From Clostridia bacterium (lineage in GTDB: Bacteria > Bacillota > Clostridia > TANB77 > CAG-508): a DNA stretch of 64,000 bases. This document shows positions 1-64,000 of the stretch, piece after piece (within the stretch, counting starts at the first letter, position 1; every line of letters begins with the position of its first letter). A program made the position numbers and the translations under genes. The notes beneath the pieces are model-generated. The model worked only from the letters and a program-made list of their open reading frames with translations, searched no databases and had not been told where the DNA came from. The DNA is taken from assembly GCA_017936925.1 (NCBI GenBank), contig JAGBEP010000019.1:1-64000 (forward strand). Direction: 5' to 3'.

Positions 1-3
1 TAT

Positions 4-28
4 TAATCACCTTCTTAGAATTATTATA
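4..28 (-). promoter_or_regulatory. -10 box and ribosome binding site of a leftward gene off the window
   Basis: On the minus strand a TATAAT box (23-28) is followed by an AAGAAGGTGAT ribosome-binding-like stretch (about 4-16) pointing off the left edge. A leftward gene probably starts just outside the window. No good -35 hexamer at normal spacing was found. Confidence 0.4.
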
Positions 29-48
29 ACATATGCATAATAAAAATC

Positions 49-65
49 TTGTCGAAATTTGACAA
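49..65. promoter_or_regulatory. Operator-like palindrome
   Basis: TTGTCGAA-A-TTTGACAA is a 17-bp near-perfect palindrome with one mismatch. It lies 21 bases upstream of the TATAAT box for the off-window leftward gene. This is a plausible regulator binding site, inferred only from symmetry and position. Confidence 0.3.
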
Positions 66-96
66 AAGAAAAACCGAAGAGTCATAAAACTTTTCT

Positions 97-324
97 TTAA
101 ATTCTTGTTAAACCTCCTGACCAAACATAGTTACCTTTCCATGACTTATACCAAATGTTGTTGCCACTAACATTTTCTCCTACTACTGTTCCTGATGCTT
201 GAAATGTATTTCCTCTTTTAAGATATTGAGAACCAGCTAATTTTCCAGTTTGACTATTAGGTTGGTCTCTAACACATGCCTTTTCTTTATCTACTCTAAC
301 CCAAAAAAGTTCATTAATTTTAGA
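97..324 (-). pseudogene. C-terminal SH3-like cell-wall-binding domain remnant of a lysin
   Basis: An open minus-strand frame of about 75 codons ends in TAA at 97-99 and runs into a stop at 325-327 with no ATG. The peptide contains VRVDKEKACVRDQP, NIWYKSWKGNY and the closing VWSGGLTRI. This is the pattern of the terminal bacterial SH3-like domain of amidases and endolysins. The catalytic part is missing. It differs from the SH3 domains of the complete endolysin at 666-2030, so it is a remnant of another lysin, cut where the plus-strand fragment at 325 begins. Confidence 0.55.
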
Positions 325-656
325 TTAGTCTTTTGGCATGATGAAATATCAATCTTACTTACTTTTTCCAAAAAAGAATTAAAGGACTTTATTTTTATCT
401 TATTGAAAAAAGTTTATAATTTTTCTACTGAAGCTGCACAAAACGAAATTAATAATATTCTGATTTTGCTAATTTAATTGCTTTTATCGAGAATATTTTT
501 ATTGAGAATTTAAAAAATTTAAACGATATTAGTGCTCTTTTAAAAAACAACTCTAACACTAGTGATAATCCTCACGAAATAGGAAAAATTTTTGATTCTT
601 TACTCAGAATTTATGATTCAGAACTCGAAGAACTATCTGTAGAAGAAGAGCTATAA
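325..656 (+). pseudogene. Truncated and frameshifted 3' end of an unrecognised gene
   Basis: Two plus-strand frames read as one protein. The first gives LVFWHDEISILLTFSKKEL through AAQNEINNI; the second gives DFANLIAFIENIF and ends ELEELSVEEEL with TAA at 654-656. The switch lies at about 455-462. The 5' end is lost at the junction with the lysin remnant. The product is helical and acidic, with no recognised family. The two abutting, oppositely oriented broken genes suggest an old recombination endpoint. Confidence 0.4.
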
Positions 657-668
657 GCTCTTCTTCTA
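640..668. terminator. Hairpin between convergent genes
   Basis: A perfect 13-bp inverted repeat (TAGAAGAAGAGCT, 3-nt loop, AGCTCTTCTTCTA) overlaps the stop codons of the plus-strand remnant and the endolysin gene. It is well placed as a bidirectional terminator, although a clear T-tract is lacking. Confidence 0.5.
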
Positions 669-2030
669 TCTTTTGCTACAATAATCCAAACATATCCAAC
701 CAGATGCAGTCAAGCCCCAGTTTCCACTTACTTTAGTTACTGTGCATACTACACCTTTTTTGTAACCATTTGTATAATAGTTACCGAGTTTTCTGTTTTG
801 CTGTCTAGCATTAGCAGTTAGTTGATTATATGTTCTAGCTTTATAATTAGTTCCTGCTCCATATCTTACATTCAGAACGCTTGCGTTAACTACATATGTT
901 CCTGTACTGTAACTGTTCACTTTTGGGATACTTTGAATAGTTGAAACTAAATAGTCTGAACATACCCATTGATTAGTACCTATTCTAGACCAGTTTCCAG
1001 AAATTTCATATACTGTTACTTGACTATTATTTTTAAGGCTGGCCACAATTGTTGAATTTGTAGTTGGCTTTGCTCTAATGTTTAAAGACGTGTTAACTTT
1101 AACATATCTATTATAAACTGAGGTAAAGGTAACTACAGGTTTTGAATTATTAACTTGTTGTGTTCCTTCATATTTATAACAGAAGAAATTTGAATAATTT
1201 GCATAAGCTCTAAAATTATCTATGCTAACATAAACCGTATTACCTTTGACTTCTGCTTTTCCTCTACGACTTGGTAAATCAAACTTTCCACTATAAAGAT
1301 ATGGATCATATACTTTAATATAATTTTCTTCAATTCCAGTTAATACGATAAAATGACCGCCTGTAGTAAATAAGCCATTACCACAGCTAGCAACTACTAT
1401 ATGATTATTCTTTAATAATTCTACTACTGTGTTTAAATATATCGTTTCTTGATATTCTATATTAAATTCATCAGCTAATGCTCTAAAAGCTGACCAATAT
1501 GTACCATTATTTGCACTCCTATACCCATATTTTACAAACAAATCGCTCATAGTATCTGGTGTTATCGCACCTTTACAAGATGTTACAACCATTGCTGCAG
1601 ATGTTGGACCACAGCCTGAACTTCCAATAGTTTGACTAGTGTTTCCAACAGAACTATACATTTTATTGGACCATCTTGAGTCTATTTGGCTGTAGTATGT
1701 AAGTCCTTTGTAATCTCCAAGTGTTACATTCCAAGAACGTGCTTTATCTCCTTCATAGGCAATTTCACCTTGTAATTCAAAAGCCTCATCTTCTACTTCT
1801 TGCTCTTCAATGTTTTTCTCGTCCTCTTCTGTCTGTTCAACTATTTCTGTTGTTGGAAGCTCGTCAACTTCCTTCTCGGTCATTTCATAAGTTGCTATTT
1901 CATTATTAATAGTATTTTGAATTATCTGCACGGATTCTTTAATTTCTGGCTTGTCTGGAATAAATATTCCACACAAACAAATGATTACTGCTAAAATACA
2001 TGAGACTATTATTAATATTTTCTTTTTCAT
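666..2030 (-). CDS. Membrane-anchored C39-like peptidase endolysin with two SH3 domains
   Basis: 454 aa. Residues 4-25 form one hydrophobic segment, followed by an acidic linker to about residue 90. Residues about 110-275 match the C39-like (papain-fold) peptidase family: the nucleophile lies in SSGCGPTSAA (Cys140) and the histidine in TGGHFIVLTG (His226). Two SH3-like wall-binding repeats follow (about 312-362 and 378-454). It is the last gene of the late operon, next to a holin-like gene, so peptidoglycan cleavage at lysis is the likely role. The uncleaved N-terminal helix would fit a signal-arrest-release lysin (inference). Strong ribosome binding site AAAGGAG. Confidence 0.8.
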   Translation of the reverse strand: MKKKILIIVSCILAVIICLCGIFIPDKPEIKESVQIIQNTINNEIATYEMTEKEVDELPTTEIVEQTEEDEKNIEEQEVEDEAFELQGEIAYEGDKARSWNVTLGDYKGLTYYSQIDSRWSNKMYSSVGNTSQTIGSSGCGPTSAAMVVTSCKGAITPDTMSDLFVKYGYRSANNGTYWSAFRALADEFNIEYQETIYLNTVVELLKNNHIVVASCGNGLFTTGGHFIVLTGIEENYIKVYDPYLYSGKFDLPSRRGKAEVKGNTVYVSIDNFRAYANYSNFFCYKYEGTQQVNNSKPVVTFTSVYNRYVKVNTSLNIRAKPTTNSTIVASLKNNSQVTVYEISGNWSRIGTNQWVCSDYLVSTIQSIPKVNSYSTGTYVVNASVLNVRYGAGTNYKARTYNQLTANARQQNRKLGNYYTNGYKKGVVCTVTKVSGNWGLTASGWICLDYCSKR

Positions 2031-2062
2031 ATTTATTTGCTCCTTTCATTTTATAAATTAAT

Positions 2063-2108
2063 AAAACGCCTCAAAATCGACCTTTTAAAATCGCTTTTAA
2101 GACGTTTT
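2063..2108 (-). terminator. Hairpin downstream of the holin-like gene
   Basis: Arms AAAACGCCTCAAAA and TTTTAAGACGTTTT pair with G-U pairs in the minus-strand RNA and are followed by T-rich sequence. It separates the holin-like gene from the endolysin gene and could limit endolysin expression. Confidence 0.5.
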
Positions 2109-2126
2109 TATTTTCTTACTATGTAA

Positions 2127-2375
2127 TTACTTGGCTTTTTCTAAATCTTCTATTCTATGATTAACAACTTTGATTTGTTCTTCTAATACTGGAACTCGTT
2201 GAGCAAAATTATTATGCAAACGTACTTCTCTAGTAAGTTCCGATATTTTTTCATCAGTAACAGCTTGTCGAGTACTCAATGTATTCTCTATTTTTTTATT
2301 ACTAGACATGTTTGAAATTATTACTCCTATTAGAGATAATCCACCTGTTATTATAGCGACTATTATTGACTCCAT
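2127..2375 (-). CDS. Holin-like (XhlA-type) small membrane protein
   Basis: 82 aa. One N-terminal membrane segment (about 4-22) is followed by a charged coiled coil ending RVPVLEEQIKVVNHRIEDLE. This is a common pattern in proteins encoded just upstream of Gram-positive prophage endolysins and annotated as holin or haemolysin XhlA-like. It would sit in the cytoplasmic membrane and help release or activate the lysin. The single transmembrane topology is atypical for classical two- or three-segment holins, so the lysis role is inferred from position. Confidence 0.6.
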   Translation of the reverse strand: MESIIVAIITGGLSLIGVIISNMSSNKKIENTLSTRQAVTDEKISELTREVRLHNNFAQRVPVLEEQIKVVNHRIEDLEKAK

Positions 2376-2389
2376 CTTTTTCTCCTTTG

Positions 2390-2809
2390 TTAACTAATTT
2401 TTACGACATTAAAAAATGTCTGGTTTGTGGCATTCCCCACTTTGTTGCCCTCAGTAGAATAATACCTTAAACTAATTTTATCTCCCGCTGATATCGGCAT
2501 CATAAAATTAGTTGTAACTATAGGTAGTTTTCCCCAAACATTAGTTATCTTTTCTTCATTTTTATAAATATAAGCATAATTATTTTCGTTTAAATAAGTA
2601 AAATTTATTGAACCATTTATGCTTACCCAGCCATCAAAGTTACAAACTATTTCCCCGGTATCATTTATCGAGAAAAGACTGTCATCAGATTTTCCTAAGA
2701 TATTATTTAAAGGAACTATTCCTCCTGTGTTCGCGCCAAATACTATGGCACTGGTAATTCCTGCGCTTATATATGCATATTTCTTGCTTTTTTTACATTG
2801 AGGTACCAT
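2390..2809 (-). CDS. Hypothetical distal tail-region protein
   Basis: About 139 aa from the ATG following GGAGGTG; an upstream in-frame ATG at 2824 lacks a comparable ribosome binding site. The N-terminal part has a hydrophobic Ala/Gly stretch, and the rest looks like a beta-rich domain with SINGSINFTYLNENNYAYIY. It lies between tail-tip genes and the lysis genes, so it may be a virion decoration or receptor-binding accessory protein. Family not recognised. Confidence 0.5.
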   Translation of the reverse strand: MVPQCKKSKKYAYISAGITSAIVFGANTGGIVPLNNILGKSDDSLFSINDTGEIVCNFDGWVSINGSINFTYLNENNYAYIYKNEEKITNVWGKLPIVTTNFMMPISAGDKISLRYYSTEGNKVGNATNQTFFNVVKIS

Positions 2810-2897
2810 AGATAGCACCTCCATTCTTTAAAAACTGTCCGTGTGTGTGTGTACAGCCACAATGATTATATTGATTTTTCATTTTATATTCTCCTTT

Positions 2898-3287
2898 CTA
2901 TACTATTCCAACAATTTTGCTTACATAATACTGAGTCACAGTTGATTCTTGAACAGTTCCGTTATAGGCAAACAATGGTTTAAATGTACTTTTTGCTGCA
3001 TTTACGATAAAACCTACAGACATATTCGCTCCAATATTTGCGCCAGTATCAGAAAAAATACCGTATGGTAAAGCTGTAGAGATCTGATAGTCTGTTACTT
3101 TAGTTCCTTTTTTTGTTAAATCCATTATAAGTATATTACTAGCTCCACATGTATTATTATTTAAATAATCATAGACTGCATATGTAATTAATAAGTATCT
3201 ATATTGGCTCAAATCTTTATTAAGACTTTGCTTGCTATATAACTCACCTTCAAAGATTATCTCTTCTTTTTTATTCTTTGGTATCAT
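2898..3287 (-). CDS. Hypothetical phage tail-tip accessory protein
   Basis: About 129 aa. The start was chosen at the ATG in TAATGA, which overlaps the stop of the upstream gene and indicates translational coupling. The protein begins MIPKNKKEEIIFEGELY and looks beta-rich, with no membrane segment or known motif. Its position among distal tail genes suggests a virion component. Family not recognised. Confidence 0.5.
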   Translation of the reverse strand: MIPKNKKEEIIFEGELYSKQSLNKDLSQYRYLLITYAVYDYLNNNTCGASNILIMDLTKKGTKVTDYQISTALPYGIFSDTGANIGANMSVGFIVNAAKSTFKPLFAYNGTVQESTVTQYYVSKIVGIV

Positions 3288-3700
3288 TATTCCCACACTC
3301 CTCTCACTGTAAAGTCTAAATAATCACCAACTTCCAGTTTCCAGTCCGAAGTCAGTTTAATTTGATTGCTTATACTATCAGTTTCTCCAACTTCAGAATA
3401 GTGACCTGTGGCCGCATCATCATATGTAGTACATTTGCTTAAGTATTCACCGTTCAGAAAAACATCTAAGCAGTCTGCGCCTACTTTATATTTTACAGGT
3501 ATTGTTATTGTGGAACCTGCATTTATATTTTCTAATATATCTAAGCGTTCTTTTATAACTTTGCTATTAGAAATCAACTCTTTTAAAAGCCCTACATTTA
3601 TAGCTTTATTCGTACCATTCTGTACTATTGGAAAAATGTCATCGTCGTTTAATAACTGTGCTAACTGCATTTCGCTTATTTTTAATTCATTTTCTGCCAT
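3287..3700 (-). CDS. Tail-fibre-like / baseplate protein
   Basis: 137 aa. The N-terminus (KISEMQLAQLLNDDDIFPIV followed by QNGTNKAIN) resembles the short domain found at the start of many phage fibre proteins, with an aspartate-rich LNDDD turn before an IVQNG strand. The middle GSTITIPVKYKVGADCLDVF and the remainder look like a compact beta domain. Stop and next start overlap (TAATGA). Likely a receptor-binding or fibre component; exact role unknown. Confidence 0.55.
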   Translation of the reverse strand: MAENELKISEMQLAQLLNDDDIFPIVQNGTNKAINVGLLKELISNSKVIKERLDILENINAGSTITIPVKYKVGADCLDVFLNGEYLSKCTTYDDAATGHYSEVGETDSISNQIKLTSDWKLEVGDYLDFTVRGVWE

Positions 3701-3877
3701 CTAATCATTTCCTTCCTTCTGTATTTTCAATCCGTTTTCTGTTATTAATATTTCTCCATTTTCACTTGATAGATACTTTTTATTCATATAACTATCTTCT
3801 ATTTTCACTCTTAATTCAAAGATAGAACATACATAAATTTTATCAGGTTCTATCTTTAACTCTACAATTCTACTCAT
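3701..3877 (-). CDS. Small hypothetical tail-module protein
   Basis: 58 aa from MSRIVELKIEPDKIYVCSIF. This start follows GGAG with normal spacing; the longer reading to 3934 overlaps the upstream gene and is less likely. It is beta-rich with repeated ENGEILITENG. The N-terminal pattern (strand, DKIYV, strand) resembles short phage proteins placed between fibre genes. Function not recognised. Confidence 0.5.
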   Translation of the reverse strand: MSRIVELKIEPDKIYVCSIFELRVKIEDSYMNKKYLSSENGEILITENGLKIQKEGND

Positions 3878-3897
3878 TATCGCTCCAGTCTGACCAA

Positions 3898-4455
3898 TCA
3901 GAGATATCTTCCCACTTTCCTCCGCTCTGCCCAATACCTAAAATATCCAACTTTAAGCCATTGGTTATCTTTTTTTACATATCCCATTGCCCTTTTCCAT
4001 TCATTTCTGACCTTTACATATGCTATAGTATGTTTTAGGTTTCCATTTATCTTAGAAACTCCGAAATTAGGAGATAAAAGTGTTAAATCAATATAATCAA
4101 ATATATTACTGTTACATCCCCAAGAAATACGAACTGCATTCGCAGAATAGGTTTTTAAGGAATTACTATATGTAATTTCATGAATCTTCACATACTTTGA
4201 ACTAATCTCATTATTACAATTAAACTTGTTTCCTACATTTTTAAAATTATCTACTTGTAAAAACGGTGTAAATACTATGCCAGTATCGCTTCGTGAATGT
4301 TTGTAGGATAGTGTAACTTTTATTGTATAAGTCATTTCATATACATTAAAATAAACAACCTCATATTCTAGTTTTATATTGCCCGAAATAACACCATTTG
4401 AATTTAACAATGTGGTGATTAGTTGATTTTTTCTCTTGTTTGTATTTAAAAACAT
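3898..4455 (-). CDS. Hypothetical tail-tip protein
   Basis: 185 aa with good ribosome binding site AAAAGGAG. The central region looks like a beta-sandwich. The C-terminus has AYVKVRNEWKRAMGYVKKDN, a repeated V-[KR]-x-x-x-x-W pattern common at the ends of phage fibre proteins. Likely a baseplate or receptor-binding subunit by position; family not identified. Confidence 0.5.
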   Translation of the reverse strand: MFLNTNKRKNQLITTLLNSNGVISGNIKLEYEVVYFNVYEMTYTIKVTLSYKHSRSDTGIVFTPFLQVDNFKNVGNKFNCNNEISSKYVKIHEITYSNSLKTYSANAVRISWGCNSNIFDYIDLTLLSPNFGVSKINGNLKHTIAYVKVRNEWKRAMGYVKKDNQWLKVGYFRYWAERRKVGRYL

Positions 4456-4466
4456 TGTTTCTCCTT

Positions 4467-5165
4467 TTATTCTAAATATCTTAAATATACATCACCTTCT
4501 GTTCCTAGCTCAGGAACAGGTTGATTAGATCCGTATAAAATTTTCTTTTGATAATACGTTCCTTCTTCAATTGCATTCAGTTTTTCTGTAAATTCATCTG
4601 AAAGTTCTTCTAAAGCTTCTCTAGATGAATTAAGTTCTGTTTCTAAAGATGTTTTAGCACTATTTAGCATATCTAATATTATTTTTTCTATTGTTGCATA
4701 GATACTAGGAAAATCTAAAAAAGTTCTAGTATCTTCAAACTCTACTATCCCTGATGAACCTGTTTTGAATTTGGCTAATTCATATTGATATATTCCTGTA
4801 GGATTCTTGACTATATCGTTTTTCACTAATTCAGGATAGCTATAACTCGTTCCTTTTACAATCTTATACGAAACTTGATTTAGTTCACTTTCTGTATTCA
4901 TCTTAGTTAAATCAATTTCAATTACTAATTTGCAATAAGCACTATCATTTCCAACGTTTATTGAAGTGTAAGTGTCTTCCTCGATGAATCTTCCTCGAAC
5001 ACAAACGCAACCACTATTAACAATTATGCTTGACCCATTATTTGTAAGTTCCATTTTATTCTTGTAATCAACGATACCATTATTTTTATTTAAAAAGGTA
5101 TCCATAAATAATGCAAATATTGGATTTTCAAATAATTGTTTTGCAAAAACATGACCTTTTAACAT
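4467..5165 (-). CDS. Baseplate/tail-fibre protein with coiled coil
   Basis: 232 aa. The N-terminal half (about 1-150) resembles baseplate proteins of siphophages, including VNSGCVCVRGRFIEEDT and a series of short beta strands. A coiled coil follows (about 160-205, ILDMLNSAKTSLETELNSSR), and a C-terminal tail ends GTEGDVYLRYLE, a common terminal motif in phage fibre proteins. Three bases separate it from the Gp37-like gene, within the tail-tip operon. Confidence 0.6.
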   Translation of the reverse strand: MLKGHVFAKQLFENPIFALFMDTFLNKNNGIVDYKNKMELTNNGSSIIVNSGCVCVRGRFIEEDTYTSINVGNDSAYCKLVIEIDLTKMNTESELNQVSYKIVKGTSYSYPELVKNDIVKNPTGIYQYELAKFKTGSSGIVEFEDTRTFLDFPSIYATIEKIILDMLNSAKTSLETELNSSREALEELSDEFTEKLNAIEEGTYYQKKILYGSNQPVPELGTEGDVYLRYLE

Positions 5166-5167
5166 TT

Positions 5168-6385
5168 TTATCTCCTCTCTTTCAATAATTTATCAATGAA
5201 ATTAGTTCTTATGTTTCCACAAGTATATTCTATAAATTTAGAAGATTTTATTTTAATTGCAGAAATATAGGTATCATAAATAATAGAGTTTTTAGTTTTT
5301 ATAGAAACAGGTGTTCCTATTTTGAATTTTCTTTCTAATATATTAAAAGAAATTTTGTGATTGTACGAATTTACTTTAAATTCGTCTAAAGCTTTTTGAG
5401 GTGCATCTTCATATTTTTCTGTATAAATTGTTTTAACTGTTCCTTCAGCCCTGTTAGGATTAAGCATATCAGTAGTTGTTGTCCTGTCATTTAACAAGTA
5501 TAATGAATAATCTTCCCCGCTAGTTAGAACTCTTACTTTTGCTACTACGTTTGTTTCAAAGACTTCCGAATAATTTGAGATTGCTTGTGCTTGTGTATCT
5601 ATTAGTTCTTTCTTATATGTTTTATTTTCAATGTCTATAATCAGAGATTTATCTTCAATTGAAAAATTATAAACTATATCGTATTTTTGGGTACAATTAG
5701 TCATCCACGTGTGCAAATTATAAATTCCATTTTCTGCATTACTAACTGAAACTTGCTTTTTAGTGTGAGTTTTTACATTTACTTTTAAATACGCTTTATT
5801 TAAAAATATATCTGCATTTGCAATAAAATTTTCAGTAATGGCGTTAGCTATAAAATCTTCTATTCCTATTTCTTTTATCATTTCTTCTTTATTAAGCTTA
5901 ATTGTAACATCAAACATATTTGTTATATATTTCGATGTATATTTATAAAGTAACTCGCCATCATTGTTTAATACTTCTTTAATTACCCCAAAGTACAAAG
6001 GTTCGTTATTCTTTTTATAAGCTATAATGTCATTTTTTTTAACATCTATTTTTTTAGCCACGTTAATATATGATGTATCATTAGTTTCTTCATCAATATC
6101 AAATTCATAATCTGAAATTTCAATAATATCTTTAACTGAAAAATCCCTATAATCAAATATCCATATAAAGTTTTTGTTCGACGCGAGCTTTATTTTTTCT
6201 TTTACTAATATTTGAATATCTACGTCTTCTTTTACTGTGTTTCCTAGTGAATCTGTATATTCTAAATTAGCCTCATATATCCCACCATCTTTAGGCGCTT
6301 TTATTTCCACTTCATAATAGCCCGTATTTTCATTATATATAGCGACATAATTCGTATTATTAAATTTAACTAACAATTCTTTCAT
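5168..6385 (-). CDS. Gp37-like siphovirus tail protein
   Basis: 405 aa. An N-terminal Ig-like stretch (about 1-65) precedes the body, whose opening FIWIFDYRDFSVKDIIEISD and following DTSYINV...KKNDIIAYK strands match the Gp37-like / baseplate hub family of Gram-positive siphophages. It sits directly after Dit, the usual place for the tail-associated hub protein. No peptidase motif is evident. It probably forms the tail tip that contacts the cell envelope. Confidence 0.65.
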   Translation of the reverse strand: MKELLVKFNNTNYVAIYNENTGYYEVEIKAPKDGGIYEANLEYTDSLGNTVKEDVDIQILVKEKIKLASNKNFIWIFDYRDFSVKDIIEISDYEFDIDEETNDTSYINVAKKIDVKKNDIIAYKKNNEPLYFGVIKEVLNNDGELLYKYTSKYITNMFDVTIKLNKEEMIKEIGIEDFIANAITENFIANADIFLNKAYLKVNVKTHTKKQVSVSNAENGIYNLHTWMTNCTQKYDIVYNFSIEDKSLIIDIENKTYKKELIDTQAQAISNYSEVFETNVVAKVRVLTSGEDYSLYLLNDRTTTTDMLNPNRAEGTVKTIYTEKYEDAPQKALDEFKVNSYNHKISFNILERKFKIGTPVSIKTKNSIIYDTYISAIKIKSSKFIEYTCGNIRTNFIDKLLKERR

Positions 6386-6394
6386 CTTTCACCT

Positions 6395-7270
6395 CTAGAC
6401 TGCCTTGCGATATTCTAGAAATGTAATTTTAGCTTTCAATATATCATTTGCTGCCAGCAACCTTATTTCTGTAGATCTATTTGTCGGGATTCTGACAACG
6501 TTATCATTCTCAAACTTAATCACATCAGCCTCAAATAAGCTTACGATTGATCCATCAACTTTTTGTTTATTAATATAAAAGTCCTCTTCTTTGCTACAAT
6601 AAAGTAGTTTTTCATATTTTTCTATTGTTGTATCAAAAGTTACAGTTTGATACAGTTCTCCTTCTATATACACTTCAATAGATGGATTTACTACAAATCC
6701 ATCTATTTCCAATAATATTGGAGCCTCTACATGTCCATTATTAATATAATTAGATATTCTAGAAGCGTAGTCATTGAATCTACTATCCCATGCAAAATCC
6801 CATCTTATTTCACCTGTCTGAGGCTCAATTGTGTAAATAGTTTCATTTTTGGTATACCATAACGATTTGCACTTTATGGTTATTGGAGATGTCAATATGT
6901 TGTAATCATCTTCTTCACTTTTGTCTATTTGAACTATGTCTATGTCTCTATAATACTCTATTCTATTAGTTTTTTTGGGTATGTATATTAATTTTAAGTC
7001 ACTAGATTTTAAAACGAAATCAATAAAATCGGAATATTCATCGTAACTCATGTCATCAAACTCTAGATCGCCGGTTATCTGATTTTGTTTAAGCGTTTTT
7101 TTGTTAGGAACGAAAGTATTTCCAACCTGAACATACTCTATATCTTCTTCATATCCTAATCCCGAAACATTGTATAAAAATAAACCGCCATTAACTTTTT
7201 GGCAATCTATTCTCTTTCCTAATTCATTTTCAAAATAAAAATTACGAATGTCTTTATAATCATAACTCAT
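6395..7270 (-). CDS. Distal tail protein (Dit-like)
   Basis: About 291 aa from the ATG overlapping the tape-measure stop (ATGA at 7267-7270), with GGGGG upstream. It begins MSYDYKDIRNFYFENELGKR, typical of phage tail family proteins that form the distal tail hexamer. Order tape measure - Dit - hub is conserved in siphophages, which supports the call. C-terminal half is a beta-rich domain. Confidence 0.75.
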   Translation of the reverse strand: MSYDYKDIRNFYFENELGKRIDCQKVNGGLFLYNVSGLGYEEDIEYVQVGNTFVPNKKTLKQNQITGDLEFDDMSYDEYSDFIDFVLKSSDLKLIYIPKKTNRIEYYRDIDIVQIDKSEEDDYNILTSPITIKCKSLWYTKNETIYTIEPQTGEIRWDFAWDSRFNDYASRISNYINNGHVEAPILLEIDGFVVNPSIEVYIEGELYQTVTFDTTIEKYEKLLYCSKEEDFYINKQKVDGSIVSLFEADVIKFENDNVVRIPTNRSTEIRLLAANDILKAKITFLEYRKAV

Positions 7271-10200
7271 ATTTTTAACCCCCATTTATCTGAAATAAAC
7301 TTTTCGGCCCTTTGTAGCTCTCCGTCAGTCATTTTTTGTGGGTAAAAGTTAACAACCATATTTCTTGTGCTATTACTTATCTTGTTTTCAATCGCATTTG
7401 TCATATATTCCTTATTTTCTTTTGCAGTTAAAACCCTCTCTCCTTTATGTAGCCTTGCCACATAATTATCATATGGAACATAATCTAATCCTGTTGCATG
7501 TCCTGGTAATGAAGCTGTATTGATTTTAGCGGTAACGCTTAATAACCCCGACAGTTTAGAAGCAATACTTCTTGCTGTACCAAAGATACTATTAATTATT
7601 CTGCCATCTGATAGTCCATTTTGAAGACTAGTTAATATTTTTCTTCCTTCGTCCTCTGCTAAATTTCCTTCTCTAATTCCTTGCATGACCCTATCTATAT
7701 CACTTACGCCAGCCATTTGCAAAAGTGATTTCAGATTCTCGTCACTCATTCCATTTAAGAATGCCTTTAAATTATTCATACCTTCTTTCGTGAAATTCCC
7801 CTGTTCATCAAGCGCCTGTAGTACCTGTTCTATCATTACTTCTGCTGATGATACTAAGTATGGGGTTTCTTCTACAGTTACTCCTGTCATTTCTTGAATT
7901 TTCAATCTTAGTTTTTCAGGATATTGCGAAATTATTTCTGCGTAAATGTCATAAGAATCTGTTGCTAAGCTTTTCCATGCATTAACTACATCCTCTGAGT
8001 TTTCATTTGTTATAGATGTCATTCCTTTTAATTCTTCTGCTAGTGTTTTTAGCCTTACTTTTGAAGAGTTATAAGCAAGTTCATTCTTTCTTTTCTCTGA
8101 TTCATTACCATTTTCTACCGCTTCCTCCATTAATTTTTTGGACTGATTATTATAGTACTGCTGTTCTTTTATTCTTTCTTCAAAACTCCTTTTTATCAAC
8201 TTTCCATCTTTTTCATATGTAGCTGATATGCTCGCAGTTATTTTTTTCAAAGATTCTGATGATCCTTCTGTAAACAGTTCTAAATTATATTCATAGCTTT
8301 TTATATCTTCAGAATATAAATCAACAGTATCTCTTAAAGATTCACACTTTTTATCTAAATCATCGTATTTCGAAGTTAAATTACTAGCATCAGTTAAAGC
8401 TTCTTCGTATTCCTGTTTAGCCTTAGCCCTTTTTAATGGATGTCCAATCCCTATGCTCATATACTTTTCCCATTTATCTGAGGCCTTTTCAGTAGCCTGA
8501 TACATTGCTGACATTGCTGCTTCTCTTTCTTTTTCTGTTTCCAAAAGTTCTTGAGTTTTAGTTGTTTGTTCAGAAATAGCTTTATTGTATTTTTCCTGCC
8601 CTGCATTTAATATAGCTTCCGCTTCTTTTTTTAGTATCACATTATTAATCTCTGACTGCAATTCCTTATATTTGTCGATTACACCATCTGTTAGATTGAT
8701 TTCAACTCCTAGCGATTCTGCGAGCTGATTAGTTATTACTTCTGCTCTAGCTTCATAACCTACTTTAACTTTTCCATTTTCATCTACTATTTGAGTTAAT
8801 TCATTGTATAGATTTTTACAATATTCCAACTCATTTAGCTTTGAGTCTCTGCTGTCATCTATAGCCTTTCTTGTCTCTCTAATTGCTTCTGCTTCTTGCT
8901 TCGTCTTCTCTAAGGCTTCTGCGGAAGCCTCTGCTTGTTCTCTTGTCTCCTGAGTTGCATTTTTTATACTTTCTTGATAAGCGGTATAAGCTATTGTAAC
9001 ACCCGTTACTGCTACTGTTGCTATTCCTAATGGACTTTTTATAGCGCTAATTGCGCTCGCTAAAGTTTTGGAACTTTGAGTAGCACCTTCTGTTTGTCCT
9101 TTTAATACTCCTATAGCTCCTTTAAAAGTTCCAACACCTGTTACTACACCACCTATTGTTTTTACTGCTGCCCCACCAATTTTAATTGCAGGTCCAACTG
9201 CAACTACTAATGCACCCAGTTTTAATATAGTGTTTTTCGTTTCTTTATCTAATTCGGAAAACTTTTTAACTGCACTAGATATGTTGTTAAGCATTGGTTT
9301 AGCATCTTTTACTATTTCTCTTAGTGAAGGGGCAAGTTCATCGCCAAATTCTATAGCAAGTTTTGTAACTTCATTTTTAAGCATTATCATTTGAGACTCT
9401 GTAGTTTCATACCTCTTATCTGCTTCGTTCGTTAAAGCTATATTTTCTTCCCATGCTTTTGTTCCAGTTTCTATTGCTCTGTTAAATAAATCTCCTGAGT
9501 TTGCTGCTCTTAATAAAGAATCTCTTAGTCTAGTTTCTGTCAATCCCATTTCAGTAAGCATGGCAATTGCACTTTCGCCTTTATCTTCGGCATTACCTAG
9601 CCCTTGTATAAAGGCTGTAAGAGCTGATGTCGCATCTTCTTGCCACGCTTTCTTAAATTCCTCAGCTGTCATTCCTGCCACTGCTGAAAAATCTTCTAAG
9701 TTAGTTCCTGCCGTTATTAATTGTTGCACTTCTGTGCTTGTCATTCCTATACTTTGAGATAATTCTTTAAAGCTCTTAGAATCGTTTTTAGACATCAATT
9801 CTAATTCTCTTAAGGTCATTCCTGTTTGTTTTAAAACATTGTCTAGTTTTTCTCCGCTCATTTCAACAGCATTTTGCATTTTTACCATTGCTTTTGATAA
9901 TGCAGAGCCACCCATTTCAGCTTCTATTCCAACAGAACTTAAAGCTGTAGCTAGCCCCATTATTTGAGCTTCTGTCATTCCTACTTGATGTCCTGCCCCT
10001 GATAATCTCGTTGACATTTCCACAATATCTGCTTCTGTAGTAGCAAAGTTGTTTCCTAATTCAACAATTGTTGAACCTAATCTATCAAAATCTTTCTGAG
10101 ACATCTGTGTTACATTTGCAAATTTTGCTAATTGACTCGCAGCTTCTTCAGATGATAGATTTGTAGAATTACTTAAATCCATCATCGCTTTTGAAAAGCT

Positions 10201-11022
10201 TAGGATATTCTCTGTTTCAATTCCAAGTTGCCCTGCGCTCTCAGCTACCGCCGAAATTTCGCTTGCTGATGCAGGCATTTGCGTTGATAGTTTTAGTATT
10301 CCTTTTCTTAATTCTGCTAGCTCTTCTTCTGTAGCATCAACTGTTTTGGTTACACCTGTAAAAGCAGACTCAAAATCAACAGATGCTTTTACAGAAGCTA
10401 CTGCTAGTCCACCTGTTATTCCACTAACTATAGATAGTTTGTTACCAACTTTTTCTATCTTACTACCTATGTTTTTAATTGTTTCTCCATGTTCTATCCA
10501 TGCCTGACTTGATTTCTGTAATTTATTTGTTTGTTCACTTAAACTTTGATTCGTTTCTTTTATTGCATTATCTGTTGCCTGTTGCGCTGTTTGAGCCTTA
10601 ATTATCTTATTATTTGTCGTTTCTATGGTTTTTGCTAGTGTCTTGTGTCTATTCTCTTGTAATTCTAATTCTTCTTGTAATTTTTTAGCTTCCTCAGAAT
10701 CTTTTCCCATTGAAGTAGCTACAGCTTCATACTTACTTCTTAAAGATGCTATTGTTTCTTCTTGTTTTGAATATTCTTCTTGTAATGACTTTAAAAGATT
10801 TTTATTGTTTTCAACAACACTAGATTGCTGTTTGTATTTTTCTTTTAACAATTCTATTTTTTTGGCTAATAGGTCTGTGTTTTCATTGTTTCCTTTTAGT
10901 TGTGTTTGGTTAAGTTTTAATTGGTTGTTTAAGCTTGTTATTGTCTTCTCAGCATTTTTGACATTACTATTAAAATTATTTACATCAGCTTCAAACTGAA
11001 TCTGCTGCTTATTTTTTGACAT
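7267..11022 (-). CDS. Tape measure protein
   Basis: 1251 aa, the longest phage gene here. Long N-terminal coiled coil (1-160), then the phage tail tape-measure domain (about 215-560), with repeated helices such as SASEISAVAESAGQLGIETE. Hydrophobic helices occur at about 600-665, followed by more coiled coil. The C-terminal VPYDNYVARLHKGERVLTAK motif is a classic tape-measure ending (GExVLTxxE). It sets tail length and is carried inside the tube. Its ribosome binding site AAAGGAGG lies inside the frameshift extension of the chaperone gene. Confidence 0.9.
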   Translation of the reverse strand: MSKNKQQIQFEADVNNFNSNVKNAEKTITSLNNQLKLNQTQLKGNNENTDLLAKKIELLKEKYKQQSSVVENNKNLLKSLQEEYSKQEETIASLRSKYEAVATSMGKDSEEAKKLQEELELQENRHKTLAKTIETTNNKIIKAQTAQQATDNAIKETNQSLSEQTNKLQKSSQAWIEHGETIKNIGSKIEKVGNKLSIVSGITGGLAVASVKASVDFESAFTGVTKTVDATEEELAELRKGILKLSTQMPASASEISAVAESAGQLGIETENILSFSKAMMDLSNSTNLSSEEAASQLAKFANVTQMSQKDFDRLGSTIVELGNNFATTEADIVEMSTRLSGAGHQVGMTEAQIMGLATALSSVGIEAEMGGSALSKAMVKMQNAVEMSGEKLDNVLKQTGMTLRELELMSKNDSKSFKELSQSIGMTSTEVQQLITAGTNLEDFSAVAGMTAEEFKKAWQEDATSALTAFIQGLGNAEDKGESAIAMLTEMGLTETRLRDSLLRAANSGDLFNRAIETGTKAWEENIALTNEADKRYETTESQMIMLKNEVTKLAIEFGDELAPSLREIVKDAKPMLNNISSAVKKFSELDKETKNTILKLGALVVAVGPAIKIGGAAVKTIGGVVTGVGTFKGAIGVLKGQTEGATQSSKTLASAISAIKSPLGIATVAVTGVTIAYTAYQESIKNATQETREQAEASAEALEKTKQEAEAIRETRKAIDDSRDSKLNELEYCKNLYNELTQIVDENGKVKVGYEARAEVITNQLAESLGVEINLTDGVIDKYKELQSEINNVILKKEAEAILNAGQEKYNKAISEQTTKTQELLETEKEREAAMSAMYQATEKASDKWEKYMSIGIGHPLKRAKAKQEYEEALTDASNLTSKYDDLDKKCESLRDTVDLYSEDIKSYEYNLELFTEGSSESLKKITASISATYEKDGKLIKRSFEERIKEQQYYNNQSKKLMEEAVENGNESEKRKNELAYNSSKVRLKTLAEELKGMTSITNENSEDVVNAWKSLATDSYDIYAEIISQYPEKLRLKIQEMTGVTVEETPYLVSSAEVMIEQVLQALDEQGNFTKEGMNNLKAFLNGMSDENLKSLLQMAGVSDIDRVMQGIREGNLAEDEGRKILTSLQNGLSDGRIINSIFGTARSIASKLSGLLSVTAKINTASLPGHATGLDYVPYDNYVARLHKGERVLTAKENKEYMTNAIENKISNSTRNMVVNFYPQKMTDGELQRAEKFISDKWGLKI

Positions 11023-11025
11023 TGC

Positions 11026-11265
11026 TTAAACCTCCTTTGGATTTAACTTATAATTTTCGTAAGCTACTATGTTTTTCTGTATATTTTCCAAGAAGCGAAT
11101 ATCAGCGTTCCAAAAAGTCTGTTCATCTATTTCATTTATGTAAACGTAAAAGACATACATATCTGCCAATGTTTCGATATGTATGTCTGGAACTTTATAT
11201 ATTTTCCCATCTTTCTTTTTTTTGCTAGTAGCTTTTTTAAATGCTTCTTGGAATTTTAGTTTTTT
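11026..11265 (-). CDS. -1 frame extension of the tail assembly chaperone (gpGT-like)
   Basis: A minus-strand frame with no start codon of its own runs from the end of the 11256-11531 gene to TAA at 11026-11028, just before the tape-measure ATG. It reads KLKFQEAFKKATSKKKK, then KIYKVPDIHIETLADMYVFY and ends YKLNPKEV. The upstream gene ends A AAA AAC TAA (heptamer 11259-11265), a standard -1 slippery sequence. Slippage would make a fusion of about 168 aa. Siphophages commonly make such G/GT chaperone pairs immediately before the tape-measure gene. A one-base A deletion would give the same appearance. Confidence 0.75.
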   Translation of the reverse strand, partial: KKLKFQEAFKKATSKKKKDGKIYKVPDIHIETLADMYVFYVYINEIDEQTFWNADIRFLENIQKNIVAYENYKLNPKEV

Positions 11266-11531
11266 CTTTCTAATAATAAATCAACACCTATTTCGGCAAT
11301 TTCTACCATATCAATATCTTTTATTAAATCTAAAAAAGCTTCATAGGTAATGTCTTCGTTAGTTGCTCCTAAATATCCCGCATAAATTAATTTGTAATAA
11401 TCACTAAGTTTAGGCTCTACTTCTTTTACTTCTCTTAGTAGTTTTAAAACATCTAATTTGCTTCTTGTTTCCGCCTTTTCAATTGCTCTCGGTGTTATTT
11501 TTAAATTTATTTCTCTATCTTGAATCTTCAT
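11256..11531 (-). CDS. Tail assembly chaperone, short form (gpG-like)
   Basis: 91 aa, helical, beginning MKIQDREINLKITPRAIEKA. It lies between the major tail protein and the tape measure, the fixed position of tail assembly chaperones that bind the tape measure protein and recruit tail-tube subunits. The 3' end carries the slippery heptamer described for the extension. Start has CCTCC-complement AGGAGG upstream. Confidence 0.75.
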   Translation of the reverse strand: MKIQDREINLKITPRAIEKAETRSKLDVLKLLREVKEVEPKLSDYYKLIYAGYLGATNEDITYEAFLDLIKDIDMVEIAEIGVDLLLERKN

Positions 11532-11596
11532 CTTTTCCTCCTAAAAACAAATTAAAATACTGTAATAACAGCACTTTAATTTATTTTTAATTATAA

Positions 11597-11630
11597 AAAG
11601 CACAAGAGCATTAATTTGCCCTTGTGCTTT
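11597..11630 (-). terminator. Terminator after the major tail protein gene
   Basis: Thirteen-bp arms AAAGCACAAGAGC and GCCCTTGTGCTTT (one G-U pair) followed by a T-run on the minus strand. It would uncouple abundant major tail protein synthesis from the downstream chaperone and tape-measure genes. Confidence 0.75.
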
Positions 11631-11647
11631 ATCTTTTAACCTACTTC

Positions 11648-12205
11648 TTATCCAACTCCAGGAACTGATTTAACTAATTCAGGTGTAAATGCACTTAACC
11701 ACCTAGATTTTACATCTTCGTCTTTAATGTCTTTCTCAAATGCATCATAATAGAAAAATCCATTTTCATCTTTTCTTGCTACGAACTCAAAATCTTTCAT
11801 TTCAATTTCTGTAGTGTCATTATTTACTTTAATATTGAATCCTTTTACATCATCCATATTTGGAAAAGCTATGTATTTGATGTTTCCATCCATGTCTTCT
11901 ATTATTGCTGTAAGAATGATTTTTTTAGGTTTAATATCATCTCCATAGCCATATATTCCTTCTTTTAGACCTTCGTTTGTCATTCCCATTACATCTCTTT
12001 GAACAGTAGTAGCAGCATGTCCTGTCATCGTGACATTAACTTGTTTAACTTTCTTTTTAGTTTTTACAACTGCTCCTTCGCATTTTTTCTCAACTGTTTC
12101 TGTTTCTGAATTTCCGTCTAATGTGCCAATACAACCAAAGCTTACTGCTGCTTTTTCATCAATTGTTATTGTGGCTTGACGTATTTTATAGTCTTCAAAG
12201 TCCAT
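11648..12205 (-). CDS. Major tail protein
   Basis: 185 aa, beginning MDFEDYKIRQATITIDEKAA. Beta-rich, with strand-forming VKQVNVTMTGHAAT and a region on contacts with virion partners (DMDGNIKYIAFP). Size, position between connector genes and the tail chaperone, and the isolated terminator behind it all fit the tail-tube subunit of phi13-like siphophages. Start overlaps the stop of the upstream gene (TAATG). Confidence 0.75.
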   Translation of the reverse strand: MDFEDYKIRQATITIDEKAAVSFGCIGTLDGNSETETVEKKCEGAVVKTKKKVKQVNVTMTGHAATTVQRDVMGMTNEGLKEGIYGYGDDIKPKKIILTAIIEDMDGNIKYIAFPNMDDVKGFNIKVNNDTTEIEMKDFEFVARKDENGFFYYDAFEKDIKDEDVKSRWLSAFTPELVKSVPGVG

Positions 12206-12645
12206 TATAATACCTCCTCAATTTTTTTATTCAAATGGTCCGTTAGTCCATTTGTGATTTTTGTACTTTGACTTTCAAGAGCCTTGTTAAAAAACTCTTG
12301 TTTTCCTTTTTTTCTTTGACGTATTCCACGTCCTTCATCTGGAAAAATTAAATAACCGAAATCTTTCGATTTCGGTCTTATTTTTGTTTGTATTTTAATT
12401 CCTAAGTCATATCTGATTTTTTCTAATGAATCAGACTGTTTTGCATGTGTTTTTGGAGCTCCTTTGGTAAAATGTTCATATTTAGAAAGTGGCATTCTTT
12501 TATATACCTCTTTTTCTAATATCTTACCTGCTTCCCCCCACATATAGTTATTAATTTCAAATTCAGCACTCTTAGGTAGTAACTTAAATTTTTTTACTTG
12601 TTCTTCTATATCTTTAAAATTTACAGATAATTGATTATAGCTCAT
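12205..12645 (-). CDS. HK97 gp10-like tail completion protein
   Basis: About 146 aa from MSYNQLSVNFKDIEEQVKKF. The longer reading to 12693 overlaps the previous gene and is not preferred. It has the basic helix-rich composition and late GFLIF-like element (FGYLIFPDEGRGIRQ) typical of HK97 gp10-type neck proteins. It sits between the head-closure genes and the major tail protein, where tail terminator and completion proteins are encoded. Confidence 0.6.
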   Translation of the reverse strand: MSYNQLSVNFKDIEEQVKKFKLLPKSAEFEINNYMWGEAGKILEKEVYKRMPLSKYEHFTKGAPKTHAKQSDSLEKIRYDLGIKIQTKIRPKSKDFGYLIFPDEGRGIRQRKKGKQEFFNKALESQSTKITNGLTDHLNKKIEEVL

Positions 12646-12977
12646 TGTATTCTCTCCGGTCTTTCGAAAATATAAGTATTCATGTCCACCCATTTATTTG
12701 TGTCGCCTACTTTTATATCATCTGGATCCATTTGAATGAATCTTAAATTAATATCTTCAAAGGCTTTAATTATTTCACTATCTTTAATTGTTTGTTCACC
12801 ATCATAGACGTAAATAATTTCAATAGTTCGAACATATGAACCACAATTATTTTTCTTAAGAGTGCCTTTTCTTATAATAATATAATTGTAGTCTTCAACC
12901 TCATTTTCATATATTCTTTGATTTCCAACGGGTAATTTAAAGCTTTCTGCAACTTGTATTATTTTGTTGTCAGTCAT
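12642..12977 (-). CDS. Minor neck / tail terminator protein
   Basis: 111 aa beginning MTDNKIIQVAESFKLPVGNQ. It contains IEIIYVYDGEQTIKDSEIIK, similar in style to the small tail-terminator proteins that follow gp10-like proteins or precede them in Clostridium and Listeria prophages. Ribosome binding site AAAGGAG. It overlaps its downstream neighbour by four bases. Function assigned from order. Confidence 0.5.
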   Translation of the reverse strand: MTDNKIIQVAESFKLPVGNQRIYENEVEDYNYIIIRKGTLKKNNCGSYVRTIEIIYVYDGEQTIKDSEIIKAFEDINLRFIQMDPDDIKVGDTNKWVDMNTYIFERPERIQ

Positions 12978-13323
12978 ATTTTTCTCCTTTATTAGTAGCT
13001 ATTTGAAGATAAATATATAAATTTATATTATCTGAACTGTCTTTTTTAACAACATCGTATATTTCATCATCAATTTTTATTTTTATATTTTTAGGTAAGC
13101 TTCTATATGGAACTTTAAGTTTTTTATTAATTGTATATCCTAAAGAATTAGCTACGTAATTATCATTATCTCTAATAGTCATTGTTTGAAAAGGTAGTTT
13201 TCCAATACTTTCAAATTTTTCACCTGTTTTAATCTTTTGAATATTTCTAATAGTTTTTATAGAACCATATTCTAAAAAACCTTCGTTATATGTGCTATGC
13301 TTTACTTTTACTTTTTCATTCAT
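12970..13323 (-). CDS. Head-tail joining (head closure) protein
   Basis: About 117 aa from MNEKVKVKHSTYNEGFLEYG, preceded by GGAG. Beta-rich small protein; the position after the connector gene and before the neck genes matches the SPP1 gp16 / HK97 gp7-type head-closure slot. It overlaps both neighbours by eight bases, as is normal for a packed structural operon. Confidence 0.6.
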   Translation of the reverse strand: MNEKVKVKHSTYNEGFLEYGSIKTIRNIQKIKTGEKFESIGKLPFQTMTIRDNDNYVANSLGYTINKKLKVPYRSLPKNIKIKIDDEIYDVVKKDSSDNINLYIYLQIATNKGEKYD

Positions 13324-13612
13324 CAGAATTCTCCACTTTTTCATTTATTGCATATTTTAGCTGTAAATTTTGTAATTCATTCAAAAAATTTTGTTCAAAA
13401 TACTCTTTTGAGTAGCTTCTTGTATATCTACAGTAGTCTTTAAGAAGTCCTAAAGCCACTAAATCTTCTTTATATTTAATAGCAGTACCTGTTTTTTCAT
13501 TCAGGTACTGCTTAGCTTCTTCAATTAATTCTTTTATGCTATCATCTTCGTCATTCCAAGTAATATGTAGATATTTTTTTACTTTTTCAAGTAAATCTTG
13601 AATGTCCTCCAA
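13316..13612 (-). CDS. Head-tail connector protein (gp6-like)
   Basis: 98 aa helical protein beginning MEDIQDLLEKVKKYLHITWN. It has the YLHITWNDEDDSIKELIEEA pattern characteristic of the DNA-packaging gp6-like connector family, in which a helical bundle of about 100 residues forms a ring below the portal. It follows the capsid gene directly. Confidence 0.75.
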   Translation of the reverse strand: MEDIQDLLEKVKKYLHITWNDEDDSIKELIEEAKQYLNEKTGTAIKYKEDLVALGLLKDYCRYTRSYSKEYFEQNFLNELQNLQLKYAINEKVENSDE

Positions 13613-13630
13613 GGTTAATCACCTCAATTT

Positions 13631-14827
13631 TTAAACTTTTTCTGTCTGTTCATCTGAATTATTAGGTGTTTCAATTGTATTATTTACTACAATTGGAGCT
13701 ACTAATGTTGCTTCTTCTAATTCAGATATGTCTACTAATAAGAAAGAATCATTGTCCTCAGGAAATCCATTTCCATACATTTTTCCTATATATGTTGTTT
13801 CATCTTCTAAGAACTTATAGTGTTCAGAACTCTCTATTTTTCGAGTAGACCCTATTCCCATAAAGTATTTTTTAGCAATTCCGACAATTGCTTTTCCTTT
13901 TTCAGCAGCTGGACTTTGAACTACATCTGTTGGAAATGGTAGTACGTTATTTGAATAAGTTCCATTTGTGTTTAAGACTGTTGTTGCAGGAAATATTTTT
14001 GTTAGATAATCTACTGGATTTACTACCATTAATAATTTAGTTACGGCTCTTTTTCCATCTTTAGTTAGTTTAGCTGCTAAAGCTCCCATTGTTTTTGGTT
14101 TTAAGTCTGTTATTTTAATAGCTTCTTTTTTTGGATATACTCCTTCAACTACATTTCCAGCTAAATTTCTGTTCATTCCTATTGGTTTTTCTTTTCCATC
14201 TCCGTCAACCATTCCTTCTTCTAAACCTATACTTAATGCTTCAACAATGCATTTTCTTATGAAAGTATCTAGCCACGCTGGACCTAAATCCATATGAGCT
14301 TTTGCTATAGGTAAAAATGCACTTAATTTATATAAGTTTGCTGGTTTCTTTTCAAAGCCTGATGATAATTCCTTTTTTATCTCATCTGTTAAGCCTCCCC
14401 ACCAAGCTGGATTAATGTCTCCAGTTCTGACAATAACTTCAATCATTCCTGTAACGTTTTGGAAATCTATTTTCGAAAGTAATGGATGTTCAGAAACTAA
14501 ATCTTCGAAAATTCTATCTATAATTGTTGTTGGCATTGCTACTTCTATATTACTTAATGATTGTTCCGCCTTAATTGCTTTTGCTATTTTACTATAATAT
14601 TCTTTTTCCTCTGATGTCAATAATTTTGCTCCTCTAGCTGTCATAATCATATTATCTTGATTAGTTTCTCTAAATAATTTTGCTGTTTCTCTTGTAGCTT
14701 CTTGTGCTGCATATTGCATAATTTTGGTCATGACTTTTGCTTGAGCTTCATTATCTCCACTTTTTATTGCTTCTTTCATTTCATTTTCTAATTCTTCATT
14801 AGATAGTTTTAAATCTGGGTTTTCCAT
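13631..14827 (-). CDS. Major capsid protein, HK97 family
   Basis: 398 aa. Helical, charged N-terminal delta/scaffolding region (about 1-110, ENPDLKLSNEELENEMKEAI) followed by the HK97-fold core. The core begins around SNIEVAMPTTIIDRIFEDLV and contains ALSIGLEEGMVDGDGKEKPI, a signature of this family. It follows the ClpP-like protease gene that would remove the N-terminal region. The C-terminus has an unusual Thr/Asn/Glu-rich tail. Good ribosome binding site AGGAGG. Confidence 0.85.
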   Translation of the reverse strand: MENPDLKLSNEELENEMKEAIKSGDNEAQAKVMTKIMQYAAQEATRETAKLFRETNQDNMIMTARGAKLLTSEEKEYYSKIAKAIKAEQSLSNIEVAMPTTIIDRIFEDLVSEHPLLSKIDFQNVTGMIEVIVRTGDINPAWWGGLTDEIKKELSSGFEKKPANLYKLSAFLPIAKAHMDLGPAWLDTFIRKCIVEALSIGLEEGMVDGDGKEKPIGMNRNLAGNVVEGVYPKKEAIKITDLKPKTMGALAAKLTKDGKRAVTKLLMVVNPVDYLTKIFPATTVLNTNGTYSNNVLPFPTDVVQSPAAEKGKAIVGIAKKYFMGIGSTRKIESSEHYKFLEDETTYIGKMYGNGFPEDNDSFLLVDISELEEATLVAPIVVNNTIETPNNSDEQTEKV

Positions 14828-14839
14828 TTTAAATTCCTC

Positions 14840-15646
14840 CTATTTTTTAAAAATTTCATTAAAAAAAGACACTACTAAAGTGTCTTGATTTTTATTATTT
14901 GATTGTTTATTTTTTTCTTCTTGTAAATCGTTTAAATCTATTTTTATTTGATTTACTACTTTTTGAGCTATTTTTTCTGACAATTCTTCGTCAATTACTA
15001 CTTTTGTATTATTTTTTTCTGCTTCTTGTTGTTTTATTTTATTTACTAAATTCATAATAAATCTATTAGCATGTTGATTTACTGCTTCGTTTTCTTCAAC
15101 TTCAATAATTTCATCAGCAAATCCCATTTCTACGCATTCCTTAGATGTTAAATATGTTTCTGCTTCTAAAAGTTCTTCCAGTTTTTCTTCTGTAATATTA
15201 ACTTTTGATAAATATGCTGCTTTATAAGCTTCTGCAATCTTGTCCATATCGTCAGCAGTTTTTCTTAATTCTTTGGCGTTTCCTCCTGTATATGTCCAAC
15301 AATTATGAATCATGATTAATGCTGTATTTGGTACATATATTTTATCTCCAGCCATGGCTACTACTGAGGCTGCTGATGCTGCAATTCCATCTACATAAAC
15401 ATTTATTTTAGCTTTATGTTGTTTTAATAAATTATATATTGCTAATCCTTCAAAAGTTGAACCTCCATATGAATTTATATGTACATCTAGTTCTGATACA
15501 TCCCCCAAAGCTTCTAAATCTTCTTTAAATCCAGATGCAGATACATCAGTGTCATACCACTCATATGAAACTATATCTCCATAAATAAATAGTTTAGCTT
15601 TGTTATTTTCTACATCAGAAAAACTATAGTATTTATTTTTTCTCAT
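14840..15646 (-). CDS. ClpP-like head maturation (prohead) protease
   Basis: 268 aa. The ClpP fold is clear: INSYGGSTFEGLAIYNLL oxyanion region, catalytic Ser in VDGIAASAASVVAMAGD, and His in NTALIMIHNCWTYTGG. The C-terminal 70 residues are charged and helical and probably tether the protease in the prohead. It overlaps the portal gene by 14 bases and precedes the capsid gene, the standard HK97 order. Confidence 0.9.
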   Translation of the reverse strand: MRKNKYYSFSDVENNKAKLFIYGDIVSYEWYDTDVSASGFKEDLEALGDVSELDVHINSYGGSTFEGLAIYNLLKQHKAKINVYVDGIAASAASVVAMAGDKIYVPNTALIMIHNCWTYTGGNAKELRKTADDMDKIAEAYKAAYLSKVNITEEKLEELLEAETYLTSKECVEMGFADEIIEVEENEAVNQHANRFIMNLVNKIKQQEAEKNNTKVVIDEELSEKIAQKVVNQIKIDLNDLQEEKNKQSNNKNQDTLVVSFFNEIFKK

Positions 15647-16763
15647 TTTTTCCTCCTTCCTTTATTTCTTCATAATTTTTTGTAATATATCTTTTATTAG
15701 CCCAAGCTTCATCGATTTGTTCTTCTCCTAAAGCTCTCATTAACTCATTGTGCGTAAATCCATTTCGTTTTAAAATATCCAAACTGCTTGTTGAATCGAG
15801 CATATTTATATATTCAGCTTTGCTAATATCGATTTTCATTTTTGAACCTTCTTTGTAGGCATTAACACCATAAAGTTTTCTATTAACTTCATCTTGCAAC
15901 AGTTTAGCTGTTGGTTTCCCTGTGAAAGTAAAAAGATTCTTGGTTTCTTCTTTTATTTCCGATAATTCGCCTTTTAATACGCTTCTAGGCATATTAAAAG
16001 CTATCGACACCATGTTGATAGCTCCATCTATTATTTTTTGAATATCTTCTGAACTTGTAGAAGATTTCTTTTCACTTTCAGTAAAATCAAAACCTTCTTC
16101 CATTGGTATAACTGCATTTTCACTTGAAAAATATGATTTAAACTTTTCCCTAATTGCATTCTGCAGTTTTGTTTGATCGTCGAACTTTTGTGACCACGAT
16201 GTATTAAGTTTTACTTTTCCCTTTATTCCTCTTGAAGATTTGTAATCTCCAGCAGTGACAGCAATTAATTCTCCATAGCTATTAAAAACATTGTCAAGTA
16301 ATTGCTTTATTTTTGAATTATTTAGCTTTAAGTAAAATACATCTTCCATATAATAAGTTTTATTAAATATTAGCTCTTTAACTTTTACGTTCTCAAAAGA
16401 TGTTTGATATAATGTTTTGTCTTTAGGAGTAAAAGAATCTGCTAAGTAATACATACCTAACTCTTTGATTATTAAAGCTTCATTCTCATAATACAATTTC
16501 CATATTACTTCTTGCCAAAATTCAGTTGCATTTTGATTTTGATTAGGTTCTATATTGAATCTATAATAGTTTTCTTCAAAAACTTCTTTTTTCTGTTTAT
16601 ATGTTCTAAATTCAGAATTGGCTATCATTTTAGCTATTATATTTATTGCACTTGCGATAGCTAATTCTTTGTAATATATTTCTTTAGTTAGTTTTTCTGT
16701 GTAACTATTATAAAATGTATCATTCTTATTAAAAAATCTTCCAAAAATATCTTTTATGCTCAT
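15633..16763 (-). CDS. Portal protein, HK97 family
   Basis: 376 aa beginning MSIKDIFGRFFNKND. The IASAINIIAKMIANSEFRTY helix and the later NMPRSVLKGELSEIKEETKN region are characteristic of phage portal proteins of the HK97 group. It would form the dodecameric DNA entry ring at one capsid vertex. Situated between TerL and the protease. Confidence 0.85.
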   Translation of the reverse strand: MSIKDIFGRFFNKNDTFYNSYTEKLTKEIYYKELAIASAINIIAKMIANSEFRTYKQKKEVFEENYYRFNIEPNQNQNATEFWQEVIWKLYYENEALIIKELGMYYLADSFTPKDKTLYQTSFENVKVKELIFNKTYYMEDVFYLKLNNSKIKQLLDNVFNSYGELIAVTAGDYKSSRGIKGKVKLNTSWSQKFDDQTKLQNAIREKFKSYFSSENAVIPMEEGFDFTESEKKSSTSSEDIQKIIDGAINMVSIAFNMPRSVLKGELSEIKEETKNLFTFTGKPTAKLLQDEVNRKLYGVNAYKEGSKMKIDISKAEYINMLDSTSSLDILKRNGFTHNELMRALGEEQIDEAWANKRYITKNYEEIKEGGKNEKK

Positions 16764-16775
16764 GTTTTTTCCTTT

Positions 16776-18425
16776 CTAAAAAGTTATTGCTTCAAATATT
16801 TGTGCATTTTCATTTATTTCTTCAATTTCTTCAGATGCTGTCATTGTATTTACAAAAGCCATGAATCCGTCTGTTTTTCTTGATTTAGGCTCTATTTTGC
16901 CATAAACTTTGGTATTATTTTGCCAAGGCACTAATTTTGTATTTCCTGTAAACCATCTCATTAAAGGATTGTCTCCCCATATTATTTTTTGATTTACAAA
17001 TGTGCTTTCTACAACTGGTTGAATTTTTGCAATATCGCTAGGTCTAACTAATTTTACTTTTTCTTTGTTCTTAGCATCGAAACCAATTTCAATTAGTGCT
17101 TTGCTTACTAACGCATATCTAAAGTTGTCTAAGACTACTTTTTTTATATTGTATTTTTTTCCTTTTTCAGTAATCCATTTACATAATAGTTCTGGATTTA
17201 TTTCTACGTTATCTACTTCTGTTAATAGTCCTTGTTCTTTCCAATCATTTATTGGTGCTTGTATTCTTGCTCTATCCTTACTGTTTTTGCAAAACCAAGA
17301 ATGCGTAATTCCATAATAGGTATTCGATTTTTTGAATAATAAAAAAACTGATGCAAAATCGGATAAGCTTGCATAATCTATTCCACATATACAACTTTTT
17401 CCTTCTAAATTTGGTACTTCTTTATTTGTTTTTTTAATTAAATCCCAACTAACTGCTTCTTCCTCTTCTTTTTGTTCAGGCATATTCATTCTTTTAGTCA
17501 TAAATTCTGATTTTTTACTTGGAAATAATTTTAATTCTTCATAATCAGTTTTTATTTCATTGTATAAATTTGGCATGTATTCTAAAGAAGGATTTGCTTT
17601 TATCCAACATTCTTCATTGTCTGCCTCTTCTTTGCTATCTATCCTACATAAAAATGGAAAATACCTAACTGTATTTTCCATTCCTTCTAATAATTGTTCA
17701 CAAACTTTTAAAAGTTCATCTAGTGGTCCTTCTCTTACATATCCATTTGTAGTAATTATAAAAACTCTTGAATGTTTTATTTTTCCTAATCCACTTGTGA
17801 AAACTTTTATTTGTTTATAATTTTCATAAGTGTGATATTCATTGAATAATATAGCTCCATCTTTTTTTCCATCTTTTGTTTTAGCATTTGAAGTATTATA
17901 TCTATAAAAAGCTTTCGTCTTTTTGTCTATAATAATCTCCTTGTTCCAATAAAAATACTTTTCCATTTTCTTTTTATTGGCTTCAAGCATTTCATAGACA
18001 ACTTTAAAAGTGTCATTAGCTTGATCCTCAGAAGCAGCAACTATATCTATACTATACTTACTAACGCCGTATAATCTTGACTGTAAGAAATTCATGAGCG
18101 GCGCCATCATTCCGTCTTTTCCATTTCCACGTCCCATTAGTATAACAAAAGTCTTAAATATTGGAATATCGTCTTTATACATAAATACAAAAGCATATAC
18201 AAATTTCTGATATGGAAATAATTTATAATACCACTTTTCACAATATTGAATACATTTATAATATGTATCACTATCAAAAAAAACATCGTCCCTTGAAAGC
18301 AAAGGTTTTACGATGTTTTTAATTAATAATTTTCTATCTTCATTTATTTTTTGAGGGTTTTCCTCACAGTATCTTATGTATTCATCTATTTCTTTACAAT
18401 AAATCATCTCCATCATCTCCATCAT
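16776..18425 (-). CDS. Terminase large subunit
   Basis: 549 aa. ATPase domain: Walker A-like VILMGRGNGKDGMMAPLM, and Walker B with catalytic Glu in GAILFNEYHTYEN. The C-terminal nuclease has acidic residues in CICGIDYASLSDFASV and VVLDNFRYALV. It belongs to the HK97-type terminase group with usual length. The start is uncertain because the 5' end contains repeated ATG codons (GATGATGGAGATG) overlapping the small-subunit gene; ATGs at 18425, 18416 and 18407 are all possible. Confidence 0.9.
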   Translation of the reverse strand: MMEMMEMIYCKEIDEYIRYCEENPQKINEDRKLLIKNIVKPLLSRDDVFFDSDTYYKCIQYCEKWYYKLFPYQKFVYAFVFMYKDDIPIFKTFVILMGRGNGKDGMMAPLMNFLQSRLYGVSKYSIDIVAASEDQANDTFKVVYEMLEANKKKMEKYFYWNKEIIIDKKTKAFYRYNTSNAKTKDGKKDGAILFNEYHTYENYKQIKVFTSGLGKIKHSRVFIITTNGYVREGPLDELLKVCEQLLEGMENTVRYFPFLCRIDSKEEADNEECWIKANPSLEYMPNLYNEIKTDYEELKLFPSKKSEFMTKRMNMPEQKEEEEAVSWDLIKKTNKEVPNLEGKSCICGIDYASLSDFASVFLLFKKSNTYYGITHSWFCKNSKDRARIQAPINDWKEQGLLTEVDNVEINPELLCKWITEKGKKYNIKKVVLDNFRYALVSKALIEIGFDAKNKEKVKLVRPSDIAKIQPVVESTFVNQKIIWGDNPLMRWFTGNTKLVPWQNNTKVYGKIEPKSRKTDGFMAFVNTMTASEEIEEINENAQIFEAITF

Positions 18426-18831
18426 CGTCAGGAGCTTTTAATTCTAATTCTTGCAAAATTTTCAACATTTCAGCATTAGTTTTTAGTAATCTTTCATAGC
18501 TTTCGTTTGGTTTATATGTTGCAAATCCATTTCCGCCTATTGCTCTATATCTTATACCTCTATCATCCAAGTCAAACTTTAATCTTTCCTTTAAATCTAT
18601 AAAATATAGATAGTCTTCTACCATATCCTCAAAGTGTTTTCCAAACTTTCCCTGAGATGTTAATTGCGACATTAAATCTTTTCTAATATTTTGCTGTAAT
18701 ATTTCTATTTTGCTTTCCATTTTTTCTTGTTTTTTTAGATATTCTAAATTTTCTTCCGTTTTTTCTAAACTTTCTTCAAACTCTGTTTCTTTTGATTTCT
18801 TCGTATTTTTCGTACTTTTTTTAGTTGCCAT
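18394..18831 (-). CDS. Terminase small subunit (P27-like)
   Basis: About 145 aa from MATKKSTKNTKKSKETEFEE, preceded by GGGGGTG. Basic N-terminal tail, then helical part with MSQLTSQGKFGKHFEDMVED and IGGNGFATYKPNESYERLLK, typical of P27-type small terminases. It would recognise the packaging site and recruit TerL. Its aspartate-rich C-terminal end (DDDGDDGDD) overlaps the TerL start. Confidence 0.75.
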   Translation of the reverse strand: MATKKSTKNTKKSKETEFEESLEKTEENLEYLKKQEKMESKIEILQQNIRKDLMSQLTSQGKFGKHFEDMVEDYLYFIDLKERLKFDLDDRGIRYRAIGGNGFATYKPNESYERLLKTNAEMLKILQELELKAPDDDGDDGDDLL

Positions 18832-18852
18832 TTTACACCCCCTTATATACAC

Positions 18853-18932
18853 GCGAGGTCATTTCTGTTTTGTCTAGAACACCCCCCGTTCGGCAGTCTG
18901 TGATTTTTAGCTAAAACTTTTTAATGGGGGGA
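18853..18932 (-). other. GC-rich non-coding segment, candidate cos/packaging site
   Basis: This 80-bp gap between the small terminase gene and its upstream neighbour is much richer in G/C than the surroundings. It contains C6 and G6 runs that could pair, around a core of CCGTTCGGCAGTCTG. Cohesive-end sites commonly lie next to the small terminase gene in phages that also encode an HNH nuclease beside the terminase, as here. Location and composition support a cos site; no cut position can be shown. Confidence 0.4.
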
Positions 18933-19367
18933 TTATGATAACTCATATCTTTCAATTAATTCAACTACTACATCAACTGTCTTCTTGTTAAATTTAATAG
19001 TGTTTCTACTGCATCTTAGCTCTATAAGCTCATATATTTTAGTTTCTTTTAATTTGCTTTTTAAATCTTCTATTGTATATTGCTTTCCGCAACAAGGTCT
19101 TAGAGCTGCACATATTATTCCATCATAATAGTTTCTTAATAGTATTTTAAATTTCTTTGCAACTTCTATTTCCTCATATGTCTTATTAACTTTATCTGTA
19201 ATCTCAACTAATTCGTTAACATCATATATCTTTTCATTTATTTTAAAATCTATTTTATCTAATCCTTCGGCTTTATTATTTCTTTCGTTAACATCTTTCT
19301 CTGTTTTAATTTCGTTTGCTTTTTTGTTTGCTTCATTAATTTCTTTTTCTATTTCTTTTTTGGGCAT
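18933..19367 (-). CDS. Hypothetical phage protein between HNH and terminase
   Basis: About 144 aa. The ATG overlapping the HNH gene stop (TAATG) is preferred over one two codons upstream. The N-terminal 60 residues are a charged helix (KEIEKEINEANKKANEIK). The C-terminal half contains CAALRPCCGKQYTIEDLKSK, with three cysteines. No family recognised. Its constant neighbourhood with HNH and TerS suggests a packaging-related or early accessory role. Confidence 0.55.
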   Translation of the reverse strand: MPKKEIEKEINEANKKANEIKTEKDVNERNNKAEGLDKIDFKINEKIYDVNELVEITDKVNKTYEEIEVAKKFKILLRNYYDGIICAALRPCCGKQYTIEDLKSKLKETKIYELIELRCSRNTIKFNKKTVDVVVELIERYELS

Positions 19368-19702
19368 TACCATCTCTCCTCATTAATAAATTTCTTTTTA
19401 TTTGTGTTATTGAATTGATTTTTATTGTCTAGTATATTATGATGATGTATGCATACAGTTTCTAAGTTATTTTCATCATATGTTAATTCAGGATATTTCT
19501 CAATTTCTTTTATGTGATGTATGTCTAATTTCTTTCTGTGTTCTTTGATTGTTAACTTTCCTTCTTTTTTGCATTCCTGACATTCGTAGTTATCTCTTTT
19601 TAATATCTTAGGACTTAAGTAATCTCTCCAGTATCTGTCATCATATATCTTCTTTTTATTGCCCGTTGCGATTAATTCTTTTATTTGTTCTATGCTATAC
19701 AT
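19367..19702 (-). CDS. HNH endonuclease
   Basis: 111 aa. Zinc-binding/HNH elements are visible: RDNYECQECKKEGKL (CxxC), LDIHHIKEIEKYPELT and ETVCIHHHNILDNK. HNH proteins beside terminase genes of cos-type HK97-like phages are needed together with TerL for cohesive-end cleavage, which is the probable role here. Start overlaps the previous gene (TAATG). Confidence 0.85.
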   Translation of the reverse strand: MYSIEQIKELIATGNKKKIYDDRYWRDYLSPKILKRDNYECQECKKEGKLTIKEHRKKLDIHHIKEIEKYPELTYDENNLETVCIHHHNILDNKNQFNNTNKKKFINEERW

Positions 19703-19902
19703 TATTCATCTTTTTTAATTATCATTGTTGGTTTAAATTTACTCATATCAACTAAATCTATTGCTTGTTGATAATCCATATATTGATACATAGTTTCAGC
19801 TAAAACTTTCATATCTATATTTTTAGCGTCCGCCCTAAAATCTGCTGTTGTTTTATATTTTTTTCCTAAATTATCACTTAATACTTCTAATAAATTTTTC
19901 AT
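19702..19902 (-). CDS. Small hypothetical phage protein
   Basis: 66 aa, beginning MKNLLEVLSDNLGKKYKTTA, with good ribosome binding site GGAGAAT. Mixed helical composition, no cysteine or membrane segment. It contains DFRADAKNIDMKVLAETMYQ. Not recognised. It sits in the compact block before the HNH gene. Confidence 0.5.
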   Translation of the reverse strand: MKNLLEVLSDNLGKKYKTTADFRADAKNIDMKVLAETMYQYMDYQQAIDLVDMSKFKPTMIIKKDE

Positions 19903-19907
19903 TCTTT

Positions 19908-20147
19908 CTATTCTCCTTCTAGCTTAAAAAAGCCTGCTCTAAAATATCCTTCTATTCCTTCAAATATCAAATAATCCATATCATAATCATGACAAGTACA
20001 TTTTATAACATCTTTAACAATTAACTTTTTTCCTTCTAATTTTTCTTTGTAGTTGTATATTTGTGGTATTATATAATTTTCTCCAACAAACACAACAATA
20101 TCGCCAACTTGTTTTCTTTTATTTTTTTGGTTTGATTTCTTCTGCAT
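19908..20147 (-). CDS. Small hypothetical phage protein
   Basis: 79 aa with a lysine/asparagine-rich start (MQKKSNQKNKRKQVGDIVVF) and a beta-rich body including CTCHDYDMDYLIFEGIEGYF. The strand-turn pattern is like an SH3-type barrel, but no family could be assigned. Overlaps the 54-aa upstream ORF by 29 bases. Confidence 0.5.
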   Translation of the reverse strand: MQKKSNQKNKRKQVGDIVVFVGENYIIPQIYNYKEKLEGKKLIVKDVIKCTCHDYDMDYLIFEGIEGYFRAGFFKLEGE

Positions 20148-20283
20148 ATGGTTTTCCTTCTTTGTCTCTCGCTTTTAATATTTCATCAGCTCTTTTGTTA
20201 TTAAATTCTTTTACTTGATTTTTAATATAAGTTTCATTTGTATTTTTGTCAGTTACATTTTTTTTAAACATTATTGTTTTCAT
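20119..20283 (-). CDS. 54-aa hypothetical phage protein
   Basis: Short ORF starting MKTIMFKKNVTDKNTNETYI and ending EGKPYAEEIKPKK. It has ribosome binding site GGAGAAT and its ATG overlaps the stop of the upstream gene (TAATG), indicating coupling. Basic and probably helical. Function unknown. Confidence 0.5.
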   Translation of the reverse strand: MKTIMFKKNVTDKNTNETYIKNQVKEFNNKRADEILKARDKEGKPYAEEIKPKK

Positions 20284-20495
20284 TAGCATTCTCCTTTCCT
20301 ATTTTTCATTTTTAAATATTTTTCTATTTCTCTATCTGGTTTATTTATTTTAGTTAAATCTTTTTCATAACTTTTGCATTTAACAAATAATTGATTATTT
20401 TTATCTATGATTACAATATTTCTATCACAATTATTTTTCAAACACTTGCTACATATTTCTTTTTCAAATTTACTAATAACTTCTTTTTCTTTCAT
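20283..20495 (-). CDS. Small cysteine-containing hypothetical protein
   Basis: 70 aa with KEICSKCLKNNCDRNIVII and later VKCKSYEK, giving a CxxC-x4-C and further Cys, consistent with a small zinc-binding protein. It is the first gene downstream of the tRNA and terminator, hence probably at the start of the late operon. No family recognised. Confidence 0.5.
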   Translation of the reverse strand: MKEKEVISKFEKEICSKCLKNNCDRNIVIIDKNNQLFVKCKSYEKDLTKINKPDREIEKYLKMKNRKGEC

Positions 20496-20513
20496 TTGCT
20501 TTCCTTATAAAAA

Positions 20514-20539
20514 ATAAGAACTTGCTAGGCAGTTCTTAT
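20514..20539 (-). terminator. Terminator downstream of the phage tRNA
   Basis: Nine-bp arms ATAAGAACT and AGTTCTTAT flank an 8-nt loop, followed on the minus strand by a T-run. It would end transcripts containing the tRNA. Confidence 0.7.
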
Positions 20540-20619
20540 ATCTATTAGTTGGTATTAATTTCGGAGATTTATTTAGAGAACGCAATCTGGAAGAGTATTA
20601 ATCCTAGCATCAATACTTT

Positions 20620-20695
20620 TGGTAGCGATGATCAGAGTCGAACTGATTAAATCCAGCTTATGAGACTGGTGAGATACCGGTTCTCTACAATCGCT
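20620..20695 (-). tRNA. Phage tRNA-Met-like (anticodon CAT)
   Basis: A 76-nt minus-strand cloverleaf with encoded CCA. Anticodon stem CCAGT/GCTGG with loop CTCATAA puts CAT at positions 34-36. T arm ATCAG-TTCGACT-CTGAT is perfect. Odd points: acceptor AGCGATT/CATCGCT has a mismatch at the innermost pair, position 8 is G instead of T, and the D stem is shifted by one. It may be a real but divergent phage tRNA or a decaying one; CAT could also be an Ile2 type if modified. Confidence 0.75.
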
Positions 20696-20701
20696 ATATA
20701 A

Positions 20702-20732
20702 AAAAATCTTAACTAAAAAAGTTAAGATTTTT
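20702..20732. terminator. Bidirectional hairpin upstream of the phage tRNA
   Basis: Arms AAAATCTTAACT and AGTTAAGATTTT with a short A-rich loop and A/T runs on both sides. It lies between the late-regulator gene and the tRNA, probably closing the early transcript. Confidence 0.7.
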
Positions 20733-20788
20733 GGCAAAAGTTTATATAAATGATAGAAAAGAAAAATAAAAAGTTTTTTTCTTTGCTC

Positions 20789-20818
20789 ATTATAATTATA
20801 ACACCATGCTTTTTACAA
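20789..20818 (-). promoter_or_regulatory. Candidate promoter for the tRNA/late region
   Basis: Minus-strand TTGTAA and TATAAT hexamers are separated by 18 bases. They lie just downstream of the ArpU-like regulator gene and upstream of the tRNA and late genes. This is the expected place for a late promoter, but terminators follow closely, so readthrough or antitermination would be needed. Confidence 0.35.
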
Positions 20819-20859
20819 AAACAATGAAAAAAATATGAAAATTTTTGATATTTTTTTAT

Positions 20860-21345
20860 TTATAGATTTAATAATGTATTAGTTCCTTTTTTTATAATGC
20901 CATAAATTGTTCTTTCAGAACAGGAATATCCATAGAGTTGATAGTATAAGTTTTTACCTATTTCCTCCGCCTGTCTCCCATCTACATAATAGGCTGTTAA
21001 TATCTTTCTTTCTTTGTACTTTAATGAATTTAGTCTTATTTCCGCTTCTTCTACTTTTTCTCTTAGTTCTTCAATCTCTTTTTCAGTTTCTTTTATTTTT
21101 TGTTTTAGTTCCTCAATTCTTTCTTCTCTTTTAATTATTGTTTGAGCTACTTTATCTCCTATCTGATTTTTACTATGTATATCGCTATTAAATCCGTAGC
21201 TCGTCCCCATATTCTTTTCTGCTTCTATTTTTTCTAGCTCTTTTAGTTCAGCTTTGTATCTTTTCAAATCATTTTTTCTTAGTTTTAAACTACCAATATT
21301 TTCTCTGTTGTTTTTTAATAACTGTATTAAATCTTCTTTCGTCAT
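20860..21345 (-). CDS. ArpU/sigma-70-like late transcription regulator
   Basis: About 161 aa from MTKEDLIQLLKNN, preceded by AGGAGG. A long coiled coil (about 20-115) is followed by a region 4-like helix-turn-helix: LKYKERKILTAYYVDGRQAE then CSERTIYGIIKKGTNTLL. This architecture matches ArpU/RinA-type phage regulators that activate late genes. It is the last early gene, directly before the tRNA/late region, which supports that role. Confidence 0.7.
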   Translation of the reverse strand: MTKEDLIQLLKNNRENIGSLKLRKNDLKRYKAELKELEKIEAEKNMGTSYGFNSDIHSKNQIGDKVAQTIIKREERIEELKQKIKETEKEIEELREKVEEAEIRLNSLKYKERKILTAYYVDGRQAEEIGKNLYYQLYGYSCSERTIYGIIKKGTNTLLNL

Positions 21346-21357
21346 CTTCAAAACCTC

Positions 21358-21683
21358 CTATACTATTCTACTTAAATCCCAGTATGTATAAGTTTTTCTT
21401 AATGTTTCTCCATTTTCTAAATTTTTTTCATATAATACAAAATTTTTATAAAACTTCTTTACTTTATACCCATTGATTTTCTTTCGTATAGCTCTTCTTT
21501 TAATTTCATCTATATTAAATCCTATGTAGATTTTCTTTCTTTTCTCTCTTTTGCTTCTGCTAATAATTCTTCTTTAGTTTGACTTATATATGGTTCTACT
21601 TCTAAATTTTCACTATATGGTTTTAACATATCATCTATTTTCTTTATGTCATCTGTTATGACAGCTACTGTGTAATGACTCAT
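21358..21683 (-). pseudogene. Small phage gene split by a -1 frameshift
   Basis: The first frame starts MSHYTVAVITDDIKKIDDML and stops after 53 codons (TAG at 21522-21524). The -1 frame then reads IYIGFNIDEIKRRAIRKKIN and ends TYTYWDLSRIV at 21358, with no start codon of its own. Adding one A to the A4 run near 21529 would join them into about 108 aa. The opening resembles a small protein common in Clostridium phages. Two overlapping genes with an unusual second start remain possible. Confidence 0.45.
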
Positions 21684-21705
21684 TTCTTTTCTCCTTTCAA
21701 TATTT

Positions 21706-21956
21706 TTATTCTAAACCTAGTTCTTCTAAATAATATACTTTATGATTTTCTAACCCTTCAAAATCATCAATTATATCTATATAATTCATTTCTTTATCAT
21801 ATTGCGTAAAATATAAAAAATCATCATCTTTTTTAATATTAAATTACTCTTTTTATAGTTTTCTATTTGCTCTTCATTAGTCATTATTACTTGTCTTTCA
21901 CTTTTTTCACTTTTATCACTTTTATATGTAACTCTATCTCCTACTTGTATATCCAT
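21706..21956 (-). pseudogene. 83-aa phage gene interrupted at an A6 run
   Basis: The frame starts MDIQVGDRVTYKSDKSEKSE and runs to a premature TGA at 21786. At TTA AAA AAG a -1 shift restores KDDDFLYFTQYDKEMNYIDI and an ending VYYLEELGLE at 21706. The site, A AAA AAG, is a known bacterial slippery heptamer, but a single A deletion explains it equally well. Probable intact product: small acidic protein with an SH3-like start (VGDRVTY). Family not recognised. Confidence 0.5.
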
Positions 21957-21958
21957 AG

Positions 21959-22366
21959 TTATTCTCCTTTCATTAAATCTAATATATCTTTATATACTTC
22001 TAACTTCGCTTTCATTTCTTGCCTTTCATAATAATATGTTGTATTACTTAGTTGTTTTATTGCTTCTTCTATCATTACTATCATTCTTTGTATATAAGCT
22101 ACTACTTCTTTTCTTTCCGCTTCTAGTTGCCTATTTTTTTCGTTTGCTTTTACTTTTTCTCTAACAACTTCTAAGTAGTCTTTATCTTTATATTCATTTA
22201 AAAAATTCAATATCTGTCTTGTTGCTATTCTTAATATATTTACTCTATTTCCAGTAATTATGATGTTATCCATTATTACCGCTTCTAATATTATTGCTGC
22301 TGATTCTATATCATTTCCTCTTAGTAAAATATCTCTAGCTTTCTCTATTTCTTCTTTACTTGGCAT
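21959..22366 (-). CDS. Helical hypothetical early phage protein
   Basis: 135 aa, almost entirely helical, with coiled-coil stretches (VKANEKNRQLEAERKEVVAY). Begins MPSKEEIEKARDILLRGNDI. Ribosome binding site AAGGAGG. Similar short helical proteins are frequent in early modules of Clostridia phages; no function can be given. Confidence 0.55.
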   Translation of the reverse strand: MPSKEEIEKARDILLRGNDIESAAIILEAVIMDNIIITGNRVNILRIATRQILNFLNEYKDKDYLEVVREKVKANEKNRQLEAERKEVVAYIQRMIVMIEEAIKQLSNTTYYYERQEMKAKLEVYKDILDLMKGE

Positions 22367-22368
22367 TA

Positions 22369-22755
22369 CTATTCCTCCTTGTAATAATGTTTATTTATCA
22401 TCATCGTTACTTCATTCCAATTAAACGCCTTATTACACTTTGGACATTTGGGTAACATATCTTTTGCTCGCATCATTCTTTCATATCTTCTCGCTTCTTT
22501 TAAATGCGGCTTATATGTTTCTAAAATTTTTTTATTTTCTATAGCTCTTTTTATATCTTCGTTTATTTCCTCCACGTGCATAGCTACTTTATATATTGCA
22601 TCGAATGCATCTACTATTGCTCCACATATTTCGCAGTATACCAATCTATTTTTGCAATCTACTTCATAGAGAGGTCTTTCACACTCACATATCTTTTTTC
22701 TTTTATGATTTATTCTTAAAACATCTATGCTTACTATTTTTTCTTTCTCTGGCAT
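22369..22755 (-). CDS. Early phage protein with two zinc-ribbon-like cysteine pairs
   Basis: About 128 aa; the ATG at 22753-22755 overlaps the upstream stop (TGATG). Cysteines occur as KICECERPLYEVDC, VYCEICGAIVD and, near the end, LPKCPKCNKAFNWNE, giving three CxxC-type pairs around a central helix. Probably zinc-binding and perhaps nucleic-acid-binding. Family not recognised. Confidence 0.6.
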   Translation of the reverse strand: MPEKEKIVSIDVLRINHKRKKICECERPLYEVDCKNRLVYCEICGAIVDAFDAIYKVAMHVEEINEDIKRAIENKKILETYKPHLKEARRYERMMRAKDMLPKCPKCNKAFNWNEVTMMINKHYYKEE

Positions 22756-23203
22756 CACTCTATCCTTTCTACGTTATATTGTTCACATATATTTTGTATT
22801 ACCTCTTCTATTTCATCTTCTGTCCCTAGTCCTCCCCAGTCTGCATTAAAATAACGTGCATATCTTAATTTTTTAGTATCGTTGCCATATCGAATAGTTT
22901 GTTTCCTTCAACTTTATATGTTGACCATGGCTCAAAATCTAGATCCTTTTTTATTGTTTTTAAATCAAATTTTAGTTCATGTAATTTTTGTTTTTGTATT
23001 CTCATCGTTTTGTCTTTTTCTTTTATTATCGCTTCATTCTCTCTATATGCTTTTATTAAATGGTGTATTGCATAATATACATTTTTATATACATATCTTT
23101 GTCCTCCTCCAAAACAAATTGGTTCTATATTTTTTCCTGTTTTTGGATTGTATTGCTTTAACCCGTCAATAAATTCTTCCAATATCTTTATATCTTCTTC
23201 CAT
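22755..23203 (-). pseudogene. Early phage gene with -1 shift at A AAA AAT TAA
   Basis: Frame 0 encodes 112 aa from MEEDIKILEEFIDGLKQYNP to FDMATILKN. It stops at TAA right after the heptamer A AAA AAT. The -1 frame continues LRYARYFNADWGGLGTEDEI to EQYNVERIE and ends in TGA overlapping the next gene's ATG, so the extension looks like the genuine C-terminus (total about 149 aa). Either programmed slippage or loss of one A from an A7 run. Function unknown. Confidence 0.5.
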
Positions 23204-23264
23204 TACATCACCTCTTCTATATCCAAATTATCTTTTCTTTTAAGTTTTCTATGTTATAGCAAAT

Positions 23265-23748
23265 CTAACAACATCCTTTATTAAAGCTTGTACTTTTTCC
23301 TATGAATTTGATTCTCTTTTTGAAAATTAAAATATTAAGTTTATCTATATATTTTTCATACATTTCTGCTCTTGTTGGTGTTTCTAATGTTGATAAAGGA
23401 AGCAATAAGCAAAAAGCTTTGATTTTTCCGAGTTTCTATTAATTCGAATGTGTGATTTATAATTTCATTTTGCTGCGCAAAAGGTGGATTGCTTATTAAT
23501 AAATCGCATCCTACAGGCGGTTCTGTTTTAAAAAAATCATTTCCGCAATCATCAAATATGTGTGTTGCTTTATATTTAAGTTTTAGCTCATCTGCTTTTA
23601 ATTTAAAATGACTATCATAGTTGTTAAAAGGAAACCATATCATTTTAAAGCTTTTAATATCTATTAAATCGTATATATCTTCTACTACCCACCTTGGCGT
23701 TGCTACATGATCTTTATTTGTATTTTTATCTATTTCATATGTATTCAT
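23265..23748 (-). pseudogene. DNA adenine N6-methyltransferase, frameshifted
   Basis: Starts MNTYEIDKNTNKDHVATPRW after GGAG. The methyltransferase motif IV is in DLLISNPPFAQQNEI. The frame then leaves the family pattern near 23430. The +1 frame carries GKIKAFCLLLPLSTLETPTR, YIDKLNILIFKKRIKFIG and SFNKGCC, which are normal for this phage methylase family. One extra base near ACTCGG therefore breaks the gene. If real, the methylase is probably inactive; if a sequence error, it is an ordinary phage orphan methylase. Confidence 0.6.
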
Positions 23749-23783
23749 TTGTTTTCTCCATTGCATCTTCCATATTTTTTCCT

Positions 23784-24533
23784 TTATCCTTCCAAATAAT
23801 TATTCTCTAAATATACATATCCGAAATCTATAAAAAATATAAAAATTATCCAAATACCCCAGAATACTCCGCAATATATATCACTTTCTTTTTCTTTTGA
23901 TTCAATTATTCTGTCTATAGTGTTATTTATAAAAAAATTACTTTGATTTATTGTATTATTGTTAATATATGTAAATAATGTTCCTTCAAATTCTGATGGA
24001 ATTATGTAATATTTGTATCTTAAATTACTATTTATTGGTTTAGTATCTTTATATTCTTCATTACTAAATGTTATAGCACCATATTCAAATTCTTCATCTA
24101 GGAACTTAAATTTTTTTGTATTAAATTCTTCTTGACCTGCATAATCCCATGTCCAATATTCCTCTGTTGTATAATATGTATATGTTTCATTTCCTATCTT
24201 TTCTTCATGTTCAACCTGTCTTTCATGTCGTGTATATTCTTCTTTTACTTTCTTAATATAAAAATACTTTCCTTCAATGTCATCTATACTTACACCGTCT
24301 ATTGCTTGTACTTTTCCTTCTGCAAATGTATACCCTACATTTGTTTTTATTGCATATTTGAACATTTCCTCATCATTTCTTATTTTTAGTGCCTTATAGT
24401 AATGTTCATTTTTCTCATCAATTCCATTTTTTATAGCTCCTGATATTAAAACTCCTATTCCTATCAACATAAAGGTTATTGCTATTACTACTAGTATTTC
24501 TCTACGTGTAATTTCAAAATCTTCAAAATCCAT
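23784..24533 (-). CDS. Two-transmembrane protein paired with LemA
   Basis: 249 aa. A membrane segment at about 13-33 (ILVVIAITFMLIGIGVLISG) and another near 218-240 flank an external domain of about 180 residues rich in Tyr, Glu and Lys. The C-terminus returns to the outside or membrane edge. It is nine bases downstream of a LemA-family gene and probably acts with it. Domain not recognised; the architecture is like LemA-associated TMEM43-type or E3-like membrane partners. Confidence 0.5.
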   Translation of the reverse strand: MDFEDFEITRREILVVIAITFMLIGIGVLISGAIKNGIDEKNEHYYKALKIRNDEEMFKYAIKTNVGYTFAEGKVQAIDGVSIDDIEGKYFYIKKVKEEYTRHERQVEHEEKIGNETYTYYTTEEYWTWDYAGQEEFNTKKFKFLDEEFEYGAITFSNEEYKDTKPINSNLRYKYYIIPSEFEGTLFTYINNNTINQSNFFINNTIDRIIESKEKESDIYCGVFWGIWIIFIFFIDFGYVYLENNYLEG

Positions 24534-24542
24534 ACACTACCT

Positions 24543-25094
24543 CTATTCTTCAAATAAATTTCTAGGTGCATCTTCTGAAGCTTCATAATTTAAATATGTA
24601 TCGTCTAATTTTTCATACCCCATAATATTTAAAATCATATTATTAGGAAATTTCTTTATATGTTTGTTATATTGCTTAACTTGAATATTATAATTGTTTC
24701 TGTGTTCTGCTATTAAATTTTCTGTAACTGCTAATTCTGTCATCAAAGATTTGTAATTTTCGTTGCTTTTTAATTCTGGATATTGTTCAGCCACCGCATT
24801 AATTAATATCTCCGCTTCTTCTACATCACCATTACTTGCTTTACTCCTAGCATCAACTATCTTTGTCATTGTTTCTTGTTCGTATTGATTATAACTTTCT
24901 ACTGTATCTACCAAATTGTAAATTAAATCTTCTCTTCTTTTTTCTTGTATATTTATACTTGATTTACTCTCTTTTATCTGTTCTTCTAAATTAATCGCCA
25001 TATTATTAGTTCCAATAAAAATGCAACTAATTAGCACTATTACTCCTATAATTATTGATGCTATAATTAAAATTATTTTTATATTATTTTTCAT
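24543..25094 (-). CDS. LemA family protein
   Basis: 183 aa from MKNNIKIILIIASIIIGVIV; the ATG overlaps the stop of the upstream gene (ATGA) and follows GGAGG. The longer reading begins at a GTG inside that site. An N-terminal membrane helix is followed by the LemA helical bundle: RREDLIYNLVDTVESYNQYE, ARSKASNGDVEEAE, AEQYPELKSNENYKSLMTEL and a KFPNNMILNIMGYEKLDDTY ending. LemA proteins are anchored with the bundle outside the membrane; their function is poorly known. Rarely seen inside a phage early operon. Confidence 0.85.
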   Translation of the reverse strand: MKNNIKIILIIASIIIGVIVLISCIFIGTNNMAINLEEQIKESKSSINIQEKRREDLIYNLVDTVESYNQYEQETMTKIVDARSKASNGDVEEAEILINAVAEQYPELKSNENYKSLMTELAVTENLIAEHRNNYNIQVKQYNKHIKKFPNNMILNIMGYEKLDDTYLNYEASEDAPRNLFEE

Positions 25095-25222
25095 TTTCTT
25101 TTCCTCCACTTTAAAATCATTTCACTTGCGAAATATGCGATGATTATTATTTCTAATATTATCGATACTACTACAAAGACTATTATCCATATGGCTATTA
25201 AATATAAAAATACTTGTCCCAT
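25091..25222 (-). CDS. 43-aa single-span membrane peptide
   Basis: Begins MGQVFLYLIAIWIIVFVVVS and ends with the basic MILKWRKRK. One long hydrophobic helix with a positive tail suggests a cytoplasmic C-terminus. Its ATG overlaps the upstream stop (TAATG) and its own stop overlaps the LemA start, so it is translationally coupled to both. Function unknown. Confidence 0.55.
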   Translation of the reverse strand: MGQVFLYLIAIWIIVFVVVSIILEIIIIAYFASEMILKWRKRK

Positions 25223-25416
25223 TATTCTTTCTCCCTTATTCGCTTTAGTTTGCTTTTAAATTCATTTACAGTTTCTTCTTTCTTTAGTTCGTATATTTCA
25301 TTTGAAAATAACTTATTATACTCATCCTGTATCTTTTGACTTTCTGCATATATAATCCATGTTATTACCCATAAAATTATATTGATTATTCCTAGAGCTA
25401 TTGCAATTTCTTCCAT
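25222..25416 (-). CDS. 64-aa membrane protein
   Basis: MEEIAIALGIINIILWVITW then IIYAESQ forms one membrane helix, followed by a charged helical tail (LKKEETVNEFKSKLKRIREK). Start overlaps the stop of the gene upstream, and GGAGG lies just before. It belongs to the run of membrane genes leading into LemA. Family unknown. Confidence 0.55.
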   Translation of the reverse strand: MEEIAIALGIINIILWVITWIIYAESQKIQDEYNKLFSNEIYELKKEETVNEFKSKLKRIREKE

Positions 25417-25571
25417 TACTTTTTTCCTCCTTCAATTCTTAAATCGTATATATAAGTTTCTTCTTTAGTTTCTAAATTTATTGATTTAATTGTGTCCGTT
25501 TTAATTCTGACTCCATATTTCTTACTAAAATTATTCATTAATGCATTTATTTTCTTTAGTTCTTCTTCCAC
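25416..25571 (-). CDS. 51-aa hypothetical protein with GTG start
   Basis: Read as (GTG)EEELKKINALMNNFSKKY and ending ETYIYDLRIEGGKK. Ribosome binding site AGGAG nine bases before the GTG. The 3' end supplies GGAGG for the next gene and overlaps it. Small soluble protein of unknown function. Confidence 0.5.
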   Translation of the reverse strand: MEEELKKINALMNNFSKKYGVRIKTDTIKSINLETKEETYIYDLRIEGGKK

Positions 25572-25591
25572 TTTTTATTCTCCTTTGTTTA

Positions 25592-26475
25592 TTATTTTTC
25601 ATCTATTAACTTCCAGAATTTTTCTGCGCCATAGTCATTTACTAATATTTTTCTTAATTCTTCTAATTCTATTTCTTCTAAATTTTCAATTCCATGTTGC
25701 TTGCAAAATTGTTCTGTTCCAAAGGAACAAGCTCCTGTGATTGCTCTATATTGTGCTCTTGTTACTTTTCCTGATTCTTTTATTTCTTTTACTATATCTT
25801 CTATTTCTTGACTTTTTATTTTCTTAAATTGTAAATCTTCTAATGCTTCTCGTAATGTTTTTCCATGTGCTGCTAAATCATCTTGTTTTACTAAATAAAC
25901 TTCATCATCGCAGAAAGCTAATCCCTTAATTATTGTGATTCCATCTCTTACTTTTTCTGATATTTTAATTGTGCTTATGCCATCAGAAACGTCTACTGGA
26001 TAAATTTTTTTATTATGTAATATATAAAATTCATTTTCTTTTAAAACTCTTCCTTTAGCATCTTTATAGTCTTTGTTTCCTATCTGAGCACTTATTGCAA
26101 AATCAGGAATATAATAACCTTGTCCGTCTGTTGTATATTCGGCAAGAGCTATCCATGTGCCTTTTTGGCTTTTATAATGCTATTTCTGCCACAAGCAAAA
26201 GCTATTGAGTTATTTCCTGTTACTTCATGTTGTGAATAATTACCGCTACTTGCTTGTTTTGAATTATCACCGCTACTTGCTTGTTGTGAACCATAACCGC
26301 TACTTGCTTGTTTTGAATTATCACCGCTACTTGCTTCAATTTCTTTCACTCCGTCATCTTTATCTTTCTTTATTTTTTCAAACAAATCATTTATAAAATC
26401 TCTTACTTTATTTGAAAAATCATCTATCAATTTAAGTTCTAATTCTCCTATAAATCCTTTAAAAAAATTAAACAT
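25592..26475 (-). pseudogene. Repeat-containing early phage protein, split by a -1 frameshift
   Basis: The 5' frame (108 aa) has an amphipathic start, then four ASSG[DYN]-x-S-x-[QH] repeats (ASSGDNSKQ, ASSGYGSQQ and variants) and a NNSIAFACGRNSIIKAK end. The -1 frame continues without a start: GTWIALAEYTTDGQGYYIPD, then FCDDEVYLVKQDDLAAHGKT, and ends GAEKFWKLIDEK at 25592. Proteins joining such repeats to a GSWIVLAEY-like beta domain are familiar in Clostridia phages, so the parts belong together (about 294 aa). The break is at an A5 run near 26165 and does not fit a slippery site. Confidence 0.6.
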
Positions 26476-26486
26476 TCTTTCTCCTC

Positions 26487-26804
26487 CTAATCCATTCTTG
26501 GTATATGGTTATCTCCGCTTCTAGCTTCCTCAAATTCATTTAATACAGGATTTAAACATTTCTGACATAACATTAGTTCTATTGGTCCTCTTCCTGTTAA
26601 CGAATATGGTATAGTTACAATGCCTCCTGTCATATTTTCTCTTTTAGGTAAAATCACTATTTCATCTTTACAATAATCACAAGTATAGTAATCATATAGT
26701 TTTTCTTTATTTTTATTGTTCAAATGATCATTACCCTTATATTTGGTTTTCTTTTCTATTTTTCTATCTCTATAAAAAGCATAGTTTTCACTTATTTTTG
26801 ACAT
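26487..26804 (-). CDS. Small zinc-ribbon phage protein
   Basis: 105 aa with two CxxC pairs, YTCDYCKDEIVILPK and ELMLCQKCLNPVLNEF, forming one treble-clef or ribbon site. Begins MSKISENYAFYRDRKIEKKT. Ribosome binding site AGGAGG. Found immediately downstream of the replication gene; could bind DNA or a partner protein. No family name known to me. Confidence 0.6.
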   Translation of the reverse strand: MSKISENYAFYRDRKIEKKTKYKGNDHLNNKNKEKLYDYYTCDYCKDEIVILPKRENMTGGIVTIPYSLTGRGPIELMLCQKCLNPVLNEFEEARSGDNHIPRMD

Positions 26805-26813
26805 TTTTTCCTC

Positions 26814-27491
26814 CTAATCATTTGCATACAGCTTTTTAAATTCATTTTCATTGTATTTTCTTTCAAGAGACTTTCCTTGTGCTGTACTATTCTTTTTTTT
26901 ACTTTCTTTTTTTGCTTCTTCCAACGTTCTTATATTAGCTTTAGACCAATTATTTAGTATCGCTTTTATATATCTGAAATTTCTTTGATTGGCTTCAACA
27001 CTTATTTCCAGAGCATATAGCAAAATATCTTGATTTAAATTCTCTGAAAATTTTCTTAGCAATTTTTCTATGTATGGTGTTATTTGTCCGATATTACTTT
27101 TATAAAATTCAAAAATTTTTTCTAAGCCGTCAACACAACCGTCGCTTATACTATTGTTATTTTTTATATTATTATCTTTATCATTATCATTATCTTTATC
27201 GGTATAATTCGTATACAAAATTTTACGTTCGTATACGCTCGTATTTTTATTCCATCTTTTTTCAATATTTGCCTTATTCTGCTTACATTTTTCTACATAC
27301 TTTTCGCGATTTTTATCTAAAACCTGCTTTATTGGTTGGAAAGCTATTTTTAAAGATTTTTCTAGCTCTAGCTCTTTTCCAGTAGCTTCATAACTGTAAA
27401 TATTCTTTATCAGTTTTCCTGCTTCTTCATCTGTGAGCATATCGAATATTTCTTTCTGCTCAACATATAAAATAAAACCGTTTTTCTGCAC
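26814..27491 (-). CDS. Phage replication protein with DUF6291-like and DnaD-like domains
   Basis: 225 aa, GTG start. The N-terminal region (about 1-85) with GFILYVEQKEIFDMLTDEEA resembles the DUF6291 domain. After a D/N/K linker, residues about 125-195 form the DnaD/DnaB C-terminal-like domain, with the IKAILNNWSKANIRTLEEAK signature. Such proteins help load the replicative helicase onto the phage origin. It is the only clear replication gene, so the host helicase and polymerase are presumably used. Confidence 0.7.
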   Translation of the reverse strand: MQKNGFILYVEQKEIFDMLTDEEAGKLIKNIYSYEATGKELELEKSLKIAFQPIKQVLDKNREKYVEKCKQNKANIEKRWNKNTSVYERKILYTNYTDKDNDNDKDNNIKNNNSISDGCVDGLEKIFEFYKSNIGQITPYIEKLLRKFSENLNQDILLYALEISVEANQRNFRYIKAILNNWSKANIRTLEEAKKESKKKNSTAQGKSLERKYNENEFKKLYAND

Positions 27492-27516
27492 ATGCCTATA
27501 TCTCCTTTCTTTTGTA

Positions 27517-27969
27517 TTAAAAATTATATTTTTTATAAACTAAGTTCTCTTTGTTCCAATTCTCGTATTTGCCTTTTAAATATTCTTCTACTTCTTGCTC
27601 CATCTTTTGTGTTTCCAGTCCGTTATCCTGTTCCTGATGGCATTTATTGCAAGCTGTAAATATATTTTCTACTATTCCCAGTCCACCTTGTGATCTAGGA
27701 ATAAAGTGTGCATTTGCGTTAAACATTGGTACTTTTTTGTGACAGAATATACATTTATAACCATCACGTTTCCATACTGATTCCTTAACTCCATTTTGAA
27801 TATCAGTTGCTATTGTTCTTTTATGCTTTTTGCTCTTCTGTTTCTTATATTGCTTATACTCTTTATTTTTGCAATCATGACAGTCTTCATATTCAATTTC
27901 ACCTTTACTTAATCTGCAATATTTGTATTTGATTCCTTTTCTTGTTCTCCAACAAAAATATTTACACAT
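27517..27969 (-). CDS. HNH endonuclease with N-terminal cysteine cluster
   Basis: 150 aa. The N-terminus has several Cys (CKYFCWRTRKGIKYKYCR, CHDCKNKEYKQ). The HNH core is visible in YKCIFCHKKVPMFNANAHFI, RSQGGLGIVENIFTACNKCH. It is separate from the packaging HNH at 19.4 kb. Possibly homing-type or a recombination nuclease; role not determined. Confidence 0.75.
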   Translation of the reverse strand: MCKYFCWRTRKGIKYKYCRLSKGEIEYEDCHDCKNKEYKQYKKQKSKKHKRTIATDIQNGVKESVWKRDGYKCIFCHKKVPMFNANAHFIPRSQGGLGIVENIFTACNKCHQEQDNGLETQKMEQEVEEYLKGKYENWNKENLVYKKYNF

Positions 27970-27981
27970 AGAAAATACCTA

Positions 27982-28193
27982 TTATTTCAATTTTTTTCCG
28001 CAATTTCTGCAAAACACATCTATTTTATCAACTAACTGCCCACATTCTTTACATATGTATGAATCACTTTTTCCAATAACTACGTATTGTCCGCTTTGTT
28101 TAATTTCCAAAAGCATTCCTTCTTTTAAATTTAATTTTTTCTTATCGTTTTAGGAATTACTACTCTTCCTTGTTCATCTAACGCTCTTATCAT
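27982..28193 (-). pseudogene. AbrB-like transcription regulator with zinc ribbon, frame broken at A AAA AAT TAA
   Basis: Frame 0 starts MIRALDEQGRVVIPKTIRKN and stops at TAA. The -1 frame restores KLNLKEGMLLEIKQSGQYVV, then SYICKECGQLVDKIDVFCRN and CGKKLK, ending at 27982. Together they make the common 70-aa SpoVT-AbrB domain plus C-terminal four-Cys ribbon. The junction is the same heptamer-stop context as in the gene at 22755-23203. Loss of one A from an A7 run is the simplest explanation. Confidence 0.65.
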
Positions 28194-28265
28194 ATTTATT
28201 TCCTTTCTTTTTTATTTACATTTTCTGACAAATTTTATATAATCGTTTTGAAAGTGAGGTAAATT

Positions 28266-28940
28266 ATGTATAAAACCAAATCTAATTCATGTCGTTTATC
28301 AAACATAACACCAAATAATGATATAATTTTTGAAATCCCTATTATTTGTCCAAATTGTGGATTTTCTTTACAACCTATAATTGTTGATCATAGATTATTA
28401 ACTTATAGTTCAACACATCGACTTTTAATAATTTCATATAAGGGAAATTGTTGCTCTACACCTTTTTATGCAACTTATGAATATAGTGATTTAAAAGCAA
28501 CTTTACTTGATATTTTTCCTCATTTAAAATCTGTTACAATTCCTAAAAACATAAAAGAAATGTCTCCTAGATTCGCCAATTTGTATGAGCAATCTTCCAC
28601 TGCTGAGCAAAACGGTCATTTGGAATTAGCTGGCTCCGGTTATAGGAACTCTATTGAAATTCTTATAAAAGACTTTGCAATAAAGAAATTACATGCACCT
28701 GAAAAAGATGTTTGTAAAATGAATTTATATGATTCAATTGGCAAATATCTTCAAGAAGTCAATATCGAAACTTCTGCTGCAGATGTCATTAGAGTTTTAG
28801 GCAATGATTACACTCATTATCAGCGTAATTATGATGATATTGATTTTGTTGTAGTAAAAAAATACTTGGAAATTTTTATACAACAGGTAGAAACAAAACT
28901 TTTACTTATGGAACCTATCGTTCCAACAAATCGCCAATAA
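28266..28940 (+). CDS. DUF4145-like protein, plus-strand insertion in the early region
   Basis: 224 aa. The N-terminal part has a metal-binding-looking ICPNCGFSLQPIIVDH and a later NCCSTPFY. The C-terminal helical part, from LYEQSSTAEQNGHLELAGSG to DYTHYQRNYDDIDFVVVKKY, resembles DUF4145 domains, which also occur attached to restriction and other defence enzymes. It is oriented against the early operon and has its own terminator, typical of a lysogenic accessory gene (moron). A phage-exclusion role is only a guess. Confidence 0.6.
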   Translation: MYKTKSNSCRLSNITPNNDIIFEIPIICPNCGFSLQPIIVDHRLLTYSSTHRLLIISYKGNCCSTPFYATYEYSDLKATLLDIFPHLKSVTIPKNIKEMSPRFANLYEQSSTAEQNGHLELAGSGYRNSIEILIKDFAIKKLHAPEKDVCKMNLYDSIGKYLQEVNIETSAADVIRVLGNDYTHYQRNYDDIDFVVVKKYLEIFIQQVETKLLLMEPIVPTNRQ

Positions 28941-28975
28941 CTAATGTGTCATTTTGCACTAATAAATTACCTTTA

Positions 28976-29010
28976 AAGTCCCAGTATTGGTATATATCTC
29001 ACTGGGGCTT
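28976..29010 (+). terminator. Terminator of the DUF4145-like gene
   Basis: Arms AAGTCCCAGT and ACTGGGGCTT (one G-U pair) followed by TTTTTT on the plus strand. Together with the opposite orientation of the gene it makes a stand-alone expression unit. Confidence 0.75.
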
Positions 29011-29114
29011 TTTTGTTCCCCTTGGTTTTATCATGTTTCCTCCTTATAACTTTCTCTTGACCTTTTCCACTAATAGTGCTAAAATACTGGAAAAGATACG
29101 ATTATTCATGTAAT

Positions 29115-29318
29115 CTATTTTTTATTTACAACAGAGATATACATATGCTTGCCAGAGCCGTATATCTCTTTTTTTGCCCATTTTTTTAAACTTTTCCATG
29201 GATTTACTCTTTTACCTGAAACTTGATATAAAAATCCTTGTATAAATATCATTGCTAAGAATATTCCTAGTAGCTCTATTACAACTACCATTCCACATGC
29301 TATTGCATCATAAATCAT
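29115..29318 (-). CDS. Small membrane protein
   Basis: 67 aa; a long hydrophobic stretch (CGMVVVIELLGIFLAMIFIQ) is followed by a basic tail with VNPWKSLKKWAKKEIYGSG. One transmembrane helix, N-terminus probably outside. Early-operon position; function not recognised. Confidence 0.5.
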   Translation of the reverse strand: MIYDAIACGMVVVIELLGIFLAMIFIQGFLYQVSGKRVNPWKSLKKWAKKEIYGSGKHMYISVVNKK

Positions 29319-29320
29319 TA

Positions 29321-29530
29321 TTAACTCCTCCTTTTCTTTAGTAAAATTACATCACAATCCTCTAATCTTATGTTCTTTTGTTTCAATTCTTTTAGTTCTT
29401 TTTTTAAATGATAAATTTGTAGCTCTTTTTCTTCATTGTCATTTCTTAGTTCTTCATTCGATGCCTTTAGTTTCATATTCTCTGCTCTTATTCTTTTTTC
29501 TTCTTCATCTTCAAGGTATAGTATTTGCAT
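29321..29530 (-). CDS. Small coiled-coil protein
   Basis: 69 aa from MQILYLEDEEEKRIRAENMK, after AGGAGG; the upstream in-frame ATG at 29551 has no such site. The body is a continuous coiled coil (ASNEELRNDNEEKELQIYHL). It overlaps the 3' end of the preceding DNA-binding gene by 20 bases. Unknown function, perhaps dimerisation-based regulation. Confidence 0.5.
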   Translation of the reverse strand: MQILYLEDEEEKRIRAENMKLKASNEELRNDNEEKELQIYHLKKELKELKQKNIRLEDCDVILLKKRRS

Positions 29531-29744
29531 TGTTTTCCTCCTTTCTTTCATTTATGCTTATTCCTGCATACTCATAAACTTTTGATGCTATTATGTTATA
29601 TATCCATCTACCACCTTCTTTTTTAGGTGGTATTGCTGTTCCAAAATTAAATCTTTGAGACCTCAGTCCTGCTCTTACTGTTTCTGCATTTGTACCTATA
29701 ATTCTTCCTGTCTCGTATGGTGATAAAGTCTTAACTTTCTCCAT
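29511..29744 (-). CDS. Excisionase/HTH-type DNA-binding protein
   Basis: 77 aa from MEKVKTLSPYETGRIIGTNA, preceded by AGGAGG. The segment YETGRIIGTNAETVRAGLRS is a helix-turn-helix and the beta-hairpin GRWIYNIIASKVYEY fits a winged-helix of the kind seen in excisionases and small phage regulators. Located second in the early operon after the Cro-like gene. Confidence 0.6.
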   Translation of the reverse strand: MEKVKTLSPYETGRIIGTNAETVRAGLRSQRFNFGTAIPPKKEGGRWIYNIIASKVYEYAGISINERKEENNANTIP

Positions 29745-29835
29745 TTTTCCTCCTTTCGTCGTAATTTTCGATCTCTTATCCATATTATGTTTACAAAACT
29801 TATTGTTCCTTGTATAATATTTCCATTCATTTTTA

Positions 29836-29879
29836 AATTCACTTAGTATATATGTTCTATGAATAGTACTAAGTGAATT
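29836..29879. repeat. 13-bp inverted repeat between cro-like and excisionase-like genes
   Basis: AATTCACTTAGTA and TACTAAGTGAATT are perfect arms around an 18-nt loop. Short T/A runs flank both sides. It may be an attenuator, a terminator or a recombination-protein site; position between the first two early genes favours transcription control. Confidence 0.5.
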
Positions 29880-29890
29880 ACTATTCGATA

Positions 29891-29905
29891 TTACGTGTTA
29901 CGTAA
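29891..29905. promoter_or_regulatory. Operator palindrome, distal copy
   Basis: TTACGT-GTT-ACGTAA, a perfect 6-bp palindrome with 3-bp spacer, identical in form to the sites in the cI/cro intergenic region. It overlaps the stop codon of the Cro-like gene, so it could allow looping or roadblocking by the repressor. Confidence 0.55.
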
Positions 29906-30127
29906 TTCGCAACCAAAAAAAATATCAGCTGCTTCTTTTTTAGGAATATCTAGACATTCCGTTAATTCTAGAATATCCGTTAAACTAAATTCTACTTCTC
30001 CTCTAAATCTTCTGCTAACATAAGAACCTGTTTTTTTCCATTTAGTGGCTAAATCTTTTTTGGTTACATTTCTAAATTTCATGAATCCTTCTAATCTGCT
30101 TATTATATATGATACTGTTTTTTCCAT
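29891..30127 (-). CDS. Cro-like HTH regulator
   Basis: 78 aa. The helix-turn-helix reads FRNVTKKDLATKWKKTGSYV SRR in sequence, a Cro/CI-type element, followed by a helix with SLTDILELTECLDIPKKEAA. First gene of the leftward operon, starting from the promoter at 30171-30199, with ribosome binding site TAGGAGG. It probably represses the repressor gene and allows lytic growth. Confidence 0.7.
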   Translation of the reverse strand: MEKTVSYIISRLEGFMKFRNVTKKDLATKWKKTGSYVSRRFRGEVEFSLTDILELTECLDIPKKEAADIFFGCELRNT

Positions 30128-30142
30128 TATCTCACCTCCTAT

Positions 30143-30172
30143 TTACGTAGCATGTAATTACGTTGTACGTAA
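30143..30172. promoter_or_regulatory. Two adjacent operator palindromes at the cro promoter
   Basis: TTACGTAGCATGTAA (30143-30157, one mismatch) is directly followed by TTACGTTGTACGTAA (30158-30172, perfect). They cover the -10 box and transcription start region of the leftward promoter. Side-by-side 15-bp sites suit cooperative dimer binding by the CI-like or Cro-like protein. Confidence 0.7.
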
Positions 30173-30199
30173 TATATATTATTGTTTGTTTTTTGTCAA
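30171..30199 (-). promoter_or_regulatory. Leftward early (cro) promoter
   Basis: Minus-strand TTGACA (30194-30199) and TATATT (30171-30176) with a 17-bp spacer: near-consensus housekeeping promoter. It is bracketed by operator palindromes on both sides. Confidence 0.7.
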
Positions 30200-30213
30200 T
30201 ACGTTTTACGAAA
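30199..30213. promoter_or_regulatory. Fourth, weaker operator copy
   Basis: ATACGT-TTT-ACGAAA keeps the central ACGT-N3-ACG of the operator with changes in the outer bases. It touches the -35 box of the leftward promoter and lies upstream of the CI-like gene, so it may tune repressor autoregulation. Confidence 0.45.
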
Positions 30214-30289
30214 TTTTTTTATTTTTTTTAGAAAATAATATTGCGCAATGCGAAAATTTGTTATAAAATACAAACATAGGAGGTTTTAT

Positions 30290-30910
30290 ATGGAAGAACT
30301 TTTTTCAAAAAGATTAAATGAATTAATCTCCAATAGTAATTATACTTTAGATGAAATTGAAAAATATGTTGGAAAAACAAATGCCACAATATCTAGATAT
30401 GCATCTGGAGAAATTACTGGAGTAAAAAGAAGTACAATTGTTAAATTAGCTAATTTTTTTAATGTATCTCCATCTTGGCTTGCAGGATTCACAGATGAGA
30501 AATATGATATTTTTTCTAATAAACAAATATTTCCGCTTCTTGGAAAAGTGAAAGCAGGCTATGATTATTTAGCTGCAGAAAATATAATTGGATATGTAAA
30601 TTCTGATAACACTATACCTGATTCTCAGAATTGTTATGCATTAAAAGTAACTGGAGATAGTATGCAACCTGTTTTGTTTGAAGATGACATTATAATAGTA
30701 CATAAACAAAATGACGTTGAAAATGGACAAGTTGCTATTATTTTAATAGATAATGAAGAAGCTACTGTAAAAAAAGTAGTTAAATATGAGGATTATATTG
30801 AGTTAGTTGCTTTTAACTCTTACTATCCTTCTAAGAAACTTACTAAAGATTCTAACTTTCAAATAATAGGTAAAGTTATTGAAGCTAGAATAAGTAAAAT
30901 TTTTGAATAG
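30290..30910 (+). CDS. CI/LexA-like repressor with S24 peptidase domain
   Basis: 206 aa from the ATG after TAGGAGG; the upstream in-frame ATG at 30248 has no site. N-terminal HTH (about 1-65, with KYVGKTNATISRYASGEITG). Cleavage dipeptide Ala-Gly in LLGKVKAGYDYLAA, catalytic Ser in ALKVTGDSMQPVLFEDD and Lys in EEATVKKVVKYEDY. RecA-stimulated self-cleavage would link induction to DNA damage. It is divergent from the Cro-like gene across the operators. Confidence 0.85.
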   Translation: MEELFSKRLNELISNSNYTLDEIEKYVGKTNATISRYASGEITGVKRSTIVKLANFFNVSPSWLAGFTDEKYDIFSNKQIFPLLGKVKAGYDYLAAENIIGYVNSDNTIPDSQNCYALKVTGDSMQPVLFEDDIIIVHKQNDVENGQVAIILIDNEEATVKKVVKYEDYIELVAFNSYYPSKKLTKDSNFQIIGKVIEARISKIFE

Positions 30911-30921
30911 GAGAATTATAT

Positions 30922-31515
30922 ATGAAAGATAAAAAAAATATAATAATTATACTTTTAATTATTATTATTGTTATCATTTCTATTATTACAATTAATTTAT
31001 ATATTAATAATTACTCATATAAAGAAGAAAATTCTTCAGAACATTCTGAAAAAAATAATAAAATTGATAAAACTGAATATAACGAAACAGAAATGCAAGA
31101 AATAGATGATAAAATGTATTCTGAACTTGATACATTAAATAATTTAAATTCAGAAGAAGCTGTAAAAACAATTGCACTTCTAGAAAGTAACAATTATGTA
31201 TTTTCTTATGATGAAATGGATAAATTGCAACGTTTAACTGTTTATAATTATGATACTGATATATTACTTTCTTATTCAATACTTTACATGGATTCAAGAA
31301 AAGTTGAAAATATGACATTTTTAAATGCTCAAATCGACAATTTAGATTATGAATTTTTACATAAAGTGAATGGCTTGAATTGCGAACCTACTTTATCTTC
31401 TAACGAAACTAGACATTCATTATTTACAACGTGGTTAACAACTATGCATTTAACAGAAGAACAAATCGTTAATATGCTTTATTGTTCTGAAATGATAAAA
31501 TATGAAACAAATTAA
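30922..31515 (+). CDS. Membrane-anchored lysogenic protein of unknown function
   Basis: 197 aa. Residues about 6-28 are a strongly hydrophobic Ile-rich helix, then an acidic linker and a helical domain ending LTEEQIVNMLYCSEMIKYET. It is 11 bases downstream of the repressor and shares its transcript, so it is made in lysogens. Single-span surface proteins at this site often act in superinfection exclusion; here that is inference only. Confidence 0.6.
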   Translation: MKDKKNIIIILLIIIIVIISIITINLYINNYSYKEENSSEHSEKNNKIDKTEYNETEMQEIDDKMYSELDTLNNLNSEEAVKTIALLESNNYVFSYDEMDKLQRLTVYNYDTDILLSYSILYMDSRKVENMTFLNAQIDNLDYEFLHKVNGLNCEPTLSSNETRHSLFTTWLTTMHLTEEQIVNMLYCSEMIKYETN

Positions 31516-31516
31516 A

Positions 31517-31560
31517 AATAACTAACATACTCTCCGGTCAAAGTTTGTATGTTAGTTATT
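31517..31560 (+). terminator. Terminator of the repressor operon
   Basis: Fourteen-bp arms AATAACTAACATAC and GTATGTTAGTTATT around a GC-containing loop, followed by a short T-rich end. Confidence 0.75.
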
Positions 31561-31656
31561 CTCTAAAATCACTTGTATAAGTGTTTCTGTATTCTTATTA
31601 TAATATAGTTATCCTTCTTATACAAGTACCAAAATTTTGTTTAAGGAGGTATTTTT

Positions 31657-32991
31657 ATGCACACTTTTTCTAAAAGACCTAACGGCAAGGGTACTGCTAC
31701 TTTTCTAGGTAAAAACAGGTCTAATCCATGGGGTGCTAAAATTACTATAGGACATGATATTTATGGAAAAAATATCTATCATTTTTTAGGATCATTTTCA
31801 ACAGAATTAGAAGCTCTTGTCTGTTTGGAAAATTATCATAATAGTCCTACTTCTATTTATATAGATGAAAAAAAATATAATAGAATTTATACTTTTCCAC
31901 CTAAGCCATATCCTCTCATTCCTGTTAAAACTTTAACTAATGCTATTGTAGAAAAAGTACAAAGAGAAAACTATACTTTTAAACAAATTTTTGAAAAATT
32001 TAAAGAAACTAAAATGCTAACTGATGAAGAAATGAAGTTAGAAAAACTATACCATATACGACCTAAGAATAAACCTTTTGGACGTCATTACTGTAGAGGA
32101 ATGCAAACTGCTTTTAATAATTCTAAATCTTTGCATGATAAAGTATACAAAGATTTAAGAGCTTCTGATTTTACTACTCACTTAAAAGAGAGCAAAAAAG
32201 GTATTGAACCTCAGCGACAAATGATTAACTTATTTGTAAATTTAGATAAATTTGCCCTTGAAGAAGATTTAATTGACAAAGGATATGCGCAATTTATATC
32301 TACATCTATTAATAATAGAAAAGAAATCAAAAAAACTAAAAACAGGCAAATTGAGAAAAGTAGAATTTTTACTTATGAACAAATAGATTATTTATGGAAT
32401 TTTACTATTAAAAGTGATGGCGTTCAAAAGGAAAACAAACAAGAAAGAGAACAATTTATTAGAGATTTTTGGCTGATGTTATTATATTGCGGTTGTAGAG
32501 CTGACGAACTTCTTTCTATTTATACAGCTAATATTTTTTTAGACGATAATTACTTTATTGGTGGGTTAAAGACAGATGCTGGTATTAATAGAGAAATACC
32601 TATACATCCTAGAGTAAAACCCTTATTTGAAAAATATTATAGTTCTAGTAATGAATTTCTTTTTATGCAGCCTAATGGAAAGAAGATCGATTATGATTAC
32701 TATTTATATCATTACAAATTCAATTTTAAAAAGTTGCATCCAAAAGTTTCTGATCATACTGCACATGATGCACGACATACTTTAAGGAATGAGTTGCGTA
32801 AAATAGGTATAAAAGATATTATTATAAATTCTATTATCGGTCATAGCAATGATGATGTCGGTGAAGATATTTACTCTCATGTTTCAATAGAAGAGAAAAT
32901 TAAAGCTATAAAAATGGTTAATTATAAAGAAAGCAATAAGCTATATATATTAAATTCTAATTATAAAAAATATAGTCAAAAACCTTCTTAA
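31657..32991 (+). CDS. int: Tyrosine recombinase (phage integrase)
   Basis: 444 aa, ribosome binding site AAGGAGG. N-terminal AP2-like DNA-binding part (PNGKGTATFLGKNRSNPWGA), then a core-binding region, then the catalytic domain. Arg is in LLYCGCRADELLSIYTANIF, the His-x-x-Arg box in DHTAHDARHTLRNELRKIGI, and the third His in NSIIGHSNDD, with a Tyr in EDIYSHVS. It is last on the right side of the prophage, next to rnjA, so the right attachment site is expected within the next 100 bases. Confidence 0.9.
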   Translation: MHTFSKRPNGKGTATFLGKNRSNPWGAKITIGHDIYGKNIYHFLGSFSTELEALVCLENYHNSPTSIYIDEKKYNRIYTFPPKPYPLIPVKTLTNAIVEKVQRENYTFKQIFEKFKETKMLTDEEMKLEKLYHIRPKNKPFGRHYCRGMQTAFNNSKSLHDKVYKDLRASDFTTHLKESKKGIEPQRQMINLFVNLDKFALEEDLIDKGYAQFISTSINNRKEIKKTKNRQIEKSRIFTYEQIDYLWNFTIKSDGVQKENKQEREQFIRDFWLMLLYCGCRADELLSIYTANIFLDDNYFIGGLKTDAGINREIPIHPRVKPLFEKYYSSSNEFLFMQPNGKKIDYDYYLYHYKFNFKKLHPKVSDHTAHDARHTLRNELRKIGIKDIIINSIIGHSNDDVGEDIYSHVSIEEKIKAIKMVNYKESNKLYILNSNYKKYSQKPS

Positions 32992-32998
32992 ACTCTAT

Positions 32999-33020
32999 AC
33001 GTTATCAACACGTTATCAAC
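32999..33020. repeat. Tandem 11-bp repeat after the integrase gene
   Basis: ACGTTATCAAC occurs twice head-to-tail (32999-33009, 33010-33020) between the integrase stop and the rnjA terminator. This is where an attR core or integrase arm sites would be expected. No matching copy was seen at 1-660, so the left attachment site may be off the window. Confidence 0.45.
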
Positions 33021-33066
33021 AAATGTAGCAGTATCAAATCATAAATGGCTTGATACTGCTACATTT
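33021..33066. terminator. Bidirectional terminator between int and rnjA
   Basis: A perfect 17-bp inverted repeat, AAATGTAGCAGTATCAA and its complement, with a 12-nt loop. It ends three bases from the rnjA stop codon and would end both convergent transcripts. Confidence 0.8.
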
Positions 33067-33068
33067 AG

Positions 33069-35018
33069 TTATACTTCCATTATAATTGGTAAAATCATAG
33101 GATTTCTTTTGGTTTTTGTAAATATGTAATCTCTTAAAGAATCTTTTAATTGAGCTTTGATTGTTGACCAATCTCTTACTCCGTGTTCTTCTAATTTTGC
33201 TACTTCTTCTCTTAACATTCTTTTTACGTCTTCCATTAGATTTTCTGATTCACGTACATATACGAATCCTCTTGAAATTACATCTGGTCCTGCTACTATC
33301 TCTCCTGTTGCTTCGTCCATTGACATTACTACTATTATTAGACCATCTTGTGATAGGTGTTGTCTGTCCCTTAAAACTATATTTCCAACATCTCCTACTC
33401 CTAATCCGTCTACCATTATCTTTCCAAATGCAACAGTTCCTGTTAAGCTTGCTTCATCTTCATTTAGTTCTAATATTCTTCCATTTGTTGTTAAGAAGAT
33501 GTTTTCTGGTTTTATTCCTACTTTTTTTGCTGTTTCACTATGGGCAATCAATTGTCTATATTCTCCATGTACTGGTATAAAGAATTTTGGTCTTACTAAT
33601 GATAGCATTAACTTTTGTTCTTCTTGGCATGCATGTCCTGATACGTGGATATCTTCTAATGAACTGTATACAACTTCTGCTCCTATTTTCATTAAATCAT
33701 CAATTACTTTTGCGACGTATTTTTCATTTCCTGGTATTGGGTTTGCTGATATGATTACTAAATCGTTTGGTGTTATTGTAACTTTTTTGTGTTCTCCTGA
33801 TGCCATTCTTGTTAATGCTGACATTGTTTCTCCTTGGCTTCCTGTTGTTATAATTACTAGTTGATCGTCTGTATAGTTTTTTATCATATCTATATCTATA
33901 AATACATTTTCTGGGACATCTATGTATCCAAGTTCTCTTGCTGTTGATATCATGTTTATCATGCTTCTTCCACATACTGCAATCTTTCTGTTATTTTCAA
34001 CTGCTGAATTAACTATTTGTTGCACTCTGTGTACGTTTGATGCAAATGTTGCTACAACTATTCTTTTTGTACAATTAAAGAATAATTTGTCTAATACTTC
34101 CCCAACACTTCTTTCTGACATTGTATACCCCTTACGTTCAGCATTTGTACTGTCTGACATTAAGGCAAGAACTCCTTTATTTCCTAGTTCTGCTAATCTT
34201 CCGAAATCCATTTTTTCGTCATCAATTGGTGTATAGTCTATTTTGAAATCTCCTGTATGCACTACTGTTCCTGCAGGTGTATGTATTGCTAATATTACGG
34301 CATCTGGTATACTATGGCAACTTCTTATAAATTCTACTCTTATTTTTCCTAATGTAATAGTTTGTCCTTGATTTACAATTTTTAATTTTGTACTTTTTAA
34401 TAATTTGTGTTCTTCTAATTTGTGACTTATTAGTCCTGCTGTTAATTTTGTAGCATAAATTGGTACATTTATTTTTTGTAGTAAGTAAGGTATTGCACCT
34501 ATATGGTCTTCATGTCCATGTGTTATTACTAAACCTCTTATTTTGTCTTGGTTTTTTTCTAAATATGAAAAGTCTGGTATTACTAAATCAATTCCTAGCA
34601 TGTCATCTTCTGGAAATGCTAAACCACAATCTACTATTACTATATCATCTCCATATTCAAATACTGTAATATTTTTTCCAATTTCTTGAATACCTCCAAG
34701 TGGTATTATTTTTAATTTTTCTTTTTTAAATGCAAATTCTTGTGTATCATCTTTTTTCTTTGACATTTGTCTTTTATTTATCTTTCTAGATCTATTCAAA
34801 TTTTCTGTTATTTCTTTTATTGTTTTTTCTTTGTTTTGTGTATTGTTAGTTTCTTTGTTATTCATTTTTGCATTTTTTAAATCTTGAGTTATTTCCTGTA
34901 ATGTTCTTTCTTTTATTACTGGCTGTAACTCTTTAGTTGTTTTCACAATTCTCTTTTTTCTAGGATTATTATTTTTTCTAGTTATATTTGTAGAATTGTT
35001 TTTTTCGTTATTTTCCAT
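33069..35018 (-). CDS. rnjA: Ribonuclease J
   Basis: 649 aa. Metallo-beta-lactamase core with VITHGHEDHIGAIPYLLQ (HxHxDH) and the beta-CASP region, e.g. MSDSTNAERKGYTMSE and SGHACQEEQKLMLSLVRPKF, with C-terminal RNase J domain ending KTKRNPMILPIIMEV. A basic, low-complexity N-terminal extension of about 100 residues is not part of the usual RNase J (about 555 aa) and may bind RNA. It is a 5'-3' exo/endonuclease in mRNA decay and rRNA maturation. Transcribed from a strong promoter about 320 bases upstream. Confidence 0.9.
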   Translation of the reverse strand: MENNEKNNSTNITRKNNNPRKKRIVKTTKELQPVIKERTLQEITQDLKNAKMNNKETNNTQNKEKTIKEITENLNRSRKINKRQMSKKKDDTQEFAFKKEKLKIIPLGGIQEIGKNITVFEYGDDIVIVDCGLAFPEDDMLGIDLVIPDFSYLEKNQDKIRGLVITHGHEDHIGAIPYLLQKINVPIYATKLTAGLISHKLEEHKLLKSTKLKIVNQGQTITLGKIRVEFIRSCHSIPDAVILAIHTPAGTVVHTGDFKIDYTPIDDEKMDFGRLAELGNKGVLALMSDSTNAERKGYTMSERSVGEVLDKLFFNCTKRIVVATFASNVHRVQQIVNSAVENNRKIAVCGRSMINMISTARELGYIDVPENVFIDIDMIKNYTDDQLVIITTGSQGETMSALTRMASGEHKKVTITPNDLVIISANPIPGNEKYVAKVIDDLMKIGAEVVYSSLEDIHVSGHACQEEQKLMLSLVRPKFFIPVHGEYRQLIAHSETAKKVGIKPENIFLTTNGRILELNEDEASLTGTVAFGKIMVDGLGVGDVGNIVLRDRQHLSQDGLIIVVMSMDEATGEIVAGPDVISRGFVYVRESENLMEDVKRMLREEVAKLEEHGVRDWSTIKAQLKDSLRDYIFTKTKRNPMILPIIMEV

Positions 35019-35093
35019 TTATTAAATTCCTCCTATTTTTTTCTTAATGTTATACAAAATAAATTAATCTTCTGTAATCTCTAATTACATAGT

Positions 35094-35141
35094 ATTTAGC
35101 AAAGCTAAATAAAACTCTTTATATCTTTTTGATATAAAGAG
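35094..35141 (-). promoter_or_regulatory. Paired hairpins in the rnjA leader, possible attenuator
   Basis: ATTTAGC-AAA-GCTAAAT (35094-35110) and CTCTTTATATC-TTTTT-GATATAAAGAG (35115-35141) are perfect hairpins. On the minus strand the second is followed by TTTTATTT like an intrinsic terminator. They lie in the leader between the strong minus promoter (35343-35371) and rnjA, so premature termination could control rnjA. The rest of 35019-35421 shows only A/T-rich DNA and a small hairpin with arms TATCGC/GCGATA near 35318-35334. Confidence 0.5.
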
Positions 35142-35342
35142 CCTAATGATTCTTTTTTCCGTTCATTTTTTATATTTTTTATAAATTATTTACACCGCTT
35201 CATATAATTTATTTTAACGCAAATATAAAACAATATAGTTATTGTTTTTATTTTACCATATTTAATTTTATTCCGAACCATTATCTCTTTTTATTTTTAT
35301 ATACATCTCTTCTTATCGCCTCATGCGATATAACTATTATGT

Positions 35343-35371
35343 ATTATACCCTTTTTTTGAATATTTGTCAA
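35343..35371 (-). promoter_or_regulatory. Consensus promoter toward rnjA
   Basis: Minus-strand TTGACA (35366-35371), 17 bp, TATAAT (35343-35348): an exact consensus promoter. It overlaps a plus-strand promoter, so the two probably compete. Confidence 0.75.
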
Positions 35372-35385
35372 TTATATGATATAAT
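35357..35385 (+). promoter_or_regulatory. Promoter of the first GNAT gene
   Basis: TTGAAT (35357-35362), 17 bp, TATAAT (35380-35385), placed 36 bp before the GNAT start codon. It overlaps the rnjA promoter face to face. Confidence 0.65.
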
Positions 35386-35421
35386 GTTTTATGTAAATCT
35401 TTTAAATAGGGAGGTCTTATC

Positions 35422-35901
35422 ATGCCAGAAGTTTACTTAAGGAGCCTTGATTCAACTAATGATCAAGACGTTCAGTCCTATTCGGAAATTTCCGATGATC
35501 CTTTGGTCAAAGAATATGTGAATTATTTATATGTCGTAAAACCTGATTTTATAAAATCGCTTTTTAATAATTTTGACTCTAGTGACTGTTCTGAATTATT
35601 AGGTGTTTTTGATGCATCAACAGATAAATTAGTGGGTGTTTTTCATGTTATGGATTCTGATAAAGAGTCTCTTACATCAAATTTAGAGTGTGCATATTTT
35701 ATTGGAGCACAATACAGAAATTTAGGATATTGTACTGCTGCGTTATCTAAAATAAAAGAACTATATGCTAATACTAAGTTTGTTTCTATTGTTTTTTATG
35801 TTTACAATGATAACATTTCTAATTCAACACTACTTTCAAAACTAAATTTTATAAAACGACGTTTTGACAAAGATATTTCAATTTATTTGGCTAGATTATA
35901 A
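35422..35901 (+). CDS. GNAT family N-acetyltransferase
   Basis: 159 aa, ribosome binding site AGGGAGG. RimL-like GNAT fold: acetyl-CoA loop in FIGAQYRNLGYCTAALSKIK, and the C-terminal strand-helix FYVYNDNISNSTLLSKLNFI typical of this family. The target is unknown. It stands alone on the plus strand with its own promoter and terminator. Another, divergent GNAT gene follows. Confidence 0.75.
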   Translation: MPEVYLRSLDSTNDQDVQSYSEISDDPLVKEYVNYLYVVKPDFIKSLFNNFDSSDCSELLGVFDASTDKLVGVFHVMDSDKESLTSNLECAYFIGAQYRNLGYCTAALSKIKELYANTKFVSIVFYVYNDNISNSTLLSKLNFIKRRFDKDISIYLARL

Positions 35902-35910
35902 GGATTTTGA

Positions 35911-35948
35911 AAAGCTGGTGACTACAATAAGTTACTAGTTTTTTCTTT
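35911..35948 (+). terminator. Terminator of the first GNAT gene
   Basis: Thirteen-bp RNA stem AAAGCTGGTGACT with AGTTACTAGTTTT (several G-U pairs) followed by TTTTCTTTTTTTC. Confidence 0.7.
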
Positions 35949-36045
35949 TTTTCTATTTACCCAGCCACTTTGTTTACATAAATTTGCCTTTTTTCCTTTT
36001 TTGTGGTATTATTATGATGAAGTATTTTTTTAGGAGGTTCGTTTT

Positions 36046-36513
36046 ATGACGAAATTATCAAGCAACGGTCTTACCGTTCGGAAACTAAGTGTGAAAGATG
36101 CTGATTTATTTGCAAAAATTTCAAATGGTCCTATGATGACCAAGTTTCTTCCGTTCTTAAAGGCAAAAAATGTCACTCAGGCTGAAGAAATTATTCGGAA
36201 AAACAGTCGTTATAATTATGCCATGTATGGACTCTTTGTAAGAAGGGTTGGTCTCGTTTCAGTATTTGCTGTCTCTCCCAATCTTTTCGATGGTGCAGAT
36301 GTCCATTATTTTACTGGCGAAAAATATTACGGAAATGGTTATGCGACTCAAGGCATTGAAATTCTTGCTCAGCTTTTAAGTTCCAAGTATGACTATTTCA
36401 CTTTCAGTATTCACGCTGATAATGTGGCTAGTCTTGCTGTTCAGCGCAAACTTGGCTCTTCGGAGCTGGAATCTAAATGTAAATTTTATAGGGATTTTTG
36501 TTACAGTCTCTAA
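36046..36513 (+). CDS. Second GNAT family N-acetyltransferase
   Basis: 155 aa, ribosome binding site AGGAGG. Acetyl-CoA site in FTGEKYYGNGYATQGIEILA and NVASLAVQRKLGSSELESK at the end of the fold. Codon use is richer in G/C than neighbouring genes. It has a separate GC-rich terminator. It is only distantly alike to the preceding GNAT gene, so recent duplication is unlikely. Substrate unknown. Confidence 0.75.
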   Translation: MTKLSSNGLTVRKLSVKDADLFAKISNGPMMTKFLPFLKAKNVTQAEEIIRKNSRYNYAMYGLFVRRVGLVSVFAVSPNLFDGADVHYFTGEKYYGNGYATQGIEILAQLLSSKYDYFTFSIHADNVASLAVQRKLGSSELESKCKFYRDFCYSL

Positions 36514-36539
36514 CCTTAGATTCATACTTCACTTTATAA

Positions 36540-36570
36540 GGCGCGGTTATCAATTCCGCGCCCTTTGTTT
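36540..36570 (+). terminator. GC-rich terminator after the second GNAT gene
   Basis: GGCGCGG and CCGCGCC arms followed by CTTTGTTTTT. The stem is unusually GC-rich for this genome. It ends against the stop codon of the convergent DUF362 gene. Confidence 0.8.
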
Positions 36571-37686
36571 TTATAATTTTATTAATTCATATTCTGATTT
36601 TCCTAGACCTATTTTTTCTCCATGTTCAATCTGACTTTCCCAATTTGTATCAGGGTGATTAATATGAAAATGATCTTTTTCTTTTATATTATTTTTAATT
36701 TGTTCTCCTAGACGACTATTTTCAAATATTTCTTGTTTATTTACTAAATCTGCACATGCTTTGTCTAATGCTACTGAATCAAATGATGCTAACATTCCAA
36801 TATCTGGAACAATAGGCGCATCATTTTCGCTATGGCAGTCACAATTTGGAGAAACATCGCAAATTAAATTTATATGAAATTGAGGTCTATCTTTTACAAC
36901 TGCTAATGCATATTCTGCCATTTTTTTATTTAGTATGTCTGCAGCTTCATCATTTGGCGAATAAATAGCGTCAAAATTGCATATTCCTATACATCTTCCA
37001 CAGCCTACACATTTTTCGTGGTTTATAGTTGCTTTTCCATTTTCATCATATGTTATCCCATTATGGGCACATATTTTTTGGCATTGTTTGCATTTTTTAC
37101 ATTTTTCTTTATCTACAACAGGTTTTCCACTATTGTGCATTTCCATTTTTCCTGCTCTTGATCCACATCCCATTCCTAAATTTTTTATAGCTCCTCCAAA
37201 ACCTGCTCCTTCATGACCTTTAAAATGGTTTAGTGAAATTATTATGTCTGCATCCATTATTGCTGTTCCTATTTTAGCTTCTTTTACATATTCTCCATCT
37301 ATTTTTACATATGTTTCATCTGTTCCTTTTAATCCATCAGCTATAATTACATGGCAACCTGTTGAAAATGGACTAAATCCATTTGTATATGCTGCATCTA
37401 AATGATCAATCGCATTTTTTCTTCCACCAACATATAAAGTATTACAATCTGTTAAGAAAGGTTTTCCTCCTAATTCTTTTACTATATCAACTATTACTTT
37501 TGCATAATTTGGTCTTAAATACGCTAAGTTTCCTGGCTCTCCAAAATGAATTTTTATTGCTACATATTTATTCTTGAAATCTATTTTTTCTATTCCCGCT
37601 TTTTTTACTAGTTTTTCTAATTTCTGTAGTAAGTTTAATCCTGGTCTTGCTCTGAAATCTGTAAAATATACTTTTGATTTTTCCAT
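36571..37686 (-). CDS. DUF362 protein with two [4Fe-4S] clusters
   Basis: 371 aa from MEKSKVYFTDFRARPGLNLL; upstream in-frame ATG at 37743 lacks a good ribosome binding site. DUF362 region about 1-185 with VAIKIHFGEPGNLAYLRPNY and SLNHFKGHEGAGFGGAIKN. Two ferredoxin motifs follow: CKKCKQCQKIC and CVGCGRCIGIC. Such proteins are common in anaerobes and thought to carry electrons or assemble redox enzymes; the partner is unknown. Confidence 0.8.
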   Translation of the reverse strand: MEKSKVYFTDFRARPGLNLLQKLEKLVKKAGIEKIDFKNKYVAIKIHFGEPGNLAYLRPNYAKVIVDIVKELGGKPFLTDCNTLYVGGRKNAIDHLDAAYTNGFSPFSTGCHVIIADGLKGTDETYVKIDGEYVKEAKIGTAIMDADIIISLNHFKGHEGAGFGGAIKNLGMGCGSRAGKMEMHNSGKPVVDKEKCKKCKQCQKICAHNGITYDENGKATINHEKCVGCGRCIGICNFDAIYSPNDEAADILNKKMAEYALAVVKDRPQFHINLICDVSPNCDCHSENDAPIVPDIGMLASFDSVALDKACADLVNKQEIFENSRLGEQIKNNIKEKDHFHINHPDTNWESQIEHGEKIGLGKSEYELIKL

Positions 37687-37849
37687 ATAAAATCTTCCTT
37701 TCTTTTTGTTTTTTATATTATCATTTTGATAATATACTTTCAATAAAAGCTTTTAAAATTTCTTGTTTTCTATAGTGAATTTAAAATAATTAATATTTTA
37801 TAGACATAAAATTATTTTATTACTTATATTCTTTTTATATATAAAAAAG

Positions 37850-37888
37850 CTCCCTTATTATTAAATAAAAAATTTAATAATAAGAGAG
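37850..37888. terminator. Terminator downstream of dnaJ
   Basis: CTCCCTTATTATTAAAT and ATTTAATAATAAGAGAG form a 17-bp stem (one mismatch) with T-runs on both strands. It lies 30 bases after the dnaJ stop and closes the heat-shock operon. Confidence 0.8.
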
Positions 37889-37917
37889 TTTTTTAGTTAT
37901 TTTCTCTATACTATATT

Positions 37918-39069
37918 TTATCCAAATATTCCGCGTTTTTTTATTGGTGGTTGTTCATTCATTGTTGCTGCTAATTTTGTTATTAGTTCTCTTTGCTCTT
38001 GAGTTAATTTCTTAGGAACTTGAACATTTACTGTAAATACAAAATCACCTCTCCAATTTCCGTTTACACTTTTAAAGCCTTTTCCTTTTATAACAAATTT
38101 ACTACCAGTTTGTGTTCCTTCTGGTATTTTGTATTTTTCTTTTGTTCCATCAACTAATGGAATTTCAATTTCTGTTCCTAAAGTTGCTCCTGTAAATGTT
38201 ATTGGAATATCACATAAGACATGATCTGCTTTTCTTTTATATATGCTATGTTTTTTTACATGAACATTAATATATAAATCTCCGTTTGGTCCGTCTTTTG
38301 TTCCCGGTTCTCCTTCACCTCTTAATACTACTGTTTGACCGTCATCAATTCCTGCTGGTATTTTTACTTTTATTTTTGCTGATTCCCTGACAGTTCCTTT
38401 TCCTTTACATTCTTGGCAAGGTTCTTTAATTATTTTTCCTTCACCGCCACAGTTTGAGCAAACTTTTTGCGTTGACATTTGTCCAAATGGTGTTGTTACC
38501 ACTTGTCTTATTTTACCTGTTCCATTACATACTTTACAAGTTACTGGATTTGTTCCTGATTTCGCACCAGTTCCATGACAGTGTTCACATTTTTTATTTC
38601 TATTTACACTAATTGTTTTTTCAACTCCTAAAAATGATTCTTCAAATGTAATATCTAAATTTATCTTTAAGTCTGCACCTTTTCTAGGTCCATTTCTTTT
38701 TCTAGTGCCTCCACCAAAGGCTGCTGAAAATATATCTCCAAAACTTCCAAATCCGAAGTCTTCAAATCCACTAAATCCTTCAAAACCTGAGCCATATGAG
38801 TAATATCCTCCGCCATTTTGACCACCTCCAAATCCTTGTGGTCCGTCATGTCCAAATTGATCGTACATCTGTCTTTTTTGTTTATCTGATAATACTTCAT
38901 ATGCTTCACTTACTTCTTTGAATTTTGTTTCAGCTTCTTTTTTATTATCTGGATTTGCATCTGGATGGTATTTTTTTGCTAGTTTTCTATATGCTCTTTT
39001 TAATTCATCATCAGTAGCATTTTTATCTACTCCTAGTACTTCATAATAATCTCTTTTTCCGCTAGCCAT
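37918..39069 (-). CDS. dnaJ: Chaperone DnaJ
   Basis: 383 aa from [20 protein letters not shown] with GGAGGG ahead; the ATG at 39081 overlaps that site. J domain includes the HPD motif ([11 protein letters not shown]), a Gly/Phe-rich linker follows, then four CxxCxGxG zinc repeats ([32 protein letters not shown]). It stimulates DnaK ATPase and delivers unfolded clients. Last gene of the hrcA operon. Confidence 0.97.
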
Positions 39070-39118
39070 TTTTCCCTCCATCTTAGTTTTATGTAGTCTA
39101 CTATTTTATACAAATAAA

Positions 39119-39153
39119 TCGGGGCAAATAATTCATATTTGTTGATTTGCCCC
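39119..39153 (-). terminator. Hairpin between dnaK and dnaJ
   Basis: TCGGGGCAAAT and ATTTGCCCCAA arms with a 13-nt loop. It would attenuate transcription so that more DnaK than DnaJ is made; T-tract on the minus strand is weak, so it may also be an mRNA processing or stabilising stem. Confidence 0.65.
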
Positions 39154-39173
39154 AATTATTTTGACTTTATTTA

Positions 39174-41069
<1,896 letters not shown>

Positions 41070-41115
41070 TTAATGTTCTTTTGTAGAAATTTATTTTTTA
41101 AATTTAAAAACTTTT

Positions 41116-41652
41116 TTAGTTGGCTACTATTACCATTGAGTGTCTTATTACTTTTGTTCCTATTATATAGCCTTTTCTGAATTCTTCTTTTATTGTATTT
41201 GGTCCTAATTTTTCGTCTGTTACATGACTTACTGCTTCATGTAATTCTGGATCAAATGGTTTTCCAATTGTTTCTATTTCTTTAACTCCATGATAAGTTA
41301 AAGTATCTTTTAGTTGTTTTAGCACCATTTTTATTCCTTCTTCATACGCAGTATCTTTTGTTCCGGTACTTATTGCTTTTTCTAAGTTGTCTATTATCGG
41401 TAATATACTCATCATAATGTCTGATACTAACATATTTCTTAAAGATTCTTTTTCTTTTAAGTTTCTTTTTTTGTAATTTTCAAATTCTGCAAATAATCTT
41501 TTATATCTATCTGTCATTTCTTCTAGTTCTTTGTTTATGTCTTTTTCAAGGACTTCTGATTCTGTTGTAGTTTCTGTTTCTACTTTTTCAGTTTCTTCTT
41601 TTTTGTCCTCTACTTTTTCTTCAATGTTTTCGTTTTCTTGATTTTCTGCCAT
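41116..41652 (-). CDS. grpE: Nucleotide exchange factor GrpE
   Basis: 178 aa. Acidic N-terminal tail, a long helix (DRYKRLFAEFENYKKRNLKE), and the C-terminal beta domain with signature VKEIETIGKPFDPELHEAVS and ending KVIRHSMVIVAN. Accelerates ADP release from DnaK. Position between hrcA and dnaK is canonical. Confidence 0.96.
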   Translation of the reverse strand: MAENQENENIEEKVEDKKEETEKVETETTTESEVLEKDINKELEEMTDRYKRLFAEFENYKKRNLKEKESLRNMLVSDIMMSILPIIDNLEKAISTGTKDTAYEEGIKMVLKQLKDTLTYHGVKEIETIGKPFDPELHEAVSHVTDEKLGPNTIKEEFRKGYIIGTKVIRHSMVIVAN

Positions 41653-41667
41653 CTTATCCCTTCTTTC

Positions 41668-42684
41668 TTATTTATTGTCATCATTATAGTTTTCTCGTAG
41701 CTTTTTGCTTATATATTTCATAATTGAAATTACTTTTGAATAATCCATTCTAGTTGGTCCAATTATTCCTATTGTACCTATGTCTTTGTCACCTAGTAAA
41801 TGATTAAATGTTACTACACTAAAATCTTTTAATTTTTCATCGTGTAGTTCTTCGCCAATATAAACATTTATATCTTCTGCAACTCCAGTATTCAAAACTT
41901 CAGATACTAGTTCTTTTGCATCTAATACATTTATAAAGTTTTTAGCTAATTCTGTTTTTTGGAACTCTGGTAAATCGAAAGATTTATTTGTTCCTTCTAA
42001 AAAGAATTCATCATGTTCTTTGAAAATTTTGTTGATTTCTTCTATTATCTTTTTAATAAGTGTAATACTATTTTTCATTTCATTTGTTATGAATTCTTCC
42101 ATGTTTCCGCCAAGTTCGTCTATAGTTTTTCCAACCATATGGTTAGCGAATATTTTATTTAAATTTTGTATTTGTTCTTCTGTTACATCTTCATCAAATT
42201 TTATGATGGCTTCTCTTATTATTCCTGAATCTGTTAAAATTATTGCCATCATTACTCTACTTCCAAGCAATACGAATTTTACATCTAATATTGTATGTGT
42301 TTCTATTTTGGGACCTATTGCAATTGTAGTATAATGCGTTAGTTCTGAAAGTGTTGTTGTTGCAATTTTTGTTAGCCCTTCTAGTTCGTTTACTGTTGTT
42401 TCTAGTTTACTTTTTATATAGTGCATTTCTTTCGCAGTTAGTTTGTCATCTCTTACTAGTTCATCAATATAGTATCTATATCCTTTTTGTGAAGGGATTC
42501 TTCCTGCTGATGTATATGGCTTTTCTAAATATCCTATTTTTTCTAATTCGGCCATTTCATTTCTTATCGTCGCACTACTACAATTTAGCTCTTTTACTAG
42601 ATTTCCTGAACTCACGGGTTGTGCTGTATCAATGTATTCTTCAACAATTGCTTGAAGGATTTTTTTCTTTCTGTTATCAAGCAT
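41668..42684 (-). CDS. hrcA: Heat-inducible transcription repressor HrcA
   Basis: 338 aa. N-terminal winged helix with QPVSSGNLVKELNCSSATIR and NEMAELEKIGYLEKPYTSAG then RIPSQKGYRYYIDELV, the HrcA signature. The C-terminal domain includes GIIGPTRMDYSKVISIM. It binds CIRCE elements; two lie directly upstream, so it autoregulates the operon. Confidence 0.96.
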   Translation of the reverse strand: MLDNRKKKILQAIVEEYIDTAQPVSSGNLVKELNCSSATIRNEMAELEKIGYLEKPYTSAGRIPSQKGYRYYIDELVRDDKLTAKEMHYIKSKLETTVNELEGLTKIATTTLSELTHYTTIAIGPKIETHTILDVKFVLLGSRVMMAIILTDSGIIREAIIKFDEDVTEEQIQNLNKIFANHMVGKTIDELGGNMEEFITNEMKNSITLIKKIIEEINKIFKEHDEFFLEGTNKSFDLPEFQKTELAKNFINVLDAKELVSEVLNTGVAEDINVYIGEELHDEKLKDFSVVTFNHLLGDKDIGTIGIIGPTRMDYSKVISIMKYISKKLRENYNDDNK

Positions 42685-42702
42685 TTTTCATACCTCTTTT
42701 CA

Positions 42703-42729
42703 TTAGCACTTTTATTTCTCGTTTGCTAA
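42703..42729. promoter_or_regulatory. CIRCE element, proximal
   Basis: TTAGCACTT-N9-GTTTGCTAA, the 9-9-9 inverted repeat bound by HrcA, with mismatches in the inner positions. It lies 19 bases upstream of the hrcA start codon, in the leader. Confidence 0.8.
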
Positions 42730-42739
42730 ATCTTTATAT

Positions 42740-42768
42740 ATATTATATCCAATTTTAGCAATTGTCAA
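42740..42768 (-). promoter_or_regulatory. Promoter of the hrcA-grpE-dnaK-dnaJ operon
   Basis: Minus-strand TTGACA (42763-42768) with TAATAT at 17 bp or TATAAT at 15 bp. The -35 box is inside the distal CIRCE and the proximal CIRCE lies downstream. Confidence 0.65.
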
Positions 42769-42781
42769 TACAAATTGCTAG
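42755..42781. promoter_or_regulatory. CIRCE element, distal
   Basis: TTAGCAATT-N9-AATTGCTAG, a 9-9-9 inverted repeat with perfect arms apart from the last base. It overlaps the -35 box, so HrcA binding would block RNA polymerase. Confidence 0.75.
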
Positions 42782-42950
42782 AATTTTTTTATTTTTTGTT
42801 TTTTAGATAAATCTTGTCATTTTTATAAAAATATTTTTATTTACTTTTAATAAAATGTGATTTATAATTTTAGCAATCATAATAGTTAATACTTCTATTT
42901 ACTTCTTTAGTATTGGCTTTATGAAATAATAATTTAGGAGGTATTCCATT

Positions 42951-43562
42951 ATGGAAATGGAACGGGAAAAATTCTTGAAAGCGTACTCAAAGGTTTTTGA
43001 TCCCTCTGGTAGGATTATGTTTTGCGGGCGTGCGAATTGCATAGCTTTGTTAAATCAGTGTCCGCCTGGTGTCAATTATGGCAATGATTATACAGGTTTT
43101 CTAAACGTTCCTGAAATCAAAGCTTTATTGGCTCGGCAGTTTCCTGAAATCTTTTTCCGAGAAAAGCTTATGACAGCTTATTTAAAAGTTTTTTCAAAGG
43201 ACGGTTCTCTCTTGAAATCGAGTTTTTCTGATTGTTTAGAGTTGATGATACTATGTAAAGAAGGTTCATCGAAAGCCGCCTACTACGGAAATATGGAAAC
43301 TGGTTGGCTCTATGTGCCAGCTATCAAATCATTTGTAGCTAAGATTTATCCTGAGATTATTTTTAGGGAGCTCTTTAACAGAGTATTTGATTCTGACGGT
43401 AATGTTGTAAACTCTTCTGAATATGATGTTTCGTGTCTGATGATAGCTGTTTTTATGGTTAAACCTGACTTTCATGTATCGGCTCCTCTTGTGTCTTGGT
43501 TTGATCCGATTTCTGTTAAGAATCTTTACTATGATCTCTTCCATGTATTTGATCGTACTTGA
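42951..43562 (+). CDS. Orphan protein made of three ~65-aa repeats
   Basis: 203 aa, ribosome binding site TAGGAGG. Three tandem copies can be aligned: [KR]AYSKVFDPSGRIMF...VPEIKALLARQFPEIFFRE, then TAYLKVFSKDGSLLK...VPAIKSFVAKIYPEIIFRE, then NRVFDSDGNVVNS...DPISVKNLYYDLFHVFDR. Each has a [KR]VFDxDG hairpin, a Cys-containing helix and a closing helix. No signal peptide or membrane span. G/C content is clearly above the surrounding genes. It stands alone, with its own GC-rich terminator. Family not recognised. Confidence 0.65.
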   Translation: MEMEREKFLKAYSKVFDPSGRIMFCGRANCIALLNQCPPGVNYGNDYTGFLNVPEIKALLARQFPEIFFREKLMTAYLKVFSKDGSLLKSSFSDCLELMILCKEGSSKAAYYGNMETGWLYVPAIKSFVAKIYPEIIFRELFNRVFDSDGNVVNSSEYDVSCLMIAVFMVKPDFHVSAPLVSWFDPISVKNLYYDLFHVFDRT

Positions 43563-43579
43563 TCTTATACGTCAAAAAT

Positions 43580-43601
43580 AGCTCACCCAAAGGGGTGAGC
43601 C
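43580..43601. terminator. Terminator between the repeat protein and hemW
   Basis: AGCTCACCC and GGGTGAGC arms, followed by CGTTTTGTT on the plus strand. Positioned to end both convergent genes. Confidence 0.8.
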
Positions 43602-43607
43602 GTTTTG

Positions 43608-44723
43608 TTATATAAATTCTTCAAATACTAGATTAGCTAAATCTAATCCTTTTGATGTTAATCTTATATTATCTAAATCTATTTCAATAAGTTCTTCATC
43701 TACTAATTTGCTTATTTCAAATCTAAAGTAAAATAATGGATTTATTTGAAACTTTCTTTCAAATTCGGATATTGATATTCCTTCTACTTTTCTTAGTCCT
43801 AGCATCATATATTCTTTTGCCATAGATTCTTTACTTTGCTCTTCTTCTAATGTTTTTTCATTGTAATTTTGTATGTATTCTTCTATTGTCTTAGCATTTG
43901 AGAATCTTTTTCCTCCATAGTAACTGTGTGCAGCTGTTCCAAATCCTAAATATTCTTTCTGATTCCAACAGTCTGTATTATGTCTAGAGTTATATCCTGG
44001 TAAAGCAAAATTTGATATTTCATAATGGTTATATCCATTTTCCTCTAATAGTTCTTTTGTTTTCCAGTACATTTTTCTTTCTTCTTCTTCAGAAGGTAAT
44101 GTTATTTCTTTGTTATTTAGCATTTCTTTTAATTTTGTTTCTTCTTCAACGATAAGAGAATAACATGAAATATGCTCTGGTTTTAGATTTATTATTTCAC
44201 TTATTTGTATTGCTACTGACCATTCATTTTCTTCTGGTAGTGCTAGCATAAAGTCTATATTAATATTTTTGAATCCTATCTCTCTTGCTAAATTATAATT
44301 TTCAACGAATTCTTCGTAGGTATGTATTCTTCCTATTTTTTTCAAAATGTTGTTGTCTGTTGATTGTAATCCTATACTTAGTCTATTTATTCCAGCTTGT
44401 TTGTAGTCTTGTAATTTTTCTCTTGTTATTGTTCCTGGATTTAGTTCTATTGTTATTTCTGCATTTTGTGTTACTATAAATTTTTCTCTAATTTTTGCTA
44501 TTATTTCTATTATATATTTACTATCTATATATGATGGTGTTCCGCCTCCGATGTATATTGTTCCTATATCAAATCCTGATAGTTTGCATTCATCTATTTC
44601 TTTTTTTATTGTTTCTATATATTCTTTTATTGTATTGTCTTTATCTGAAAAAGATATAAAGTCACAATAATTGCATTTTCTCTTACAATATGGGATATGA
44701 ATATATATTCCTATTTCTTTCAT
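43608..44723 (-). CDS. hemW: Radical SAM protein HemW (haem chaperone family)
   Basis: 371 aa. Radical SAM cluster in IHIPYCKRKCNYCDFISF (CxxxCxxC), GGGTPSYID SAM-binding region, and a C-terminal HemN-like domain with HNTDCWNQKEYLGFGTAAHS and KEYMMLGLRKVEGI. Often annotated as oxygen-independent coproporphyrinogen oxidase, but this subgroup with this N-terminus is the haem-binding chaperone HemW. It abuts whiA. Confidence 0.88.
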   Translation of the reverse strand: MKEIGIYIHIPYCKRKCNYCDFISFSDKDNTIKEYIETIKKEIDECKLSGFDIGTIYIGGGTPSYIDSKYIIEIIAKIREKFIVTQNAEITIELNPGTITREKLQDYKQAGINRLSIGLQSTDNNILKKIGRIHTYEEFVENYNLAREIGFKNINIDFMLALPEENEWSVAIQISEIINLKPEHISCYSLIVEEETKLKEMLNNKEITLPSEEEERKMYWKTKELLEENGYNHYEISNFALPGYNSRHNTDCWNQKEYLGFGTAAHSYYGGKRFSNAKTIEEYIQNYNEKTLEEEQSKESMAKEYMMLGLRKVEGISISEFERKFQINPLFYFRFEISKLVDEELIEIDLDNIRLTSKGLDLANLVFEEFI

Positions 44724-45566
44724 TTATCTTCCCCTTTTTATTTCATCTGCTATTTCAACAATTTTTTTTAATCTATGATTTACTCCAGATTTTCCTATTG
44801 GGCTTTCTAATTGTTTTCCTAAATCTTTTAAACTCATTTCTGGATATTCTATTCTTAATTCTGCAATTTCTATTAATGAATCTGGTAATTCTTCATATTT
44901 TTTCATTTTTTTAAGAAAATTTATTGCTTCTATTTGAATAACTGCAGCTCCTACTGTTTTATTTAAGTTGGCTGTTTCGCAATTCACTTGCCTGTTTACA
45001 TTATTTCTTAAGTCTTTCATTACCCTTATTTCTTCAAATTTTAATACTGATTTTTGTGCACCTATAAAAGCTAAAAATTTTGAAATTTCTTCACCTTCTT
45101 TTATATATATGGTGTTATTTTTCTCTAAAATTTTAGTTTTTATATTAGCTTCTTTTAGTATATTTTGTATATATTGTGCTACATCCCTATTGTTTAATAA
45201 TATTTCTAAATGATATTTTTTGTTTGGATTGTTAACAGACCCGCTTCCTAAAAATATACCTCTTACTAATGCTTTTTTTTCATCGTCTTTTTCAAGCATT
45301 TCAACTGTTCGTATTTTAGGTTCTTCTATTTTGGCTACATATGTTTTTCCTTTTGTTTCTGGGTCATATTCAATATCTAGTTTAAATAATATTTTATATA
45401 TTCTTTCTATATTAAATTCATTTTCAGTAAAAAATTCTATGTTATTTTCTTCTTGTTTTATATTTGAGGATAGTAAATATCCAATTAACTCTGCCTCTAA
45501 TAATTCTTTTTTAGCAAATGTGTTTATTTTGCTTAATTCTTCTTTTACTTCTGATGAAAAGGACAT
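44724..45566 (-). CDS. whiA: Sporulation/division regulator WhiA
   Basis: 280 aa from MSFSSEVKEELSKINTFAKK, after AAAGGAGG. LAGLIDADG-like N-terminal domain with LVRGIFLGSGSVNNPNKKYH, and a C-terminal helix-turn-helix ending MSLKDLGKQLESPIGKSGVN-HRLKK. WhiA is a conserved Gram-positive DNA-binding protein. The usual rapZ/yvcK neighbours are absent; here it is between hemW and prmC. Confidence 0.92.
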   Translation of the reverse strand: MSFSSEVKEELSKINTFAKKELLEAELIGYLLSSNIKQEENNIEFFTENEFNIERIYKILFKLDIEYDPETKGKTYVAKIEEPKIRTVEMLEKDDEKKALVRGIFLGSGSVNNPNKKYHLEILLNNRDVAQYIQNILKEANIKTKILEKNNTIYIKEGEEISKFLAFIGAQKSVLKFEEIRVMKDLRNNVNRQVNCETANLNKTVGAAVIQIEAINFLKKMKKYEELPDSLIEIAELRIEYPEMSLKDLGKQLESPIGKSGVNHRLKKIVEIADEIKRGR

Positions 45567-45567
45567 A

Positions 45568-46396
45568 TTATTCCTCCTTTTTACCAATTATAACTCTATC
45601 TATATTGTTTAAATCTTTGATGCATTTTATATTTTTAAAATTGTTTTCTTTTAAAATTTTTGATACAGCTTCTTTTTGGTCATATCCTATTTCAAAAAAT
45701 ATGTGTCCATTTTCTTTTAAATATTCTTTTGATTGGCTTGCTATTTTTCTGTAAAAATCTAATCCATCTTCTCCACCATATAATGCAATTTGTGGTTCTT
45801 CTTTTACTTGTTTTTCTAAGTTTTGCATATCTTTTTTACTTATATATGGTGGATTTGAAACAATGATATCGAAGTTTTTTTCTTTTATATTTTCAAATAA
45901 ATTTGACTCTATAAATTTTACATGTGTTTCTAGTTTTTTATTATTTTTTTCTGCAACTTCTAGAGCTTTTTTACTTACATCTGATGCATATACTGAAAAA
46001 GATTCCACAGTTTTAGCTAAAGTTATTGCTATTATTCCACTCCCTGTACACAAATCTAGGATTTTTTCTTGATCTTTCGCCACTTTCAAGACTTCTTCTA
46101 TTAAAGTTTCAGTATCATATCTAGGAATTAAAACATTTTTATTTACTATAAATTCTCTTCCGATAAAATTCTTGAACTCCCGTTATATATTGAATAGGAA
46201 CATTTCTTTTTAAATCCTCTATTCCTTTTTTATATTTCTTTTCAGTTTTTTCTTCTAATTCTTCTTCATCATGAGTTATTAAATATTCTTTTTTTACGTT
46301 CATGCAATATGATAATAGTATTTTTATTTTTAATATTTTATCGTTTATATTATTTAATTCTTCTATTCCATATTTAATTGCTTCTTTTACTTTCAT
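45568..46396 (-). pseudogene. prmC: Release factor glutamine methyltransferase PrmC, frameshifted
   Basis: The N-terminal helical domain ([20 protein letters not shown] to [12 protein letters not shown]) ends in a premature stop at 46139. The next frame resumes [20 protein letters not shown] and continues through the SAM site [16 protein letters not shown] and the catalytic NPPY motif ([14 protein letters not shown]) to the end. One extra T in the TTTT run near 46168 separates them. PrmC modifies the GGQ glutamine of release factors; loss would be costly, so a sequence error is a serious alternative. Confidence 0.85.
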
Positions 46397-46496
46397 ATTG
46401 CCTCCAGTCGGTTTTATTGTAGCATTTTTATATTTTGTTGTAAAGAATTAATTATTTTCTTTTTGTTTATGAATATACTTCTTTTAAGAGCATAAA

Positions 46497-46517
46497 AAAA
46501 ACACTCAAAAGTGTTTA
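46497..46517 (-). terminator. Terminator of the 6S RNA
   Basis: AAACACT and AGTGTTT arms (loop CAAA), followed on the minus strand by a run of eight Ts. It lies about 11 bases after the RNA 3' end. Confidence 0.75.
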
Positions 46518-46527
46518 TAAAAAAATA

Positions 46528-46735
46528 CCCCACATTAGCCGTCATGAATAAGAATTTTTATGGACCTGTCCTAAAACAGGTGGGTGCCGTCCTAAATACT
46601 CCTGGGTTTCTTACTTAAAAAGCAAGCATACACGCCATATTCAGAGAGCAAGCTCCCTTCTCCAAAACTTGTAGGTTCTAAAAACTCTGCCAAAAACGCA
46701 CCATGCAGGGAAGATTATTAACTTATTTCTTTTTA
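46528..46735 (-). ncRNA. ssrS: 6S RNA (ssrS/bsrA type)
   Basis: The minus strand contains GAGTTTTTAGAACCTACAAG and TTTAGGACGGCACCCACC, matching conserved parts of Firmicutes 6S RNA around the open-promoter-like bubble. The ends pair: CCCTGCAT near 46703-46710 with ATGTGGGG near 46528-46535. The mature part is about 183 nt (46528-46710); the primary 5' end is probably near 46736 from the promoter. It binds the housekeeping RNA polymerase holoenzyme and dampens transcription in stationary phase. It fills most of the gap between prmC and rdgB. Confidence 0.85.
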
Positions 46736-46742
46736 TGTTTAT

Positions 46743-46771
46743 ATATTAACATATGTTATCTAGTCTTTCAA
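46743..46771 (-). promoter_or_regulatory. Promoter of the 6S RNA gene
   Basis: Minus-strand TTGAAA (46766-46771), 17 bp, TAATAT (46743-46748), directed into the 6S RNA. The region 46772-46916 is A/T-rich and holds nothing else recognisable. Confidence 0.6.
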
Positions 46772-46916
46772 ATTTGTATTTTCTTTTTAAATATATTCTT
46801 TTTTGTTTTAATTATATTTTTCTCTTTCTTTTCTATATTATTCTCATTAATTTATATTTTTTTGTTATTTGATTTTTTTATTTTTTTAGTATATATTAAA
46901 TTTTGTAAGGAATTTT

Positions 46917-46950
46917 TAAAAGACAAGTTTTTCCAAAAATCTTGTCTTTT
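46917..46950 (-). terminator. Hairpin downstream of rdgB
   Basis: AAAAGACAAG and CTTGTCTTTT arms with a 14-nt A/T loop, placed eight bases after the rdgB stop. Works as its terminator, though downstream T-tract is weak. Confidence 0.6.
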
Positions 46951-46957
46951 TCCATTA

Positions 46958-47584
46958 TTATAATAAATTTTTTTCTTTTAATTTCATAGTAATTTGTTTC
47001 ATTGCGATGTCTCTATGATTATGAACTGCTTCATATGTTTTCTCTGGCATTTCACTCATTGGTTTTTCAAAACCTTCTGGTATGAATATTGGTGAATATG
47101 TTAGTCCTCCTAATTTTCCAGCTTCTTTTGCTATATATCCCTTACATTCTCCTCTTGCTACTATTTTTTCTCCACTTTCTAGTATTATTGCTGTTAAAAC
47201 ACATACGAATGTTGCTTTTCTGTCTTTCATTTCTGGATAAGATTTCATATTATCTAATACTTTAGTTATGTTTTCAATTTGTGTTGGATTTTCTCCAGCA
47301 TATCTGGCTGTATATACCCCTGGTTCTCCATTTAGTTTTTCAATGCATAGACCTGCATCATCTGTTATTATAATTCCATTTATATTATTTTTATTGCAAT
47401 ATTTTTCAATTGTTCTTGCTTTTATCTCAGAATTTTCTTCAAATGTTTTTCCATTTTCTATTATTTCTTCATCAAATCCAATATCTTTTAATGTTACTAT
47501 TTCTACATTTATGTTGTTTTCTTGTACTATTCTTTTCATTGCTTCTACTTTAGCTTTGTTTCCTGTTCCGTATATTAATTTCAT
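46958..47584 (-). CDS. rdgB: XTP/dITP diphosphatase (RdgB/HAM1)
   Basis: 208 aa. Signatures: LIYGTGNKAKVEAMKRIV at the N-terminus, IITDDAGLCIEKLNGEPGVY-TARYAG and GGLTYSPIFIPEG, all typical of the HAM1 family. It hydrolyses non-canonical purine triphosphates (XTP, dITP) to monophosphates and so protects DNA. Follows the radical SAM gene by 11 bases. Confidence 0.93.
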   Translation of the reverse strand: MKLIYGTGNKAKVEAMKRIVQENNINVEIVTLKDIGFDEEIIENGKTFEENSEIKARTIEKYCNKNNINGIIITDDAGLCIEKLNGEPGVYTARYAGENPTQIENITKVLDNMKSYPEMKDRKATFVCVLTAIILESGEKIVARGECKGYIAKEAGKLGGLTYSPIFIPEGFEKPMSEMPEKTYEAVHNHRDIAMKQITMKLKEKNLL

Positions 47585-47595
47585 GTTTTCCTCCT

Positions 47596-48477
47596 TTAAA
47601 ATTTTGGTACATATTTTTCTTCTTCTTCCTCTAAGTCTTGAATATATCCATTATCTATATTTAACTTATATAAATATTCTTCTATCTCGTTATATTCATC
47701 TGGAGTTAATTTTCTATTTATTTGATTATCTTCTAAAGCTTTATATGTTGGAAAATATTGTGCCATTAGACTTATAGTTATATCATCACCCATATTGTTT
47801 TTTATCCATTTTAATACTTCTTTTGAATTTTGGATATTTTCTGGTAAAACCAAATGTCTTATTATCATTCCTCTTTTTAGTATTCCATTTTCATCATATA
47901 TATTTTTTCCTACTTGTCTTTTCATTTCTAGTAGTGCTTTAGTTGTTACTTCTCTGTAATTTGTTACGTTTGATAACCTTGTAGCTAGTTTGTTATCATA
48001 ATATTTAAAGTCTGGCAAATATATATCAATATATCCTTCTAATTTTTTTAGTGTCTCTATACTTTCGTATCCACTTGTATTGTATAAAATTGGTATGATT
48101 AATCCATTGTTTCTAGCGATTTTTATTGCTTCTATTATTTGCATTACATATGGCACAGCTGTTACTAAATTTATATTGTTTGCTCCTTTTTCTTGTAGCT
48201 TTAAAAATATTTCTGATAATTCATTTGTTGTTATTTCTTCTCCTTTAGATTCACAACTTATTTTATAATTTTGACAAAAGATGCATTTTAAGTTGCAATT
48301 GCTAAAAAATACTGTTCCTGAACCATTTTTTCCGCTTATGCATGGTTCTTCATCATAGTGAAGTGAATATAATCCTATTTTTACTTTATTTCTGGCTTTA
48401 CATCTTCCTATTTTGCCTTCATTTCTATTTACTTTGCATTCAAATGGACATAATTTGCATTCATCTAATTCATTCAT
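47596..48477 (-). CDS. Radical SAM protein, pyruvate formate-lyase-activase-like (COG1313 type)
   Basis: 293 aa. N-terminal Cys pairs (DECKLCPFECKVNRNEGKIG RC), then the radical SAM motif in VFFSNCNLKCIFCQNYKISC (CxxxCxxC). The body has YLPDFKYYDNKLATRLSNV, typical of the PflA-like/COG1313 group whose substrate is undefined. No SPASM domain, so it is not an obvious peptide maturase. Ends in an acidic tail with EEEEEKYVPKF. In operon with rdgB. Confidence 0.75.
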   Translation of the reverse strand: MNELDECKLCPFECKVNRNEGKIGRCKARNKVKIGLYSLHYDEEPCISGKNGSGTVFFSNCNLKCIFCQNYKISCESKGEEITTNELSEIFLKLQEKGANNINLVTAVPYVMQIIEAIKIARNNGLIIPILYNTSGYESIETLKKLEGYIDIYLPDFKYYDNKLATRLSNVTNYREVTTKALLEMKRQVGKNIYDENGILKRGMIIRHLVLPENIQNSKEVLKWIKNNMGDDITISLMAQYFPTYKALEDNQINRKLTPDEYNEIEEYLYKLNIDNGYIQDLEEEEEKYVPKF

Positions 48478-48564
48478 AATTTACTCTCTTTTATTTAATT
48501 CTTTTATATTATAATTTGATTTTTTCTCAAAATCAACTGTTCATTTTCTTATATTAACTGAGTT

Positions 48565-48593
48565 GCCCCAGCTGAATTAATAACAGCTGGGGC
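48565..48593. terminator. GC-rich hairpin after the 91-codon orphan gene
   Basis: Perfect 10-bp arms GCCCCAGCTG and CAGCTGGGGC. No T-tract on the minus strand and a weak one on the plus strand; still the likely end of the small gene at 48603. Confidence 0.55.
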
Positions 48594-48602
48594 TGAGGAT
48601 TT

Positions 48603-48869
48603 TTAGGAGTATTTTGCATGATGACGATACGCATACCAAAGTCCATCTACATCTTTAAACGTTCCTTCGTGACCTTCGGGGCAATACCAATTGCTACTAG
48701 TGGGATGACCCTCCCTGATTTTTTCCAAGTGCTTTTCAGCCTCTTCTTGGGTGTATTCACCTCCAGAATTGATAAATACCTCCTCATAATGTTTCATTTT
48801 TCCGTTCCACTTCATTTGTAGCGGTTCTTCGTATTCTAACCGCTTTGCCTCGCTCCTTGTTTTTACCAT
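48603..48869 (-). CDS. Small orphan protein of higher GC content
   Basis: 88 aa from MVKTRSEAKRLEYEEPLQMK, after AAGGAGG; a GTG three codons upstream is less likely. Helical charged first half and an aromatic end with SNWYCPEGHEGTFKDVDGLW-YAYRHHAKYS. Clearly richer in G/C than the flanking genes, and flanked by a GC-rich hairpin. Family unknown. Confidence 0.6.
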   Translation of the reverse strand: MVKTRSEAKRLEYEEPLQMKWNGKMKHYEEVFINSGGEYTQEEAEKHLEKIREGHPTSSNWYCPEGHEGTFKDVDGLWYAYRHHAKYS

Positions 48870-49049
48870 TGCTGGCACCTCCTTATCTTATAGATATTTT
48901 TATTATACCATATTTTACATAATATTTAAAGTCTTTAGTATCCTGCCTCTTTTAAATATGGACATTTTATGACAAGTTTATTTTAATGTTGACACGCACT
49001 TTTTTTATTTTATTTCATATATTTCTTTATAGGTATATGGAGGTTAAAT

Positions 49050-49757
49050 ATGCTTGTATTGTCTATTTCCTGTTTTTTAAACTTTTTAAATTCTTTTATT
49101 TTTTTGCTTGGATATATATCAAATAATTCACTTTTTCCAGAGCCATTGTCTCCTGAAGATGAAAAGTTTCATTTAAATCAATTTGAAAATGGTAATTTAG
49201 ATTCTAAAAATGTTTTGATTGAACGAAATTTAAGATTAGTTGCTCACATTGCAAAAAAATATGCTTCTGCAACTGCTAATTTAGATGATTTAATTTCTAT
49301 TGGCACTATCGGACTTATTAAAGGAGTAAATAGTTATAACTTTAAAAAGGGAGTAAAACTTTCTACATATATTTCGCGTTGTATTGAAAATGAAATACTT
49401 ATGTTTTTTAGGAACTCAAAAAAATTAAATTCTGAAGTTTATTTAAATGAACCTATAGGCAAAGATAAAGATGATAATGTTATTACTTTGCAAGAAGTTC
49501 TGGAAAATAATGAACGTAGTATTGAGGATTCTATTGATTTAAAACTAAAACGAAAAAAATTATATGAAAAAATGGATGCTCTTCTTAAAACTCGAGAAAA
49601 GGAAATTTTAATTCTTAGGTTTGGGCTTCGTAATTCTGCTCCTCTGACGCAAAATCAAGTGGCTAAAATTTTTGGAATTTCTAGGTCATATGTTTCTCGT
49701 ATTGAAACTAAAGCTATTTCTAAACTTTCAAATGAATTTACATCTGATGAAAAATGA
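49050..49757 (+). CDS. sigK: Sporulation sigma factor SigK (pro-form)
   Basis: 235 aa. The hydrophobic pro-sequence (residues 1-25) precedes NNSLFPEPLSPEDEKF, the site region where SpoIVFB-type proteases act. Region 2: NVLIERNLRLVAHIAKKYAS, LDDLISIGTIGLIKGVNSYN, ISRCIENEILMFFRNSKK. Region 4: QNQVAKIFGISRSYVSRIET. Very close in layout to Bacillus SigK. It directs late mother-cell gene expression, so the organism probably sporulates. The gene is continuous, with no skin-type insertion. Confidence 0.93.
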   Translation: MLVLSISCFLNFLNSFIFLLGYISNNSLFPEPLSPEDEKFHLNQFENGNLDSKNVLIERNLRLVAHIAKKYASATANLDDLISIGTIGLIKGVNSYNFKKGVKLSTYISRCIENEILMFFRNSKKLNSEVYLNEPIGKDKDDNVITLQEVLENNERSIEDSIDLKLKRKKLYEKMDALLKTREKEILILRFGLRNSAPLTQNQVAKIFGISRSYVSRIETKAISKLSNEFTSDEK

Positions 49758-49788
49758 AAAGCCAGCCACCTTTCGGTGAGCTGGCTTT
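49758..49788. terminator. Bidirectional terminator between sigK and the cysteine-rich peptide gene
   Basis: AAAGCCAGC and GCTGGCTTT arms, extended inside by ACC/GGT pairing. Convergent genes end on either side within six bases. Confidence 0.8.
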
Positions 49789-49793
49789 CCATT

Positions 49794-49988
49794 TTAGCGG
49801 GTGCTGTGACTGATGCAACAGCAGTTTTTACCAAGATCACAGAGCAGACTCCACTCACAGGAAAAAAACTCATCACACTGATGTTTCTTGAGGACATCGG
49901 CGATTCCCGGCTCTTTACTTTGAGTTTCCGCGGAAATTATTCCCTTTGTTGCGTTGGATGCAGTGCTATCTTTCTTTGCTTCTGACAT
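49794..49988 (-). CDS. 64-aa peptide with regularly spaced C-terminal cysteines
   Basis: Start at MSEAKKDSTASNATKGIISA, nine bases after AGGAGG; the in-frame TTG three codons upstream overlaps the spacer. A polar, Ser/Thr/Lys-rich first half lacking Cys is followed by HQCDEFFSCEWSLLCDLGKN-CCC, with cysteines at 38, 44, 50 and 56-58, i.e. every six residues then CCC. This looks like leader plus core of a ribosomal peptide natural product or a small metal-binding protein. G/C content is well above the neighbours. No modification enzyme is adjacent. Confidence 0.6.
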   Translation of the reverse strand: MSEAKKDSTASNATKGIISAETQSKEPGIADVLKKHQCDEFFSCEWSLLCDLGKNCCCISHSTR

Positions 49989-50160
49989 CTTCGTCAACCT
50001 CCTTTATAAAAAAGCTTTTGTTATTATATCATATATTGGTCTTTTTGTCACTATTTTGTTTGTATATCTCATTATTGCATAATCTTTTATATTGTAATAA
50101 TGAAAAGAATCTACTAATAAAGTAGATTCTTTTCATAGTATTTAAAATTTAATTTTGGGC

Positions 50161-50598
50161 TTATAAAAATTTTTTTAGTGTTTCTACACTATCTTCTTGC
50201 ATTTCTACGAAGTCATTTAAAATATTTTTTACATTATCATTTATTCTAGTATTATTATTTAACAATCTTCTTCCTTCTATTATTCCCATATTTGTTCCTT
50301 GCATTAGTAGCTCAGATAATTTTGAAGGAGTATCGTCTTTTATCGTTCTCATTTGAACACCATACCATGTCATCATTTTGTCCATTTTATTTGTTTCATG
50401 TGGTTTTTTATTTGTTGTATATTGATTATATAAATCATTGACTCTTTCTGATATTTTTTTATATTTGTTATATTCTATATTTAAAGCTTCTTTTAAATTA
50501 GAATCATGATTTTTTTCTGAAACAAATTTTATTGCATCCATTCCCATGGTAGCACCTTTATTGACTTCGTCTAATACATTTAGATTATTATTTTCCAC
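50161..50598 (-). CDS. Helical-bundle protein downstream of recN
   Basis: 145 aa from a GTG start (read MENNNLNVLDEVNKGATMGM) after AGAGGTG; an upstream ATG at 50679 would overlap the recN gene. Four long helices with KNHDSNLKEALNIEYNKYKK and MMTWYGVQMRTIKDDTPSKL suggest a ferritin-like bundle without obvious metal ligands, as in spore-coat or DUF3231/DUF2383-type proteins. Function unknown. Confidence 0.5.
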   Translation of the reverse strand: MENNNLNVLDEVNKGATMGMDAIKFVSEKNHDSNLKEALNIEYNKYKKISERVNDLYNQYTTNKKPHETNKMDKMMTWYGVQMRTIKDDTPSKLSELLMQGTNMGIIEGRRLLNNNTRINDNVKNILNDFVEMQEDSVETLKKFL

Positions 50599-50644
50599 AA
50601 ACTTCACCTCTTTCTTAGTTATAGTTTGTAAAAAATAGTAATTT

Positions 50645-52255
50645 TTATGCAACATTTTCTTTTCTAAGTTCTTTGGCATGTTTTATTGAAATTTCATTTA
50701 TTTCGCCTGTGGCTATTCTTGCGATTTCTTTTAATAAACTTTCTTCATCTAGTTGCTTTATTTTTGTATTCGTTTTATTATTTTTGACTTCTTTTTGTAT
50801 AAAATAATTATAATCTCCTTTTGCAGCTATTTGCGCTAAGTGAGTTACACATATTACTTGATGATTTTTAGATATTTCTTTCATTTTAGTTCCAACTTTT
50901 TTCGCTGCTATTCCACTAATTCCTGTATCTATTTCATCAAATATTAATATAGGTACTTTATCAACATCTGCTAATACTTTCTTTATTCCTAGCATTATTC
51001 GAGACATTTCGCCTCCTGATGCTATTTTTATTAGTGGCTTTTCTGTTTCACCTATATTTGTTTGAATTAAAAATTCTATGTTATCTTTTCCATTTATATT
51101 GAATTCTTCTCTTGTTTCTATTTTTACTGTAAATCTTGCATTTTTCATTTCTAAATCTTCTAGTTCTTTATTTATCTCACTAGACATTTTTTTAGAAAAT
51201 TCCACTCTTATTTCATGTATTTTCTGAGATAACTCGTTTAGTACTTTTTCTATTTCTTTTTTTTCTATTTTAATTTTTTCTATGTAGTCTGACATATTTT
51301 CAATTTCTGTTAATTGACTTTCTACACTTTTCATGTAATTTATAATCTCTGTAATATTATTTCCATACTTTCTTTTTAAATTTTGAATTAAGTCAATTCG
51401 AGATTCTATATTAATTCTTTCTTCTTCATCAAAATATATGTTTTCTTTGTAGTTATATAGTTCTCTTTCTGATTCTTCTAGGTCATAATAAGCACTTTGA
51501 ATTTGACTTAATGTTTTTTCGTAACATTTATCGAAGTTGCTTACTTTTTCTAAATTTCTTATTATTATATTTAACTCACTTAAAATTCCTTCTTCTAGTT
51601 TATAGTGTGACTCTTCTAAATTCTTTTGAATCTTTTCTGAATTTAATACTTTTTTGATTTTTTCATCTAGTTCTTCTTCTTCGCCTTCATAAAGATTAGC
51701 TTCTTTTATTTCATTTAATTGATAGTTTAATAAATCTAGTTTTCTTTGTTTTTCTTTATCATCTCCATAATTTTTTTTAAGTTCTTCTTTTATCTGAGTA
51801 TATCTATTGTATTTTTCTAAATATTTTTCTTTTAGTAAAGATATTTTTTCACCTATATAATCATCTAAAAACTTTATATGACTTGAGGCTTCTAATATTG
51901 TTTGATTATCTTGTTGCCCATGGATATCAATAACTTTTTTCATGAATTTTTTTAATTCATTTACTGTAGTCAATCTTCCATTTATTTTACATATATTTCT
52001 TCCAGATATATTTACTTCTCTAGAAATTATATATTCTTCTTCGTTTAAATAAACTAGCATTTCGATAAATGAGCTTTTTTCACCATAACGTATTATTTCT
52101 TTTGAAAATCTTCCACCTGCTAGTATTTGAAGTGAATCTATTATTAAGGTTTTTCCTGCACCAGTTTCTCCTGTAAATACGTTAAAGCCTTCGTTTAAAT
52201 TAATGCTTATATCGTCTATAATTCCTACATTTTTTATGTGAAGAGAACCAATCAT
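50645..52255 (-). CDS. recN: DNA repair protein RecN
   Basis: 536 aa. Walker A in FTGETGAGKTLIIDSLQILA, ABC signature ASGGEMSRIMLGIK, and Walker B in VPILIFDEIDTGISG, with a long coiled coil between (about 150-370). SMC-like protein acting early in double-strand break repair. A LexA-like box lies beside its promoter, consistent with SOS control. Confidence 0.95.
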   Translation of the reverse strand: MIGSLHIKNVGIIDDISINLNEGFNVFTGETGAGKTLIIDSLQILAGGRFSKEIIRYGEKSSFIEMLVYLNEEEYIISREVNISGRNICKINGRLTTVNELKKFMKKVIDIHGQQDNQTILEASSHIKFLDDYIGEKISLLKEKYLEKYNRYTQIKEELKKNYGDDKEKQRKLDLLNYQLNEIKEANLYEGEEEELDEKIKKVLNSEKIQKNLEESHYKLEEGILSELNIIIRNLEKVSNFDKCYEKTLSQIQSAYYDLEESERELYNYKENIYFDEEERINIESRIDLIQNLKRKYGNNITEIINYMKSVESQLTEIENMSDYIEKIKIEKKEIEKVLNELSQKIHEIRVEFSKKMSSEINKELEDLEMKNARFTVKIETREEFNINGKDNIEFLIQTNIGETEKPLIKIASGGEMSRIMLGIKKVLADVDKVPILIFDEIDTGISGIAAKKVGTKMKEISKNHQVICVTHLAQIAAKGDYNYFIQKEVKNNKTNTKIKQLDEESLLKEIARIATGEINEISIKHAKELRKENVA

Positions 52256-52286
52256 TTTATACCTCCGTACGTTTGTTTGTATATGT

Positions 52287-52326
52287 ATTATACTGCTATT
52301 TATTTTTTTGTCAATACATTTGTTCG
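52287..52326 (-). promoter_or_regulatory. recN promoter with LexA-like box
   Basis: Minus-strand TTGACA (52309-52314), 16 bp, TATAAT (52287-52292). Just upstream, CGAACAAATGTATT (about 52313-52326) matches most of the Gram-positive LexA consensus CGAACRNRYGTTYC. recN is usually in the SOS regulon, which supports the match. Confidence 0.5.
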
Positions 52327-52358
52327 CAAAAAATAAAAAATTTTTGTTTATCTTTCTA

Positions 52359-52388
52359 TTGACGAAAAGATGCTATTTGTGGTATAAA
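52359..52388 (+). promoter_or_regulatory. tRNA-Glu promoter
   Basis: TTGACG and TATAAA separated by about 18 bases, ending some 18 bases before the mature tRNA. Confidence 0.6.
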
Positions 52389-52405
52389 TAATGAGTACTT
52401 ATTAT

Positions 52406-52480
52406 GGCCCCTTGGTCAAGCGGTTAAGACGCCGCCCTCTCAAGGCGGAATCATGGGTTCGATTCCCGTAGGGGTCACCA
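52406..52480 (+). tRNA. tRNA-Glu (CTC anticodon), CCA encoded
   Basis: 75-nt cloverleaf. Acceptor GGCCCCT/AGGGGTC (one G-U pair), anticodon stem CCGCC/GGCGG with loop CTCTCAA giving anticodon CTC, T arm ATGGG-TTCGATT-CCCGT, and terminal ACCA encoded. CTC reads GAG glutamate codons. Confidence 0.95.
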
Positions 52481-52530
52481 ATCTAAAAAAAAGAATATCA
52501 AGTATTTTGCTTGATATTCTTTTTTTAGAT
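52481..52530. terminator. tRNA-Glu terminator
   Basis: Long inverted repeat with arms AAAAGAATATCAAG and CTTGATATTCTTTT and A/T-runs on both sides. Directly follows the tRNA. Confidence 0.85.
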
Positions 52531-52627
52531 AATTATCTTTCTATTTTATTTATGTAAAAATCATAATATAGAAAGTCAATAATTTTTTTCTTTATATTTT
52601 GGACATATTATATATGTATTCTTTTAT

Positions 52628-53026
52628 TTATTTTTCTATGCATTTTTCTAAAATTTCTTTTAATCTTTCATCTTGTTTAGTTAAATATAAGTATCCTATT
52701 AGTCCTTCAAATGCTGTTGAATACATATAGTCTTCTGGTTCCGCATTTTTAGGTAAATGATGATTTTCCGCATTTCTTGCTCTTCTGACTATTTCTTTTT
52801 CTTCATCTGTTAGTTCTTCCATTATTTCTTTTAATATATCCGCTTGAGCTTTTGCTTGTACATATTTTATTGATTCAATATGTAGTTTATGTGGTTTTAG
52901 TTTTGTTTTATTTACTAGACTTGTTCTGACATATAGCTCATAAACAGCATCTCCTACATATGCCCAAGTTAATGGTGATAATAAGTTTATATCTGTTTCA
53001 TTTTTTTCTCTATTTATTAATTCCAT
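52628..53026 (-). CDS. mrnC: Mini-ribonuclease III (MrnC)
   Basis: 132 aa. RNase III catalytic core without the dsRNA-binding domain: PLTWAYVGDAVYELYVRTSL with the conserved Asp/Glu, and GLIGYLYLTKQDERLKEILE. NAENHHLPKNA is also typical. It trims 23S rRNA precursor ends in Firmicutes. Upstream neighbour is the ribosome assembly GTPase gene rbgA, a functional match. Confidence 0.93.
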   Translation of the reverse strand: MELINREKNETDINLLSPLTWAYVGDAVYELYVRTSLVNKTKLKPHKLHIESIKYVQAKAQADILKEIMEELTDEEKEIVRRARNAENHHLPKNAEPEDYMYSTAFEGLIGYLYLTKQDERLKEILEKCIEK

Positions 53027-53058
53027 TTATATCCTTTCTATTGACGATTAATCTTATT

Positions 53059-54006
53059 TTATATTTTGGTCACTTTTTCTAATGTTATTTTTCCTATTTT
53101 TCCATTTTTAAATTCATCTAATACTATATTGGCAACTTTTTCTTCATCTATATTTCCACCTGATATTAAGGCTCCTCTTTTTCTTCCAATTAAATACATT
53201 AATTCTAAGTAATATTGAGGATTGTCTTTTATTTTCTCAATATCTTCTGGCATTATTTTATATTTTTCATATAATTTTTCGGGATAGTTTTTATCTAAAT
53301 ATTTGATTAAATAATATGCTATTTCTACTTTATCTATGACTTCATCTTTTATACTTCCTGTATATGCAAGATTTAGTCCTACTTCTTCGCTTTCGAATTT
53401 AGGCCATAATACACCTGGAGTATCTAATAATTCTATTTGATTTCCTATTCTTATCCATTGTTTTTGTTTTGTTACACCTGGTTTGTTCCCCACTGTCATT
53501 GTTGTTTTTTTAGATATTCTATTTATAAATGATGATTTTCCTACATTTGGAATTCCTACTATCATTACTCTAATTGTTTTTCTTATTCTTCCTTTTTGCT
53601 TTTGAGATGTTAATTCTTCTTGCATTATTTTTTCTATTTCTTTTTGAACATTATTTATTCCTGTTCCTTGATTTGAATTAATTGCAATTGCAGGAATATT
53701 TCTCTTTTTAAAGTATTCTGTCCATTTTTCTGTTTCTTTTTCATCTGCTAAATCACATTTATTTAGTACTATTATTCTTTTTTTATCGCTTACTATTTCT
53801 GATATATCTGGATTTTGACTTGATTTTGGTATACGTGCATCTAATATTTCTATTACTACATCTATTAATTTTGCATCAGTAATGATTTGTCTTTTGGTTT
53901 TTGCCATATGACCTGGATACCAGTTGATGCTTGTCGATGGTAAACTTTTTGTGTTTTCTTCCATCTTTTTATTTTTTCTCATCTCTCTTTTTTGATACAT
54001 ATCCAT
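53059..54006 (-). CDS. rbgA: Ribosome biogenesis GTPase RbgA (YlqF)
   Basis: 315 aa circularly permuted GTPase: G4 in RIIVLNKCDLADEKETE precedes G1 MIVGIPNVGKSSFINR and G3 LLDTPGVLWPKF. The N-terminal NWYPGHMAKTKRQI is the family signature. Required for late 50S subunit assembly. Ribosome binding site AGGAAG. Confidence 0.93.
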   Translation of the reverse strand: MDMYQKREMRKNKKMEENTKSLPSTSINWYPGHMAKTKRQIITDAKLIDVVIEILDARIPKSSQNPDISEIVSDKKRIIVLNKCDLADEKETEKWTEYFKKRNIPAIAINSNQGTGINNVQKEIEKIMQEELTSQKQKGRIRKTIRVMIVGIPNVGKSSFINRISKKTTMTVGNKPGVTKQKQWIRIGNQIELLDTPGVLWPKFESEEVGLNLAYTGSIKDEVIDKVEIAYYLIKYLDKNYPEKLYEKYKIMPEDIEKIKDNPQYYLELMYLIGRKRGALISGGNIDEEKVANIVLDEFKNGKIGKITLEKVTKI

Positions 54007-54030
54007 TATTTATCACTTCCTTTTTATAAG

Positions 54031-54777
54031 TTATTTTTTAGCCAAAAAGGCCATGAATTGTGGTATCTCATGATACTTGTTCCAATAATTATAATCTATA
54101 TATTTGCATTCTTCTGTGCAAATTCCTTCTGAGAAATCTTCAATTATAAATCCAGCCTTTTTTAACTTCTTAAAATGGAATGATGGACTGCCTACATAAA
54201 AAGATAGCACTTCTCCATTTTTAAAATAATGGTCGTGTTTTGCAAATGTATTGTAGTTTCCATATACTTCTCCATTTTCATTATCTACCCCATGAGATAT
54301 TATTCTATGTTTGGTATTATTAATTTCTATTTCATCACACGCCCATCTTAAAGGATGTCCAACTGAGACTAACAATCTTCCAGTATCGTTTAATACTCTA
54401 TATATTTCATTGTATACACTTTCAGGTTCTGCTGAATAATGTACAGCTAAGCTACTATATACAAAATCAAAAGAATTATTTTCAAAAGGAAGTTTATGCA
54501 TATCTCCAACCATAAATTTGCAATCAGGATAGCTTTCTTTAGCTAGTCTAATTGACTCTTCGGATAAATCTATTCCTATGATATCTGTTGTGCCAAACGC
54601 TCTTAATAGTATATTTTCTTCTCCAGTGCCACAACCTAACATCAAAACTTTTTTACCTGTTAAATCTGGTAGCAATTCTCTCATCATTGGCTTTTCTATA
54701 AAACGATGTGGTCTTTTTTCACCTTTTTTTAACTGTTCTTGTCTTTCTTTTGCAAATTTATCATAATCATTTATCAT
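54031..54777 (-). CDS. SAM-dependent class I methyltransferase
   Basis: 248 aa from MINDYDKFAKERQEQLKKGE, after AGGAG; longer readings start upstream without good sites. Motif I in KKVLMLGCGTGEENILLRAF, and FDFVYSSLAVHYSAEPESVY with YRVLNDTGRLLVSVGHPLRW are standard methyltransferase elements. Substrate unknown; HYSAEP resembles small-molecule methyltransferases of the UbiE-like group. Confidence 0.8.
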   Translation of the reverse strand: MINDYDKFAKERQEQLKKGEKRPHRFIEKPMMRELLPDLTGKKVLMLGCGTGEENILLRAFGTTDIIGIDLSEESIRLAKESYPDCKFMVGDMHKLPFENNSFDFVYSSLAVHYSAEPESVYNEIYRVLNDTGRLLVSVGHPLRWACDEIEINNTKHRIISHGVDNENGEVYGNYNTFAKHDHYFKNGEVLSFYVGSPSFHFKKLKKAGFIIEDFSEGICTEECKYIDYNYWNKYHEIPQFMAFLAKK

Positions 54778-54990
54778 ATATTTTAAGCTCCTTTTTCTAT
54801 TTTTATTAAACTTTTCCATATGTTGGTATTTCCCAGTTAATCGAAGTATTAGAAAAATATTTTTTCTTCGTTCATTTTTATTACTTTCTTTTTTATGATT
54901 AATTGTTTGCAAAGCTTAATTTTTCCAATTAATTAGGAACAACTTTTTTCTATATTTCTGATTTCGTATGTATGTTTATTAATATTTCTA

Positions 54991-55878
54991 CTAATAAATC
55001 ACTTCAGCCCATTCTTCTATATATTCTTTTGATATATTTAAACTACCATTTCCTGTTCCAATATCATTATTTGGTTTCTTATCTCCATGAAAATCGCTTC
55101 CACCACTTATATATAAATTATTATTTTTAGCATAGTTTACTAAAACGCAACTTCTGTTTTCTATTTCTGACGATGGATGAAAACATTCAATTCCGTCAAG
55201 TTTAATTTCATCTTTTAATTTATCAATAAAACTAATTGTATCTTCAAGATTATATTCAAATGGGTGCGCTAAAAATGCTAGTCCACCAGCATTATGAATT
55301 ACTTTAGCGCCATCTTTATAATTTGGTTTAGGAGAATTATCCTCTCCCATATAAAATATACTTTCCGGATTTGCTAATCCATTTCTTCTAAAGTCATTAA
55401 ATGAGTTCGCACAAATCCCCATTTTTTCAAGATTTCCTTTATATTTTATTAATTCATAATACATATATACTACAAAAAAATCTGTAACTGGTATATCTTT
55501 TTTTATATTGTTTAAATCATAAATAAATCCATTTTTATTACATATTTCTATGATTTTATTCTTATCTCTCTTAAATCTTTGTTCTAAAACTTCATATGAA
55601 TAAAACTTATTTGACCATTCATTTATTTTTTGGGGTTCTTTTATATTATATGCTAAAAGTTCGATTCTTTTATTATTTATATGGGCATTCAGTTCTGCAC
55701 CCATAACAACTTTTCCAGTAAAAATATTCTGTTTTAAAATGTTATCTTCGTACGCTTTGCAAGTATTATGATCAGTAATTGAAATATACTCTAATTTTTT
55801 CGTTTCACATTTTCTCAGTACTTCTTCTAAAGAATTATCACCATCTGAATATAAAGTATGTATATGCATATCTATCAT
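54991..55878 (-). CDS. PHP-domain metal-dependent phosphoesterase
   Basis: 295 aa. N-terminal IDMHIHTLYSDGDNSLEEVL gives the HxH metal site, then YISITDHNTCKAYEDNI (DHN), a later LAFLAHPFEYNLEDT and C-terminal SGGSDFHGDKKP. These four PHP motifs are complete. Similar proteins act on nucleoside 3',5'-bisphosphates or 5'-phosphorylated RNA; exact substrate not clear. Monocistronic. Confidence 0.85.
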   Translation of the reverse strand: MIDMHIHTLYSDGDNSLEEVLRKCETKKLEYISITDHNTCKAYEDNILKQNIFTGKVVMGAELNAHINNKRIELLAYNIKEPQKINEWSNKFYSYEVLEQRFKRDKNKIIEICNKNGFIYDLNNIKKDIPVTDFFVVYMYYELIKYKGNLEKMGICANSFNDFRRNGLANPESIFYMGEDNSPKPNYKDGAKVIHNAGGLAFLAHPFEYNLEDTISFIDKLKDEIKLDGIECFHPSSEIENRSCVLVNYAKNNNLYISGGSDFHGDKKPNNDIGTGNGSLNISKEYIEEWAEVIY

Positions 55879-55948
55879 AAAATCTACCTTCTCTTTTTTC
55901 TGTATATTTAATTATATCATATTTTAGTTCATTTTGTATTCTTTTGTC

Positions 55949-56686
55949 TTACTTCCACCAATTGGGCATTAATTTTTCTAAAGTTATAGTATTCTTTTTT
56001 TCTAAATTCGTTAAGATTTTCATGTTTTTATTATAATTAGATAGTTGCATTAACAATTCTCTACATGCTCCACATGGCATCATAATCTTGTCGTTATTAC
56101 CAATGCATACTAGCATATCTATTTCATGTTCTCCATTAGTAATCATATTACCTATCGCATTTCGTTCAGCACAACAGCCTAATGAACATGCTGTATCTAT
56201 GCATACACCTGTATATATATTTCCTCTTGTTGTTAATATTGCTGCCGCAACACCGCCTGCCGTTACACTATCTGAAATAATTCTATTATTTAATATTTCT
56301 TTACATTTTTTATATAATTCGTCCCAAATATTAGTTAGTTCGTATAAATATTCAATATGGATTGCATATACGCCAAATTTTTTTATTGCTTCTTCATATC
56401 CATTTAAAGAATTAATTCTTTCGATTGCCTTTTGATAATCATTAGTACTTGATGTTGTATATTTTGTTCCTTCTAGTATTAATAAATTTTCAACAGTATC
56501 ATAATGATTTACATCTTTTACTTTACAAATTATTTTTCTATTAATTGAATTTGTAAATTCAATTATATCATTAGATTCTAATGAATCGTAATTATGGTTA
56601 TTTGTATTTGTTCTTATTTCTATTCTTTTTGTTTTATTGATAATTGCATCAAAAGCTCTATCATTTAAATTTAATTTATATTTCAT
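55949..56686 (-). CDS. Fusion of ASCH-like domain and cytidine deaminase
   Basis: 245 aa. Residues about 1-112 look like an ASCH domain: the family GxKxxExR box is seen as NKTKRIEIRT, with a VKDVNHYDTVENLLI strand and EEAIKKFGVYAIHIEYL close. Residues about 118-245 are a zinc cytidine deaminase: GAVAA-like TAGGVAAAILTTRGNIYTGV, catalytic CCAERNAIGN, and PCGACRELLMQ. The deaminase converts cytidine to uridine. ASCH proteins include the N4-acetylcytidine amidohydrolase YqfB; the YqfB catalytic Thr is replaced by Glu here, so that activity is uncertain. Confidence 0.75.
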   Translation of the reverse strand: MKYKLNLNDRAFDAIINKTKRIEIRTNTNNHNYDSLESNDIIEFTNSINRKIICKVKDVNHYDTVENLLILEGTKYTTSSTNDYQKAIERINSLNGYEEAIKKFGVYAIHIEYLYELTNIWDELYKKCKEILNNRIISDSVTAGGVAAAILTTRGNIYTGVCIDTACSLGCCAERNAIGNMITNGEHEIDMLVCIGNNDKIMMPCGACRELLMQLSNYNKNMKILTNLEKKNTITLEKLMPNWWK

Positions 56687-56798
56687 TAGTGTTAATACCT
56701 TCTTAATTAAAATAATTTATCATTTTCTCATAAAATGTTCTTGCATTTATATTATATTTATTACAAAAAATTAAAAATTCATTAAATCCATTTCTTCA

Positions 56799-57203
56799 TT
56801 AATTCTCTAGTTTATTTAAGTTACTTAAATTTTTTGATAGAGCTATAATTTCCGGTCTTATCTTTATTAATTCATTATCTACTACTACATAATTTGTTAT
56901 ATCAATATTGTTTAGATTCATCATTTTTTCTAGCTCATTTCTTATATAGTGCATTTGTATACAATGTGGTGACTTATCAACTGTTGCAAATATGATTTTT
57001 TTTATCTTGTTAGTTCTAATCATTCCTCCTATTTTTGTTATTGCCATATTAATATGTGATTCTTCTAAACATAATTCATATATATTGTCCGATATTTCTT
57101 CTATTTTTTTGAATCCCAACGGTTGCATAAACTTTAAGCAACTTCCTACAATTATTATTTCTTCTTTAACATCATATATATTACTTTTTAATAGTTCCTT
57201 CAT
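56799..57203 (-). CDS. Conserved-looking hypothetical protein
   Basis: 134 aa starting MKELLKSNIYDVKEEIIIVG. The fold appears alpha/beta, with VGSCLKFMQPLGFKKIEEIS, a KIKKIIFATVDKSPHCIQMH segment containing Cys and His, and a C-terminal VVVDNELIKIRPEIIALSKN. The KSPHCIQMHY stretch looks like an active or ligand site. Family not recognised. Confidence 0.55.
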   Translation of the reverse strand: MKELLKSNIYDVKEEIIIVGSCLKFMQPLGFKKIEEISDNIYELCLEESHINMAITKIGGMIRTNKIKKIIFATVDKSPHCIQMHYIRNELEKMMNLNNIDITNYVVVDNELIKIRPEIIALSKNLSNLNKLEN

Positions 57204-57508
57204 TATTTACTCCTATTTTTAATCATTGTAGTCATAGTTCCATAAACTTAATTTTCAGTTAACTTGAATTGGATTTATTTTTTCTAAATTTTCCATTTTA
57301 AATCCAAATCCTTTCCAGTCTGTATGTTTTCCACGTTCTAAATTCATATTCTTTTAAACCCTCTGCTATTAAAAATGCAAAGGGTTGTTTAATTGTTATA
57401 AATTTAATAATATAACTTTTTTTCTGGATTTTCTATTTTTTCTGCACTATCATTATTTTTTAAAATTAAAGTTATTAATTCTAAAAGTATTTTCTGTACA
57501 TATAAAAA
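57204..57508. other. Gap with a 30-codon remnant ORF
   Basis: A 30-codon minus-strand ORF (57255-57347) reads MNLERGKHTDWKGFGFKMEN and ends NPIQVN. It has no good ribosome binding site, and may be a remnant of a gene. A weak hairpin (ACCCTCTGC/GCAAAGGGT, about 57357-57386) lies upstream. The rest is A/T-rich with nothing seen. Confidence 0.3.
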
Positions 57509-57961
57509 TTAGGTTCTGTAATTATTTCTATCTGCTCTTTCATCAAATTCTCGATCGTATTCTTTGTTTCCATAAAACCACACTGTTTTTTTATCTTCTC
57601 CTGAACCCATTCTGTTTCTATTTATCCAAATATCAATAAAAGATACTAATGGTAGTATAACACCAAGTGCATCTATTAATATTGTTTCTGTATTTCCTGT
57701 GTGATTCATTAAACAGCTATATAAATCGTTTCCAAAATATGCTGTAAATAGTATAAAATATGTAAATGCTCCCCATACATTTCTTTTTAGTACTAATGCA
57801 AAACATGGTATTGTAACAAATAATAATGCTATTTCTAGATTTATGTTTATTGGAGTTACGGCAAACTCTATTTCCATTGATGCACAAAATACTACTACTA
57901 ATCTAAATCCCCAAAATAATATTCCTAAGAATGATATTAAGTAACTTAACATTCCAACCAT
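57509..57961 (-). CDS. Multi-pass membrane protein of unknown function
   Basis: 150 aa; about four hydrophobic helices (YLISFLGILFWGFRLVVVFC, NLEIALLFVTIPCFALVL, WGAFTYFILFTAYFG, ILIDALGVILPLVSFIDIW), then a polar cytoplasmic tail rich in Asp/Arg. Start with AGGAGG upstream. No family recognised; resembles small four-helix membrane proteins of Clostridia. Confidence 0.6.
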   Translation of the reverse strand: MVGMLSYLISFLGILFWGFRLVVVFCASMEIEFAVTPININLEIALLFVTIPCFALVLKRNVWGAFTYFILFTAYFGNDLYSCLMNHTGNTETILIDALGVILPLVSFIDIWINRNRMGSGEDKKTVWFYGNKEYDREFDERADRNNYRT

Positions 57962-58062
57962 TTCTTTTTTTCCTCCTTTGTTTATGGTTATAATATAAAT
58001 TTATATATAAAACAAATCTTAACTTAATTTATCTTATATATAAAAAGATATATTTTATCTTA

Positions 58063-58122
58063 TAATCTAAAAATGGAACGCGCAATTTTACTAAAGTATT
58101 AATGGCGTTCCTTTTTAGATTA
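58063..58122. terminator. Terminator downstream of the DUF1292 gene
   Basis: GGAACGC and GCGTTCC arms, extended outward by TAATCTAAAAA and TTTTTAGATTA, with T-runs on both sides. Closes the ireB-ruvX-DUF1292 operon. Confidence 0.8.
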
Positions 58123-58130
58123 TTTTTCAA

Positions 58131-58445
58131 TTATTCTCCATCTACATAGTTAAATTCATCTTTGAATTTTTCTTTGAAGATTTCAAATACTTTGTTTAAT
58201 ACCTCTTCATCTTCTACTCCAACGTATGATTCTTCTTCTTCAGATTCTGTTGGCTCTACTTTTAATATTACTACTTCACCAATTTCTTCTTCTGATGCTT
58301 CTTCTACTGGAAGTAAAACTACATATTCTTCTTCTTCATATTCTATTAAATCTAAAAATTCAAATTGAACTTCGTTACCATTTTCGTCATTTAAAATTAT
58401 TATGTTGTCTAATTCCTCACCTGTTTTTGTCTCTTCATTATCCAT
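58131..58445 (-). CDS. DUF1292 family protein
   Basis: 104 aa, very acidic. Pattern ENGNEVQFEFLDLIEYEEEE then YVVLLPV and EVVILKVEPTESEEEE matches DUF1292 (YrzB-like) proteins that follow ruvX in Firmicutes. Function unknown. Part of the conserved ireB-ruvX-DUF1292 cluster. Confidence 0.85.
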   Translation of the reverse strand: MDNEETKTGEELDNIIILNDENGNEVQFEFLDLIEYEEEEYVVLLPVEEASEEEIGEVVILKVEPTESEEEESYVGVEDEEVLNKVFEIFKEKFKDEFNYVDGE

Positions 58446-58496
58446 ATTTTTTCTCCTTTCAATTTGTATATAAAATTGTTAAAACAATATTAAAAA

Positions 58497-58913
58497 CTAT
58501 TTATTTTTATTCATATACATTTCTAAAATGTATACTGCTGAAATTGTATCTACTAAATTTCTTTTTTTCTTTGGATTTATATTTAAATCATTCATTGTTC
58601 TATGTGCTTCAACAGTTGTAAGTCTTTCATCCATAGTGTCAATTTTTATTTTGTTATACTTACATTTTAATTTATGAATAAATTTTTCTGTTATCTCAGC
58701 TCTTTCTGACTTATCTCCATTTAAGTGCAATGGCATTCCTACAACAATGCATCCAATTTCATATTCTGTCATTAATTCGTCTAATCTTTTTAATACTACT
58801 TTATCATTTCCTTTATGATGTATTGTTTCTAGACCTTGAGCTGTTATTCCTAAACTATCTGTTATTGCAATTCCAACTCTAGCATCTCCATAATCAATTC
58901 CCAATATTCTCAT
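58497..58913 (-). CDS. ruvX: RuvX/YqgF RNase H-fold nuclease
   Basis: 138 aa. RNase H fold with [40 protein letters not shown] and DERLTTVEAHR, and the last Asp in LVDTISAVYILEMYM, the conserved YqgF signature. Implicated in pre-16S rRNA 5' maturation and in Holliday junction resolution. Start overlaps ireB stop (TAATGA). Confidence 0.93.
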   Translation of the reverse strand: MRILGIDYGDARVGIAITDSLGITAQGLETIHHKGNDKVVLKRLDELMTEYEIGCIVVGMPLHLNGDKSERAEITEKFIHKLKCKYNKIKIDTMDERLTTVEAHRTMNDLNINPKKKRNLVDTISAVYILEMYMNKNK

Positions 58914-59167
58914 TATTTTTCTAATCCTATATAATTTTTTACCATTTTTTCTAGCAATTCATCTCTTTCAACTTTTCGAATTAAATTTCTAGCGTCATTA
59001 TGGCTTGTTATATATGTTGGATCTCCTGATAGAATGTATCCAACTATTTGATTTATTGGATTATAACCTTTTTCTACTAAAGCATCATAGACTTTTTTCA
59101 TTATTTCTTTAGCTTCTAAGTTGTTATCTCGTTCAACTTTAAAACTCATTGTTTTATCAAAATCCAT
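58913..59167 (-). CDS. ireB: IreB family regulatory phosphoprotein
   Basis: 84 aa. [20 protein letters not shown] with the phosphorylatable Thr region, and [30 protein letters not shown] are the hallmark of IreB/YrzL proteins. In Enterococcus, IreB is a substrate of the PASTA kinase IreK and regulates cell-envelope stress tolerance. Conserved upstream of ruvX. Confidence 0.93.
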
Positions 59168-59185
59168 TAACTTATTCTCCTTTAT

Positions 59186-60283
59186 CTATATAAAATTAAT
59201 ATTATTTTCTTTTTTATCTGCTTTATCTAAGTATTCTTCTAGTTTTTTAGTAACACTTTCAATTCCTGTTCCTTTATAATAATTTCCAATTGCAAAATTA
59301 ATTTTTGGTCTTACTAAAAATTGTTCATATGTTTGTTCATTTATGTATTCTACTTGAGTGTCTTCTAAATCTTGTTTTAATGATTTTATCATTGGAACAA
59401 CTTCTTCTTCTGTTTTACCAATATAAACGATTACAAATTTTGGTCCCATATATCTTACAAATATGTCATTTGCATCAATACATGTTTTAGCCCAATTTGA
59501 TAAAGATATTATCACATTGTTTCCTACTATTCTAGAATATGTATTATTTATTTCTTCTATATTGGTAATTCTAAACATTGCTACTATTGATGTAGGTTCA
59601 GAATCTATTTTTGCTTTAGCTTGTCCATATAGATATTCTGCTGAGTACAATCCGGTAAATTGATCTGTTCTTACTATACTTTCCATCGCTGTTTGATATG
59701 ATACTGTTTTTAAAATTGAAACTATATCATCTTTTATTACTTCTAGTAATGTTGTATCTATATCATCAAATGCGTGTATTACAGAACTTTCGATAATCCA
59801 ATATCCTATATATACATTATCTATATATAGTGGAAAGAACATTGCAGATTTTGCTCTTGAAAAGTCCATTTTTTGATATGGTAGTTTTTCATCTTCTGAA
59901 TCTATCGTTATATATTTAGGTGTTGCGGTACTAATACTATCTTTGAATACATCTTCTGTATGTAAGTTAGTTAAATTATTCCAGTATTTTTGGTCTGTGT
60001 TTGATGCTTTTAATACATATTCTGCGCCATTGAATACAACTATACTTGAATACTTTATTTCAAATTTTTCTATTAATACAGAATTTATTTTTTGTATTTT
60101 TTCGTCTACTGGTAAATCTTCTCCAGTTATATTCATAAAGTCTTGAAGTGCATTTAACTTGTTTATTTTTGATGTAACATTGTTAAATGTTGTTAACTTC
60201 TTTTTGATATTAACATTGTAAACTATTAGAATTGAAATAATTCCAATTAATACAACTATCGGTATTAGTGCCACTTTTTTCAC
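59186..60283 (-). CDS. Membrane-anchored GAF and degenerate GGDEF protein
   Basis: 365 aa. One N-terminal membrane helix (VALIPIVVLIGIISILIVYN), a short coiled coil, a GAF-like domain (about 70-195, with AMFFPLYIDNVYIGYWIIES) and a GGDEF-like domain (about 205-345, beginning RTDQFTGLYSAEYLYGQAKA). The catalytic GGDEF is replaced by MGPKF, so cyclic-di-GMP synthesis is unlikely; it may be a sensor or effector. Its start is ten bases after the large repeat protein gene, so the two are probably co-transcribed. Confidence 0.7.
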   Translation of the reverse strand: MKKVALIPIVVLIGIISILIVYNVNIKKKLTTFNNVTSKINKLNALQDFMNITGEDLPVDEKIQKINSVLIEKFEIKYSSIVVFNGAEYVLKASNTDQKYWNNLTNLHTEDVFKDSISTATPKYITIDSEDEKLPYQKMDFSRAKSAMFFPLYIDNVYIGYWIIESSVIHAFDDIDTTLLEVIKDDIVSILKTVSYQTAMESIVRTDQFTGLYSAEYLYGQAKAKIDSEPTSIVAMFRITNIEEINNTYSRIVGNNVIISLSNWAKTCIDANDIFVRYMGPKFVIVYIGKTEEEVVPMIKSLKQDLEDTQVEYINEQTYEQFLVRPKINFAIGNYYKGTGIESVTKKLEEYLDKADKKENNINFI

Positions 60284-60292
60284 CTCTTAATT

Positions 60293-63200
60293 TTAATATT
60301 TATTTTTCATTTGATTCAATGTGTTATTCATTTCTGCAGAGAAGTTATTTCCATAATTTGCTTCTGCTGAACTCTTAGTATTATATGTTTGTTTACTTAG
60401 CAATGGATATACCATATTTCCTAAAATTTTTAAACTGTTCATAAAACTTTTGTTATATCCACTTATTGTTATAACACAATTTACAATTGATTCCAAGTAT
60501 TTTGAATATACTCCTTCATCAAATGGTATACTACATGCTCTTATTTTCTCTTTATTAAATAATTCTGTCATATATGACATTGCTGGGTCATTGTAAAATG
60601 ACATTCCACCAATTACCGCCTTGCTTGATAATCCTTTAACTTTTACTTCTTTATTTATTACAACTCTTAATTTTTCTTGCTCTAATATTCCTTTTGTTTT
60701 TAAATCTCTTAAGAATGCTGTTAATGGTTGGATTGTTAATATATCCATTGATTGAACAAGATATATTTCTTGAGCATTAGCTAAGTATCCTAAATCTGTA
60801 GTAAAATCGCAATCAATTAATATTAGTGATTCGTTTTGTACTAGTGTTGATAGAATAGCTTCTGCATTTGAATAATCTTTTCCATCGTTAGGTATAGATG
60901 TATATACATTTAAGTTTCTATCAACTCTTATACCTTCGGCAATTCCGTTTTCAAGATTTTCAATTGATGAGTAAGCAATATTTCTTAAGTTTTCATCATT
61001 ATTAGTATAAATGAAATATGAATTTTTATTTGATGTCATATCTAATATGGCTGTTTTTACTCCTATTGATGAAAATAGACATGCTAGATTATTTACTAAG
61101 AATGATGTTCCACTTTTGCTTGCTCCAACAAAAGCTACAATCTTTTTGTCTTTTGTTAAAATTGAATTTAGACTGCCTGTTGAATATAATCTATTTTCTT
61201 CTATTTTTTGTAGTGATTCTTTTCTTTCTTGACTTGGTGAATATGATGAAACTTGTTCATTATAATTGTCTTGTTGTGCGAATCCAATACTTGATTGGTT
61301 ATATCCAGTATTCTGTTGGTTATAACTATTGTTTTGTTCATATCCATTATTTGTTTGGTTATCATATTGATTCAATGTGCTATTTGGATTGTATCCATTA
61401 TCTGCTTGGTTGTAATTGTCAACTTGATTATAATTGTTATTTGTACCGTATCCTGTAGAAGCTTGATTATAGTCATAATTTTGTTGATAATTTGTCGTAG
61501 TGTTTGTATTATATGGATTTACTACAGAACTTGATAGTGTATCTGAATTATTTTCTAATTCATATCCTACACTATTATCTATTCCTGGTAAAGAATTATC
61601 ATTTTCTGCAAATGGATCTGCATCCCAATCATTTACTCCTGGTAATGTTGTTTCTTGTTGCATGTTTTGAGTTGTCTGTACTGTACTTTCTGCAAATGGA
61701 TCTGCATCCCAATCGTTTACTCCTGGTAATGTTGTTTCTTGTTGCATGTTTTGAGTTGTCTGTACTGTACTTTCTGCAAATGGATCTGAATCCCAATCAT
61801 TTACTCCTGATAATGTTGTTTCTTGTTGCATGTTTTGATTTGTTTGTACTGTACTTTCTGCAAATGGATCTGAATTCCAATCATTTACTCCTGGTAATGT
61901 TGTTTCTTGTTGTATGTTTTGAGTTGTCTGTACTGTACTTTCTGCAAATGGGTCTGTATTCCAATCTTCCACTCCTGGCAATGTTGTTTCTTGTTGCATA
62001 CTTTGAGTTGTTTGTACTGTACTTTCTGCAAATGGGTCTGTATTCCAATCTTCCACTCCTGGCAATGTTGTTTCTTGTTGCATACTTTGAGTTGTTTGTA
62101 CTGTACTTTCTGCAAATGGGTCTATATTCCAATCTTCCATTCCTGGCAATGTTGCTTCTTGTTGTATGTTTTGACTATAGCCATTGTATGATTGATTTGG
62201 CATCTCGTTTTGAAGTATTGTTTTTTGATAATCTTGTTGATTTATTGTTTCATTTTCTAAAATAACGTTTTGATTATTTGGTACCATTGTTGGAATTGGT
62301 GCTTTTGGTTCTTCTACTTCTGTTAATTGAGTTGATTGCGCTTGAACCGGTAGTTTTTCTGATGTTTGTGAAGTAATTGTTTGCTCCTCTTTTTCTATTT
62401 GAGCCTCTTCTGGTAATGGATTTTTTCTAGGTCTTCCTCTTTTTCCCTTTGGCTTTGGTGGCTCAATTGGATATTTTCTAGGTCTTCCTCTTCCTCTTTT
62501 TGGTGGTTGTGGTACTTCTGGTATACTTGTTACATCTGGCATTTGTAGTTGATCTTCAGTCATTTTTTCTACAATTGGTTCAGTTGCAGTATTCATATTA
62601 TTTTCAATATTTTCGTAACTTGTTTCTAAGCTTTCAGGTTGAAGATCTACATTATTATTTATTTCTTTTATTTTTGTATTTTCTATTTCAGGCACATTTG
62701 ATTCTGGAAATGTTATATCTTCTAATCCTGGTAATGTAGCTTCTTGTTGTATGTTTTGATTTGCTTGTTGTACATTATTTTCGATTACTGAGTCTTCATC
62801 CCAATTTTCTAGTTCTGGTAATGAATTGCTTTCTGCGCCAGATATATTTGTTTCTGGGAATGTTACATCTTCTAATCCTGGCAATGTTGCTTCTTGTTGT
62901 ATGTTTTGATTTGTTTGTTGTACATTTTCTGCAAATGGATCTGCATCCCAATCTTCTAGTCCTGGTAGTGAATTGCTTTTTGCTCCAGATATATTTGTTT
63001 CTGGGAATGTTACATCTTCTAATCCTGGTAATGTCGCTTCTTGTTGTATGTTTTGATTTGCTTGTTGTACATTTTCTGCAAATGGATCTGCATCCCAATC
63101 TTCTAGCCCTGGTAGTGAATTGCTTTCTGCTCCAGATATATTTGTTTCTGGGAATGTTACATCTTCTAATCCTGGTAATGTTGCTTCTTGTTGTATGTTT

Positions 63201-64000
63201 TGATTTGATTGTTGTACATTTTCTGCAAATGGATCTGCATCCCAGTCTTCTAGTCCTGGTAGTGAATTGTTTTCTGCTCCAGATATATTTGTTTCTGGGA
63301 ATGTTACATCTTCTAATCCTGGCAATGTTGCTTCTTGTTGTATGTTTTGATTTGTTTGTTGTACATTTTCTGCAAATGGATCTGCATCCCAGTCTTCTAG
63401 TCCTGGTAGTGAATTGTTTTCTGCTCCAGATATATTTGTTTCTGGGAATGTTACATCTTCTAATCCTGGTAATGTTGCTTCTTGTTGTATGTTTTGATTT
63501 GTTTGAGCTACTTCGTTTGACATTAATGGTTTAGTACTATTATGTTGGTTATTTTGAACAGATTCTTGCTCCATTTGCTGTGTTGGTTGTGCTATATTTT
63601 CCATTCTTCTTTCTCTTGGAGTGTTGTTTATAGCTTGTAATTCTTCGTCTGAATATATTTTTCTCTCATTTTTAATATTCATATTATTTGGAATTATTAC
63701 ATTTCCTGTCATTCTAGGTTGAGCATTTTTATTATCTAATAAATCAATTCCACTTCTTAGTTGTGTCTGTACTTGAGGTGCTTGTTGCTGTATAGGTTGG
63801 TTTGATTCTTTTTGAGCTTTTCTTAAAGCCTCTTTTTTCTCTTTTTCTATTTTTTGTTTTAATTTTCGGTCATTCTCGATTTGTTCCATTCTTCTTTGTT
63901 CTTGAATTTTAGCTTTTGCTGCCTTTTCTTCTTCAGATTCATCTGCGTATGTAACTAATTCTTGATATTTAGGGCATTCTGCTTCTAGAACAGCTCTAAC
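60293..64000 (-). CDS. Very large repeat-rich protein with AT-hooks and C-terminal MinD/ParA-like ATPase (5' end off window)
   Basis: The minus frame is open to the window edge (upstream residues include EAECPKYQELVTYADESEEE), so the true start is missing; at least 1235 aa. From the first ATG (63889): charged coiled coil, five copies of a 49-aa repeat (LPGLEDVTFPETNISGAE type), two AT-hooks (KRGRGRPRKYP, GKRGRPRKNP), seven copies of a 28-aa repeat (QQETTLPGVEDWNTDPFAES type), an Asn/Gln/Tyr-rich linker, and a P-loop domain (about 910-1190). Its Walker A-like loop is AFVGASKSGTSFLVNNLACL, with ILIDCDFTTDLG as the next motif and PFDEGVYSKYLES near the end. This suggests a MinD/TadZ-like ATPase with an unstructured, DNA-binding arm. 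Localisation and role unknown. Confidence 0.75.
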   Translation of the reverse strand, partial: VRAVLEAECPKYQELVTYADESEEEKAAKAKIQEQRRMEQIENDRKLKQKIEKEKKEALRKAQKESNQPIQQQAPQVQTQLRSGIDLLDNKNAQPRMTGNVIIPNNMNIKNERKIYSDEELQAINNTPRERRMENIAQPTQQMEQESVQNNQHNSTKPLMSNEVAQTNQNIQQEATLPGLEDVTFPETNISGAENNSLPGLEDWDADPFAENVQQTNQNIQQEATLPGLEDVTFPETNISGAENNSLPGLEDWDADPFAENVQQSNQNIQQEATLPGLEDVTFPETNISGAESNSLPGLEDWDADPFAENVQQANQNIQQEATLPGLEDVTFPETNISGAKSNSLPGLEDWDADPFAENVQQTNQNIQQEATLPGLEDVTFPETNISGAESNSLPELENWDEDSVIENNVQQANQNIQQEATLPGLEDITFPESNVPEIENTKIKEINNNVDLQPESLETSYENIENNMNTATEPIVEKMTEDQLQMPDVTSIPEVPQPPKRGRGRPRKYPIEPPKPKGKRGRPRKNPLPEEAQIEKEEQTITSQTSEKLPVQAQSTQLTEVEEPKAPIPTMVPNNQNVILENETINQQDYQKTILQNEMPNQSYNGYSQNIQQEATLPGMEDWNIDPFAESTVQTTQSMQQETTLPGVEDWNTDPFAESTVQTTQSMQQETTLPGVEDWNTDPFAESTVQTTQNIQQETTLPGVNDWNSDPFAESTVQTNQNMQQETTLSGVNDWDSDPFAESTVQTTQNMQQETTLPGVNDWDADPFAESTVQTTQNMQQETTLPGVNDWDADPFAENDNSLPGIDNSVGYELENNSDTLSSSVVNPYNTNTTTNYQQNYDYNQASTGYGTNNNYNQVDNYNQADNGYNPNSTLNQYDNQTNNGYEQNNSYNQQNTGYNQSSIGFAQQDNYNEQVSSYSPSQERKESLQKIEENRLYSTGSLNSILTKDKKIVAFVGASKSGTSFLVNNLACLFSSIGVKTAILDMTSNKNSYFIYTNNDENLRNIAYSSIENLENGIAEGIRVDRNLNVYTSIPNDGKDYSNAEAILSTLVQNESLILIDCDFTTDLGYLANAQEIYLVQSMDILTIQPLTAFLRDLKTKGILEQEKLRVVINKEVKVKGLSSKAVIGGMSFYNDPAMSYMTELFNKEKIRACSIPFDEGVYSKYLESIVNCVITISGYNKSFMNSLKILGNMVYPLLSKQTYNTKSSAEANYGNNFSAEMNNTLNQMKNKY
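61590..62170 (-). repeat. Seven tandem 84-bp coding repeats
   Basis: A 28-codon unit (STVQTTQ-x-MQQETTLPGV-[EN]DW-x-x-DPFAE) is repeated about seven times with a few substitutions per copy. Similarity between copies at DNA level suggests recent expansion and possible length variation. Confidence 0.85.
62765..63510 (-). repeat. Five tandem 147-bp coding repeats
   Basis: A 49-codon unit (NIQQEATLPGLEDVTFPETN, ISGAE-x-NSLPGLEDWDADPF, AENVQQ-x-NQ) occurs five times, plus a partial sixth. The first four copies are almost identical and the fifth has diverged. It shares the LPG-x-[ED]DW...DPFAE core with the 84-bp array, so both derive from one module. Confidence 0.85.

Follow-up and report, generated by a model that had tools for sequence, protein, structure and literature searches.

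The window, by which we mean the whole 64,000-nucleotide stretch of DNA analysed, ends within a gene on the minus strand whose open frame (60293..64000) is real and runs off the window edge, past which the contig continues. The readable part of the product is 1235 residues long and represents the C-terminal ~85% of the protein; the N-terminal ~210 aa lie beyond the edge. Reading towards the C-terminus, it comprises the closing helical stretch of an N-terminal domain, a 49-aa repeat array, two AT-hooks, a 28-aa repeat array, an Asn/Gln/Tyr (N/Q/Y)-rich linker, a ParA/MinD-like domain and a C-terminal peptide. The features of this gene and of the genes downstream are:

60293..64000, minus strand: gene for a TadZ/CpaE-like tethered ATPase, 5′ end beyond the window (from full-length orthologues in L036 and other loci)
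63926..64000, minus strand: C-terminal end of the N-terminal receiver-like and helical domain, the rest of which is outside the window (alignment with full-length orthologues)
62696..63505, minus strand: 49-aa repeat array (147 bp x 5.5), two LPG motifs per unit (Tandem Repeats Finder)
62423..62494, minus strand: paired AT-hooks, GRGRPRKYP ... GKRGRPRKNP (at least two in 57 of 70 family members)
61603..62174, minus strand: 28-aa repeat array (84 bp x 6.8), one LPG motif per unit (Tandem Repeats Finder)
61154..61519, minus strand: N/Q/Y-rich disordered linker (from sequence)
60395..61153, minus strand: predicted ParA/MinD-fold ATPase domain, with P-loop GASKSGTSF at 61100-61126 and Walker B LILIDCDF at 60803-60826 (model and alignment)
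60296..60343, minus strand: conserved C-terminal peptide FSxxMNxTLNxM[KR]xx[YF], a candidate membrane- or partner-binding helix (family tails)
59186..60283, minus strand: membrane protein with an N-terminal TM, a GAF-like region and a degenerate GGDEF (RYMGPKF), the conserved downstream neighbour
58913..59167, minus strand: IreB (PF06135), conserved next gene
58497..58913, minus strand: RuvX/YqgF (PF03652), conserved next gene

The two arrays, the AT-hook pair, the N/Q/Y-rich linker and a C-terminal ATPase with the deviant Walker A sequence GASKSGTSF had all been read from this frame in the original prediction, and each was recovered. Tandem Repeats Finder placed the 147-bp and 84-bp units at the positions listed, both with 94% matches, and found a further 51-bp unit (x2.1 at 62385-62492) that corresponds to the duplicated AT-hook segment. 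The AT-hooks lie at 62474-62494 (GRGRPRK) and 62423-62446 (GKRGRPRK), and in GRGRPRKYP and GKRGRPRKNP the GRP core is flanked by K/R and P, which agrees with the published definition of AT-hooks (PMC11354804). The whole window protein gave no match over the cut-offs in Pfam or NCBIfam. In full-length orthologues (L036 and others) the protein starts with a receiver-like domain, and the full layout would be receiver, tether, ATPase and conserved C-terminal peptide, with the N-domain of the window genome taken from its relatives.

A predicted ParA/MinD-fold ATPase with a deviant nucleotide site

An AF2 model of the ATPase domain (pLDDT 92) found its best PDB matches among MinD/ParA proteins, with 4v02 at Z 21.9 (216 aligned residues, 2.7 Å) and 3ea0 at Z 21.9, and MinD/ParA matches in general at Z about 20-22 over 213-231 residues. 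Foldseek also listed 3fkq (E 3.1e-6), the E. rectale protein known as TadZ, and the MinD-like FleN-FleQ was among the structural matches. In the best-scoring homologue, Pfam CbiA was matched with E 7e-7. By confident prediction, the domain has a ParA/MinD fold, as had been proposed from the sequence. When the ATPase and N-domain profiles were searched against PDB sequences, only chance matches emerged, so the fold assignments rest on the models.

All members share the P-loop GxxKxG[TVN][ST]F, within which one lysine is invariant (GxxKxG). In our own alignment to KGGxxGKT, however, both canonical lysines of KGGxxGK[ST], the signature and the P-loop lysine, are substituted, and the ATPase could therefore be inactive. 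The Walker B aspartate is present (LIDCDF, with D114 invariant). The invariance of K13, G15, D38, T40 and D114 across the order, with D116 nearly invariant, suggests nucleotide binding. TadZ with its deviant Walker A binds ATP for dimerisation (PMC13170226), and by analogy ATP binding without classical hydrolysis is plausible here.

The very C-terminus carries the peptide FSxxMNxTLNxM[KR]xx[YF], which is common to most of 86 distinct family tails. Its hydrophobic residues lie on one helix face, but the amphipathic character is weak, with a hydrophobic moment only moderately over that of shuffles (reached by 6% of shuffles for the window sequence; family median 4.5%). By comparison with MinD and CpaE, we consider the peptide a candidate membrane- or partner-binding helix.

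The N-terminal domain and probable kinship with TadZ/CpaE

The N-terminal domain comprises ~230 residues in full-length relatives, and the window holds only its end, VRAVLEAECPKYQELVTYADES, which alignment with full-length orthologues identifies as the last helical stretch of the domain. An AF2 model of the relatives' domain (50 sequences; pLDDT 88) shows a receiver fold followed by five helices. Its structural matches are receiver domains, with those of CpaE in the top rows (4myr, Z 13.1; 4n0p, Z 12.5); the extra helical part (residues ~165-229) is barely covered by these matches. No Pfam family was found for the N-domain. Its profile aligned by hhalign (E 5.6e-10, 28% over 127) with the N-domain of a CpaE-like protein encoded next to RcpC/CpaB in a different clostridial family. 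The ATPase profile likewise matched a CpaE-like protein, in the T2SSE/T2SSF locus of genome G036 (E 3.7e-7). Because G036 holds the order-wide gene as well as this Tad-locus protein, the two are paralogues. The N-domain of the G036 CpaE-like protein gave no match to the order-wide N-domain profile, and support for the N-domain link therefore comes from other Tad loci.

The original prediction knew of no named system with such a layout, a view that did not survive once the N-domain, which lies outside the window, was read in relatives: there, an atypical receiver domain precedes the ATPase, and TadZ/CpaE comes close in combining a receiver-like domain with an atypical ATPase. The TadZ/CpaE layout is described as an atypical receiver domain plus an ATPase with deviant Walker A (PMC13170226). 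We conclude that the protein very probably descends from TadZ/CpaE-type proteins.

Distribution of the gene

The ATPase domain was found in 36 of 37 genomes searched, the window genome included, with identities of 71-89% within the genus, 58-63% within the family and 35-44% outside the family. Across the order, the N-domain profile had matches in 228 of 238 genomes (210 of the 217 of good quality) and in every one of the 41 genera, in a tally that counts the window genome as negative because its N-domain lies beyond 64000. Outside the order, the same profile gave five weak matches in a class search and one among 299 in a phylum search; the few outside matches include CpaE-like proteins adjoining Tad genes. 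We take the order to be GTDB order TANB77. Where close relatives have named records, these are uncultured gut Clostridia, for example 'Candidatus Merdicola'. Judged by these profile matches, the ATPase family belongs to the core proteins of a single order of gut Clostridia, most of them uncultured. Four strong ParA-type matches occur elsewhere in the window genome, so the TadZ-like ATPase is an additional one.

Retention of the gene where pilus genes are missing

TadZ/CpaE is a pilus localisation factor. The window genome has no T2SSF match and only sub-cut-off T2SSE matches, and no Tad genes (CpaF, TadB/C, RcpC) were found at the ATPase locus in relatives. WXG100 had no match in the window genome (G000), and no match in the 37 genomes rose over the cut-off, which leaves a type VII secretion role unsupported, just as the T2SSE/T2SSF search does not support a pilus role in the window species. 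Together, the lack of T2SSF, strong T2SSE and WXG100 matches makes either role unlikely there.

The protein might nevertheless still be a functional pilus factor, a CpaE/TadZ-like accessory of a type IV pilus (PilB/PilT/PilC) that was retained after the pilus was lost in the window's species. Its ancestry with Tad CpaE would fit such a role, as would the position of T2SSE/T2SSF ~8-12 kb from the gene in the same-genus genomes G002, G004, G009, G011 and G012, and ~15 kb from it in G030. However, this linkage is missing in G036 and G021, where the genes sit far from each other or on separate contigs, and eight of the nine genomes without T2SSF (of 37), including the 100%-complete G001 and G016, keep the ATPase, which indicates that the ATPase does not disappear along with the pilus. 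We regard a persisting pilus role as quite improbable.

Conserved neighbours of the ATPase gene

A GAF/degenerate-GGDEF membrane protein gene ten bases downstream was part of the original prediction. The gene ends at 60283, leaving a 9-bp gap, and the degenerate signature was confirmed, with RYMGPKF in place of RYGGDEF; the GAF assignment fared less well, in that the GAF-like region has no Pfam match. The neighbour is conserved among homologues: it lies directly downstream in all 102 loci of the window's family, with gaps from 8 bp and mostly <35. Among four other families sampled, it is present in one (f5) and absent in three that keep the ATPase. Nearly all of its homologues carry an RYMGPKF-type signature, which makes it unlikely that the neighbour makes c-di-GMP, and a GG(D/E)EF signature was found in none of the scored homologues (one of 107 was unscored). 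Genes for IreB, RuvX and DUF1292 are also present in nearly all loci of the window's family.

Another conserved partner, missed in the original prediction, is a small membrane protein whose gene directly precedes the ATPase gene in 76 of 84 testable loci of the window's family and also lies upstream in 11 of 12 loci of other families. It is ~138 aa long and is hydrophobic at its N-terminus and in two further segments, and one of four homologues resembled PF18895 (T4SS/VirB2-like pilin) below the cut-off (E 0.0035). By inference from relatives, the corresponding gene of the window genome would lie beyond 64000.

One explanation for this arrangement is a signalling or gene-regulation module, in which the AT-hooks bring the receiver-like domain and the ATPase to DNA while the GAF/degenerate GGDEF protein acts as membrane sensor, comparable to FleN-FleQ or to BcsQ with c-di-GMP. 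The presence of a REC-like domain, the constant occurrence of the GAF/GGDEF neighbour within both the window's family and f5, and the structural match to FleN-FleQ are consistent with such a module, but we consider it distinctly unlikely given that no scorable homologue of the neighbour has the GGDEF signature, that three families keep the ATPase without the neighbour, and that AT-hooks are absent outside one family. The ATPase and the GGDEF neighbour may, as the original prediction suggested, form a membrane-linked positioning or scaffold system.

AT-hooks and LPG motifs in the tether

Across the window's family the tether is ~180-750 residues long, probably disordered and, by eye, poorly conserved in sequence. 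Despite this variation, the motifs noted in the original prediction proved not to be a one-off: among 70 distinct full-length members of the family, 62 have at least one AT-hook (GRP), 57 have two or more, and 58 keep LPG motifs. The tethers of the 70 full-length homologues contain 124 GRP[RKP] and 327 LPG motifs, compared with 0.49 and 0.48 expected from composition-preserving shuffles, although copies in recent repeats and related sequences are not independent counts; these shuffles ruled out a chance origin of the motifs. The window protein itself has 17 LPG[FLMVI][EDN] motifs, and LPG peptides are exemplified by LPGLEDWDADPFAE. The context of the motif is acidic (consensus [TIV]LPG[LFM][DE][DE]), and it looks like a multivalent docking motif for a putative partner.

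No AT-hooks were found in the 11 scored members outside the window's family, the tethers of which are mostly shorter, or K/A/E-rich or P/K-rich. A fully supported branch separates the window's family from the rest in a tree of 80 members, and the simplest account is that the AT-hooks arose at the base of the family. As far as the scored sequences go, AT-hooks are limited to one family, whereas the core ATPase is order-wide. The eight family members without AT-hooks lie in one clade of 13, in which a lysine-rich tract remains, and the AT-hooks are thus, on this comparison, not indispensable. Taken alone, they are likely to bind DNA, as predicted from their sequence. A sortase in the window genome also has AT-hook-like motifs, in its cytosolic tail, so GRP motifs may occur more generally in the basic tails of proteins in this genome.

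The tether might also be the working part of a non-enzymatic scaffold or condensate-former, in which the LPG array, the N/Q/Y-rich linker and the AT-hooks provide multivalency and the ATPase is a pseudo-enzyme. Such a protein could lack both canonical P-loop lysines, as is the case here, and its N/Q/Y-rich and repeat-rich tether could vary in length while the motifs persist. In contrast, the invariant and nearly invariant residues of the nucleotide site suggest nucleotide binding, and the ATP-binding TadZ has a deviant Walker A too; we consider a purely structural role unlikely.

A proposed positioning hub

With middling confidence, we propose that the protein is a TadZ/CpaE-derived positioning hub that has come off the Tad pilus, is probably membrane-associated and also grips the nucleoid. 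A divergent TadZ/CpaE-like positioning ATPase would have left the Tad pilus and entered the core protein set of one clostridial order, and the tether of the window's family would have gained the AT-hook pair and arrays of the acidic LPG[FLM][DE][DE] motif. Dimerisation would presumably depend on ATP, as in TadZ, the ATPase would be held at the membrane by the C-terminal peptide, by the two membrane neighbours or by both, and the AT-hooks would grip the AT-rich nucleoid, while the LPG motifs would supply many copies of a docking peptide that recruits a putative partner. The outcome would be a membrane-nucleoid bridging hub that places cargo relative to both membrane and chromosome.

ParA-type ATPases use the nucleoid as a matrix and MinD-type ATPases the membrane (PMC10241942), and the window protein has candidate elements for both. 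The AT-hook arm suggests a tie between something at the cell membrane and the chromosome. A bolder version, which is possible but rather doubtful, is a lineage-wide, pilus-independent two-matrix ATPase that bridges chromosome and envelope, bound to the nucleoid through the AT-hooks and to the membrane through its tail and its membrane partners, with the LPG arrays, as a new docking motif, recruiting cargo; it would constitute a third mode beside ParA and MinD.

The protein is core to the whole order yet matches no family of the libraries searched, and the AT-hook graft seen in the window's family is unusual. A TadZ/CpaE relative is here present in nearly every genome of an order of gut Clostridia and is kept where pili are gone; if the proposal is true, an ATPase of this class can become a general cell-organisation protein. 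The conserved AT-hook pair makes it possible to test directly whether a positioning-type ATPase contacts the nucleoid by a flexible arm.

Comparison with known systems

TadZ/CpaE (3fkq, 4n0p, 4myr) shares with the protein an N-terminal atypical receiver, a ParA/MinD-fold ATPase with deviant Walker A and a C-terminal tail after the ATPase, which in CpaE is an amphipathic helix (PMC13170226). Unlike TadZ/CpaE, the window gene has no surrounding Tad locus, its genome has no T2SSF or strong T2SSE match, the tether is much longer and carries AT-hooks and LPG arrays, the N-domain has an extra five-helix part, and the gene is an order-wide core gene. TsfV of type VII secretion system f similarly combines a TadZ-like receiver and ATPase outside a Tad locus (PMC11217815), but its neighbours differ, and WXG100 has no match in the window genome and is not over the cut-off in any of the 37 genomes tested. 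ParA/MinD positioning ATPases have the fold in common with the window protein, which differs in lacking the signature lysine and the canonical Walker A lysine, in a putative DNA contact through AT-hooks in the tether rather than through the domain itself, and possibly in using both matrices. Among the papers listed for AT-hooks together with bacterial ParA/MinD/CpaE, none was relevant. The hooks themselves resemble those of the HMGA type, in that they occur as a pair and place a GRP core between basic residues and prolines (PMC11354804), but here they sit in a bacterial positioning-type ATPase.

Genes near the ATPase gene

In five genomes of the same genus (G002, G004, G009, G011 and G012), the ATPase gene has type IV pilus genes (T2SSE/T2SSF) at a distance of ∼8-12 kb; these pilus genes have been wholly lost from several sister genomes. 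A membrane protein encoded within the window is conserved, with a counterpart near the ATPase locus in G004 too, and no Pfam family was found for it.

57509-57961 of the window (-), 150-aa membrane protein

AT-hook-like motifs in a sortase-domain protein

In the window's own genome, G000, three GRP AT-hook-like motifs occur in the N-terminal cytosolic tail of a membrane protein that has a sortase domain. A long homologue spanning this tail region was found only in the sibling genome G004.

L002:505-1671 = G000:C23:80424-81587 (-), sortase-domain membrane protein

CpaE-like proteins at other loci

Two loci in other genomes encode CpaE-like proteins.

L190:6382-9676, clostridial locus with RcpC/CpaB, genome G231
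L193:5831-10823, hybrid locus, genome G036 (same order as the window genome)

At the former, the RcpC/CpaB gene is flanked by two different CpaE-like receiver-ATPase proteins. At the latter, in G036, ATPases of the VirB4/TraG-like and T2SSE types occur together with a platform-like protein and a CpaE-like protein whose P-loop is canonical, making up a Tad/T4SS-like machine.
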